From: Andreprevotia chitinilytica DSM 18519
GTDB lineage: Bacteria; Pseudomonadota; Gammaproteobacteria; Burkholderiales; Chitinibacteraceae
NCBI RefSeq assembly: GCF_000711875.1
Contig: NZ_JONM01000028.1
Coordinates: 1 to 42,398, forward strand
Direction of reading: 5' to 3'
Length of the DNA: 42,398 nucleotides
Shown: positions 1-42,398 of the stretch, one piece after another
Layout of the letters: every line of letters starts with the position of its first letter
How positions within the stretch are numbered: the stretch's first letter is position 1
Translations under genes and position numbers: made by a program
Notes under the pieces: generated by a model
The model's database searches: none
What the model saw: the letters and a program-made list of their open reading frames with translations, nothing else
Told to the model about the DNA's origin: nothing

Positions 1-233
1 CAGGGATAGGCGTCATGCAGCGCCAACAGCAGGGCTTCCAGCGCGCTGCTGCTGCGTGCCGGAGAGTGCAGGGGTCGGCGGGAGCGATCCTGCAACCCGG
101 CGGCGCCGTGTTCAGCGAAGCGGGCCAGCCATTTGTAGCCGGTCTTGGGGCTGATGTTGAAGGCGTGGCACAGCGCACGGACATTGGCGCCAGGGGCTTG
201 GGCCAGCAAGACGAATTCGTGGCGTGAGGACAT
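1..233 (-). CDS. IS481-family transposase, N-terminal part only
   Basis: The minus-strand frame starts with ATG at 233 and reads MSSRHEFVLLAQAPGANVRA, followed by LCHAFNISPKTGYKWLARF, then a GAAGLQDRSRRP segment and LEALLLALHDAYP at the window edge. This is the helix-turn-helix DNA-binding region at the start of IS481/IS3-type integrase-like transposases; the NISPKTGYKWLARF stretch is the recognition-helix region. The DDE catalytic core would lie to the left of position 1 and cannot be seen, so it is unknown whether the element is intact. A plus-strand frame over the same bases is an antisense shadow. The family call is confident; the exact IS name is not. Confidence 0.8.
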   Translation of the reverse strand, partial: MSSRHEFVLLAQAPGANVRALCHAFNISPKTGYKWLARFAEHGAAGLQDRSRRPLHSPARSSSALEALLLALHDAYP

Positions 234-346
234 GGTGGAATACTCCTTCCAAGGCATCGCCTGCTCCTGTGAATGGTAAGGCGATGATCATAAAAGGTGT
301 TACCCATGTCTCCCGACAAGTGTTACCTATGTCTCCCGGCTGAACA
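1..346 (-). mobile_element. IS481-family insertion sequence, one end (cut by window edge)
   Basis: A transposase N-terminus reads leftwards off the window. To its right lies a non-coding end carrying two tandem copies of the motif GTGTTACCYATGTCTCCCG (297-315 and 320-338), which is typical of the terminal inverted repeats of this IS481 subgroup. Read inward from the right, the end would be TGTTCAGCCGGGAGACATAG, which puts the outer boundary near position 346. The boundary is inferred from the usual TG start of such termini. The other end and any target duplication lie outside the window. Confidence 0.75.
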
Positions 347-424
347 CTGCGCTCAACCCAACCTACAGATGCGGCCTACCCGGCCCGTTGGATGGCCGCC
401 GTTGCTCCGGCAGGGGTTCCGCGG

Positions 425-451
425 CCCCGGCCGGCAAGCCGTCCGGGCTAC
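425..451. repeat. REP-like palindromic repeat (family 1)
   Basis: This short GC-rich unit, CCCCGGCCGGCAAGCCGTCC plus GGGCTAC, recurs at 4731-4758 and 4806-4833 and at 29916-29942 and 29963-29989. Here it is a single copy between the IS end and the chitinase terminator. No gene is visible from 347 to 480. Confidence 0.7.
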
Positions 452-480
452 GGGGCGGCACATGCGACTGCGTGGCCCAT

Positions 481-511
481 AAAAAAACGGGCAAGCTTTT
501 CAGCTTGCCCG
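481..511 (-). terminator. Rho-independent terminator of the chitinase gene
   Basis: CGGGCAAGCT and AGCTTGCCCG (488-511) form a 10-bp stem with a 4-nt loop. On the minus strand the stem is followed by a run of seven T (481-487). It lies 60 bp beyond the chitinase stop codon. Confidence 0.85.
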
Positions 512-570
512 TCTCAATTCCGGCCGAAACCGGAGGGGTTACAACTTCAAATTTTTCGGTATGGCCTTGA

Positions 571-3396
571 TTACTTCAGACCCACCGGCAGATTCGGGTA
601 TTCCTGGCTGAGCGAGTACTTGCTCGTGCCAACCGTCAACACGTAGTTGGACGGACCGGAGATCGGCAGTTGGTAGTTCAGCGTGATGGCAACCGATGCG
701 CCCGGTGCCAGTGATTGCCAGGTCGGTACGGTGAACTGCGCATGGTTGAAGTCCGCCTTGAAGCCGCCGATGTTGTTCGGGCCGTTGTAACCAGCAGTCA
801 CCACCTTCAGGCCGTAGCCGGATTGGTCGCTCATGTTGGACGGGGCCGACACCGGGTAGTCGAACTCAACCAGCGAGCCGCCCGGGATGGTGGTGGCGGA
901 ATTGTTCGTCACCGTCAGGACCGGGTTGATCGGATAGTTGCTGTCGCCCATCTTCCAGCCACCCAGGGTGATGCTCACATTGGCGGTGGTCTGCGGCAAC
1001 GTGGTCTCGGCGCGCTTGTTGCCATACGGCGCAGCGGCTTTGAGCTTGTTGTACAGATCAGTCGTCAGCGTGGTGCCCATGAAGTACTCACCCTTGCCGC
1101 CGTTCTTGGTTGCATCCCAAGCGTAGTCGCCTGCCATTTCCCAGATCATCACGCCGCCGATACCGTTGTTCACGATGTAGTCGGCCTTGGCGTTGATGGA
1201 CTGTTCGGTTTCAACCGACAGGAAGACTTGCTTGGTGGCATTCCACAGCCACGGTGCGACCAGCGTTGCGCTGTAGTTCGGCGAGTACGTACCGGTGATG
1301 GTCTTGTCGGTCACCTTGTAGGCGTCCAGATAGTCCGGAACGATGCCGTTCTGCAGGTTCAGCGCGTGCCACAACGGGTTGCCGCCGCCAGGAACCGGTG
1401 CGCCGGTGCTGTCGAGGTCATACCAGATGTTGTCGATGCCGGTTGCGCCGGTGCCGCAGGTTGCGACGCCGTTGCAGGTCACGGTGGAGTTGGTCACGCC
1501 AGAGGTGCCCCACAGACCGTTGGTGCCGCCAGTCACGCCCTTCCAGCCGCGGGTGTAGTACGGCACGCCGATGTTGATCCGGCCGGCTTGCAGTGCACCG
1601 CGGTAGTAGTGGTAGGCCCAGTCAACGTTCAGGTAACCGATGTTCTGGAACTGGTAGGCGCTACCGGCCTTCAGTTCAGCATCGTTGCCGTCGTCATACA
1701 GCGCGGCGTTCGGACCAACGTACTGGTTCCAGCCACCGTGCAAGTCGTAGGACATCAAGCTGGCGTAATCCAGGTACTGGAGCGCCGACATGTTTTCTTC
1801 GCCACGCAGGATCCAGCCAGAAGCCGAGCCAGCGATGGTGAGCATGTAGTACTTGTTGTCTTGAACTGCAGCAGCATCCAGCTTCTGACGGATCGTCTTC
1901 AGCAGGAGGTTGTAGCTGGTCATCAGGCCCGACAGACGCGGTTGCGAGATGGTGAAGTCCAGCGGGTTGCCGGCCTTGCTGTTGGTGGTCGGGTGTTCGT
2001 AGTCGATATCCACGCCGTCGAAGAAGCTGTATTGACGCAGGAACGCCACGACAGAATCCGCGAAGGTGTTGATGCCGGCCGTGTTCGTCGAACCGTCCGC
2101 ATTGGTGGTCATGGTGTAGAAGCCAGTGCCGCCAGCCCAACCGCCGATCGACATCATCACCTTCACGCCCGGGTACTTCTTCTTGTACTGAGCGAGCAGG
2201 TTGAAGTGGCCGTTGTACGGCAGCGAGGTATCCATGGCCGCGCCCGCGATGGTCGGCCAGGTGAGGCCGGTATCCGGGTTGGTGGCGCCAGAGCCGATGC
2301 TGACCTTGTAGGTGTTTTGATCGACCGAGCCGAACGCGTAGTTCAAGTGGGTGATCTTATCCCACGGCAGGTTGTTCACCAGGTAAGCCGGGGAGCCATC
2401 CACGCCGGTACGCCAGCTGGCGAAGTAGCCGACGATACGACGGTTCAGGCCGTTGGCGAGGATTTCACGACCGTTGGTGTCATACACGCCGCAATACGGC
2501 ACGTTGGCGACGGAGGTGGTCAGGCCATCCGGCTGGCAAGCTGCGCCAGACGACGGTGTCGGTGTGGGGGTCGGCGTCGGGGTAGCCGGCGCTGGGGTCG
2601 GCGTGGCGGTAACAGGCACCGGTGTCGGTGTTGCTGTGACCGGAACTGGCGTCGGAGTCGGTGTGACGGGCTTCGGTGTCGGTGTTGCAGTGACCGGGAC
2701 CGGAGTCGGTGTCGGGGTAGCTGTAACCGGAACCGGCGTCGGAGTCGGCGTGGCCGGCTTCGGTGTCGGGGTAGCGGTTACCGGAACTGGGGTCGCAGTG
2801 ACCGGAACCGGGGTAGCAGTCGTGCCGCCGCAGGTGCCGAGCACAGTCCAGTCCTTGCCGGAACCGGACGGGCCGCTGTTGGTGGACGGGTTGGAGCTGG
2901 TCCACCAGTTGGCGACGTAGTTGACGCCGTTCAGGGTGACCTTGTCGCCTTGGTTGTAGTTAGCCTTGGTCGAATCCCAAGCGGCGTAACAGGTGCCGGA
3001 CGGGGTCGGGGTGGCGGTAACAGGAACCGGCGTCGGCGTTGCAGTGACCGGAACCGGCGTAGGAGTCGGTGTCGGAGTAGCCGGTTTCGGCGTCGGCGTT
3101 GCGGTGACAGGGACCGGCGTCGGTGTCGGTGTGGCGGTAACCGGAACCGGTGTTGGCGTCGGGGTGGCGCCACCAGCGCTCACACCCAGATCGGTCCACA
3201 GGCTGGTGTTGGTCGGGTTCCAGCCGGTGCTGGTGTAGTCGGTCTGATTGACCAGGGCTTTATAGTCGTGCCCTTGATAGGACACGATGGTGCCGGCGGT
3301 GTAATACACGTCGGGCGCCCATGCCGGATAAGCGGCAAAAGCATGGACGGCATACAGCGCAGCCGGAATCACCGCGAAGGCGAAACGATGCTTCAT
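571..3396 (-). CDS. Secreted modular GH18 chitinase
   Basis: An endochitinase-type enzyme of about 941 residues that hydrolyses beta-1,4-GlcNAc polymers outside the cell. The order of parts is: signal peptide (about 1-21, ending AVHAFA); a first CBM5/12 chitin-binding module (about 22-72, aromatic-rich, YPAWAPDVYYTAGTIVSYQG); a Thr-Pro linker built on TPVPVTATPTP (about 77-133); a second CBM5/12 (about 136-188, CYAAWDSTKANYNQGDKVTL); a longer Thr-Pro linker (about 193-283); the GH18 barrel from about 318, with substrate strand SIGGW and catalytic motif DGVDIDYE (catalytic Glu about 467); and a beta-rich C-terminal domain (about 800-941) of unknown role, perhaps another binding module. The frame opens one codon earlier with TTG, but ATG at 3396 is chosen because GGAGGAGA lies just upstream. 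It stands alone, with its own terminator. Confidence 0.95.
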   Translation of the reverse strand: MKHRFAFAVIPAALYAVHAFAAYPAWAPDVYYTAGTIVSYQGHDYKALVNQTDYTSTGWNPTNTSLWTDLGVSAGGATPTPTPVPVTATPTPTPVPVTATPTPKPATPTPTPTPVPVTATPTPVPVTATPTPSGTCYAAWDSTKANYNQGDKVTLNGVNYVANWWTSSNPSTNSGPSGSGKDWTVLGTCGGTTATPVPVTATPVPVTATPTPKPATPTPTPVPVTATPTPTPVPVTATPTPKPVTPTPTPVPVTATPTPVPVTATPTPAPATPTPTPTPTPSSGAACQPDGLTTSVANVPYCGVYDTNGREILANGLNRRIVGYFASWRTGVDGSPAYLVNNLPWDKITHLNYAFGSVDQNTYKVSIGSGATNPDTGLTWPTIAGAAMDTSLPYNGHFNLLAQYKKKYPGVKVMMSIGGWAGGTGFYTMTTNADGSTNTAGINTFADSVVAFLRQYSFFDGVDIDYEHPTTNSKAGNPLDFTISQPRLSGLMTSYNLLLKTIRQKLDAAAVQDNKYYMLTIAGSASGWILRGEENMSALQYLDYASLMSYDLHGGWNQYVGPNAALYDDGNDAELKAGSAYQFQNIGYLNVDWAYHYYRGALQAGRINIGVPYYTRGWKGVTGGTNGLWGTSGVTNSTVTCNGVATCGTGATGIDNIWYDLDSTGAPVPGGGNPLWHALNLQNGIVPDYLDAYKVTDKTITGTYSPNYSATLVAPWLWNATKQVFLSVETEQSINAKADYIVNNGIGGVMIWEMAGDYAWDATKNGGKGEYFMGTTLTTDLYNKLKAAAPYGNKRAETTLPQTTANVSITLGGWKMGDSNYPINPVLTVTNNSATTIPGGSLVEFDYPVSAPSNMSDQSGYGLKVVTAGYNGPNNIGGFKADFNHAQFTVPTWQSLAPGASVAITLNYQLPISGPSNYVLTVGTSKYSLSQEYPNLPVGLK

Positions 3397-3399
3397 CAA

Positions 3400-4064
3400 A
3401 AATCTCCTCCAACCTCGAGATTGGCATTATTTGTGCACCGAAAGTGGTCTGGTGCTGGTCACCGATTCGTTATTTCTGCGTAAGCATCGATAACTTCCAC
3501 GGCGCTCGATCCGGCCAAAATATTCACACTCCGGCCTTGGATGATTGATTAGCAAGCAGGCCACCCACCTTGTCAAGACACCCCGAGCCCCTGCCGCTGG
3601 ACTCCGTACCTTTGTCATCGGCGCTACATGATTTCGACTACATCAACATCAGCCAAATCACATATTGCATTGCAGCAAATATTTATCAACCCATTGATAT
3701 TCAATGTACTTTTTGCACAATATTTCACCTTGCAACACATCATTAGCCGGGTCTGATGTAAGTAGTTCAATGTAGTCCATGTAGTTTTTTCGTAAAAAAT
3801 TTTGTAGCTGGATGCACTTTTCCCGACAACCGGCCCGGTTTTCAAACCGAACGTGTTGTTTATTTCCTGAAAAATCTTTCCGTTTCATTACATTTTGCCG
3901 ACATAAATTTTGGCGAAATTTGGTGAATATTGCACCAATCGGGTGCGCCAGCGTGGGGCACATCCCGAATGCGCTGTCAGCATGTGGTCTTCTCAAATTC
4001 ACCGAGCAGCTGCCTTGAAGCCCGGTCCTGCATCTGTTAAAACCGCCTATCCAAGGAAAATGCC
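3400..4064. other. Long AT-rich intergenic region between chitinase and queD
   Basis: This 665-bp gap separates two divergent genes. From about 3620 to 3960 it is clearly richer in A and T than its surroundings, with runs such as TTTTTTCGTAAAAAATTTTG near 3784 and three ATGTAGT-like repeats at 3757-3786. A minus-strand open frame of 114 codons (3658-4002) crosses it but has no recognisable domain or convincing ribosome site, so it is not called. The gap must hold the promoters of both flanking genes; I could not pick convincing -35/-10 pairs. The chitinase ribosome site is at its left edge. Confidence 0.5.
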
Positions 4065-4661
4065 ATGTTGATTCGCAAGTTATTCAAGTTTGAAAGCGCC
4101 CATATCGTGCGCAACTGTTCCAGCGACCGCTGCCGGCGTTCGATTCACGGCCATAGCTATAAGGTGGAAGTGCTGCTGGAAGCCCACACGCTCGATCACG
4201 GGCAGATGGTTTATGACTTCGGCCTGATGAAGGGCACGATCAAGGACGTGATCGATGCCTTCGATCACACCATCTGTTATTGGGACAAGGACGATCCGGA
4301 GTACATCCGGCTCAGCCAGCAGTTCTCCGCCCGCTGGATCGCCCTGCCGGTATCACCCTCTGCCGAGCAATTCGCCCGCCTGTTCTTCGTGCTGATCGAC
4401 GCGATTCTCAAGCTCACGGTGATGAAGAACGGTGAAGGCGATGTCACCCTGCATTCGGTCATCGCCCACGAAACCGATACCGGCTACGCGCAAGCCTTCC
4501 GCGACGATGCCTATAACCCGCGCATGGGCGATATCCATCTGCAGGACATCGTGTTCTCGGAACAGGTCTGCGCCGAGTGGAGCGACCCGCAGCTGTATGA
4601 CAAGCTGCTGGCCGGCACGCCACTGGTGAACCCGGAAGTGGCGTTGCAGATCAAGGTTTAA
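4065..4661 (+). CDS. queD: 6-pyruvoyl-tetrahydropterin synthase / QueD family protein
   Basis: A 198-residue member of the PTPS/QueD family. QueD makes 6-carboxy-tetrahydropterin from dihydroneopterin triphosphate in the queuosine (7-deazaguanine) pathway. Zinc ligands are visible: a His in FESAH near the N-terminus and the pair in SIHGHSYKVEV. The catalytic Cys lies in SSDRCRRSIHGH, and a further conserved region reads FDHTICY. At 198 residues it is longer than the roughly 120-residue minimal QueD, with extra sequence in the middle and at the C-terminus. It could therefore be a PTPS paralogue of different specificity, and the symbol is tentative. ATG 4065 is preceded by AAGGAAAA. No other queuosine gene is adjacent. 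Confidence 0.82.
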   Translation: MLIRKLFKFESAHIVRNCSSDRCRRSIHGHSYKVEVLLEAHTLDHGQMVYDFGLMKGTIKDVIDAFDHTICYWDKDDPEYIRLSQQFSARWIALPVSPSAEQFARLFFVLIDAILKLTVMKNGEGDVTLHSVIAHETDTGYAQAFRDDAYNPRMGDIHLQDIVFSEQVCAEWSDPQLYDKLLAGTPLVNPEVALQIKV

Positions 4662-4688
4662 GTCCTGACCGTCAGCGCCACCCAAAGC

Positions 4689-4721
4689 AAATGGCCCTCA
4701 CAACGAGGGCCATTTGTTTTT
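4689..4721 (+). terminator. Rho-independent terminator after queD
   Basis: AAATGGCCCTC (4689-4699) pairs with GAGGGCCATTT (4705-4715) around a 5-nt loop, followed by GTTTTT. It lies 28 bp after the stop codon. Confidence 0.85.
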
Positions 4722-4730
4722 GTTAACACC

Positions 4731-4833
4731 GTAGCCCGGACGGCTTCGCCGGCCGGGGTTGCGCCATGCCAAGCATCCACCACGGCGAGTGTTGAGACGC
4801 AAGCTCCCCGGCCGGCGAAGCCGTCCGGGCTAC
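4731..4833. repeat. Inverted pair of REP-like repeats (family 1)
   Basis: GTAGCCCGGACGGCTTCGCC (4731-4750, continuing to 4758) and its reverse complement (4806-4833) flank about 47 bp. The whole can fold into a long hairpin. The right arm lies 3 bp from the stop codon of the VanZ-like gene and 70 bp beyond the queD stop, so it fills the gap between two convergent genes. Confidence 0.8.
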
Positions 4834-4836
4834 GGT

Positions 4837-5940
4837 TCACCAGCTCTCCCGCCCCCGCATCACCGCCATCCACAACAGAATCAGGATCGCGCCATACGGC
4901 CAGATATCGCCGATGGCGGCGGCCAGGCCCGAGAAGTGCATCAGGTGACCGTAATGCCAGCGGAACAGAGGCAAGGTGGCGGACAACTGCGGCGATAGCG
5001 GCCAGATCCAGCTCACCACCTGCGCCGCTGCCAGCGCCAACGCACCGACAAACGCACGCCAACGGCGCTGCAGCCGCCATAACAACCACAGCAGTAACAC
5101 ACCAGCCAACCCACCCAGGACGATGCTGCTATTCACCCAGACGAAGAACTGCACCGGCTTCAACAGCATGCCGGCAAAGGTCAGCTTGAGCACCAACGCC
5201 ACCAGCAAGGTAATGCGGATCGCGGTGGGAATCTCTCGCAGGTGGCGCATCAGGCCTGCCACGAACAAGGCCACGCCGATCATGTGCAGCATCATGCCGC
5301 CGCCTTCCAGCAGACGCAGGAACAAGGCGGCGTTTTCGATCGGCGAATCGAAGGGCTGCGGCAAACCGCGCGCCTCGACCACCACGCCAAGGAACGGCAC
5401 TGTCGGGTCGAACTGGGTCACGAACCACAGCCCCATCCAGACCATGCCGCATTCGATGATGCCGCCCTCGCGGAAATGGCTGTAGCGGAACACGTGCCAA
5501 CGCCGCTGCCAGCGCCGGCTGGCCAGGAATAGGGCGAACACGCCACCGATGAACGCCCCGAAGGTGTTGGACATGATGTCGAGATTGTCGGCGATCCGGC
5601 CGGGGATGAATTGCTGGACGAACTCGACCACGCACGACAACAGGAACCCGGCCAGCGTCCCGACCAGCCATGACCACGCCCGGCGGCGCACCATCAGGGC
5701 GACACTGGCGCCCAGCGGGATGTAGGCCAGCACGTTGATCAGGTTGTCGAAAAAGGTGAAGTAATACGGCAGCGGGTAGGTATAGAAGGCGAAGACCGGC
5801 TCGCCGGTGAAGCGCCAGCCGGAAAACGGATACCAGCTGACAATCAGGACCAGCAGCAGATAGCAGGCGAAGAAATAGCGCGAGACGCTAGACGGCGCGA
5901 TATTGCGGGCAAGGTAGGCAATTGGCGGGAAGGCGCGCAT
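4837..5940 (-). CDS. VanZ-family multi-pass membrane protein
   Basis: About 367 residues with many hydrophobic segments. The N-terminal half matches VanZ-like proteins: a first membrane span (FFACYLLLVLIVSWYPFSGW), FDNLINVLAYIPLG, and a span with CVVEFVQQFIPGRIADNLDI followed by SNTFGAFIGG, the conserved E-x-x-Q / R-x-x-D-x-x-D-x-x-x-N pattern. The C-terminal half adds several more spans with no family I recognise. Function is unknown; VanZ itself gives low-level teicoplanin resistance, but most homologues are uncharacterised. The frame can be opened upstream at a TTG (5994), but that would start inside the neighbour's terminator hairpin, so ATG 5940 is preferred. The ribosome site is weak. 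Confidence 0.8.
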   Translation of the reverse strand: MRAFPPIAYLARNIAPSSVSRYFFACYLLLVLIVSWYPFSGWRFTGEPVFAFYTYPLPYYFTFFDNLINVLAYIPLGASVALMVRRRAWSWLVGTLAGFLLSCVVEFVQQFIPGRIADNLDIMSNTFGAFIGGVFALFLASRRWQRRWHVFRYSHFREGGIIECGMVWMGLWFVTQFDPTVPFLGVVVEARGLPQPFDSPIENAALFLRLLEGGGMMLHMIGVALFVAGLMRHLREIPTAIRITLLVALVLKLTFAGMLLKPVQFFVWVNSSIVLGGLAGVLLLWLLWRLQRRWRAFVGALALAAAQVVSWIWPLSPQLSATLPLFRWHYGHLMHFSGLAAAIGDIWPYGAILILLWMAVMRGRESW

Positions 5941-5975
5941 CGTCTGGATTCGTTGTGAACTGCGGTCCGGTTTCA

Positions 5976-6003
5976 AATAGAAAGGGGCAGCCAAGGCTGC
6001 CCC
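5976..6003 (-). terminator. Terminator after potF
   Basis: The perfect palindrome GGGGCAGCCAAGGCTGCCCC (5984-6003) is followed on the minus strand by TTTCTATTTG. It lies 47 bp beyond the potF stop and separates it from the VanZ-like gene. The tail is not a pure T run. Confidence 0.65.
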
Positions 6004-6050
6004 GATTCTACCTGCATCGAACCAGCTGCATCGAGCTGGCGAGACTGCGA

Positions 6051-7109
6051 TTACTTAGCGGTCTTCACTTCCGTCCACAGCTTGCCCAGATCACGCAGAT
6101 CCTTGCCTTCCAGCGCGTTGAGCTGTTGCAGCTTCTTCATGGCCGTGGCATCCGGGAACACCGCGCTGATCTTCTGGATATCCGGCTGCACGAACTTGGC
6201 AGCGGCGGCGTTCGGGTTACCCGAGCCGATCATGTTGGTGAGTTCGGAAGAATTCTTGCCGTCGAGCATGAAGTTGATGAACTTGAGCGCCAGGTCAGGA
6301 CGCGGCGCGTTCTTCAGGATCATCATGTTGTCCACCGACAAGGTGTTGCCTTCCTTCTGCAGACCATAGGCAATGCCGAACGGGCGCTTGGCGGTCTTGG
6401 CATCGATATTGGCCTGGAAGAAGTCGCTGGAGTAACCGTGCACGACCCAGATGTTGCCCAGCGTCAGTTCCTTGATGTAGCTCTGGGTATTGAAGGCGGC
6501 CCAGTACGGCTTGGCCTTCTTGATCGTCTCGGCGGCTTTCTTCCACTCGTCGCGCTTGGTCGAATTGGCTTGGTAGCCGTTGTACATCAGCGCGGCGGCG
6601 AACAGCTCGCGGCTGTCGTCCAGCACCGTGATCTTGCCCTTGATCTTCTCTAGCACCTTCGGATCGAAAATCACCGACCAGTTGCTGGTATCGAGATTGA
6701 GTTCCTTGACCTTCTTGTCGTTGAAGCCGACCAGCGTGGTGGTGAAGGCGTACGGCACGGAGAACTTGTTGCCCGGGTCATACCAGCCGTTGGTGAACGA
6801 CGGATTGACGTTCTTGAAGTTCGGCAGCTTGGATTTGTCGAGCGGCTGCACCAGACCTTGCTTGATGAGCGGCGGAATCGCGAAACCGGTCGGCACCACC
6901 ACGTCGTAACCCTTGGCGCCGGCTTGCAGCTTGGCCAGCATTTCGTCCATGGCACCGTAGTAATCCTGAACGACCTTGCATTTACATTCGGTTTCAAAAC
7001 GCTTGACCGTTTCCGGGGCGATATAGTTATTCCAGTTGTAAATGTGCAACACGTCTTCGGCTTGCGCGAAGCCAGCAGTCAGACACAAGGCCAGCAGCAG
7101 TTTTTTCAT
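6051..7109 (-). CDS. potF: Polyamine ABC transporter, periplasmic substrate-binding protein
   Basis: A 352-residue extracytoplasmic binding protein of the PotD/PotF family that delivers spermidine or putrescine to the PotGHI importer. A cleavable signal peptide (MKKLLLALCLTAGFAQA) is followed by EDVLHIYNWNNYIAPETVKR, the hallmark start of mature PotF/PotD. VVPTGFAIPPLIKQGL and the Asn-Trp-Tyr-rich regions fit the family. ATG 7109 is chosen because the signal peptide begins there; an ATG 12 bp upstream is less well placed. It is the last gene of the minus-strand pot cluster, 327 bp downstream of potI with a repeat pair between, and may have its own promoter. Whether it prefers putrescine or spermidine cannot be read from sequence alone. 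Confidence 0.93.
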   Translation of the reverse strand: MKKLLLALCLTAGFAQAEDVLHIYNWNNYIAPETVKRFETECKCKVVQDYYGAMDEMLAKLQAGAKGYDVVVPTGFAIPPLIKQGLVQPLDKSKLPNFKNVNPSFTNGWYDPGNKFSVPYAFTTTLVGFNDKKVKELNLDTSNWSVIFDPKVLEKIKGKITVLDDSRELFAAALMYNGYQANSTKRDEWKKAAETIKKAKPYWAAFNTQSYIKELTLGNIWVVHGYSSDFFQANIDAKTAKRPFGIAYGLQKEGNTLSVDNMMILKNAPRPDLALKFINFMLDGKNSSELTNMIGSGNPNAAAAKFVQPDIQKISAVFPDATAMKKLQQLNALEGKDLRDLGKLWTEVKTAK

Positions 7110-7310
7110 CGCTCGATCCATCCTCACAAGTTGAACAAAAGCACCAAATAAACAGACGCGGGATCGTGGTCCCGCGCCCATGCAAACAATTCTAGGCGTT
7201 GGCGGCTATTTGCAAAATCGGCGGCTGGGCCGCGAATGCGTGCAGAAAGCGGTTTGAGGCTGGCCTCAAATCGGAAGTAAGCGCTGGATGAATGCCCCGA
7301 GGTGGTTTAC

Positions 7311-7406
7311 TTCCCCCTTTTTGAAGGGGGATCGAGGGGGATTTTGGCGTCGCTGCAAATTGGGATGCCGCAGAAATCCCCCCTAGCCCCCCTTCAAAAA
7401 GGGGGG
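7311..7406. repeat. Inverted pair of CCCCCTTTTTGAAGGGGG repeats
   Basis: Two inverted units (7311-7344 and 7375-7406) each contain a small hairpin of the form CCCCCTTTTTGAAGGGGG plus a GGGGGATTT tail. Together they form a larger cruciform-capable palindrome. It occupies the potI-potF gap (7110-7436), in which I see no gene. It may stabilise or end the upstream potGHI transcript. Confidence 0.8.
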
Positions 7407-7436
7407 TGTCACACCGGCGATTTTGAGAACAGCCTC

Positions 7437-8219
7437 TTAATCATTCGTCCGCAATGCCGACGGCGCCACCTTGCTCACGATCAGGATCAACGACAGCGTC
7501 AGCAGCATCAACAAGGTGGAGACCGCGTTGACCTCCGGGTTGAGCTTGATCGGCACCTTTACGCGCGAATAGATTTCCAGCGGCAAGGTATTGGAGCCAA
7601 CGCCGGCGGTGAAGAACGAGATCACGAAGTCATCGATCGACAGCGTGAACGCCATCAGCGCACCGGCAATGATGCCGGGCATGATCAGCGGCAGCGTGAT
7701 GCGGCGAAACGCCATCACCGGGCTCGCGCCCAGATCTCGCGCCGCTTCGACCAGCGTTTCATCCATGCCTTGCAGGCGTGAACGCACCACGATGGCGACA
7801 AAGCCGATGCAGAAGGCGATGTGCGACAGCGTGATCGACACCAGCCCCAAGGTCATATTGAGCATGACGAAGAAGATCAGCAGCGAGACGCCCATCAGGA
7901 TTTCGGGAATCGCAATCGGCGTGAGCACCAGCACCGGCAACAAACGCAGCCGGTACTTGTACATGGCGTAGCCGGCCAGCGTGCCGAGCACGGTCGAGAC
8001 CAGGCAAGTGATCGCGCCGATGGCCAGCGTGTGCGTGGCGGCTTCGATCATCACGTCGTCATGGAACAACAGTTTGTACCAGTCGAGCGTGAAGCCGACC
8101 CATTCGGCGTTGAGGTTGGAATCGTTGAACGAGAACGCCACCACGATGGCGAGCGGCAGGTAGAGGAACGCGTACACCAGCGTTGCCGCGCCCCAGATCC
8201 ATTTCGAGACTTTCTTCAT
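7437..8219 (-). CDS. potI: Polyamine ABC transporter permease
   Basis: A 260-residue inner-membrane permease of the PotC/PotI type, which forms the channel with PotH. About six membrane spans are visible, starting with YAFLYLPLAIVVAFSFNDS. The binding-protein-dependent transport motif, which docks onto the ATPase, reads EAARDLGASPVMAFRRITLP. ATG 8219 overlaps the potH stop by four bases (ATGA), so translation is probably coupled; an in-frame start 10 codons upstream would give a longer overlap and lacks a signal-anchor reason. The length is slightly below E. coli PotI (281). Part of potG-potH-potI. Confidence 0.93.
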   Translation of the reverse strand: MKKVSKWIWGAATLVYAFLYLPLAIVVAFSFNDSNLNAEWVGFTLDWYKLLFHDDVMIEAATHTLAIGAITCLVSTVLGTLAGYAMYKYRLRLLPVLVLTPIAIPEILMGVSLLIFFVMLNMTLGLVSITLSHIAFCIGFVAIVVRSRLQGMDETLVEAARDLGASPVMAFRRITLPLIMPGIIAGALMAFTLSIDDFVISFFTAGVGSNTLPLEIYSRVKVPIKLNPEVNAVSTLLMLLTLSLILIVSKVAPSALRTND

Positions 8220-9142
8220 TGCTTTTCCTTGCCTCGGCTGCCCGCCCACGCCGCGAAAGCCGCGAGCAACAGCACCGCCAGCGTCAGCATGATCGACAGC
8301 ACCGAGCCGAACGGCCAGTCGCGGCTATCAAGGAACTGCTGCTTGATCAGGTTGCCGACCATGATGCTATTGGTGCCGCCCAGCAAATCGGGGATCGCGA
8401 ACATGCCCAAGGCGGGGATGAACACCAGCGCCGTACCGGCCCAGATGCCGGGCAAGGACAGCGGCCACGTCACTTTCCAGAAGCGTTGCCACGCGTTCGC
8501 ACCCAAGTCCTGCGCGGCATCCAGCAAGGCCATGTCGTGCTTTTCAAGGTTGGCGTACAGCGGCAGCACCATGAACGGCAGGTGCACGTAGACCAAGCCG
8601 ACGATGACCGCGAACTGCGAGAACAGCATCGACACTGGTTCCACACCAAACACGGCCAACACGCTGTTCAGCACCTTGCTGAAGTAGCTCTGCGGCCCGA
8701 GGATGATCATCCAGGCGTACACGCGGATCAGGAAGTTGCTCCAGAACGGCAGGATCACCAGCAGCACCAGCAGATCGCGGGTCTTTTTCGGGCTGCGGGC
8801 GATCAACCACGCCAGCGGATAGGCCATGACGATGCAGATAATCGTGGTCAGCCCGGCATACCAGAACGATTTGAGGAACAGACCGGCATAGATCGAATCT
8901 TCGAAAAAGCGCCCAAAGCTCTCGAGCGTGAGGAAATCGTGCCAGTTGTGCAGATTGATCAGGAGCGTGGTCTTGCCGGCATCATCCGTCTGCGTCAGCG
9001 GCATCAGGCCGCCGTAGTCGCCGCCAAAGCGGAACGCGGCGAAGCCCATGATCAGCGAGGGCGCGGCGAAGAAGATCAGCAGATAGAGCAGCGGCGGGCC
9101 GGAAATCAACCACTTGGCCGCCCGTTGGATTCGGTTTTGCAT
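8216..9142 (-). CDS. potH: Polyamine ABC transporter permease
   Basis: A 308-residue inner-membrane permease of the PotB/PotH type, the partner of PotI. The first span is LISGPPLLYLLIFFAAPSLI, followed by a periplasmic loop of about 60 residues typical of PotH. The ATPase-docking motif reads AAQDLGANAWQRFWKVTWPL. GAGGAT lies about 9 bp before ATG 9142, which is 12 bp after the potG stop. Its stop codon overlaps the potI start. The tight spacing from potG through potI supports one transcript. Confidence 0.93.
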   Translation of the reverse strand: MQNRIQRAAKWLISGPPLLYLLIFFAAPSLIMGFAAFRFGGDYGGLMPLTQTDDAGKTTLLINLHNWHDFLTLESFGRFFEDSIYAGLFLKSFWYAGLTTIICIVMAYPLAWLIARSPKKTRDLLVLLVILPFWSNFLIRVYAWMIILGPQSYFSKVLNSVLAVFGVEPVSMLFSQFAVIVGLVYVHLPFMVLPLYANLEKHDMALLDAAQDLGANAWQRFWKVTWPLSLPGIWAGTALVFIPALGMFAIPDLLGGTNSIMVGNLIKQQFLDSRDWPFGSVLSIMLTLAVLLLAAFAAWAGSRGKEKQ

Positions 9143-9154
9143 GGGTGCCGATCC

Positions 9155-10240
9155 TCAGTCCAGCAGGAAATGGCCGGCATCGAAACGCCATGCCAGTTCG
9201 ACCAGATCGTTGTCGTCGAAGAACCGCGCACGGCCCGGTGCCGAGTTGGGCAGCATGGTTTCGACCAGCGTGCCGTTTTCCAGCTCGACGATGTAGATGG
9301 TCACGTCGCCCAGATACAGGCAGTCATGCACCTTGCCCTTGAAGTGCACTTCGTCGCCATCGTGGGTCAGGCTGGCGGCGAGGCGGATTTTCTCCGGCCG
9401 CAGCGTGAGCGTGCCGGACTGGCCCACCTTCGCGCCTTCCACCGGTAGCGTTTCGCACAGGCCGACACCAGGGATTTCCACTTTCATGCGTGCGCCGCCC
9501 ACTTCCGCCACCTTGGCATCGAGCAGATTGCACTGGCCGATGAAGTCGGCCACGAAACGATTCTTGGGGTAGCTGTAGATGGTTTCCGGCGCATCGAGCT
9601 GCGCCACTTCGCCCTTGTTCATCACCGCGATGCGATGGCTCAGCGCCAGTGCCTCGCCCTGATCGTGGGTGACGTACACGAAGGTGATGCCGACTTCCTT
9701 CTGCAGATTGATCAGCTCCAGCTGCATTTCCTCGCGCAGCTTGGCATCGAGGGCGGAGAGCGGCTCATCCAGCAGCAGCACGCGTGGCCGGTTCACCAGC
9801 GCGCGGGCAATGGCGACGCGCTGGCGCTGGCCGCCAGACAACTCATGCGGGTAGCGTTTGGCGAACTGCTGCAGCTGTACGTCTTCCAGCACTTCATCCA
9901 GTCGCGTGGGAATATCGGCCTTGGGGACGCCGGCCATTTGCAGGGGGAAGGCGATGTTCTGCGCCACCGTCATGTGCGGGAATAGCGCGTAGCTCTGGAA
10001 CACGGTATGCACCGGCCGTTTTTCAGGCGGCACCTGGCTCATGTCCTTGCCATCCAGCAGGATCTGGCCCTCGTTCGGTTGCTCGAACCCGGCCAGCATC
10101 CGCAGCAGCGTGGTCTTGCCACAACCAGACGGCCCGAGCAGCGTGAAAAACTCGCCAGCCTCGACCGAGAGGCTCACATGATTGACGGCGGTGAAGTCGC
10201 CAAATCGCTTCACCACGTCACGGATTTCGAGCAGCGCCAT
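9155..10240 (-). CDS. potG: Polyamine ABC transporter ATP-binding protein
   Basis: A 361-residue ATPase driving polyamine import. Visible motifs: Walker [10 protein letters not shown] (36-44), Q-loop region FQSYALFPHM, ABC signature LSGGQ (134-138), Walker B VLLLDEP (about 154-160), and the H-loop VYVTHDQ. The C-terminal third carries the TOBE-type regulatory domain (DEVHFKGKVHDCLYLGD). ATG 10240 is chosen because [19 protein letters not shown] is the usual family start. An upstream TTG at 10285 would lie inside the structured repeat. The ribosome site is poor (GGGAC about 13 bp upstream). It is the first gene of potG-H-I, and its leader carries repeat copy A. Confidence 0.94.
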   Translation of the reverse strand: MALLEIRDVVKRFGDFTAVNHVSLSVEAGEFFTLLGPSGCGKTTLLRMLAGFEQPNEGQILLDGKDMSQVPPEKRPVHTVFQSYALFPHMTVAQNIAFPLQMAGVPKADIPTRLDEVLEDVQLQQFAKRYPHELSGGQRQRVAIARALVNRPRVLLLDEPLSALDAKLREEMQLELINLQKEVGITFVYVTHDQGEALALSHRIAVMNKGEVAQLDAPETIYSYPKNRFVADFIGQCNLLDAKVAEVGGARMKVEIPGVGLCETLPVEGAKVGQSGTLTLRPEKIRLAASLTHDGDEVHFKGKVHDCLYLGDVTIYIVELENGTLVETMLPNSAPGRARFFDDNDLVELAWRFDAGHFLLD

Positions 10241-10272
10241 TGCAGCATTCGTCCCAGTTGATTCCAGATACA

Positions 10273-10384
10273 GAGCGGCTGACAAACCCCAGCGTAGCGG
10301 TGCTGGCTAGGCGTGCGAAACGCAGGCAGTACGTGCGTACGGCAAGTGAGCACAACAACGCCAGCAGGGGTTTGTCAGCCGCTC
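10273..10384. repeat. Structured dispersed repeat, copy A
   Basis: This 112-bp element has an 18-bp perfect basal stem (GAGCGGCTGACAAACCCC, 10273-10290, with its complement at 10367-10384) and an inner stem TGCTGGC (10301-10307) / GCCAGCA (10360-10366). Its apex carries a TGCG-AAA-CGCA hairpin and a GTACG-TG-CGTAC hairpin. Copies B (39425-39538) and C (40681-40789) share the core but have different, self-complementary basal stems. Here it sits 33 bp upstream of potG, in its leader, and upstream of the dgt promoter. No open frame in it is convincing. Confidence 0.85.
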
Positions 10385-10534
10385 CAAAAATTGCGGGGCA
10401 TTCTAACAAAATAAGAGGCGTCAGATAGACCGTATTTCCGGCTCTTTTACCGCCACTTTCGCCAATCGGTACAAGGGATTGGCGCGGATTCGGGCGCGGG
10501 TTCGCCCCATGCGACGATACTCCTTCCCGGCCCG

Positions 10535-10540
10535 TATAAT
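10535..10540 (+). promoter_or_regulatory. Candidate -10 box for dgt
   Basis: A perfect TATAAT sits 34 bp before the chosen dgt start. No good -35 hexamer is found at 16-18 bp spacing (CGACGA at 17). An ATG three bases downstream of it at 10544 is therefore unlikely to be the start codon. Confidence 0.45.
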
Positions 10541-10573
10541 CCGATGACAAAGAAATCAGGAGTACAGGTCGCG

Positions 10574-11896
10574 ATGATGGACTGGAACCGGCTGCTGTCG
10601 TCGGAACGATTGGGGGCCGAACGCGGCGCAAGCGCGGGCAATGAAGGCGGCCGCAGCAACTATCACAAGGATCACGATCGCATCGTGTTCTGCTCGCCGT
10701 TCCGCCGTATGGGCCGCAAGACGCAAGTGCACCCGATGACGGAGAACGACCACGTGCACACGCGGCTGACGCACAGCATCGAAGTCGCCTGCGTCGGCCG
10801 CTCGCTCGGCGTGCTGGTCGGCGAAGCGCTGCGCGACAAACTGCCCGCCCACATCAATCCGTATGACCTGGGCGCGATCGTGCAAGCGGCGTGCCTCGCC
10901 CACGATATCGGCAACCCGCCGTTCGGCCACGCCGGCGAATACGCGATCCGCGACTGGTTCCGCCGCGATGAACACGCCTATCTGCTGCAGAACGTAACCG
11001 GCGACGAACGCCGCGACCTGATGACCTTCGAGGGCAACGCGCAGGGCTTCCGCATCATCACCCAGCTGGAAAACCACCGTTTCGAAGGTGGCCTGCGCCT
11101 CACCTACGCCACGCTCGGCACCACGCTCAAGTACCCGTGGACCAGCGAATACGCCGGAGACAAGGGCAAATTCAGCTGTTACGAGAGCGAGAAAAAACTG
11201 CTGGCCCAGGTCGCCACCGAGCTGGGCCTGCCCGAGCTGGAAGCGGGCCGCTGGGCGCGGCATCCGCTGTCCTACTTGATGGAAGCCGCTGACGACATCT
11301 GCTACGCCATCCTCGATCTGGAGGACGGCATCGAAATCGGCATGCTGCCGTATGAATCAGTCGAGCCGATCCTGATGAAAATCTGCGGCGGCGATCATGA
11401 ACTGCTGGCGCTCGAAGTCGCCGCCGCGCCATCGGTGCGACGCAAGATTTCGCTATTGCGCGGCAAGGCCATCGACCGTTGCGTGCGCGACGTTGCCACC
11501 ACCTTCATCACTCAATACGACCGCTTGATGGAAGGCCGCTATCAGGGCGACCTGTTGAACGACTGCCCGACCGGCATGCGGCTGGGCATCCACGACGCCA
11601 AGCAACTGGCACGCGAACGCATCTTCAACGAGCGGCGCAAGATCGAAATCGAAGTCGGCTCGTTCACCTGCCTCGATATCCTGCTCGATGCCTTCTGCAA
11701 CGCCGCCTATCAGCAGAAAATCAGCGCCGAGATGCCGTTCCGCATGCGACGCGTGCTCGACCTGATGGAATACAACGCCCCGAAAAAGGAATGGCCGATG
11801 TACGAAACCTACCACCGCGTGCTCGATTTCATCGGCGGCATGACCGACAACTATGCGACCTATCTGGCGCAGCAAGTCGGGGGGATGGGGCGATGA
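10574..11896 (+). CDS. dgt: dGTPase-like HD-domain triphosphohydrolase
   Basis: A 440-residue cytoplasmic enzyme that hydrolyses dGTP (or other dNTPs) to the nucleoside and triphosphate. The HD metal site is visible: H67 in HTRLTHSIEVA, H110-D111 in CLAHDIGNPPFGHAGE, and further Asp residues in the EAADDICYAILDLEDGIE region. The N-terminal FRRMGRKTQVHP segment is typical of the family. ATG 10574 has CAGGAG about 10 bp upstream; the in-frame ATG at 10544 abuts the -10 box and is rejected. It is shorter than E. coli Dgt (505) and fits the deoxyguanosinetriphosphatase-like subgroup. Its stop codon overlaps the start of a lipoprotein gene. Such enzymes can limit phage by dNTP depletion, but nothing here shows that role. 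Confidence 0.92.
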   Translation: MMDWNRLLSSERLGAERGASAGNEGGRSNYHKDHDRIVFCSPFRRMGRKTQVHPMTENDHVHTRLTHSIEVACVGRSLGVLVGEALRDKLPAHINPYDLGAIVQAACLAHDIGNPPFGHAGEYAIRDWFRRDEHAYLLQNVTGDERRDLMTFEGNAQGFRIITQLENHRFEGGLRLTYATLGTTLKYPWTSEYAGDKGKFSCYESEKKLLAQVATELGLPELEAGRWARHPLSYLMEAADDICYAILDLEDGIEIGMLPYESVEPILMKICGGDHELLALEVAAAPSVRRKISLLRGKAIDRCVRDVATTFITQYDRLMEGRYQGDLLNDCPTGMRLGIHDAKQLARERIFNERRKIEIEVGSFTCLDILLDAFCNAAYQQKISAEMPFRMRRVLDLMEYNAPKKEWPMYETYHRVLDFIGGMTDNYATYLAQQVGGMGR

Positions 11897-12237
11897 AGCG
11901 TCTACTGAAATCCATCCCCATCTTGCTGGCGACGGCGTTGATATTGAGCGGTTGCGGCGTGGTCAGCACGGTGGCGAGCGTCGGCCTCACCGCTGTCAAC
12001 GTCGGCGTGACCGCGGTCAACGTGACGACCACGGCGGCCGGCATGGCGTGGGATGCCGGCAAGGCGGGCGTACAAGGCGCGACAACGGTTGCTGGCTGGG
12101 CCGCAGATGCTGCCCACGCCGCGCCCAACGCGGCCCCGGTAGCGAATAACGCCGTGCATGCAGTCAACACCGCACCGGCCGTTCAGCCGGCAGCTCAAGC
12201 GGTCGCACAACCCGTCCCGCTGGCCGATCCACAATAA
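11893..12237 (+). CDS. Small lipoprotein, Ala/Val-rich, unknown function
   Basis: 114 residues with a lipoprotein signal: charged MKRLLKS, hydrophobic IPILLATALIL, lipobox LSGC. The mature part is low in complexity, with a repeated VGLTAVNVGVTAVNVTTTAA pattern followed by Ala-rich AADAAHAAPNAAPVANNAV and a Pro/Gln/Ala-rich tail. It has no charged or aromatic core suggesting an enzyme. The frame extends far upstream inside dgt, but ATG 11893 is chosen because the lipoprotein signal starts there and it overlaps the dgt stop by four bases (ATGA), implying coupled translation. The family is not recognised. The valine/alanine repeat could form a membrane-associated helix, but this is inference. 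Confidence 0.75.
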   Translation: MKRLLKSIPILLATALILSGCGVVSTVASVGLTAVNVGVTAVNVTTTAAGMAWDAGKAGVQGATTVAGWAADAAHAAPNAAPVANNAVHAVNTAPAVQPAAQAVAQPVPLADPQ

Positions 12238-12311
12238 ACCTGATCGTTCGCCGACCACGCGCGCAGTACGATTTACGACCTTCGTTGCAGCCCGAAATCA
12301 AGCGAGCAGAC

Positions 12312-13349
12312 ATGAACCAAGCGATCCGCACCGCCCTCGTCGGCTATGGCTATGCCGGCAAGACCTTTCACGCGCCGCTACTGGTCAGCGTACCGGCCAT
12401 CTATCTCTCCACGGTCGTCTCCAGCGACGAAGCCAAGGTACACGCCGATTGGCCGGATGTAGCCGTCACTGACCTCGATAGCGTGCTTGCCGATCCGGAG
12501 ATCGAGCTGGTCGTTGTCGCCACGCCGAACGACACCCATTTCGACATCGCCAAGCGTGCGCTGCTGGCTGGCAAGCATGTCGTCGTCGACAAACCGTTCA
12601 CCGTCACCGTCGCCGAAGCACGCGAGCTGGATGCCCTCGCCCACGAGCAACAACGGGTGCTGTCGGTATTCCATAACCGCCGCTGGGATGCCGACTTCCT
12701 CACCGTCAAACGCTTGCTCGGCACCGGCGAGCTGGGCGATATCGTGCACTTCGAATCGCACTTCGATCGCTTCCGCCCGGAAGTGCGCCAACGCTGGCGC
12801 GAATCCGCCGCCCCCGGCGCCGGCCTGTGGTACGACCTCGGCCCGCATTTGATCGATCAGGCGCTGCAGCTGTTCGGCCCACCAGAAGCCGTCTTCGCCG
12901 ACCTCGCCACCCGCCGCGACGGCAGCGAGAACGTCGACGACGCCCACGTGCTGCTGCGCTACCCAACGCATCGCGTGGTGCTGCACGCCAGCATGCTCGT
13001 CGCCGGCGGCCTGCCGCGCTTCTCGATCCACGGCAAACGCGCCAGTTTCGTCAAATACGGGCTGGATACGCAGGAAGACGTGATGAAAGCCGGCGAGATG
13101 CCGGGCTGCGATGGCTGGGGCGAGGACAGCAATGACGGCACGTTGTTTGTCGGCACGGCCGGTCATCCCAATGCGGAAACCGTCCCGACCATGGCTGGCG
13201 ACTATCGCCAGTACTACGCCGCCATCGCCGCTGCGATCGGCAACGAAGCCGCCAACCCGGTGCCGGCGAGCGAAGCAATTGTGGTGATGAAGATTCTGGA
13301 ATTGGCGATAGAGAGTGCGGGGCAGCGGCGGGAGTTGGGGTTTTCTTGA
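12312..13349 (+). CDS. Gfo/Idh/MocA-family oxidoreductase
   Basis: A 345-residue NAD(P)-dependent sugar/inositol-type dehydrogenase. The N-terminal Rossmann domain shows TALVGYGYAGKTFHAPLL and VVVATPNDTHFDIA. The catalytic-site lysine is in HVVVDKPFTV. The C-terminal alpha/beta domain follows from about residue 125, with LWYDLGPHLIDQAL holding the family's conserved D-x-x-x-H. It resembles the YdgJ-like subgroup; the substrate is unknown. ATG 12312 is the first Met and begins the Rossmann strand; the ribosome site is weak. It lies 74 bp after the lipoprotein gene on the same strand, but the two need not be functionally linked. Confidence 0.9.
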   Translation: MNQAIRTALVGYGYAGKTFHAPLLVSVPAIYLSTVVSSDEAKVHADWPDVAVTDLDSVLADPEIELVVVATPNDTHFDIAKRALLAGKHVVVDKPFTVTVAEARELDALAHEQQRVLSVFHNRRWDADFLTVKRLLGTGELGDIVHFESHFDRFRPEVRQRWRESAAPGAGLWYDLGPHLIDQALQLFGPPEAVFADLATRRDGSENVDDAHVLLRYPTHRVVLHASMLVAGGLPRFSIHGKRASFVKYGLDTQEDVMKAGEMPGCDGWGEDSNDGTLFVGTAGHPNAETVPTMAGDYRQYYAAIAAAIGNEAANPVPASEAIVVMKILELAIESAGQRRELGFS

Positions 13350-13375
13350 GTTGCCAATAAAAGCCTGAGCCGCCT

Positions 13376-13398
13376 CTAGGAGCGAGCTTGCTCGCGAT
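13376..13398. repeat. REP-like repeat (family 2, GAGCGAGCTTGCTCGCGAT)
   Basis: The core GCGAGC-TT-GCTCGC hairpin follows CTAG. The same unit occurs as an inverted pair at 29993-30015 and 30042-30064. It lies 27 bp after the oxidoreductase stop and opens a 650-bp gene-free, repeat-filled gap (13350-14006). Confidence 0.8.
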
Positions 13399-13464
13399 GC
13401 TTTTGTTCCCTCTCACATCTCGTGCAAGGCTTTGCCTTGCTCAGGGAAAGTGGGAAGCGGTTAG

Positions 13465-13537
13465 GGTGGTGATGAAGAACGCGGCCTGTGGTAGTGCCCT
13501 CACCCCCGGCCCCTCTCCCGTAAACGGGCGAGGGGAG
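13465..13537. repeat. Dispersed repeat module a (copy at 42132-42204)
   Basis: This GC-rich stretch shares GAAGAACGCGGCC and GTGGTAGTGCCCTC with 42132-42204. In both it ends in a hairpin: CCCCTCTCCCGTAAACGGGC plus GAGGGG here, and CTCCCACAAGTGGGCGAG in the other copy. The hairpin stem differs slightly but remains paired in each. Confidence 0.75.
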
Positions 13538-13553
13538 AAAAACGCAGCGCTTT

Positions 13554-13636
13554 CGTAGGATGGGTGGAGCACAAGCGATACCCATGCGGTTTCGTCAACG
13601 TGAGCGATGGGTATCGCAAGCTCAACCCATCCTACG
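13554..13636. repeat. Dispersed palindromic repeat module b (copy at 41982-42064)
   Basis: The outer arms CGTAGGATGGGTGGAGC (13554-13570) and GCTCAACCCATCCTACG (13620-13636) enclose inner arms GCGATACCCAT and ATGGGTATCGC, giving a nearly perfect 83-bp palindrome. The second copy has a diverged right arm. Confidence 0.8.
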
Positions 13637-13675
13637 CGCCAGTCAAAAAGGACCGCGATGGATCAACCCAAGTCC

Positions 13676-13861
13676 CCCTCTCCTTCACAGGAGAGGGCTG
13701 GGGAGTAGATGGTCTGCCCCCCTTTCAAAAGCGCCCCTCCAGCCAGTCCGGCACGGGGGTTTCGGGGATCGAGTGTTTGAGGGCCTTGGCCCGAGTTTTC
13801 GATTCCCGCCCGTGACGGGCTGGCTGGCGGGGGTATCTGGCGCTTGCGACAGACGCTTTTG
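13676..13861. repeat. Long fold-back repeat module c (copy begins at 42260)
   Basis: From 13676 to 13814 this matches 42260-42398 in length and almost completely in sequence; the second copy is cut by the window edge. It can fold on itself: CAAAAGCG (13726-13733) with CGCTTTTG (13854-13861), the CCAGCCAG region (13739-13746) with CTGGCTGG (13820-13827), and a central GGGATCGA / TCGATTCCC with GGGCCTTGGCCC at the apex. No convincing reading frame is present. Confidence 0.75.
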
Positions 13862-13880
13862 CAGGGTCGCCTTGGGATTG

Positions 13881-13910
13881 TTAAGGGGCTTGGCGAGACA
13901 AGCCCCTTAA
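13881..13910. terminator. Strong isolated hairpin
   Basis: TTAAGGGGCTT and AAGCCCCTTAA form a perfect 11-bp stem with an 8-nt loop. No T run follows on either strand, so a terminator role is uncertain. It lies about 97 bp beyond the stop of the minus-strand reductase and may mark the end of the fold-back repeat. The rest of the gap to 14006 shows nothing further. Confidence 0.4.
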
Positions 13911-14006
13911 CCCGGCCGCGCGACGGAACGCGCTGTAATGCCTTTACTCGCGCCAACGGCGCTAAACCTTAAATTATGCAGCGTGAGCATCCAGCCCACG
14001 CTTCCC

Positions 14007-14759
14007 CTACAACACCACACTCCTCCCCCCATCCACCGGCAACACCACCCCCGTCAGATACGGCGCCTCCAGCAAAAACAGAATCGCCTGCGCCAGATCG
14101 CCCGGCTCGCCGGTGCGGCCCAGCGGAATGCTGGCCCGAATCCGCTCCCGCTCCGCCTCGTCGAACGCACGGCCGTCGTCCGGCCACAGATTGCTGCCCG
14201 GCGCGATGGCGTTCACCCGCACGGCGGGAGCCAATTCGCGGGCCAGCCCCTTCGTCATCGCCACCAAACCCGCCTTGGCGACGGTGTAGAGCATGAAGCC
14301 TGGATAGGGTCGATCGACATGGATATCTGCGATGCTGACGATGCAGCCACCCGTCTTGGTCAATTCCGGCGCGGCAGCCTGCGCGAGGAACAGCGGCGCT
14401 TTCAGGTTGGAACCCACCAGGTCATCCCACGCTGTATCGGTGAATGTGCCCACCGGCGTGGCAAAGAAGGACGAGGCGTTGTTGATTACTGCATCAAGCC
14501 GGCCGAAATGCGTGACGGCGGCTGCGACCAGCTCCGGCAAGCGCGCCACGTTCACCAGATCAAGCTGCGCCAGCGCAATTGAATCCGGCCGGACGGCGTT
14601 GAGTTCGTCCGCCAATGCCTGCGCCTCATCGCGGCTGGCGCGGTAATGCAGCAAAACTCGCCACCCCGCCGCATGCAGCCGGCGCACAATCGTCGCCCCC
14701 ACCCGCTTCGCTCCGCCGGTGACCAATGCCACCTTGCCATTCGTTGCCGTGCCGCCCAT
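14007..14759 (-). CDS. Pteridine reductase-type short-chain dehydrogenase
   Basis: A 250-residue SDR. The cofactor motif KVALVTGGAKRVG is near the N-terminus, NNASS is the NAG-type structural motif, and Tyr/Lys of the active site lie in YTVAKAGLV. A TGGxxxR-like GGAKRVG and the NASSF-x-x-TPVG segment are typical of bacterial pteridine reductases (FolM/PTR1-like), which reduce dihydropterins or dihydrofolate with NADPH. ATG 14759 is chosen for its GGTGGAGCAGGT ribosome site; the frame opens further upstream, but that would run into the divergent gene. It is divergent from the methyltransferase with only 48 bp between. The exact substrate is not proven. Confidence 0.85.
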   Translation of the reverse strand: MGGTATNGKVALVTGGAKRVGATIVRRLHAAGWRVLLHYRASRDEAQALADELNAVRPDSIALAQLDLVNVARLPELVAAAVTHFGRLDAVINNASSFFATPVGTFTDTAWDDLVGSNLKAPLFLAQAAAPELTKTGGCIVSIADIHVDRPYPGFMLYTVAKAGLVAMTKGLARELAPAVRVNAIAPGSNLWPDDGRAFDEAERERIRASIPLGRTGEPGDLAQAILFLLEAPYLTGVVLPVDGGRSVVL

Positions 14760-14807
14760 ACCTGCTCCACCAGTTACAATCGAGTTTTGACCGATTTTCA
14801 TTGCATC

Positions 14808-15974
14808 GTGACGACCCCGCAACTCCCCGCCCCCACTCCCGAAGCCGCTGCCGCCAGCCAGCAACTGATCGAGCGCATCCGCGCCGCCATCGAATCCGCC
14901 GGTGGCTGGCTGCCATTCGATGCCTATATGCGCATGGCGCTGTACGAACCGGGCCTTGGTTACTACAGCGGCGGCGCGACCAAGTTCGGTGAAGCGGGCG
15001 ACTTCGTTACCGCGCCAGAGATGTCGCCATTGTTCGGCGCTTGTGTAGCGGAAACGGCGGCGGCGACGCTAGCGGCACTAGATGGTGGCGACGTTCTGGA
15101 GTTCGGCGCAGGCACTGGCGTACTCGCAGCGCAAATCCTCGCCGAGCTGGAACGACTCGGCCAATTGCCAACGCGTTATTGCATCGTCGATTTATCCGGT
15201 GAACTGAAGGAACGCCAGCACGCCACGCTCGCTACTCGCGTGCCGCACTTACTTGAGCGCGTCGTCTGGCTGGATGCGCTGCCGGAAAATTTCCGTGGTT
15301 TCGTGGTCGCCAACGAAGTGCTCGATGCGATTCCGTGCGCGCTGATCGCCACCGACGATGACGGCACGCCACGGCAGCGCGGCGTAGTCTGGCAGGATGG
15401 TTTCCAGTGGCAAGACCGGCCGCTCCCCGCTGGCCCCCTGCTGGATGCCGCCGAAGAACTCGACCTGCCGCCCGGTTACATCACCGAAATCAGCCTGGAA
15501 GCACGCGGCTTTACCGCCAGCATCGCCGGCCTGCTCGAAGCCGGCACGGCGCTGCTGATCGATTACGGCTTCCCGGCCCGCGAGTACTACCACCCGGAGC
15601 GCCACATGGGCACGCTGCTGGGCCATTACCGACACCACACCATCCACGATCCCTTCTTCCTGCCCGGCCTGACTGACCTGACCTGCCACGTGGATTTCTC
15701 GGCCATTTTCGAAGCAGGCACCGAAGCCGGCATGCTGCTGGAAGGCTATGTGTCGCAAGCGCAATACCTGCTGGATGCCGGGCTGTTGAGCCGGCTCGAA
15801 GCACTAGGCGCGGACAACACTGCGCTTTATCTGCCCGCCGTAGCCGCAGTGCAAAAACTCAGTAGCCCGGCCGAAATGGGTGAGCTGTTCAAGGCCATCG
15901 TATTCTCGAAAAACCTCGTGCTGCCGGCGTTACTGCCGGGATTCCGGCAGGCGGATGAGTCGTATCGCTTGTGA
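14808..15974 (+). CDS. MidA/NDUFAF7-family SAM-dependent methyltransferase
   Basis: About 388 residues of the DUF185 family. The SAM-binding loop is VLEFGAGTGVLAAQIL. Typical family segments are FDAYMRMALYEPGLGYYSGG near the N-terminus, FGEAGDFVTAPEMSPLFG, and VANEVLDAIPC. In eukaryotes the homologue methylates an arginine of complex I subunit NDUFS2; the bacterial role is unknown. GTG 14808 is chosen because it starts just ahead of the conserved N-terminal helix and because upstream sequence in the frame overlaps the divergent reductase and reads as non-coding. Its stop is 48 bp before the first tRNA-Met, whose promoter lies in that gap. Confidence 0.87.
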   Translation: MTTPQLPAPTPEAAAASQQLIERIRAAIESAGGWLPFDAYMRMALYEPGLGYYSGGATKFGEAGDFVTAPEMSPLFGACVAETAAATLAALDGGDVLEFGAGTGVLAAQILAELERLGQLPTRYCIVDLSGELKERQHATLATRVPHLLERVVWLDALPENFRGFVVANEVLDAIPCALIATDDDGTPRQRGVVWQDGFQWQDRPLPAGPLLDAAEELDLPPGYITEISLEARGFTASIAGLLEAGTALLIDYGFPAREYYHPERHMGTLLGHYRHHTIHDPFFLPGLTDLTCHVDFSAIFEAGTEAGMLLEGYVSQAQYLLDAGLLSRLEALGADNTALYLPAVAAVQKLSSPAEMGELFKAIVFSKNLVLPALLPGFRQADESYRL

Positions 15975-15980
15975 GCACAC

Positions 15981-16009
15981 TTGACAGCTTGATGAGCGGA
16001 CGGCAGAAT
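15981..16009 (+). promoter_or_regulatory. Sigma70-type promoter of tRNA-Met copy 1
   Basis: A perfect TTGACA (15981-15986), a 17-bp spacer and CAGAAT (16004-16009) lie 13 bp before the mature 5' end of the tRNA. This is good spacing and a strong -35. Confidence 0.65.
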
Positions 16010-16022
16010 CTCGCGTTCTCAT

Positions 16023-16099
16023 GGCTATGTAGCTCAGTCGGTTAGAGCACAGCACTCATAATGCTGGGGTCACAGGTTCGAGTCCCGTCATAGCCACCA
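16023..16099 (+). tRNA. tRNA-Met (CAT), elongator type, copy 1
   Basis: A 77-nt cloverleaf. Acceptor stem GGCTATG/CATAGCC, D arm GCTC...GAGC, anticodon stem CAGCA/TGCTG with loop CTCATAA (anticodon CAT), T arm ACAGG-TTCGAGT-CCCGT, encoded CCA. The sequence closely matches the pattern of E. coli elongator tRNA-Met, not the initiator. It has its own promoter and a downstream hairpin terminator. Confidence 0.97.
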
Positions 16100-16121
16100 G
16101 ATTTGCGTACAAGCGCTGCAG

Positions 16122-16167
16122 AAAAGCCGTTGATTTTGAATGAAAATTCCGAATCAGCGGCTTTTTT
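16122..16167 (+). terminator. Terminator after tRNA-Met copy 1
   Basis: AAAAGCCGTTGATT (16122-16135) pairs with AATCAGCGGCTTTT (16152-16165, one G-T pair), followed by further T. Between 16168 and 16493 I see no gene, only the darT ribosome site near 16479. Confidence 0.75.
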
Positions 16168-16493
16168 GCGTTCTGTTCACCAATCATCGATCATCGACCA
16201 AAGGAGACCGTTGGTACACCACTAGCGAACACCATTTGATCACCGCCACACGAGTCAGTGATCATCATCCAGGCCCGCGCCAATCCAGCCACGAACAACG
16301 ACCGCCAGCAAACATGCACAACTCAAGTCGGTTAAGCTCATAGCGAAATGAGGAGCCCTGAGCCCACTGGTATTGAAACCTGCGGAATCTTTTCAGGCCC
16401 CACGCCCAACCAGGCTGCGACCTTAAACATGACGGCGCTCAACGAAATCGAGTCGGAAGCATGAAACCAAAAAGTCATTGAGGAAACATCCGC

Positions 16494-17180
16494 ATGAGCC
16501 AAGTGCCCGAGCGTATTTTTTTGTTTCATATGACCGCGATCACCAACCTCCCCGCTATTTTTGCGGACGGCGCGATACTGGCCAAGAATGTTCTCGCTGA
16601 ACGCGATGTTGCGTATGACAACATTGCGCATGGCCATATTCAGGGGCGCCGTGCCGCCAAAAAGGTTGTGCTGCCACCGGGAGGCAATCTCCATGACTAC
16701 GTGCCGTTCTACTTCGCCCCTCGGTCGCCGATGCTGATGGCAATCCACGGTGGCAAAGTGGTGGGATGCACAACAAATCAGGCAGACATTGTGTATCTGG
16801 TAAGCAGCCCGCAGAATGTCGCCCGGTCCGGATTGCCATTTGTATTTTACGATCTGCATGCGGCAGTTGATTACAGCACTTGCTACGACGATCTTGCTAG
16901 ACTGGATCAGATCGACTGGACGTTGATCACAGAGCGACCTCATTTGGCTGATGGCAGCGAATACTGTAAATACTTCAATAATGTGCCAGACCATGAACGC
17001 TGGTTTCGCCGCATGGAAGTCCGCCAAGCTGAGTTCCTTGTTCACCAGCGAGTTCCCCTTGGGAGCCTGCTTGGGATCGCGACACATAATGAGCAAAAAC
17101 GGCAAGAAGTAAGTGCATTACTGAGCCAAGCCGGGCTTACAGAGATAAAAGTGATTGCTAAGCCGGGTTGGTATTTCTAA
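16494..17180 (+). CDS. darT: DarT-type DNA ADP-ribosyltransferase toxin
   Basis: A 228-residue DUF4433/DarT protein. DarT transfers ADP-ribose from NAD+ to bases in single-stranded DNA and blocks replication; homologues act as toxin-antitoxin and anti-phage modules. Seen here: FLFHMTAITNLPAIFADG (about 9-26), the NAD-binding FHMT-type start, YFAPRSPMLMAI (73-84) and the catalytic-Glu motif RQAEFLV (Glu 180). Length is normal for the family and the frame is intact. ATG 16494 has GAGGAAAC upstream. It is followed by darG with a 17-bp gap, the standard toxin-first order. The target base (T in one subgroup, G in another) cannot be assigned here. Confidence 0.92.
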   Translation: MSQVPERIFLFHMTAITNLPAIFADGAILAKNVLAERDVAYDNIAHGHIQGRRAAKKVVLPPGGNLHDYVPFYFAPRSPMLMAIHGGKVVGCTTNQADIVYLVSSPQNVARSGLPFVFYDLHAAVDYSTCYDDLARLDQIDWTLITERPHLADGSEYCKYFNNVPDHERWFRRMEVRQAEFLVHQRVPLGSLLGIATHNEQKRQEVSALLSQAGLTEIKVIAKPGWYF

Positions 17181-17197
17181 ATGAAAAAGGAATTATC

Positions 17198-18235
17198 GTG
17201 AGCATCACGCTCATGACGGGCGACCTCTTGGAACAACAGGTGGACGCTATCGTCAACACGGTCAACTGCGTCGGCGTAATGGGCAAAGGTATCGCCTTAC
17301 AATTTGCCCGCAGATCGCCGGAAAACCTGAAAGCCTACCAGCACGCCAGCAAGGAAGGCATGGTGCGGGTTGGCCATATGTTCGTGTTTGACGCCGGCCC
17401 GTTGGCTCAGCCGCACTTCATCATCAATTTTCCGACCAAGGACCACTGGCGAGCTCGTTCGAAAATGAGCTACATCGACGACGGGCTACAAGACTTGGTT
17501 CAACAGATCCGTGCGCTCGGGATTCGCTCGATTGCCATACCTCCACTTGGATGCGGCAATGGAGGGCTGGACTGGAATGAGGTACGCCCTCGCATCGAAT
17601 CCGCATTTGCCGATCTCGACGATATCGATGTGCGCCTTTTTGAACCTGCAGGGGCGCCGCCTCCGCAAAAAATGATAGCGCATACATCTCGCCCCAAAAT
17701 GACGCGCGGACGTGCGGCATTGGTGAAGCTGATGGCAGCTTATAGCGAACTTGATTACAGCCTGAGCAAAATTGAAGTGCAGAAGCTCGGCTACTTCTTG
17801 CATGTGGCAGGCGTATTACCCGACCTCGGCTACGTAAAGGGAAAGTTCGGCCCTTATTCCGACCAATTGCGTCATGTGCTTGAACGCATGGAAAGCCACT
17901 ATATCCAAGGCTTGGGAGACCACGACAGCCCCGCAGAAATCCGACCGTTGCCAGAAGCATTGAGCGATGCAGATGCCTTCCTGTCTTCATCGGATGAATC
18001 AGAACACAGAGCAAAGATCGAGAGCCTTGCGGAGCTAATCAGCGGGTATCAAACGCCATATGGCATGGAGCTGCTCGCTACAGTGCATTGGGTTGCACGC
18101 AACGACGCGCACGCAAAATCTGCCGACGAGGCGATTACCGCAGTGCATGCCTGGAATGATCGCAAAGCACGCGTAATGCGCCCGGAACATATCCGCTCTG
18201 CCTGGAATCACCTGGCTAGCCAAGGCTGGATTTAG
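17198..18235 (+). CDS. darG: DarG-type macrodomain antitoxin
   Basis: 345 residues. The N-terminal macrodomain (about 1-152) removes ADP-ribose from DNA: SITLMTGDLLEQQVDAIVNT, NCVGVMGKGIALQFA (ADP-ribose loop) and IAIPPLGCGNGGLDW (about 112-126). The C-terminal domain (about 170-345, LMAAYSELDYSLSKIEVQKL and YVKGKFGPYSDQLRHVLERM) matches the DarG region that binds and blocks DarT. GTG 17198 is chosen because AAAAAGGA lies 8 bp upstream and it begins the macrodomain; the frame opens earlier inside darT. It is in tandem with darT and intact, so the pair should be functional. Confidence 0.92.
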   Translation: MSITLMTGDLLEQQVDAIVNTVNCVGVMGKGIALQFARRSPENLKAYQHASKEGMVRVGHMFVFDAGPLAQPHFIINFPTKDHWRARSKMSYIDDGLQDLVQQIRALGIRSIAIPPLGCGNGGLDWNEVRPRIESAFADLDDIDVRLFEPAGAPPPQKMIAHTSRPKMTRGRAALVKLMAAYSELDYSLSKIEVQKLGYFLHVAGVLPDLGYVKGKFGPYSDQLRHVLERMESHYIQGLGDHDSPAEIRPLPEALSDADAFLSSSDESEHRAKIESLAELISGYQTPYGMELLATVHWVARNDAHAKSADEAITAVHAWNDRKARVMRPEHIRSAWNHLASQGWI

Positions 18236-18381
18236 CCCCCCTCGTTCAATATCTGGCCAAATAAAGTAAATGGGCCAGAAAGCAACAGCCACATGCCTCA
18301 TCATCACGACCCGAATTCACGTCAAGGTCACTCGCGAATCGAGGAAGCAAGGCACAAGCCGTTGCCGCTGATTTGGGTTGG

Positions 18382-19020
18382 CTACATCCAGTCCTCATGA
18401 GCCAGCGGCATCTCGTTCAGGCGGTCTCGGTGTGCTCGCCACTGCGGCAGGTGTCGATCCAATAAAGCCACCATCCGGTCATTATGGTGCCGCTCCAGCA
18501 GGTGCGTCAGTTCGTGCACCACGATGTATTCAAGACATTGCACAGGCTTTTTGGCCAACTCCAGATTGAACCAAACACGGCGAGCTTCAGTGTTGCAGCT
18601 CCCCCACTTGGTTTTCATCTTTTTGATACCCCACGCAGCCAGCACCACACCAAGCTCTGCCTGCCATTTTTCCAGCAATGAAGGGATTAACGTGCGCAAC
18701 TGCGCCCGATACCACTTATTCAGCACCAGCTCACGCTGACCTGCGGTCAATCCCGGACTCACAAACAAATCCAACGTGGCCTTACCCTTCAATGCGACAC
18801 GACTACGGCCCGGCTGCTCATGAACGCGAAGGCGATAGCGCTGCCCCAGAAAGTAATGGCTTTCACCGCTGACCATTTCACGCCGTGATTGACGTGGTTG
18901 AGCAGCAAACCTCGCTTTCTGCCGTTTGATCCAGCCCAGCTTGCCAATGACAGCCAAACGAATCGCATCGTCACTCACCAACAGCGGCGCAGCAACACGC
19001 ACCTTCCCGTTGGGCGGATA
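18382..19020 (-). pseudogene. YgjP/SprT-like (DUF45) metallohydrolase, N-terminus lost
   Basis: About 206 readable residues of the YgjP-type zinc hydrolase often encoded beside type I restriction genes. The zinc motif is intact (VVHELTHLLERHHNDRM), as is the preceding KMKTKWGSCN signature. The family normally begins with about 25-30 more residues before the segment read here as YPPNGKVRVAAP (from about 19020). Upstream of it the frame is closed by a stop, and the DNA is instead the start of hsdR. The only possible start is GTG at 19002, within the conserved strand. So a deletion joined hsdR to this gene and removed its start. A shortened protein might still be made by coupling with the hsdR remnant, which it overlaps by 28 bp. 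Confidence 0.8.
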
Positions 19021-19259
19021 CGGTCATACAGCGACTTGCTGCGGTCATCCGCCGTTTTGTCGAATTTTGAAAGCGCGCGGCTGATCAGCGCTTCATCGGC
19101 ACCTTGCTTTACCAGCCACGCCCGCAATAGCTCAGGTTCGATATTCGCGTTACCGGCCCGGTCGATCCAGTTGCCCAGATAGTCGTAACCGAGTTGATCG
19201 CGGAACAGCGCAATCACCCGTTCTTGTGTTGCCTTCTCAACCGCACCGACTTCGCTCAT
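18975..19259 (-). pseudogene. hsdR: hsdR remnant: type I restriction endonuclease, first ~80 codons only
   Basis: The frame starts normally with ATG 19259, one base after the nuclease stop, and reads MSEVGAVEKATQERVIALFR, GYDYLGNWIDRAGNANIE, LLRAWLVKQGADEALISRAL and KSLYDRI, the conserved N-terminus of HsdR. After that the family sequence stops, and about ten out-of-frame residues follow before a stop. The nuclease (PD-ExK), helicase and C-terminal domains, roughly 900 residues, are absent. The breakpoint lies near 19018-19030. The product can have no restriction activity. Confidence 0.88.
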
Positions 19260-19260
19260 C

Positions 19261-20187
19261 TCAGACCTTCAAAAGTTTGAAACTGACTTGGTATCGATAA
19301 AACTCAACGTGCCGCGTTACCGCCAATGCACGCCGAATACGCTGATCATCATCAAGCGCAATGATCACACCGCGCACGCTCTGGCCCGGCTCGGCCAGTT
19401 CTTGTTGTACATAGCCCATATAACGCAGCACCTGCCCAACCACCGCATCGCTGGCGCGGCCCTTCTTCAACTCGACCACCAGCAACTGCGATTTGTCCTT
19501 GCTGATCGCCAGGATATCGAGCGGGCCGGTATCGGTCGGGTATTGCTGGCCAACGAATTCGCCATCTTCCTGATAGATGTCGTAGTCACGACCGAGGTCG
19601 GTGCTGGCCCAGTTCGCCACCAGAAAGTCTTCGAGGTGCTTCTCCATCACGAAGGCAATCGCATCCTCGACCTCGGCATCCGTCGCGACGACCGCCGGCT
19701 GAGTTGCGCCGCCAAGCAACCGCTCGATCTCATCGTGGTAACGCGACACATCGCTCACCGTGCCGATCGACCCGGTCGAGTTACGCAATGGCTCGCTCAT
19801 GTCAGCACGGGCAATCGTCACCGGCAACCAACGCACCGCGCGACGATGCGGCAGCACGGCCCCCGGCACGTAGCTGTATTCGCTACACACCTCACCAACG
19901 CGATAAGTGCCGGCGCCATCCGGACACAGCACGATGTCGCCGACCCGAATGCCTTTCGACACCGTCCACAATGCGCCGCACGCCAGCCCGGCGCCAATAC
20001 GGGTCTTGCCAGAGTTGGCGGCAAGCCAGACCGGAATAAAGGCATGGTTGAACGTGAGCCGGTCTTCCGGCAGCGCCGCGCTCAGATCTTGCTGGATATC
20101 GAAATCGGTGCCGATGAAATTGCCGGCAAAGCACACCGAAGCGTGGCTACTGCCACGGCCCAACATCACGCGATAGTAGTTTTTCAT
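19261..20187 (-). CDS. NucS-like PD-(D/E)xK nuclease in the hsd operon
   Basis: A 308-residue protein. The C-terminal half (about 175-300) matches the NucS/DUF91 nuclease fold: HLEDFLVANW, then TDTGPLDILAIS (catalytic Asp), LLVVELKKGRASD (the E-x-K) and VVGQVLRYMGYVQQEL. The N-terminal half (MKNYYRVMLGRGSSHASVCF, then a Gly/Val-rich beta region with RVGDIVLCPDG) is not a family I can name; it could read bound or modified nucleic acid. It is intact and lies between hsdS (7 bp gap) and the hsdR remnant (1 bp gap), so it was co-transcribed with the restriction system. NucS enzymes cut mismatched or branched DNA; the role here is unknown and may be an accessory restriction function. Confidence 0.8.
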   Translation of the reverse strand: MKNYYRVMLGRGSSHASVCFAGNFIGTDFDIQQDLSAALPEDRLTFNHAFIPVWLAANSGKTRIGAGLACGALWTVSKGIRVGDIVLCPDGAGTYRVGEVCSEYSYVPGAVLPHRRAVRWLPVTIARADMSEPLRNSTGSIGTVSDVSRYHDEIERLLGGATQPAVVATDAEVEDAIAFVMEKHLEDFLVANWASTDLGRDYDIYQEDGEFVGQQYPTDTGPLDILAISKDKSQLLVVELKKGRASDAVVGQVLRYMGYVQQELAEPGQSVRGVIIALDDDQRIRRALAVTRHVEFYRYQVSFKLLKV

Positions 20188-20194
20188 TGCGAAT

Positions 20195-21427
20195 TCAGAT
20201 CAATCGAATTTGGCCGGTCAGTAATTGCTGCATCATCCCCTGTTTGAGCTGGCGGGCTTTGTTGCGGCGCTGTTCGAGAATGGTGATTTCGGCATCCATG
20301 TCGGACAAAAAATCGACAATTGCTTGCTGTTCAGCAAGTGACGGAGATGAGAAAATAAATTCTTTCATATCGACTGCATAAAGATGGAAGACCGTTGAAC
20401 CGGAAACCAATTGAAGAATCTGGCCCTCCTCATAGCGAATTACATAGCTCAAAAAAGTGCCACAAACGCGACCTGCATCTACTCGGACAATGAGGATATC
20501 ACCACCGAGAACAACATCATCTATTAAAAGGCAGCTTGCCTTAGCCAACCCTCGCGGAGTGACATCCGACGTAGGCATTAACACATCATTTGCAATAGAG
20601 CGGAAACAGTCGCCTAAGAAATCAGTGCGGCCATTCACATACTGAATCGTTTCCGAGTATTTTGTAAACAATTCACCATAATGAATACATGATTCCGACC
20701 CAAATTCGTTAAGTGCACTTTTCGGCAACCCTTTCCCTTTATGGAATAAGGCCACGTCTCCCAGCCGCATCGTCTGCCACTCACCATCAAACCCCGGCAA
20801 TCGCGTCTTGCCAGTCAGCAGTTGCTGCATCGCGGCTTGCTTGATGTCGCGCTTCTTGGCGATGAGCTGATCCAGCCCGCTAATCAGCGCATCAATGTCG
20901 GAGAGCACGGTAGCAATCGCCTCCTGCTCTAATTCATCCGGCACAGGCAGCGGGACCACGGCCAATTTCTCCTTTGCCAGGTGAGCAATACTCGTCTGCG
21001 TTACATAATTAGCAAGCAGTCCATGCTCAGTCCAATAACCGAAATACTGCAAGAGTAAACGAGAGCTAAATCCCTTTAGAGGACGAAGGCGATGCAACGC
21101 CTTCTGGTAATAACATTCGTCAATCGGCTCATTCCAAATTGCAGCTCGACCGACCTCGCCACCTTCGCAAACGAGCAAATCTCCGGCTTTCAAACGAAAG
21201 CGCACAAGATCTTCATTGCTCATAGACATTGTTGGCAATGCATCGACGTCAATCGAGCCCCATTGCACAGACTTGTTACCCAAATAAGGCTTACTGACAC
21301 CTACGTTCTTTTCTGAATCGAGCATTTTCCCGAGTTGGATTTCAAATTCGACCCCAACTCTTGAGAGCCTCCACTCCGCAGGATAATCAGCCGACTTATG
21401 ATTTTTCAGCACTGGCTTCAGCCCCAT
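20195..21427 (-). CDS. hsdS: Type I restriction-modification specificity subunit
   Basis: 410 residues with the two-half HsdS layout. The first target-recognition domain runs about 1-155 and ends in VVPLPVPDELEQEAIATVLS. A conserved helix follows (ALISGLDQLIAKKRDIKQAA, then MQQLLTGKTRLPGF). The second recognition domain is about 215-360, followed by the matching helix (EITILEQRRNKARQLKQGMM, then QQLLTGQIRLI). The repeated MQQLLTG is the internal duplication typical of HsdS. The recognition domains are visibly AT-rich, as usual for these exchangeable parts. ATG 21427 overlaps the hsdM stop by 10 bp. It is intact, but its HsdM partner is frameshifted, so activity is doubtful. Confidence 0.92.
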   Translation of the reverse strand: MGLKPVLKNHKSADYPAEWRLSRVGVEFEIQLGKMLDSEKNVGVSKPYLGNKSVQWGSIDVDALPTMSMSNEDLVRFRLKAGDLLVCEGGEVGRAAIWNEPIDECYYQKALHRLRPLKGFSSRLLLQYFGYWTEHGLLANYVTQTSIAHLAKEKLAVVPLPVPDELEQEAIATVLSDIDALISGLDQLIAKKRDIKQAAMQQLLTGKTRLPGFDGEWQTMRLGDVALFHKGKGLPKSALNEFGSESCIHYGELFTKYSETIQYVNGRTDFLGDCFRSIANDVLMPTSDVTPRGLAKASCLLIDDVVLGGDILIVRVDAGRVCGTFLSYVIRYEEGQILQLVSGSTVFHLYAVDMKEFIFSSPSLAEQQAIVDFLSDMDAEITILEQRRNKARQLKQGMMQQLLTGQIRLI

Positions 21428-23816
21428 ACGAACCCCATCGTCTTCAGATGTTCGTCAACCCGAGCCGATAGCGCATCAACCTCATTCATCAATTGCGGCA
21501 ATGGCGTCGAATAGCGCTCCGCCAGCTGTTTGACCCGCCCCGCCAAGGCTTGCGACACGCGATCGAGTTCGCTCTGCGCGTCGGCGCGCAGCGTCGCTAG
21601 CCATTTGTCGTTGACCAATAAATCCATGACCTCCAACTCGGTCAGCGCCTGGTACTTAGCCTTGACTTGGGTGGCAAGCAGAGTTTGGGCGGTCTTTACG
21701 GCACGGCTGGCCTCGGCTTCGTCATTGAGCACGAGCAGCACCCGAATGGCCAGCTCGGCCAAGTCCGGGTTTGCGTTCATTTCACGCTGCATGGCCTTGG
21801 TCCAATCCTTCATGCTCTTCAAGGTGAACCTGCCCTTGTCGGTTTTGGCTTCCTCCAGCAGGCCGTCCTCGCCGCCATGCTCTTCCATCAGCGCTTCCAG
21901 TTCGCGGCTAATGGCGTCACGTTTTGCCTCCAGGACCTCTATGTGCGCCACCTCTGTCTGGAAATACCGAGCGACCAACAGTGCATCGGGCAGCAAGTCG
22001 GTATTGGGTTGGCCGTTGGTCCAGGCTTGCCAGCCGTCCGATGCGACCATATAGGCATCGTCCTGCATCGTTTCCGCCCAGTAGCTCATCAGGTGCTGGT
22101 AAACGTCGTAGGCGTCAATCAGTGGCGCTGGCTCAAACTGGCGCAGGATCGCCTCGGAGATCGTGTTGATCAGGGTCTTGGGGTGGCTGCCGATAACGAT
22201 CGCTTTCAAATGGATGCACGCCATATCAGCCCATGCATTGAAGTGATCGTTCACTTGCGACTGGAACACGACGAATTCCGGGTGCTGAAAGATCACCGGC
22301 CTGATTTCGCTGGCCGTATTGCGACTACGGCTGTAACCAGCGCGGTCTGGTGCGAACAGCGCTGCCTTGAGGTTGGGAAAAACCTGCCAGTAGGCATCGA
22401 GCGCATCGATGTCGGCATTGGGGATGCCACCCTTTAGGTGGGCTTCGATGTCTTGCAGGTCTTCTGGCTCGCTAGCGTCGATGTAGCGCGGCAGGTTGAG
22501 GTTGAAGTCATTGGCTTCGATATCGGCCAACGATGCGCGTTTGGAATATTTGTCGCACTCAATCTCGTTGATGAAGGTATCGACAATCTTGTGGATGTCT
22601 TGCTCACGCAAGCGGTTCTTGTTGCCGTCTTTCGCAAAGCCACGACTGGCATCAATCATAAAGATGCCTTTGCGCACCGCTGAGTGCGCCTTATCGAGCA
22701 CGATGATGCAGGCAGGGATACCGGTGCCGAAAAACAGGTTGGCGGGCAGACCGATGATGCCTTTGATGTAACCCTGCTCAACGATGCGCTTGCGAATCGC
22801 GCCTTCGGCTCCGCCACGGAACAGCACGCCGTGCGGCAGAATCACCGCACCCTTGCCGGTGCTTTTGAGCGACGTGAGGATGTGTAGCAGGAAGGCATAA
22901 TCGCCATTCTTTTCCGGTGGAATACCGTATTCAAAACGGCCGAATTCGTCGTTGGCCGGGTCGAAACCGTTGCTCCATGCTTTGGTCGAGAACGGCGGGT
23001 TGGCAACGACAAAATCAAAGGTTTTGAGGGCGCCGTTTGGCTGCTTGAGGCGAGGCGTAGAGAGCGTGTTGTCTTTGTATATATCGTGCACGGCAGCAGT
23101 GCAGTCGTGCAGAATCATGTTCATCTTGGCCAGCGCGCTAGTAGCGTTGTCCATTTCCTGGCCGTAAATGGCGAGGTCGAGGCGCCGCGCGCCATGCTTG
23201 GCTTCATCGTGGGCCTTGAGCAACAGCGAACCCGACCCACAAGTCGGATCATAAATGGTCTGGTCGGGCGAGTTGGCATCGCCGACGCCGATGACCTTCG
23301 CCATGATGCGCGAGACCTCGGCCGGAGTATAGAACTGCCCCTTGCTCTTGCCCGACTCAGTGGCGAAGTGGCGCATCAGGTATTCGTAGGCATCACCGAG
23401 GATGTCGTCACCCTCGGCGCGGTTGCCGCTGAAATCGAGCCCGGGCGTATCGAAGATAGAAATCAGATTGGAGAGGCGATCAACCATCTCCTTGCCCTTG
23501 CCGAGCTTTTCCGGGTCGTTGAAGTCGGCAACGTCGATACGCCCTTGAGCTCGTTGGCTTCAGCGAGCCGGGCGATGATCTTGTTGATATGGTCACCGAT
23601 CTCCTTGTCGCCCTTGAGCGCGACCATGTCGGCAAAACTGCCGCCTGCAGGCACGTCGATCAGTGCATCCCGCTTGCCGGCGTATTTGTCCGACACGTAT
23701 TTCATGAACAGCAGGACCAGCACATAGTCCTTGTATTGCGAAGCATCCATCCCGCCGCGCAGCTCGTCGCAGCTTTTCCAGAGGGATGAATACAGTTCGG
23801 ATTTCTTGATGGCCAT
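21418..23816 (-). pseudogene. hsdM: Type I DNA methyltransferase subunit, broken by a one-base frameshift
   Basis: Two overlapping frames make one HsdM. The first starts at ATG 23816 (MAIKKSELYSSLWKSCDELR) and reads the N-terminal helical domain as far as IARLAEANELKGV. The sequence then continues one frame over as IDVADFNDPEKLGKGKEMVD. Inserting one base near 23538-23539 (GGC GTN ATC GAC) restores the frame and gives exactly 800 codons including the stop, the normal size of this HsdM subgroup. The SAM site DPTCGSGSLLL and the catalytic NPPF (FDFVVANPPFSTKAW) are intact in the second frame, as is GQFYTPAEVSRIMAKVIG. A sequencing error could mimic this. If real, the methyltransferase is inactive unless slippage or an internal start rescues it. 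Confidence 0.88.
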
Positions 23817-24134
23817 GGGATCTTTTAATGACAACAGCAATGAGACAAGTCGCGAATTATGCGGTGGTTAAGGGCATATTGTCCTTGGTAGTGAAAGGCT
23901 TGAAGCATAGGTTCAACGATGCCTCAGGAGTCGCCGGATACGAATCGGCACTCAGCGAAGGCCGGCGCTGCACCACCCAGCCCAAGGACGGCCTCACTCT
24001 CACGATGCCCACTAGCCATAATTGACAAGCGGTCACCCTCTTTAGCCAATTTCGGCTACAATTTGAACCCCTTGAAATTCAAGGGATTGCGTAGCGCCTC
24101 GGGTATCAACACCTGCTTAACGCATTTGGTGCAT
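23817..24134. other. Upstream region of hsdM and tRNA-Met copy 2
   Basis: No gene is seen in these 318 bp. On the plus strand a TTGACA (24022-24027) has only a poor -10 at 17 bp (GCCAAT), and a TACAAT (24057-24062) lies at a non-canonical 29-bp spacing. Transcription of tRNA copy 2 is therefore less certain than that of copy 1. The hsdM promoter on the minus strand was not resolved. Confidence 0.4.
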
Positions 24135-24211
24135 GGCTATGTAGCTCAGTCGGTTAGAGCACAGCACTCATAATGCTGGGGTCACAGGCTCGAGTCCCGT
24201 CATAGCCACCA
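24135..24211 (+). tRNA. tRNA-Met (CAT), elongator type, copy 2
   Basis: This 77-nt gene is identical to copy 1 except for one base: the T loop reads CTCGAGT instead of TTCGAGT, so the near-universal T54 is C. All stems, the CAT anticodon and the encoded CCA are kept. The change would remove the T54-A58 reverse-Hoogsteen pair and the m5U site, so this copy may fold or work less well. A strong terminator follows. Confidence 0.95.
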
Positions 24212-24218
24212 GATGTGA

Positions 24219-24246
24219 AGCCCGAGTCCCCGGACTCGGGCTTTTT
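24219..24246 (+). terminator. Terminator after tRNA-Met copy 2
   Basis: AGCCCGAGTCC (24219-24229) pairs perfectly with GGACTCGGGCT (24232-24242), followed by TTTTT. It is a classic intrinsic terminator, unrelated in sequence to that of copy 1. Confidence 0.92.
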
Positions 24247-24336
24247 GCATTGCCCGGCGACCCCATGCCGGCGTGCTACGATGGGGGTTCGTCCCCGTCC
24301 GCCCATGCGAACGCGCTTTTCCGTGGAGAAATCACG

Positions 24337-24663
24337 ATGCGCAAGTTACTGATTCTGTTGTGCTTGGTCTCCGGCTTTGCCTGGAGCTTCGAGCGCCCGT
24401 TGCCACCAAACGGCATCTACGGCGAGATGAAGTCGTTCGCCCCCGGCGAAATCAAGATCGACGACAAAACCTACGGCAGCGGCCCCGGTTTACGCGTCTT
24501 CAACACCCAGAACATGATCATCCAGCCCGGCACTGTGCCGCAGGCCAATTCGGTGTGGTTCCAGCTGGAGCCAAACGGTTACGTCTGGAAACTCTGGCTG
24601 CTGTCCGATGAGGAAGCGGCTCGTATCAAACAGCGTCTGAAAGACGTCGTCACGACGCAATAA
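24337..24663 (+). CDS. Small exported protein, unknown function
   Basis: 108 residues. A signal peptide (MRKLLILLCLVSGFAWS) precedes a small soluble domain rich in beta-prone segments: PLPPNGIYGEMKSFAPGEIK, then TQNMIIQPGTVPQANSVWFQ, and a helical, charged end (SDEEAARIKQRLKDV). No cysteine remains in the mature part. I do not recognise a family. ATG 24337 is chosen because GGAGAAATCACG precedes it and the signal peptide starts there. It lies 21 bp before miaB on the same strand and may be co-transcribed with it. Confidence 0.72.
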   Translation: MRKLLILLCLVSGFAWSFERPLPPNGIYGEMKSFAPGEIKIDDKTYGSGPGLRVFNTQNMIIQPGTVPQANSVWFQLEPNGYVWKLWLLSDEEAARIKQRLKDVVTTQ

Positions 24664-24684
24664 GCAGCAAAAGCGAGAAACAAA

Positions 24685-26061
24685 GTGGTTGAGAACGCGG
24701 GCAAGAAAGTATTCATCAAGACCTTCGGTTGCCAGATGAACGAGTATGACTCGGACAAGATGGTCGACCTGCTGCACGCTACCGAAGGCTTCACCAAGAC
24801 CGACAAGGTGGAAGAAGCGGACGTCATCCTCTTCAACACCTGTTCGGTGCGCGAGAAAGCGCAGGAAAAAGTGTTTTCCGATCTTGGTCGCGTCAAGGAG
24901 CTCAAGCTCGCCAACCCCAACCTCGTGATCGGCGTTGGCGGCTGCGTGGCATCGCAAGAAGGCGCGGAAATCGTCAAGCGCGCCCCCTATGTGGATGTCG
25001 TGTTCGGCCCGCAGACGCTGCACCGCCTGCCCGACCTGATCGCCAAGAAGCGCGCCTCGGGCCTCGCCCAAGTGGATATCTCCTTCCCTGAAATCGAAAA
25101 GTTCGACCACCTGCCGCCGGCACGGGTCGAAGGCGCGTCGGCGTTTGTCTCGATCATGGAAGGCTGCTCCAAGTTCTGCTCGTTCTGCATCGTGCCGTAC
25201 ACCCGCGGCCAGGAAGTCAGCCGCCCGTTCGAAGATGTGCTGACCGAAGTCGCCGACCTCGCCCAGCAAGGCGTGAAGGAAATCACGCTGCTGGGCCAGA
25301 ACGTGAACGCCTATCGCGGCGTGATTCACGATAGCGGCCTCGATGGCGAAGAAAAAGACATCGCCGACTTCGCCATGCTGCTCGAATACGTGCACGAAAT
25401 CCCCGGCGTGGAGCGCATCCGCTACACCACCAGCCACCCGCGCGAAATGACCCAGCGCATCGTCGATTGCTACAAGAAGCTGCCCAAGCTGGTGTCGCAT
25501 CTGCACTTGCCGGTGCAGGCGGGCTCGGATCGCACGCTGGTCAACATGAAGCGCGGCTACACCACGCTGGAATACAAATCGCTGGTGCGCAAACTGAAAG
25601 AAGCACGGCCGGGCATCTGCCTGTCGTCCGACTTCATCGTCGGCTTCCCCGGCGAAACCGAAGACGACTTCGAACGCACCATGAAGCTGATCGAAGACGT
25701 GCAATTCGATGCCAGTTTCAGCTTCATCTACAGCATGCGCCCCGGCACCCCGGCCGCCGATCTGCCGGACGACGTGCCGCCGGAAGTCAAAACCCGCCGC
25801 CTGATGCGCCTGCAAGCCCGCATTGAAGCGCTGGCGCAGGAAGTGAACCGCAGCATGGTCGGCACCGTGCAGCGCGTGCTGGTCGAAGGCTTTGCGCGTA
25901 AGAACGCCGAAGAACTCGCCGGCCGCACCGATAACAACCGCATCGTCAACTTCGCCGGCCCGGCCCGTTTGCTGAACCAGTTCTGCGAAGTGGTCATTAC
26001 CGAGGCCTATCCGCACAGCCTGCGCGGCGAGATCGTGACGCGGGAAACCGTCCACGCCTGA
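24685..26061 (+). CDS. miaB: tRNA-2-methylthio-N6-dimethylallyladenosine synthase
   Basis: A 458-residue radical-SAM methylthiotransferase that adds the 2-methylthio group to i6A37 of tRNAs reading UNN codons. The N-terminal MTTase domain holds three cluster cysteines ([36 protein letters not shown]). The radical-SAM CxxxCxxC is [28 protein letters not shown] is typical of the barrel, and a C-terminal TRAM domain ([14 protein letters not shown]) follows. The start is GTG 24685, preceded by GCGAGAAA. It heads a plus-strand run leading to ybeZ and ybeY, as in many proteobacteria, but four small genes are inserted before them. Confidence 0.97.
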
Positions 26062-26084
26062 GCCGCCCAACCGGAGCGAACACC

Positions 26085-26426
26085 ATGCGACGCCGCACGA
26101 TCAGCTACCTGAAACGCCACGGCGTCGTTGCACTGATCGTCATGGCCGTGGCCTTCATTGGCTTCGCCTCGTTCTCGGTCAACCTGCTGATGGTGTTGCA
26201 TGCCAATCTGTCGTTCATCTGGGAGCACGGCTGGTTTGCCCTGCGCCTTGGCGCGCTCGAGCAGTTGATCGGCCTGCTGTTCAGCGGCGTCGCCGCACTG
26301 CTGTTCTACCTGTTGTTCAAGACCTGCGAAAAACTGCTGGTCGAAAAAATTTCCGATACTGCGACCGCCGACAAGCCCAAGAGCGAGCCGGCTACCGCGC
26401 CACCAAGGGACGCCAAGCATGGCTAA
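26085..26426 (+). CDS. Small two-span inner-membrane protein
   Basis: 113 residues with two membrane spans (about 13-37, VVALIVMAVAFIGFASFSV; and about 58-85, QLIGLLFSGVAALLFYLLF) joined by a short loop, ending in a charged Pro/Ala/Lys-rich tail (ATADKPKSEPATAPPRD). The basic MRRRTISYLKRH start suggests a cytoplasmic N-terminus. The family is not recognised. It starts 23 bp after miaB and overlaps the next gene by 8 bp, so it is probably in the same operon. Confidence 0.7.
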   Translation: MRRRTISYLKRHGVVALIVMAVAFIGFASFSVNLLMVLHANLSFIWEHGWFALRLGALEQLIGLLFSGVAALLFYLLFKTCEKLLVEKISDTATADKPKSEPATAPPRDAKHG

Positions 26427-27042
26427 AGACCAGGAACTGATTGCGCCACTGACCGAAACCGAACTGGACGAACTGGCCAGCTTCCTTGAATCCGATGCTT
26501 CGCCAGAGCAAGCGATGGATCTATCGATGCTGCAAGGCTTCCTGACCGCGCAACTCGTCGGCCCGGAAGAGCCGCTGCCGGATGCGTGGTTTGGTCTGGT
26601 CTGGGGTGAGAACGGCGAGCGCCCGAAGTGGGAGTCGCCCGCACAGCAAGAACACATCGGCGACCTGATCCTGCGCCTCTATAACCAGCTCTCCGACGAG
26701 CTGCGCAGCGAGCCGCCGACCTTTACACCGATGGTGTATCAGGACGAAGAACGCCAGCTCGATATCGCCCAGCAGTGGTGCTATGGCTTCATGCTCGGCA
26801 CCTCGGTCAACGCCGAAGGCTGGCAAGAGATGCTGGACGACGATGACGGCATCGAGCTGATCGCGCCGATTCTGGACTGTGCCGACGACGAAGCCCGCGC
26901 CAGCATGGAAGAAGCCGGCGACGACATCGCCCAGTTCGAGCATGACCTCGCCGCTGCGCTGCCGGAAATCGTACCGGCCATCCACGCCTACTGGCTCGAC
27001 CGCGCGCCCGCACCGAAGCGCGCTCCCGGCCGCCGGCGGTAA
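26419..27042 (+). CDS. UPF0149/YecA-family protein
   Basis: A 207-residue protein of the YecA/YgfB (UPF0149) type. It shows LTETELDELASFLESD, then MDLSMLQGFLTAQLVGPE, and AQQWCYGFMLGTSVNAEGW, the family's conserved W-x-x-G-F region, plus an acidic DDDDGIELIAPI segment. The zinc-binding SEC-C tail found in YecA itself is absent; the protein ends in a basic RAPAPKRAPGRRR. Function is unknown. It overlaps the preceding gene by 8 bp. Confidence 0.82.
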   Translation: MAKDQELIAPLTETELDELASFLESDASPEQAMDLSMLQGFLTAQLVGPEEPLPDAWFGLVWGENGERPKWESPAQQEHIGDLILRLYNQLSDELRSEPPTFTPMVYQDEERQLDIAQQWCYGFMLGTSVNAEGWQEMLDDDDGIELIAPILDCADDEARASMEEAGDDIAQFEHDLAAALPEIVPAIHAYWLDRAPAPKRAPGRRR

Positions 27043-27048
27043 AGCCAC

Positions 27049-27471
27049 GTGGAAAGCTGGGTTCTCTACGCCCTGCTCTCCGCCGGCTTTGCCGGCCTTG
27101 TAGCGGTCTCCGCCAAGATCGGGCTAGCCAATATCAGTGGCGATCTGGCGCTCGGCATCCGCACCGGGGTGATCTTCATCCTGGTCGCCTTCAATACCGT
27201 GCTCGGTCGGCACTACGTTGAGGCTGACAAACTCAGCGGCCGCGAATGGGGCTTCCTGGTGTTCTCCGGCGCGGCCACCATGCTGTCCTGGCTGTTCTAT
27301 TACCGCGCCGTGAAACTCGGCCCGGTTTCCGGCGTGGCGCTGATCGACAAATCCAGCGTGCTAATCACGCTACTGCTGTCTTTCCTGGTGCTGGGCGAGC
27401 CGCTCTCTTGGCGTGTTGCAGTCGGCGGCGCGTTGATCGTCGGCGGTTTTCTGGTCCTGACGCTGAAATAG
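27049..27471 (+). CDS. Half-size EamA/DMT-family transporter
   Basis: 140 residues with about five hydrophobic helices (LYALLSAGFAGLVAVSAKIG, GIRTGVIFILVAFNTVLG, WGFLVFSGAATMLSWLFYY, and a last VAVGGALIVGGFLVLTL). It has the EamA repeat pattern, including FYYRAVKLGPVSGVALIDKS. Single-repeat EamA proteins of this size work as dimers and may carry small metabolites; the substrate is unknown. The start is GTG 27049, 6 bp after the previous stop. Its full length is normal for the short type, not a truncation. Confidence 0.82.
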   Translation: MESWVLYALLSAGFAGLVAVSAKIGLANISGDLALGIRTGVIFILVAFNTVLGRHYVEADKLSGREWGFLVFSGAATMLSWLFYYRAVKLGPVSGVALIDKSSVLITLLLSFLVLGEPLSWRVAVGGALIVGGFLVLTLK

Positions 27472-27494
27472 GCGGCGCATTGGGGAATTCAAAC

Positions 27495-28202
27495 TTGCAA
27501 TCTGACGTTGCCACTCTCGATACGATCGAAATCAATCTCACGCCGAAGCTGCTGCGCAAAGCAAATTTGCAAGTCGCCTTTGAACGCCATAAATGGCTGC
27601 CCTTCGCACTGGTCATGCCTTGGGTTGCGATTTGTGCATCAATCTGTGCACTCATCTGGGCCGCCACCAGCATGATGTCCATCGAGTGGCGAAGCCGAAC
27701 GGCGTTCCGGGCCATCTCAGCCGCGCTGGATCAGCCGGAGATCGGACAGCTGCAGGCATTGCCAGCCTATCGGCACCTGATTGCAAGCATCGCGGACTTA
27801 GCCAATACCGGTTTCGTGGATGCGTTGGGCCGAAACACACTCCTGATTGAATTCGGTGCGACACTCCCTATGCTCGTCCTGCTTGCCGCCCGCCTCGCCA
27901 AGCGAACCCAGCAAGGGGTGCAGCCCCACAAATTGGCCGTGCGCTTTGATGCGGAAGGTCTGCATGTACTGCGCGGCAACAGCCACAATATCCATCCTTG
28001 GTCTGCCATTGAATCCGTCGTACTCCGGCAACCACCCGGCCGCCTGCCTGGGTTCGTGCTGGTGCATCTCGAATTCGGTTATACCTATCTCTGGCCCGAA
28101 TCAGCCTTTGCCAGCCGCGAGCAATGGCTATATACCGGCCACCAACTGACTGCGTTGCATCTGGCCAGCCGGATGCCGTTGGTCAAGTCTGCCTCTGAGT
28201 GA
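27495..28202 (+). CDS. Membrane protein resembling the YcxB type
   Basis: About 235 residues. A short N-terminal strand region (LDTIEINLTPKLLRKANLQ) is followed by two membrane spans (LVMPWVAICASICALIWAAT and IEFGATLPMLVLLAARL) and a C-terminal soluble beta-rich domain (KLAVRFDAEGLHVLRGNSHN, HPWSAIESVVLRQ, then GFVLVHLEF). This two-helix plus PH-like layout is that of YcxB-like proteins, but the match is from memory and weak. No ATG is well placed. TTG 27495 has GGGGA 8 bp upstream and is the best guess; TTG 27480 is the alternative. The coding strand is supported by a long open frame and the hydrophobic pattern. Confidence 0.6.
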   Translation: MQSDVATLDTIEINLTPKLLRKANLQVAFERHKWLPFALVMPWVAICASICALIWAATSMMSIEWRSRTAFRAISAALDQPEIGQLQALPAYRHLIASIADLANTGFVDALGRNTLLIEFGATLPMLVLLAARLAKRTQQGVQPHKLAVRFDAEGLHVLRGNSHNIHPWSAIESVVLRQPPGRLPGFVLVHLEFGYTYLWPESAFASREQWLYTGHQLTALHLASRMPLVKSASE

Positions 28203-28211
28203 GATTCCGCT

Positions 28212-29243
28212 TTGCCTAACGATACGATTTCCTTCCTCCCCGCCGATAACACCCGACTGGCCAACCTGTGCGGCCCGCTCGATGAAAACCTCAAGCAGAT
28301 CGAGAACGCGCTCGACGTGAACATCGCTCGCCGTGATGTCCATTTCCGGGTCGCCGGCAAACCGAAACAAATCCAGCTGGCACTCGATGCACTCGAATAC
28401 TTCTACAACCAGGCGCAAGACCCGCTGGAGCTGGACGACATCCAGCTCGGCATCATCGAACTGACCCGCGCGCCGGAAGACGAGCCGATCGACCCGGATG
28501 CCCCGGTGCTGCGTACCCGTCGCGCTGACCTGCGCGGCCGCACGCCCCGGCAGACGCAATACATCAAGGCAGTGATGGATCACGACATCACCTTCGGCAT
28601 CGGCCCGGCCGGCACCGGCAAGACCTATCTGGCCGTCGCCTGTGCGGTCGATGCGCTGGAGCGGGATGCGGTAAAGCGACTGGTACTGGTTCGCCCGGCC
28701 GTCGAGGCTGGCGAGAAGCTCGGTTTCCTGCCCGGCGATCTGGTGCAAAAGGTCGACCCCTACCTGCGCCCGCTGTACGACGCGCTGTACGACCTGATGG
28801 GCTTCGACAAGGTCACCAAGCTGTTCGAGAAAGGCATCATCGAGATCGCCCCCCTCGCCTTCATGCGTGGCCGCACGCTCAACCACTCTTTCGTGATTCT
28901 GGATGAAGCGCAGAACAGCTCGCCGGAGCAGATGAAGATGTTCCTGACCCGGATCGGCTTCGGCTCCAAGGCCGTCATCACCGGCGACCCGACCCAGATC
29001 GACCTGCCGAAGAACCAGAAGTCCGGCATTGTCGATGCGCAGGAAGTGCTGCAAGGCATCCGTGGCATCGCGCTGCATTACTTCACCAGTGCCGACGTCG
29101 TTCGCCACCCGCTGGTGCAAAAAATCGTTGATGCCTACGACAAGAAGGCCAAGGAACGCGAAGTCGAAGCGGCGCAGAAAAAAGCGGTTCGCGATGCCGA
29201 GCGGGATGCCGCCCGTGCCGCTGAAAGAGGGAGCCACGAATGA
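28212..29243 (+). CDS. ybeZ: PhoH-family ATPase (YbeZ)
   Basis: A 343-residue cytoplasmic P-loop NTPase. Walker A is [18 protein letters not shown] and Walker B is [32 protein letters not shown] is the sensor region of the superfamily-1-like fold. The N-terminal KH-like part ([19 protein letters not shown]) is typical of YbeZ. The charged C-terminus ([20 protein letters not shown]) is predicted helical. The start is TTG 28212, just ahead of the family's N-terminal strand, with GAGA upstream; no ATG fits. It overlaps ybeY by four bases. YbeZ is thought to act with the RNase YbeY in rRNA processing and quality control. Confidence 0.94.
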
Positions 29244-29728
29244 GTCGTCGTCTGAAGCTATCCTTGCAAATCGCCAGCGATGCCAAAGGTCTACCCGCCA
29301 AATCCGAGTTCAAAACCTGGGCCGAAGCGGCGCTGCAAGCCGGTGTGAAGCAAGCCGAGATCACCGTCCGCATCGTCGATGCCGAAGAAGGCCAGACGCT
29401 CAACCGCGACTATCGGGGCAAGGATTACGCCACCAACGTACTGACCTTCACCTTCGATGAGGACATGCCGGCCATCGAAGGCATGCCGTTGCTGGGCGAT
29501 CTGGTGCTGTGCGCGCCCGTGGTCGAGCGTGAGGCCGCCGAGCAAGGCAAGCCGCTCGCCAACCACTACGGCCACCTCATCGTGCATGGCGTACTGCACC
29601 TACAGGGCTACGACCATATCGAGGACGACGAAGCCGACGAGATGGAAGCGCTGGAAACAAAGATTCTGGCAACGTTTGGCATCACCGATCCGTATGCTGA
29701 GGAAGCAAGCGCCGACAAAGCCATGTAG
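29240..29728 (+). CDS. ybeY: Endoribonuclease YbeY (16S rRNA maturation)
   Basis: A 162-residue zinc-dependent RNase needed for 16S rRNA 3'-end maturation and ribosome quality control. The metal motif is [20 protein letters not shown] (H-G-x-L-H-L-x-G-Y-D-H). Other family marks are [15 protein letters not shown] and [10 protein letters not shown] 29240 overlaps the ybeZ stop (ATGA). In many proteobacteria corC (ybeX) follows, but here a repeat region and the end of the operon come next. The stop codon TAG lies inside the left arm of a palindromic repeat. Confidence 0.96.
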
Positions 29729-29821
29729 GGCGGGTTAGACACATCGTGTCGTAACCGCCGGATCCACGCCATGACATCACACATGCGGCGGGTTACGCAG
29801 CAAGCTGCTAACCCGCCCTAC
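29725..29821. repeat. Inverted repeat overlapping the ybeY stop codon
   Basis: GTAGGGCGGGTTAG (29725-29738) and CTAACCCGCCCTAC (29808-29821) are perfect 14-bp arms, with a second inner GGCGGGTTACG / CGTAACCGCC pairing. The first arm contains the ybeY stop codon, so the 3' end of the message begins in the hairpin. Confidence 0.8.
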
Positions 29822-29832
29822 GCGTCTACACA

Positions 29833-29860
29833 AACGGGCAGCCTGAGCTGCCCGTTTTTC
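29833..29860 (+). terminator. Terminator after ybeY
   Basis: CGGGCAGCCTGAGCTGCCCG (29835-29854) is a compact hairpin followed by TTTTTC. It is nearly identical to the hairpin at 30081-30100, part of a duplicated segment. Confidence 0.75.
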
Positions 29861-29884
29861 ATTGCGGTAAAACCGTTTACGACC

Positions 29885-29910
29885 GGAATTACTTCTGCGT
29901 GAAATCCAGC
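29885..29910 (-). pseudogene. Relic of a duplicated phosphatase 3' end
   Basis: A 24-bp exact copy (29887-29910) of the last codons of the neighbouring phosphatase gene (30132-30155), reading LDFTQK-stop on the minus strand, is followed downstream by the same type of terminator hairpin. Upstream of it the coding sequence is replaced by REP repeats. It looks like the tail of a lost tandem paralogue or a segmental duplication. Confidence 0.6.
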
Positions 29911-29915
29911 CCCTC

Positions 29916-30064
29916 GTAGCCCGGACGGCTTGCCGGCCGGGGTGACTTCGGTGGCCATATAACCCCGGCCAGCAAGCCGTCCGGGCTACATGTAGGAGCG
30001 AGCTTGCTCGCGATGGCCCTGTTTGGATATTCAAGGTCGCAATCGCGAGCAAGCTCGCTCCTAC
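29916..30064. repeat. REP cluster: inverted pairs of families 1 and 2
   Basis: An inverted family 1 pair (29916-29942 and 29963-29989) is followed directly by an inverted family 2 pair (29993-30015 and 30042-30064; core GCGAGCTTGCTCGC). Together with the neighbouring hairpins it fills the 405-bp gap 29729-30133, in which no gene is seen. Confidence 0.8.
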
Positions 30065-30073
30065 AAAAACCAA

Positions 30074-30104
30074 ACAAAAACGGGCAGCCTAAGCTGCCCG
30101 TTTT
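30074..30104 (-). terminator. Terminator of the phosphatase gene
   Basis: The palindrome CGGGCAGCCTAAGCTGCCCG (30081-30100) is followed on the minus strand by TTTTTGTTTGG. It lies 33 bp beyond the phosphatase stop and could also work on the plus strand. Confidence 0.8.
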
Positions 30105-30133
30105 GCATTGCGCGTTAACCAGACGGCTAACAA

Positions 30134-32278
30134 TTACTTCTGCGTGAAATCCAGCGTCGCAGTCAAATCGCCCATCGGCTTGAAACCATTGGCGACCAGT
30201 GCGGCATCACGTGCCACCAAGCCATTCAGCGGCGTCAGGCCGAAGCGGTGGGTGATGAAGCGCAGGACCGAAGCCGTATCGTACTGGGTGTGATCGATAA
30301 AGCCCTTCTTGGCATACGGCGAGATCACGATGGCCGGAATCCGTGTGCCCGGGCCCCAGCGGTCGCCCTTCGGCACCGTGGCGTGGTCATAGAAGCCACC
30401 GTTTTCATCGTACGTCACCACAACCAGCATGTTCTTCCACTGCGGGCTGGCTTGCAGCTTGGCGATCACGTCGGCGATGTGCGCGTCGCCATCGGCCACG
30501 TTGGCATAACCAGGGTGCTGGTTCAGGTTGCCTTGCGGCTTGTAGAACGTCACAGCAGGCAGCTTGCCGGCGGCGGCGTCTTGCAGGAAGGCAGCATCGT
30601 AATCCTTCAAGTGCGCAGTACGCTCCGTAGCGCCAGTCGTCGAAGCCGGGTCGAAGCGGCTGTAGTAGTTGAACGGCTGGTGATGCGGCTGGAACTGGAT
30701 CTTGCCGGAGTAGATCACGCTACGCGATGCGTTCGGTGCATCGGCAACCGCAGCGTTCCACGAACCGGCATACCAAGCCCAGTTGATGCCCTTGGCAGTC
30801 AGCTGATCGCCGACGGTGGTCTGCGTTTGCGCCGGCAGGGTCGTCGCCTTGCTCGGATCGGCGTAGGTCGCTGTGCCACCGGTAGCAGCCGTGTTACCGC
30901 TCGGCTGATACGGCGCCTGCATGGTGTTGACCGCGTAGAACATGCCGGAAGCATCCTTCGGCGTGATCGTGCTGTCCTTCAGGTAGACCGGCGCGCCATT
31001 CAGGACTGACGTCGGGTTGCCGGTGCCGGCGGTCAGGCGAACAAAGTTGCCCTTGGCATCGACATCGATAGCCGAAATGCTGTTCTTGGCCGGCGAGCTG
31101 GCGGCATCCGCGTTCGGATACGTCGGCGCACAAGCGCAGATCAGGTATTGGTGGTTCAGGAAAGAACCGCCGAACGCGCCCATGAAGAAGTTATCCGCCA
31201 GCGTGTATTGCTGGGCGAGCTTCCACATCGCCATCTTGCTGCCGTCGTAGTAGCCCATCGACAGGCCACCGGCATCCGAATACGCGGCGTACTGGTCGTT
31301 CTTGCCACCGTTGATCTGCATTTGATCGTTGTAGAAACGGTGCACCAGGTCACGCGTGATCACCGATTGCGGCACAACGATGCCGGTGCCGTTCACGCCG
31401 GCAGCAGCATCGATCTGGAACGGCTTGTTCGGCCAGTTCACGGTTTGTGCTTGCGTCACGGTCACGGTCTGGCCAGCGGCGGTCAGGCCACCCCAGGTCG
31501 GCGGCAGGACGGCCAGCGTGGAGCCATCGAAGTCTTTCTGCGCATCCGGCGTCTTGGCCGACGATGTCGGGTTTACGCCCGGAACACCATTGGCGCCGGG
31601 GAACAGGCCATAGAGGTTATCGAAGCCACGGTTCTCGGCGTAGATCACGACAACGGTGTTGATCTTGTCCAGCGCCAGACGGTTGCGCAGCGCCTTGGTG
31701 ACATCGCCATCCTTGCCGGCTTCGGCAACGGCCTCGGTAATGCGGGCAATGGCTTGGTCGATCTCGTTCTTCAAGATCTTCTTGGCGTTCGCGTCGGTCA
31801 GCTTGTTGTGATCGGACAGCAACTGATCTTCGGTCACGCCCAACTTGGCAGCCAGCGCGGCGCGGGCGGTTTTCAGATCAAGGCCGCTGTCTTCCATGGT
31901 GGCAGCGAGTTCGGTCGAAATCGCGCTCACCACGGCATTGGCACCGGCCGGCGCACGGAACACCAGCGGATCGGTGATCGCCGTTTCTTTGCTGGTATCC
32001 GGGTCGTAACGGGTCGCATCGGTACCGACTTCGACCACGATGGCGCCTTGGCCGCTCAGCGAATAGACGCCATTGCTGTCGGTGTAGGTGCTCGGCTCAT
32101 TGGCATCGCAACGACCGTTGTTGTTGATATCCAGGCACACCTTGGCGTGACGGAAATAGCTACCGGTCACAACGCCATTGGTCGTCGCCGACGCTGTGGG
32201 CGAGCTTTCGCCAACACAGCCGTAGAGCCCGCCCGCGAACACGGTCGCCAGCGGAATCAGGGTAAACATGCGCTTCAT
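30134..32278 (-). CDS. Acid phosphatase / phospholipase C-type phosphoesterase lipoprotein
   Basis: A 714-residue exported phosphoesterase (PF04185, AcpA/PLC superfamily). A lipoprotein signal ends in AGGLYGC (Cys 21). Residues about 35-110 form a carboxypeptidase-regulatory/SdrD-like repeat with a possible calcium loop (DINNNGRCDANEP). The catalytic domain starts near residue 208 with INTVVVIYAENRGFDNLYG, the metal/nucleophile motif region (family E-N-x-x-F-D). The second metal motif is VVTYDENGGFYDHA, followed by GPGTRIPAIVISPYAK. It hydrolyses phosphomonoesters or phospholipids; which one is unknown. ATG 32278 starts the signal. It is divergent from a cytochrome c peroxidase, and a possible PHO box lies between them. 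Confidence 0.9.
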   Translation of the reverse strand: MKRMFTLIPLATVFAGGLYGCVGESSPTASATTNGVVTGSYFRHAKVCLDINNNGRCDANEPSTYTDSNGVYSLSGQGAIVVEVGTDATRYDPDTSKETAITDPLVFRAPAGANAVVSAISTELAATMEDSGLDLKTARAALAAKLGVTEDQLLSDHNKLTDANAKKILKNEIDQAIARITEAVAEAGKDGDVTKALRNRLALDKINTVVVIYAENRGFDNLYGLFPGANGVPGVNPTSSAKTPDAQKDFDGSTLAVLPPTWGGLTAAGQTVTVTQAQTVNWPNKPFQIDAAAGVNGTGIVVPQSVITRDLVHRFYNDQMQINGGKNDQYAAYSDAGGLSMGYYDGSKMAMWKLAQQYTLADNFFMGAFGGSFLNHQYLICACAPTYPNADAASSPAKNSISAIDVDAKGNFVRLTAGTGNPTSVLNGAPVYLKDSTITPKDASGMFYAVNTMQAPYQPSGNTAATGGTATYADPSKATTLPAQTQTTVGDQLTAKGINWAWYAGSWNAAVADAPNASRSVIYSGKIQFQPHHQPFNYYSRFDPASTTGATERTAHLKDYDAAFLQDAAAGKLPAVTFYKPQGNLNQHPGYANVADGDAHIADVIAKLQASPQWKNMLVVVTYDENGGFYDHATVPKGDRWGPGTRIPAIVISPYAKKGFIDHTQYDTASVLRFITHRFGLTPLNGLVARDAALVANGFKPMGDLTATLDFTQK

Positions 32279-32381
32279 TTTTAGAAACCTTTTGGTCTGG
32301 AAGAACGCGGTGATTATGTAAGTGCGACTATTACGTGGGCATTTCGCTTTTATGGCGCTTTGTTTGGACGAAAGTAGAGAC

Positions 32382-32399
32382 TTGTCACTTTTCCTTCAT
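32382..32399. promoter_or_regulatory. Possible PHO box between phosphatase and peroxidase
   Basis: TTGTCAC-TTTT-CCTTCAT fits the 7-4-7 direct-repeat pattern of PhoB sites (CTGTCAT-N4-CTGTCAT) at 5 of 7 bases in each half. It lies in the 170-bp divergent intergenic region, 104 bp from the phosphatase start. The match is imperfect and could be chance. Confidence 0.3.
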
Positions 32400-32448
32400 C
32401 TGCGACCTCTAGACTCGCTGGCTGAGAATGATTCCCATCGAAGCTGCC

Positions 32449-33798
32449 ATGCCCTTCCTGCCTTTTCCTGCGTCCTCCCGCCTGCATCAACCGGCACTCA
32501 TTTCCACCTTGTTAGCGGCTGGTGCAGCGCTCGCCTTGGTCGTCGGATTGGCCGGCTGCAACGATCACGCCACATCAGTGGCCCAGGCGGCCAGCGTCCC
32601 GGCCGGTGCCAATGCGGACTACGCCCCCACGCTCAAACGCCAGCCCAGCGCCGCAGAAATGACCGACCTTGGCCGCGCGCTGTTCTTCGATCGCACCCTC
32701 TCCGCCTCCGGCAAGATGGCCTGTGCCACCTGCCACGACCCGAACCATGCCTTCGGCCCGCCCAACAAGCTGGATGTGCAATTCGGCGGCGCGGACGGCA
32801 AGTTATTCGGCACCCGCGCCGCGCCATCGCTGCGCTACCTGCAAACCGTACCGGCCTTCACCGAACACTTCTTCGATAACGATGGCGACGACAGCGTCGA
32901 TGCCGGCCCGACCGGTGGCCACACCTGGGACGGCCGCGCTCGCTCGGCACACGAACAAGCCCGGCTGCCGCTGCTCTCCAAGAACGAAATGGCTAATGCC
33001 TCACCCGCCGATGTCGTTGCCAAGATCAAGGCCGGCCCGAATGCCACGCAGTTCCGCAAAGTGTTCGGCGAAGACATCTTCAACAACAACGACACCGCCT
33101 TCCGCTGGGCCACCATGGCGCTGGAGGTCTACCAGCAGAACCCGGCCGACTTCTACCCCTACACCAGCAAGTACGACGCCTTCCTGCGCGGTCAGGTGCC
33201 GCTCTCCAAACAGGAGCTGCACGGCCTGGCGCTGTTCAACGATGGCGACAAGGGCAACTGCGCCTCCTGCCACATCAGCCAGAAAACCAACGACGGCGCC
33301 TTCCCGCAATTCAGCGACTTCGGCCACATCGCCGTCGGCGTACCCCGCAACCACAAACTGCCGGTCAACGCCGACGCCCACTACTTCGACCTCGGCCTGT
33401 GCGGCCCAGACCGCACCGACCTGAAAAACCACCCCGAATACTGCGGCCTGTTCCGCACCCCAAGCCTGCGCAACGTCGCCACGCGGCAGACGTTCTTCCA
33501 CAACGGCAGCTTCCATTCACTGGAAGAGGTGGTGCGCTTCTATGTCACCCGCGACACCAACCCCGGCAAGTGGTATCCGAAAGACGCACACGGCAAAGTG
33601 CAGAAATACGACGACCTGCCTGCTCAGTATCAAGCGAACATCAACAACGAGCCCCCGTTCGGTGGCAAGCCCGGCGGTAAACCGGCGCTGACCGAGGCAG
33701 AGATTCGCGATGTGGTGGCGTTTATGAAGACCTTGAATGATGGGTACAAGGTTGAGGGGGATAAGGCTGTGGCTGGAGAAAAGACAGCGAAAAACTGA
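32449..33798 (+). CDS. Di-haem cytochrome c peroxidase (MauG/CcpA superfamily)
   Basis: About 449 residues, periplasmic. A hydrophobic leader (ISTLLAAGAALALVVGLAGC) ends in a lipobox, so it is probably a lipoprotein. There are two haem c sites: CATCHDPNHAFG in the N-terminal domain, after LGRALFFDRTLSASGKMAC, and CASCH in NDGDKGNCASCHISQ. TPSLRNVATRQTFFHNGSF is the conserved C-terminal region of the superfamily. It reduces hydrogen peroxide with electrons from a c-type donor, or acts in cofactor maturation; the fine function is open. ATG 32449 is preferred; ATG 32428 in the same frame is possible. It is divergent from the phosphatase and ends at a strong terminator. Confidence 0.9.
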   Translation: MPFLPFPASSRLHQPALISTLLAAGAALALVVGLAGCNDHATSVAQAASVPAGANADYAPTLKRQPSAAEMTDLGRALFFDRTLSASGKMACATCHDPNHAFGPPNKLDVQFGGADGKLFGTRAAPSLRYLQTVPAFTEHFFDNDGDDSVDAGPTGGHTWDGRARSAHEQARLPLLSKNEMANASPADVVAKIKAGPNATQFRKVFGEDIFNNNDTAFRWATMALEVYQQNPADFYPYTSKYDAFLRGQVPLSKQELHGLALFNDGDKGNCASCHISQKTNDGAFPQFSDFGHIAVGVPRNHKLPVNADAHYFDLGLCGPDRTDLKNHPEYCGLFRTPSLRNVATRQTFFHNGSFHSLEEVVRFYVTRDTNPGKWYPKDAHGKVQKYDDLPAQYQANINNEPPFGGKPGGKPALTEAEIRDVVAFMKTLNDGYKVEGDKAVAGEKTAKN

Positions 33799-33866
33799 CA
33801 AACATCCATCATGACTAGCAGCAGCCAATCACGCTGGCAGCCACGCTTTTGATGATTTCCCGCAGA

Positions 33867-33896
33867 AAGGGCGACTCGCATGAGTCGCCCTTTTTT
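33867..33896 (+). terminator. Terminator after the cytochrome c peroxidase
   Basis: GGGCGACTCGCATGAGTCGC plus CC (33869-33890) is a perfect 9-bp stem with a 4-nt loop, followed by TTTTTT. Confidence 0.92.
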
Positions 33897-33994
33897 CCAT
33901 GCAAAAAAGAAAGGCTTGTAAGTGTTTATTCAGAAATCATCCGGCATAATTGCGCCGCTTTAACTAAATAACATCCTGAATAGAGAACACATCG

Positions 33995-36397
33995 ATGAGC
34001 AAAAACAAGCCTCTCGTGGCCTGCCTGATCGCCGTAGCGATCGCGCTGGCCTTGCCCCTTGCCGGGTGCGGCGGCGGTGGCGGTTCGTCCACAACTAGCA
34101 GTTCAGCCCCCAGCGCGTCCACCTTGTCCGGTGTAGCAGCAACAGGCCTGCCGATCATTGGCGCGACCGTCACGATCAAGGATGCAGCCGGCACGACAGC
34201 AACCATCCAAACCGGCAACGATGGCAGCTACACGTTTGATACAAAAACACTGTCGACCCTCAAACTGCCGCTGATCATCAAAGTCTCCGGCGGTACGGTT
34301 GGCGGTCAAGCCAACAGCGTTGAGCTGTATTCGGTATCGACCACCGGCGGCATTGCCAATATCACGCCGCTCTCCCACCTGCTGTTGGCATCGCTCACCG
34401 GCCAATTGCCGGCTGACTTCTTTGCCGCCATCGGCAATGGTGCCTCGACCACGGTCGTAACCGACCAGAACGTTGCTGCCGCCCAGGCCAACGTGCTCGC
34501 CAAACTGCAAGCGCTGGGCATCGATGTTTCCGCGCTAAAAGACCTGATCAAGACTGCCATCAAGGCCGGTGACGCGACGGATGCGACCGACCAACTGCTC
34601 GACAAGCTCAACACCAAGCTTTCCAGCGTGACTGATGTCGCAACGACGCTGGCCACCGATACCATCGCCAAGAACAATGGCAAGGTGCCAACCAACGGCA
34701 AGGCCCCAACTGACACGCTGAGCGACGCAACCTATGGAGGGTGTATGGCGTTGAGCACGCTTCCCTCGGGACTAGCGGCAACGGATTTAGCTAGCCATTT
34801 ACCGGAAACGCTGTCGTTATGGCATTACACCCAAGACAGTTTCAACAGCTACGGAGGGGGCGCAACGCGCGTATATGGGACTAGCAGTGATTCCGAATTG
34901 CGCGAGCAAGAAGAAATCAGCACAAGTTGGCTTGATGAAACCGGGACTAAGACTGCGATCGGCCTACCGTCGAAAAAAGTGATCAACCGTCAAACTGATA
35001 CCGTTCATAACACTGTTTATGACAAACCGTATTATCTGCTTCAAACCGAATATTACTCACCGGTTGGGCGAGCCTATCTTGGACAATCCATTGTGGGCAG
35101 TAACGACAATCCGAGCGACTCGTTTGCGCAGTCCAATTACAACTGGAATTTCTATTACAACTCTAAGAAAGGGTCAGATGCCGCCCTGGACGGTTTAGCA
35201 AAAAACGTGGGGGTTAAATACAGCTGGAATGGCTATTCGGTAGGTTCTTTGATGGTAAAAACCACCGAGCCAGTCCAATACACCACCACTTACCAAGGAA
35301 TGGAGCAAATCACGACACACCTCGGTACTTTCAATGCGTGCAAGATTGCCATCATCGGCACAAAGGTAGTTGACTCAGTGGGGAGCATAATCTCATTCAC
35401 CGAAACACATTGGGATGTTAAAACGCTCGGAACGATCCGTCGGGACGATACGGAAATCAGCCGTCCAGCAAGCAGTCCAACCATAAAAAATTATGACTCT
35501 GCAGCTAGCCGGGAGCTCTACGGCAAACTGGTCGGCACGGTAAACTATGGCGATTCGCTGGTACCGAGCGACGAAACTTTGGGTTCTTGCCTGAAGACCG
35601 CAACGCTACCAGCACTGACAACGGGCAGTTCCACCGCAGCTGATGAGCACCGGCAAATCTACACCACGTATCTGCAGCAAAGTCTGGATGCAACCGGCAA
35701 GGCAACGTGGCAATCGAACCGCAATGCCACAATCATGGTGCAGGATACCCAGACCGCCGGCGATAGCTTTTACCTGAGCAATGGTGTACGCACTACTGTG
35801 CCGGCCAAATCCACGCCCTATCGTCTGACCGTGACCAGCAATACCAATCTGGCCGGTACGACCGATACTCGCCCTTGGTACATCAATGGCAAGCTCTTCA
35901 ATGATGTGACGACGGGTGCTTATCTGGGCTGGGAAGAAGATGGCGATGGCGCCAACCCTGCCGACCTGAATGTGGGTACAAGCTACTTCCAGCGCGTCTA
36001 TACGTCGATCAACTCGTCGCGTCCTGCATTCTGGAACAACGGACTGCGCAAGGGTGTGGCAGCACATGACATTAGTGATCGCTATACGGAAGCGAGCTGG
36101 ATCACCGGTACCCAGGCAACCAGCCAGAACATGACGATTACGTATACCGGACGCGATACCGTCACCACGCCGCTCGGCACGTTCAGCGCGTGCAAGTTGC
36201 AGACAAATACGATCCAGTCACGCACCGGCTATACGACAACGACCGGTGAAACGCAGTGGCTAGTCCCGACTCTGGGCATCGTGCGGCAAAGCTATTCGGA
36301 AGACGGCAATAACGGTAGCTATAAGGACTGGCACATGGGGATGGTGCGCGACACCACCGGTGTCGTTCGCTCCGGCGTGCTGTACGGCAATATCTGA
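33995..36397 (+). CDS. Large lipoprotein with internal duplication, unknown function
   Basis: 800 residues. A lipoprotein signal ends in LPLAGC (Cys 25), followed by a Gly/Ser-rich spacer. Residues about 43-85 form a carboxypeptidase-regulatory-like beta domain (GVAATGLPIIGATVTIKDAA, then GNDGSYTFDTKTL). A helical, Ala-rich stretch runs to about 245. Two related units follow (about 247-515 and 527-800). Each begins near a Gly-x-Cys and ends with a similar block: TTHLGTFNACKI...ETHWDVKTLGTIRR in the first, TTPLGTFSACKL...ETQWLVPTLGIVRQ in the second. The family is unknown; it may be a cell-surface binding protein. The first unit (about 34735-35520) has lower GC and different codon use from the rest of the gene. 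Confidence 0.8.
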   Translation: MSKNKPLVACLIAVAIALALPLAGCGGGGGSSTTSSSAPSASTLSGVAATGLPIIGATVTIKDAAGTTATIQTGNDGSYTFDTKTLSTLKLPLIIKVSGGTVGGQANSVELYSVSTTGGIANITPLSHLLLASLTGQLPADFFAAIGNGASTTVVTDQNVAAAQANVLAKLQALGIDVSALKDLIKTAIKAGDATDATDQLLDKLNTKLSSVTDVATTLATDTIAKNNGKVPTNGKAPTDTLSDATYGGCMALSTLPSGLAATDLASHLPETLSLWHYTQDSFNSYGGGATRVYGTSSDSELREQEEISTSWLDETGTKTAIGLPSKKVINRQTDTVHNTVYDKPYYLLQTEYYSPVGRAYLGQSIVGSNDNPSDSFAQSNYNWNFYYNSKKGSDAALDGLAKNVGVKYSWNGYSVGSLMVKTTEPVQYTTTYQGMEQITTHLGTFNACKIAIIGTKVVDSVGSIISFTETHWDVKTLGTIRRDDTEISRPASSPTIKNYDSAASRELYGKLVGTVNYGDSLVPSDETLGSCLKTATLPALTTGSSTAADEHRQIYTTYLQQSLDATGKATWQSNRNATIMVQDTQTAGDSFYLSNGVRTTVPAKSTPYRLTVTSNTNLAGTTDTRPWYINGKLFNDVTTGAYLGWEEDGDGANPADLNVGTSYFQRVYTSINSSRPAFWNNGLRKGVAAHDISDRYTEASWITGTQATSQNMTITYTGRDTVTTPLGTFSACKLQTNTIQSRTGYTTTTGETQWLVPTLGIVRQSYSEDGNNGSYKDWHMGMVRDTTGVVRSGVLYGNI

Positions 36398-36420
36398 TCG
36401 ACTTGACCAGCATCAGCACC

Positions 36421-36455
36421 AACAAAAAACCCGGCATTTGCTGGGTTTTTTGTTG
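36421..36455. terminator. Bidirectional terminator between the lipoprotein gene and cysA
   Basis: AACAAAAAACCCGGC and its complement GCTGGGTTTTTTGTT (one mismatch) form a stem with A and T runs on both sides. It can end both the plus-strand lipoprotein gene (stop 36397) and the minus-strand cysA (stop 36480). Confidence 0.85.
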
Positions 36456-36479
36456 GTGCAAGCGACCGAGAACAAGCAA

Positions 36480-37529
36480 TCACCCCGCCGTATAAACCCG
36501 CGCCTCACGCGGATTCAGCCACACCGGGTCGCCCACCCGCCAAGCACCGTCCTGATAGCGCTCGCGGGTCAGTTCGACTTCCACTGCTTCGTGCCCGGCG
36601 ACTTCCACCTCCAGCCGCACCGTCGCGCCCAGCAGGCGGATGTGGGTGATCACGCCGGCAATGGCGGAGTCGCTCGCATCGCGGGACAAGTCAATTTCAT
36701 GCGGGCGCACATAGACGGTTGCCGTCGTTTCGTTCGGGCTATTCGGCGCTTCGATACGAGCACCGCCGATTTCCGCCCAGCCTTCGTGCACGCGGGAATG
36801 GAACAGGTTTACGTCGCCGAGGAACTGGTACACGAACGGCGTTTCCGGGGTGTCGTAGACCTGCTCGGGCGTGCCGATCTGCTCGATCTTGCCCTTGTTC
36901 ATCACCACCACTCGGTCGGCGACTTCGAGGGCTTCTTCCTGATCGTGGGTGACGAACACGGAGGTGATGTGCATTTCGTCATGCAGGCGGCGCAGCCAGC
37001 GGCGTAGCTCCTTGCGCACCTTGGTATCCAGCGCGCCGAATGGCTCATCCAGCAACAGCACGCGCGGTTCAACCGCCAGTGCACGGGCAAGCGCGATGCG
37101 TTGGCGTTGGCCACCGGATAGTTGCGCCGGGTAGCGGTCGGCCAGCCAGTCGAGCTGCACCAGCCCGAGCAGATCGTGCACTTTCTTCTTGATCACGGCT
37201 TCGGTCGGGCGGGTCTTCTTGGGGCGTACACGCAGGCCAAAAGCCACGTTCTCGAACACGGTCATGTGGCGGAACAGCGCGTAATGCTGGAACACGAAGC
37301 CCACCTGGCGCTCGCGCACGTGGGTGTCGGTGGCATCTTCACCGTGGAACAGAATCTGGCCCTGATCCGGCGTTTCCAGCCCGGCGATGATGCGCAGCAG
37401 CGTGGTCTTGCCGCAGCCGGACGGGCCGAGCAATGCCAGCAACTCGCCAGAGGCGATGTCGAGATTGAGATTGTCCAGCGCGGTAAAGTCACCGAATCGC
37501 TTGTTGATGTTCTTGATTTCGATACTCAT
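36480..37529 (-). CDS. cysA: Sulfate/thiosulfate ABC transporter ATP-binding protein
   Basis: A 349-residue ATPase of the sulfate importer. Walker [10 protein letters not shown] (35-43), the Q loop in [12 protein letters not shown], signature LSGGQ (137-141), Walker B VLLLDEP and H-loop FVTHDQEEA are all visible. [20 protein letters not shown] is typical of CysA, and the C-terminal TOBE-like domain is present. ATG 37529 has AGGGGA just upstream. It is the last gene of sbp-cysT-cysW-cysA on the minus strand, 75 bp after cysW. Confidence 0.95.
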
Positions 37530-37604
37530 GGGGTTCCCCTGTGAGGGGTGAGGCGGGAGGAGTGAGGGGTTAAAACCACGCCTCATCTCCTCGCCTCACT
37601 CCGG

Positions 37605-38480
37605 TCATTCAGTAGCGTCGCGGCGGGCGGCTTCGGCCTGTTTTTCGGCGCGCCATTCGACGAAGGACTTCAACGCCAGTGTCACCAGTGCCAGCAAGGC
37701 CAGCAGCGAGGCGCAGGCGAAAGCGCCGACGAAGTTGTATTCGTTGTAAAGAATCTCGACGTGCAGCGGGATGGTGTTGGTCTCGCCGCGAATGTGGCCG
37801 GAGACCACCGACACGGCACCGAACTCCCCCATCGCCCTCGCATTGGCAAGGATCACGCCATACAGCAGGCCCCATTTGATGTTGGGGAGCGTCACGCGCC
37901 AGAAGGTTTGCCAGCCGGATGCGCCCAAGGTCATCGCCGCCTGTTCTTCCTCGCTGCCCTGCGCTTCCATCAGCGGGATCAATTCACGCGCGACGAAGGG
38001 GAAAGTGACGAACACGGTGGCCAGCACGATGCCGGGAATGGCGAAGATGATCTTGATGTCGTGCTCGATCAGCCACGGCCCCCACCAGCCTTGCGCGCCG
38101 ACCATCAACACGTAGATCAGACCGGCGACGACGGGCGACACCGAGAACGGCAAGTCGATCAGCGTGATCAACACGCTCTTGCCGCGGAACTCGAACTTCG
38201 CAATCGCCCACGCCGCGGCCACGCCGAACACAAGGTTGAGCGGCACCGAGATCAAGGCGGCGATGAGCGTGAGCTTGACCGCCGAGAGGGCATCGGGCTC
38301 GACCAGCGCCTGGAAATACAGACCGAAGCCCTTGCGCAGCGCCTCGTAGAACACGCTGGCCAGCGGCACCACCAGGAACAGCGCGATGAACAGCAGCGCC
38401 AGCCCGGTCAGTAGCCAACGCACCGACCGCGATTCGGTGGTGACGATGGAACGGTGAACGTTATTGGATGCACCCGCCAT
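37605..38480 (-). CDS. cysW: Sulfate ABC transporter permease CysW
   Basis: A 291-residue inner-membrane permease, one half of the sulfate channel. About six spans are seen, the first being [20 protein letters not shown]. The ATPase-docking motif is [20 protein letters not shown], and [20 protein letters not shown] is a conserved CysW segment. ATG 38480 lies one base after the cysT stop, with GGAGG upstream inside the end of cysT, so translation is probably coupled. Confidence 0.95.
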
Positions 38481-38481
38481 G

Positions 38482-39315
38482 TCAGCGCCTCCGTCCGAGT
38501 CGTTTTGCCGACCACCATTGCAGCCCGTTGATCACGAACAGCAGCAGGAAGGACACGCCCAGCATCACCACCGCAATCGCGGTTGCACCAAGGTAATCGT
38601 ATTGCTCCAGCTTGGAAATGATCATCAGCGGGGTGATTTCCGACACGTAGGGCATATTGCCGGCAATGAAGATCACCGAGCCATATTCGCCAATCGCCCG
38701 CGCAAAGGCCAACGCAAAACCGGTCAGCAACGCCGGCAGCAAGGTCGGCAGAATCACGCGCTGGAAGACCTGCAGGCGTGTGGCACCAAGGCTCGCGGCA
38801 GCTTCTTCCAATTCCTTTTCCAGCTCCTGCAATACCGGCTGCACGGTGCGGACGACAAAGGGCAGCGTGATGAAGGTCAAGGCGATCACGACGCCAATCG
38901 GCGTGAAGGCGATCTTGATGCCAAATGGCTCGAAGTACTGGCCGATCCAGCCGTTCGGTGCGTAGATCGTCGCAAGGGCGATACCCGCCACCGCCGTCGG
39001 CAGCGCAAAGGGAAGATCAACCAAGGCATCGATGAAGCGCTTGCCGGGGAACGGGTAACGCACCAGCACCCAGGCAATCAGCAGACCGGCGACCAGATTG
39101 ATGGATGCCGCCAGTGCGGAGGCGACGAACGTCAACTTGTAACTGGCGACCACGCGCGGCTCGGCCACGGCATGCCAGAAGCCGGCCAGATCGAGGTGAC
39201 TGCTCTTGAACACCAGCGCACTCAAGGGCAGTAGCACGATGATCGAGAGATAAAGCAGCGTGTAGCCCAGCGCGAGGTTGAACCCCGGCAGCACGCTGTG
39301 TTGTTTGAAGGCCAT
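38482..39315 (-). CDS. cysT: Sulfate ABC transporter permease CysT (CysU)
   Basis: A 277-residue inner-membrane permease and partner of CysW. The first span is [20 protein letters not shown]. The docking motif is [20 protein letters not shown], and [20 protein letters not shown] is diagnostic for CysT/CysU. ATG 39315 begins [18 protein letters not shown], the usual start. It is separated from sbp by 222 bp that contain structured repeat copy B, so its expression relative to sbp may be set there. Confidence 0.95.
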
Positions 39316-39424
39316 GTGTAGAGAGAGTCCTTTTTAGCTATTCAATACTGCTATTCAGTGCTGACCGCGGAGTCTGAGGAAGGCAGTTCTGCCCCTTTTT
39401 TTTGCCGCCGGGAAACCCCCGTTC

Positions 39425-39538
39425 AGAGCCACTAGCAAAACCCAGCGAAGCGGTCCTGGCTAGGCGCGCCGACGCAGACAGTACAAGTGGTACGGCAAGG
39501 AGGCGCAACAACGCCAGGAGGGTTTTGCTAGTGGCTCT
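39425..39538. repeat. Structured dispersed repeat, copy B (sbp-cysT gap)
   Basis: 114 bp with a 19-bp perfect basal stem, AGAGCCACTAGCAAAACCC (39425-39443) and its complement (39520-39538), and inner stem TCCTGGC (39454-39460) / GCCAGGA (39513-39519). Compared with copies A and C (TGCTGGC/GCCAGCA) both sides of one inner pair have changed together. The right end shares its last base with the sbp stop codon TAA, so in the sbp-cysT message the hairpin begins at the stop. Confidence 0.85.
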
Positions 39539-40536
39539 TACTTCTTGGCAATGCTCGCCGCAATCTGGTCGTACACCCCGCCGTCGTCGAAGTGCACCTT
39601 CTGTGCCTTCTGCAAACCGCCGAATTCGTTCACGCCAAATAGCTTCACATCCGGGAATTGCTTGGCGTATTTGGCGAACACTTTCGGGTCGCGCGGGCGC
39701 AGGTAGTTTTGCGCGGCGATGTCCTGACCGGCCGGGCTCCACAGGTACTTGAGGTATTCCTCGGCCACCTTGCGGGTGCCCTTCTTGTCCACCACCTTGT
39801 CGACCACGGCGACCGGCAGATCGGCATCGATCGAGATGGACGGATACACCACTTCGAAACCACCACGGCCGAATTCACGGGCGATCATTTCGGCCTCGTT
39901 TTCAAACGTCACCAGCACGTCGCCGATATTGCGTTGCATGAAGGTCGTCGTCGCGGCGCGACCGCCGGAATCGAGCACCGGCACGTTCTTGAACAGGCCA
40001 GTGACGAACTCACGCGCCTTGGTCTCGTTGCCGCCCGGTTGTTTCAGCGCATAGCCCCACGCGGCGAGGTAGGTATAGCGGCCGTTGCCGGAGGTCTTCG
40101 GGTTCGGCACCACCACCTGTACCCCCGGCTTCAGCAGGTCGCTCCAATCTTTGATGCCCTTCGGATTGCCCTTGCGCACGATCAGCACCTGCAGGCTGGA
40201 GAACGGCGCCGAGTCGTTCGGCAGGCGTTTCTCCCAACCCGGATTGATCTGCTTGCCCTTCTCGACGATGGCATCGATATCGGTGGACTGGTTCATTGTC
40301 ACCACATCCGCCTCCAACCCATCGATGACCGAACGCGCCTGTTTGGACGACCCGCCATGCGACTGCTGCACCGTGACCTTCTCCCGGAACCTTTGCTCGT
40401 AGTGCTTGGTGAAGGCCGGGTTGTAGTCCTTGTAGAAATCACGCATGACATCGTAGGAAACATTCAGCAGCGTGGTATCAGCTACAGCGGGCAATGAAAG
40501 CGCGGCGGCAAGGAGAGCGGCAAGCAATCTGGGCAT
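39538..40536 (-). CDS. sbp: Periplasmic sulfate-binding protein
   Basis: A 332-residue periplasmic protein that binds sulfate and hands it to CysTWA. The signal peptide is MPRLLAALLAAALSLPAVA, followed by DTTLLNVSYDVMRDFYKDYN, the signature start of mature Sbp/CysP. VTVQQSHGGSSKQARSVIDG and VVVPNPKTSGNGRYTYLAAW are the conserved ligand-site segments. ATG 40536 is chosen for AGGA 8 bp upstream; ATG 40545 is in frame just before it. It heads the minus-strand sulfate operon. Confidence 0.95.
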   Translation of the reverse strand: MPRLLAALLAAALSLPAVADTTLLNVSYDVMRDFYKDYNPAFTKHYEQRFREKVTVQQSHGGSSKQARSVIDGLEADVVTMNQSTDIDAIVEKGKQINPGWEKRLPNDSAPFSSLQVLIVRKGNPKGIKDWSDLLKPGVQVVVPNPKTSGNGRYTYLAAWGYALKQPGGNETKAREFVTGLFKNVPVLDSGGRAATTTFMQRNIGDVLVTFENEAEMIAREFGRGGFEVVYPSISIDADLPVAVVDKVVDKKGTRKVAEEYLKYLWSPAGQDIAAQNYLRPRDPKVFAKYAKQFPDVKLFGVNEFGGLQKAQKVHFDDGGVYDQIAASIAKK

Positions 40537-40621
40537 GATGAACATCCTGTAAGCAATGGCTGGATTGTGGTGGAAGCGCTTAGAACGACAAAGACGTTCC
40601 GGTTAGATCATTAAAGCCCAA

Positions 40622-40658
40622 TTGCATAAACAAACAGGGGCGCGGTATGCGCCCCTGT
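40622..40658 (-). terminator. Hairpin upstream of sbp, likely terminator of the mop transcript
   Basis: ACAGGGGCGC (40634-40643) pairs with GCGCCCCTGT (40649-40658) around a 5-nt loop. On the minus strand TTTGTTTATG follows. It lies between repeat copy C and the sbp start. Confidence 0.65.
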
Positions 40659-40680
40659 TCGGTATTACAAACCCTTAAGA

Positions 40681-40789
40681 ACCGTCAACAAAACCCAGCG
40701 TAGCGGTGCTGGCTAGGCGTGCGAAGCGCAGACAGTACAACTGGTACGGCAAGCAAGCACAACGACGCCAGCAGGGTTTTGTTAATGGT
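40681..40789. repeat. Structured dispersed repeat, copy C
   Basis: 109 bp with basal arms ACCGTCAACAAAACCC (40681-40696) and GGGTTTTGTTAATGGT (40774-40789), one wobble and one mismatch, and inner stem TGCTGGC (40707-40713) / GCCAGCA (40767-40773). It begins two bases after the mop stop codon on the minus strand. The core is almost identical to copy A. Confidence 0.85.
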
Positions 40790-40791
40790 GA

Positions 40792-41007
40792 TCAAAGCGT
40801 GGCAATCGATACTTCCGTGGACTTCACGAAAGCGATCACTTCGCGGCCCGGCTTGAGATCAAGCTCCTTGACCGAACGCGTGGTGATCACCGAGGTGACA
40901 ATGCCGGACGGTGTGGTGACATCGACTTCGGACAACACCGGGCCTTCGATGATTTCCTTGATGGTGCCGCGGAACTGGTTGCGAACATTGATGGATTGGA
41001 TCGCCAT
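40792..41007 (-). CDS. Molbindin-type (Mop/TOBE domain) molybdate-binding protein
   Basis: A 71-residue single Mop domain: MAIQSINVRNQFRGTIKEII, then EGPVLSEVDVTTPSGIVTSV and ITTRSVKELDLKPGREVIAF. This is the classic molbindin sequence pattern (N-Q-F-x-G-x-I / G-x-V-x-S-E-V / T-x-x-S). Such proteins assemble into hexamers that bind molybdate or related oxyanions in the cytoplasm, for storage or homeostasis. ATG 41007 has AGGAGC 8 bp upstream; a longer reading is not needed. It lies next to sulfate and sulfonate transport genes, which handle similar oxyanions. Confidence 0.93.
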   Translation of the reverse strand: MAIQSINVRNQFRGTIKEIIEGPVLSEVDVTTPSGIVTSVITTRSVKELDLKPGREVIAFVKSTEVSIATL

Positions 41008-41129
41008 GATTTGAAGCTCCTGTAGGTACGTTTGAATCACCGGGGGTGATGACGAGACCACCTTAACAAGCCGCAAATATCTCTCAAAGTAATTTGATAT
41101 TTATTTGTTATTACTTTTTAATATTAGCG
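41008..41129 (-). promoter_or_regulatory. AT-rich leader/promoter region of the molbindin gene
   Basis: These 122 bp between ssuB and mop are strongly AT-rich near 41085-41130 (minus strand TATTAAAAAGTAATAACAAA), unlike their surroundings. They probably hold the mop promoter. I could not identify a clear ModE site or a definite -35/-10 pair. Confidence 0.35.
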
Positions 41130-41933
41130 TTACAACGCCCAGCGCAATGCAGCCGGCGCGATTGGCGGCAACTCAGGCGCTACCTCCTTACCTGGATGCG
41201 ACAGCACGCGTGACAGCACTTGTTCTTCCAGCGCAGCGAACCCGCTGGTGCTACGCGAACGTGGGCGCAGCAGATGCACCGGCAAATCCAGCCCGACCTG
41301 CCCATCCTCAACCAGCAACACCCGATCGCCCAGCGCAACGGCTTCTTCCACATCGTGCGTGACCAGCAGCACGGTAAAACGATGCCGCAGCCAGACGCGT
41401 TCGATCAGCTGCTGCATCTCGATCCGGGTCAGGGCATCGAGCGCACCAAGTGGCTCATCCAGCAGCAGAAGCTGCGGCTCATGGATCAGCGCCCGCGCCA
41501 AGGCCACACGCTGGCGTTGGCCGCCGGAGAGCTGGCTCGGCCATTTGTCGGCGTGCTCGGCCAGCCCCACCTCGGCCAATGCGGCCTGCGCCCGGTCATG
41601 CCATTTGCCTGTGAGGCCAAGGCCGACGTTTTGCAGCACGGTCTTCCACGGCAAAAGCCGCGCATCCTGGAACATCAGACGAGTATCGAAATGCCCGGTA
41701 TCGAGCGGACTGCCATCAGCGCGAATCGTGCCGGTGGACGGTGCTTCCAGCCCGGCGATCAGTCGCAGCAAAGTGGATTTGCCGCAGCCGGAACGGCCGA
41801 CGATGGCGACGAATTCACCCGCGCGGATGTCGAGGTCGAGGGCTTTCAGCACGGTCTGATCGCCGAAGCGTTTCGACAGAGTGCGGATGGTGAGGGCTAC
41901 GCCGAGGGCGGGGTCGAGGGTGGTGGTGGTCAT
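41130..41933 (-). CDS. ssuB: Aliphatic sulfonate ABC transporter ATP-binding protein
   Basis: A 267-residue ATPase. Walker [10 protein letters not shown] (46-54), [20 protein letters not shown] (the D-A-R-L-L-P-W Q-loop diagnostic of SsuB), LSGGQ (135-139), Walker B LLLLDEP and [20 protein letters not shown] are all seen. It would energise sulfonate uptake by SsuC with SsuA. No permease, binding protein or desulfonation gene is in the window, and upstream on the minus strand at least 465 bp hold only repeats. It is therefore either an orphan or its partners lie beyond the window. GAGAAAGAGAAAA precedes ATG 41933. Confidence 0.92.
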
Positions 41934-41981
41934 TTTTTCTCTTTCTCATGCGGCGTTAGTGGATGTTGACGCTGCAGCACT

Positions 41982-42064
41982 CGTAGGATGGGTTGAGCAA
42001 AGCGATACCCATGCGGTTTTGCTCGACATGGGCGATGGGTATCGCAAGCTCAAACAATCCTACG
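41982..42064. repeat. Dispersed palindromic repeat module b, second copy
   Basis: CGTAGGATGGGTTGAGC (41982-41998) and the diverged arm GCTCAAACAATCCTACG (42048-42064) surround the same inner GCGATACCCAT / ATGGGTATCGC pair as 13554-13636. Confidence 0.8.
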
Positions 42065-42131
42065 AGCTGTTTCATCAGGCGCAATCCGCAGGGCATTGCG
42101 CCGCATATCCCCTCTCAGACTGGTGGGAGAG

Positions 42132-42204
42132 GGTGGTGAAAAGAACGCGGCCCGTGGTAGTGCCCTCTCCCCCGGCCCCTCTCCCACAAGTGGGCGAGGG
42201 GAGC
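42132..42204. repeat. Dispersed repeat module a, second copy
   Basis: This matches 13465-13537, including GAAGAACGCGGCC and the hairpin CTCCCACAAGTGGGCGAG. The three modules are present in both clusters but in a different order (a-b-c at 13.5 kb, b-a-c here). Confidence 0.75.
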
Positions 42205-42259
42205 AAAACCAAAGCGCGGCGCAATTGAAGAAGAAACACTGCCGCACCACACCAAGTCA

Positions 42260-42398
42260 CCCTCTCCTTCACAGGAGAGGGCCGGGGTGCGGATGGTCTG
42301 CCCCCCTTTCAAAAGCGCCCCGCCAGCCAGACCGGCACGGGGGTTTCGGGGATCGAGTGTTTGAGGGCCTTGGCCCGAGTTTTCGATTCCCGCCCGTG
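42260..42398. repeat. Fold-back repeat module c, second copy (cut by window edge)
   Basis: The same length as and nearly the same sequence as 13676-13814, starting with CCCTCTCCTTCACAGGAGAG. The second half that closes the fold would lie past the window end. No gene is seen from 41934 to 42398. Confidence 0.8.

Follow-up and report, generated by a model that had tools for sequence, protein, structure and literature searches.

What is the folded repeat that occurs three times in one 42,398-nt stretch of the Andreprevotia chitinilytica DSM 18519 genome (contig NZ_JONM01000028.1, positions 1 to 42,398; hereafter the window): a conserved structured RNA serving the host, or a piece of mobile DNA? 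A first-pass annotation, made from the letters of the window alone, had described three copies sharing a folded core with a compensatory base-pair change and had assigned them to no named family. Our analysis indicates that the repeat is very probably a Correia-type MITE, with IS5-family terminal repeats moved in trans, insertion at TNA, survival at stop codons and a core homologous to that of the Correia element. The copies and their parts lie as follows.

10273-10384, + strand: element copy A, between divergent genes for a PotA-like ABC ATPase (- strand) and a dGTPase (+ strand), away from any stop codon
10273-10290, + strand: left outer arm of copy A, comprising the terminal inverted repeat and two more nucleotides; partner 10367-10384; 3 of 16 nt differ from the consensus
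10301-10307, + strand: inner stem P2 of copy A, TGCTGGC; partner GCCAGCA at 10360-10366
10313-10316, + strand: stem P3 of copy A, GTGC; partner GCAC at 10350-10353; supersedes the TGCG/CGCA hairpin proposed earlier
10321-10346, + strand: apical core of copy A, CGCAGGCAGTAC-GTGC-GTACGGCAAG, the portion in common with the Correia element
39426-39537, + strand: element copy B, its right end abutting the TAA stop (TTA at 39538-39540) of a sulfate-binding-protein gene on the - strand
39473-39499, + strand: apical core of copy B, CGCAGACAGTAC-AAGTG-GTACGGCAAG
39538-40545, - strand: sulfate ABC transporter substrate-binding protein gene (335-aa ORF), with copies B and C on either side
40679-40791, + strand: element copy C, its right end abutting the TGA stop (TCA at 40792-40794) of a small - strand gene that encodes a Mop/TOBE domain
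40727-40753, + strand: apical core of copy C, CGCAGACAGTAC-AACTG-GTACGGCAAG

All three copies were recovered on the + strand by a covariance model (R1; matches at 10272-10385, 39425-39538 and 40678-40792), so the three described earlier are real, yet the 5.15-Mb genome holds 68 distinct places, not three. Copies in the A. chitinilytica genome (G000) were gathered by BLAST, in which copy A returned at least 41 rows in its own genome, and then by the model, not by core pattern. R1 was built from 36 copies, all from this genome; alignment A1 likewise holds 36 of 42 copies, leaving out five that lack a 10-nt insert and one divergent copy. The R1 search of the genome gave 79 rows, of which 11 repeat a place on its opposite strand, and 66 of the 68 places were analysed further, two short places being left out.

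Other repeats also occur in the window. A different palindromic repeat, GTAGCCCGGACGG...CCGGGG, lies at 425-455, 4728-4758, 4806-4836 and 29912-29942, and we take it to resemble the GTAG-tagged REP type. A second dispersed repeat (13475-13814 and 42018-42398) consists of stretches 84-95% alike and extends to the window end, tandem 27- and 33-nt repeats lie within a long ORF on the - strand (2533-3195), and two nearly identical tRNA genes form a pair at 16023-16096 and 24135-24208. Two tRNAs were also the only Rfam matches in the whole window at gathering thresholds; at permissive thresholds three loci gave six sub-threshold hits and no match at a curated score.

The element is a near-palindrome of ~112 bp. 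RNAalifold and a count of pairs agree on a single stack: an 18-pair outer arm (P1), a 10-nt bulge that is absent from some copies, a seven-pair stem that corresponds to the inner stem recognised earlier (P2), GTGC/GCAC plus two pairs (P3), and GTAC/GTAC with a variable loop (P4). Against each window copy, none of 200 shuffles folded equally well (z = -7.40, -7.31 and -3.69). The proposed double change from TGCTGGC/GCCAGCA to TCCTGGC/GCCAGGA is genuine, and across 36 copies that pair reads GC in 33, CG in two and UA in one, and is never broken. Of the two small apical hairpins said to be conserved, GTAC/GTAC is kept in 98.6% of cells; the TGCG/CGCA hairpin fares worse than P3, being broken in 14.6% with a single double change. 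The long-range GTGC/GCAC pairing of P3 is kept in 98.6% (15 double changes in 144 cells; 36 copies). Over the full structure of the same number of copies, 104 cells are double-changed against 25.6 ± 5.1 in shuffles, double changes are present in 18 of 35 pairs, and 95.0% of paired cells are kept against at most 47.6% after sliding one side. A conserved fold with compensatory change is therefore upheld, and the concern raised at the outset, that many more copies might show no covariation, was not borne out: covariation is significant across many more copies.

Conserved pairing reaches beyond the inner stem into the outer arms, but joint variation of the arms need not mean selection on a fold, because replacement of repeats or correction of palindromes can likewise yield matched terminal repeats; the inner stems are the better evidence for a fold that is kept. 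Read on the + strand, the stems hold more wobble pairs than A-C mismatches: 87 against 51 and 110 against 32 in P1 (sets of 86 and 104 distinct rows, respectively), 16 against 7 and 10 against 4 in P2, and 21 against 4 and 11 against 10 in P3. The excess is not universal, since the two pairs beside P3 give 4 to 1 and 2 to 5, and both the detection and the alignment of these rows relied on a + strand model, alignment to which may itself favour wobble pairs. The wobble excess hints, within the limits of such a model, that the + strand is the strand that folds.

Evidence of movement lies at the ends of the element. Many copies are flanked by a 3-bp repeat, TTA or TAA, and T.A stands exactly at the boundary in 82 of 173 left ends and 57 of 173 right ends, every other offset from -8 to +8 giving 0-20. 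Identical TNA duplications flank 21 of 73 copies in the named genomes and 6 of 34 in other genomes of the family, against a control of about 2%; in gene sense, the intact duplications in these two sets read TTA in 17 cases, TAA in nine and TGA in one. They are frequent in Neisseriaceae bacterium JH1-16 (10 of 17 copies) and in A. lacus (6 of 19 counted copies), and only 1 of 66 copies in the A. chitinilytica genome has one. Within JH1-16, one copy (locus L086, 5531-5644), flanked by TTA at either end, interrupts the apical loop of a second, and three copies in A. lacus are arranged in tandem with a period of 117. Tandem arrays of the element were observed at L153 (1851-2199) and L186 (1052-1578), in A. 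lacus and in G015.

In A. lacus, a search for the arm end next to TNA revealed two such ends in inverted orientation, spanning 872 bp including TNA (162465 to 163336). They bound a complete IS of 866 bp with perfect 16-bp terminal repeats, GAGCCGCTAACAAAAC, and TTA on both sides. Its two overlapping ORFs carry DUF4096 and DDE_Tnp_1 domains; NCBIfam NF033580 (IS5 family) matches the second above its cut-off and the first at 108 of the 110 bits required. The 16-bp repeats are identical to the consensus outer 16 nt of the element arms in A. chitinilytica, from which window copies A, B and C depart in their left arms at 3, 2 and 3 positions, respectively. TNA targets are known for the IS1031 group of the IS5 family. 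The A. lacus IS and the element are thus alike in terminal repeats and TNA target; the IS, however, has no folded core and the element no transposase. A genome of another family (G096) has an IS of 865 bp whose repeats are almost the same; it is flanked by TAA and TTA, hence by no identical duplication, and in G138 one such arm end adjoins a transposase gene. The arm-end pattern itself occurs 44 times in A. lacus (G001), twice in Andreprevotia sp. IGB-42 (G002) and five times in A. chitinilytica.

The A. chitinilytica genome yielded no complete partner IS, but one partial match to IS5_3 (the NF033580 model) that lacks the repeats. Among ten other element-bearing genomes, seven (G005, G018, G022, G015, G004, G048 and G050) gave no IS5_3 match at E ≤ 0.001, G003 gave one weak match, and G096 and G044 gave many. 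The A. chitinilytica copies are probably old and their IS lost. Terminal repeats of a full IS, a duplication of fixed length, many copies, empty sites in relatives and the lack of a transposase of its own together identify the element as a MITE, a non-autonomous transposable element whose terminal repeats are of the IS5 family and whose target is TNA.

Empty sites are found where copies B and C stand. Both are empty in Andreprevotia sp. IGB-42, with the stop codons at the same place, and site B is also empty, again with its stop codon in place, in A. lacus and in G009; the codons are therefore native to the genes. Two of the sites are occupied by other sequence, about 183 nt at site C in A. 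lacus and about 165 nt at site B in G005, neither matched by R1. Placement beside a stop codon is general. Counting a stop of an ORF of at least 60 codons within -3 to +4 of an element end, we found a stop codon of an opposite-strand gene at the right end in 43 of the 66 A. chitinilytica copies, and at the other end in five. The corresponding counts are 45 and 10 of 73 copies in the named genomes (73 of 86 distinct matches, 13 having been removed by hand beforehand, L147 and L150 included: two belonged to a tandem array, and several stood close to the end of a locus, were incomplete or were weak) and 21 and 5 of 34 in other genomes of the family (34 of 71 rows, the remainder being truncated, short or tandem, repeated on the opposite strand, or at places counted before). 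More than 60% of copies adjoin a stop codon. Relative to the element + strand, the genes on either side of the A. chitinilytica copies, as called by a simple codon-usage script, are oriented (-,-) in 42 cases, (-,+) in 10, (+,+) in nine and (+,-) in five. Pooled, 109 of 129 adjacent ends are right ends (binomial p = 5e-16, for copies that are not independent). Simple insertion does not predict so strong a bias, and selection against one orientation in mRNA may contribute.

Such placement raises the prospect that the element is instead a conserved structured RNA or regulatory 3' element, for instance a terminator or an RNase target, that the host maintains at gene ends by selection, a view we regard as unlikely. 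Covarying core pairs, copies directly after stop codons in many genera, the skew in orientation just described (43:5, 45:10 and 21:5) and the retention of the fold by elements of similar flanking sequence in Methylophilus sp. QUAN and Methylophilaceae bacterium 11 would all suit it, as would one terminator-like hairpin in copy C, confined to the mRNA strand. The region as a whole, however, has 2 terminator-like hits where shuffles give 1.9, and it is the strand antisense to the gene that the wobble pairs favour. The empty sites B and C in congeners, the very unequal congener numbers given above, and the target duplications, nesting and tandem arrays likewise argue for a selfish mobile element. 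A narrower alternative, to which we lend considerable credence without preferring it, concerns the arms: their covariation could be a product of mutation, through quasi-palindrome correction or exchange of terminal repeats, leaving selection on the inner core only. The outer arms are transposon terminal repeats, which must be alike and which differ as whole sets between lineages, and template switching homogenises long palindromes. Against this, paired changes also occur in P2 and P3 (15 of 144 cells in P3), neither of which belongs to the terminal repeats, and wobble pairs exceed A-C mismatches in both when pooled (26 versus 11 and 32 versus 14), though alignment to the model may favour wobble.

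Hairpin repeats of other known kinds fit less well. A REP/RAYT-type element, a hairpin repeat moved by a tyrosine transposase, would also be a dispersed palindrome lying between genes, and the genome has three Y1_Tnp matches, two of them over the family cut-off; but no element lies in the loci of these three matches (L046-L048), the foot of the hairpin has no GTAG tag, and TNA duplications and IS5-type terminal repeats refute the identity, which we hold to be very improbable. REP/BIME sequences with RAYT share with the present element their dispersed extragenic palindromes, whereas the element duplicates its target and has neither the GTAG foot nor any RAYT linkage that we could see. Still more remote is an integron attC-like site, a hairpin after a stop codon whose bottom strand is active: position after stop codons and strand asymmetry are the same. 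The attC boxes read GTTRRRY and RYYYAAC; the GTT of the R box is not kept here (GCT, ATT, GTC and GTG occur), and copies B and C lie beside sulfate transporter genes rather than in a cassette array. We reject the attC identity on these R-box letters, as set against that consensus. Other bacterial MITEs such as RUP, ERIC and RPE are, by the available portions of two accounts (PMC2229807, PMC10969869), small, with terminal repeats, a long RNA stem-loop and many intergenic copies, as here, but these reviews give TA as the terminal letters of most such elements; the likeness is one of description.

The Correia-type MITE reading draws on a resemblance of core. R1 was run on 150 genomes of the order, not picked by core, and at least 31 match at E ≤ 1e-6 while the other 119 gave no match, the counts of matches being lower bounds since at most 24 candidates were scored per genome under stricter filters. 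Among the matches are copies in genome G067 which, in gene sense, read AGTGGATTAAATTTAAACCAGTACGGCGTTGCC...CTTGCCGTACTATTTGTACTGTCTGCG...AATCCACT with TAT/ATA outside, and which we take to be the Correia element. R1, which contains A. chitinilytica copies only, scores 58.7 bits on two G067 copies with the whole model aligned. Over 101 bases, a G067 copy shows 100% identity with the best match in both of two N. gonorrhoeae records, either of which holds at least 40 places that match it. Compared with the Correia search strings given in the available part of PMC5039591, one end of this copy is exact and the other has one mismatch. In core alignments to the G067 copy, window copies B and C score above every one of 2000 shuffles, and the score of copy A, less convincing alone, is reached by six of 2000; one place in Cupriavidus metallidurans CH34 is matched both by copy A and by the gonococcal element. 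The inner core of the element is shown to be homologous to the Correia core of Neisseria.

The window element and the Correia element (CREE, NEMIS) thus have the same apical core in the same direction (TCAGGACAAGGCG side, CCGGTACGG side), a similar length (112 bp here, against a 104-108 bp form), a high copy number and a long stem-loop. They differ in ends (TATAGTGGATTAA... against the consensus GAGCCGCTAACAAAAC) and in target (TA against TNA), and the window element occurs outside Neisseria and has a known candidate IS partner. The window copies carry the conserved Correia core; their ends are different from the 26-bp Correia repeats TATAGTGGATTAA... as the strings appear in the accessible text of PMC5039591, and TNA takes the place of the TA target duplication. 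Although no named family had been recognised for it, the repeat is of a kind that can be described, a MITE with a Correia core and IS5-family ends, and the accompanying suspicion that such repeats may already be catalogued in related genomes proved sound, since Neisseria has the same folded core in its Correia element. It was stated at the outset that resemblance to a known repeat or to a fragment of an IS would speak against the proposal; such a resemblance exists in part, in this Correia core and these IS5-family ends.

Correia repeats have been described in Neisseria since the 1980s as altering gene expression, with their mover left undetermined, as far as the accessible parts of two papers go (PMC2649163, PMC10969869); what could be seen of the first, from 2009, reports them only in Neisseria. 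Their MITE nature is stated in the available text of PMC10969869 and PMC2229807. Our literature search found no title reporting Correia-type elements outside Neisseria, most subscription papers lying beyond its reach, and a search by core strings gave, among the matches listed, titles from unrelated fields only. Within the genus Neisseria, at least 19 of 30 genomes have an IS5_3 match, and none of 30 IS5_3 loci (L271, L296-L324), among the matches listed, has Correia repeats as the ends of an IS. In one Neisseria-genus genome (L319, 722-2231) a complete Correia element stands on either side of an IS5-like transposase gene; we rejected this arrangement as an IS with Correia-repeat ends, both flanking elements being whole. 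The search for a partner IS by its ends covered only GAGC[C/G]GCTAACAAA ends and Neisseria.

What is new here is the presence of Correia-type cores across the Betaproteobacteria on several different sets of terminal repeats. Among the named genomes the core is constant while the arms differ as whole sets, being GAGGACTCGCG... in Rhodoferax, AGGACTTACGCAAAA... in Solimicrobium and TATAGTGGATTAA in Neisseria, with further distinct sets in Methylotenera, Methylophilus and others; identity of the core in these genomes is partly by construction, because their loci were picked by an exact core pattern, as the A. chitinilytica and G067 copies were not. Short derivatives were observed in G048 (L237, L238, L239, L240 and L242), with the terminal repeats kept and the core partly or wholly lost. 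The constancy of the core on differing arms is the basis for a further, doubtful but possible, reading in which the folded core is the lasting unit: a single module would have spread through the Betaproteobacteria, Neisseria with its Correia elements included, by way of the terminal repeats of several different IS5-like transposons; its retention would reflect a role in cis, played by the folded DNA or RNA, in mobilisation or in surviving at gene ends.

For the Correia-type MITE itself, we propose that an IS5-family transposase would act in trans on the repeats, inserting copies at TNA. When the target is a TAA or TGA stop codon, both of which fit TNA, the 3-bp duplication would restore the codon, so that the gene stays intact and the copy survives, and most insertions elsewhere in coding DNA would be lost; restoration of the codon in this way would account for the more than 60% of copies that abut one. 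In the transcript, such a copy would form a long hairpin directly after the stop codon, which may, by analogy with Neisseria, be a substrate of RNase III; Correia transcripts there are bound or cut by this enzyme according to the part of the published work available. Most tentatively of all, the core might be conserved through an action in cis in the element's own spread. Related elements in other Betaproteobacteria, among which A. lacus has a complete IS5-family element with matching ends as well as copies with intact duplications, make the movement of such elements directly testable, and the stop-codon rule would indicate how an element that targets TNA can fill a genome without breaking its genes.
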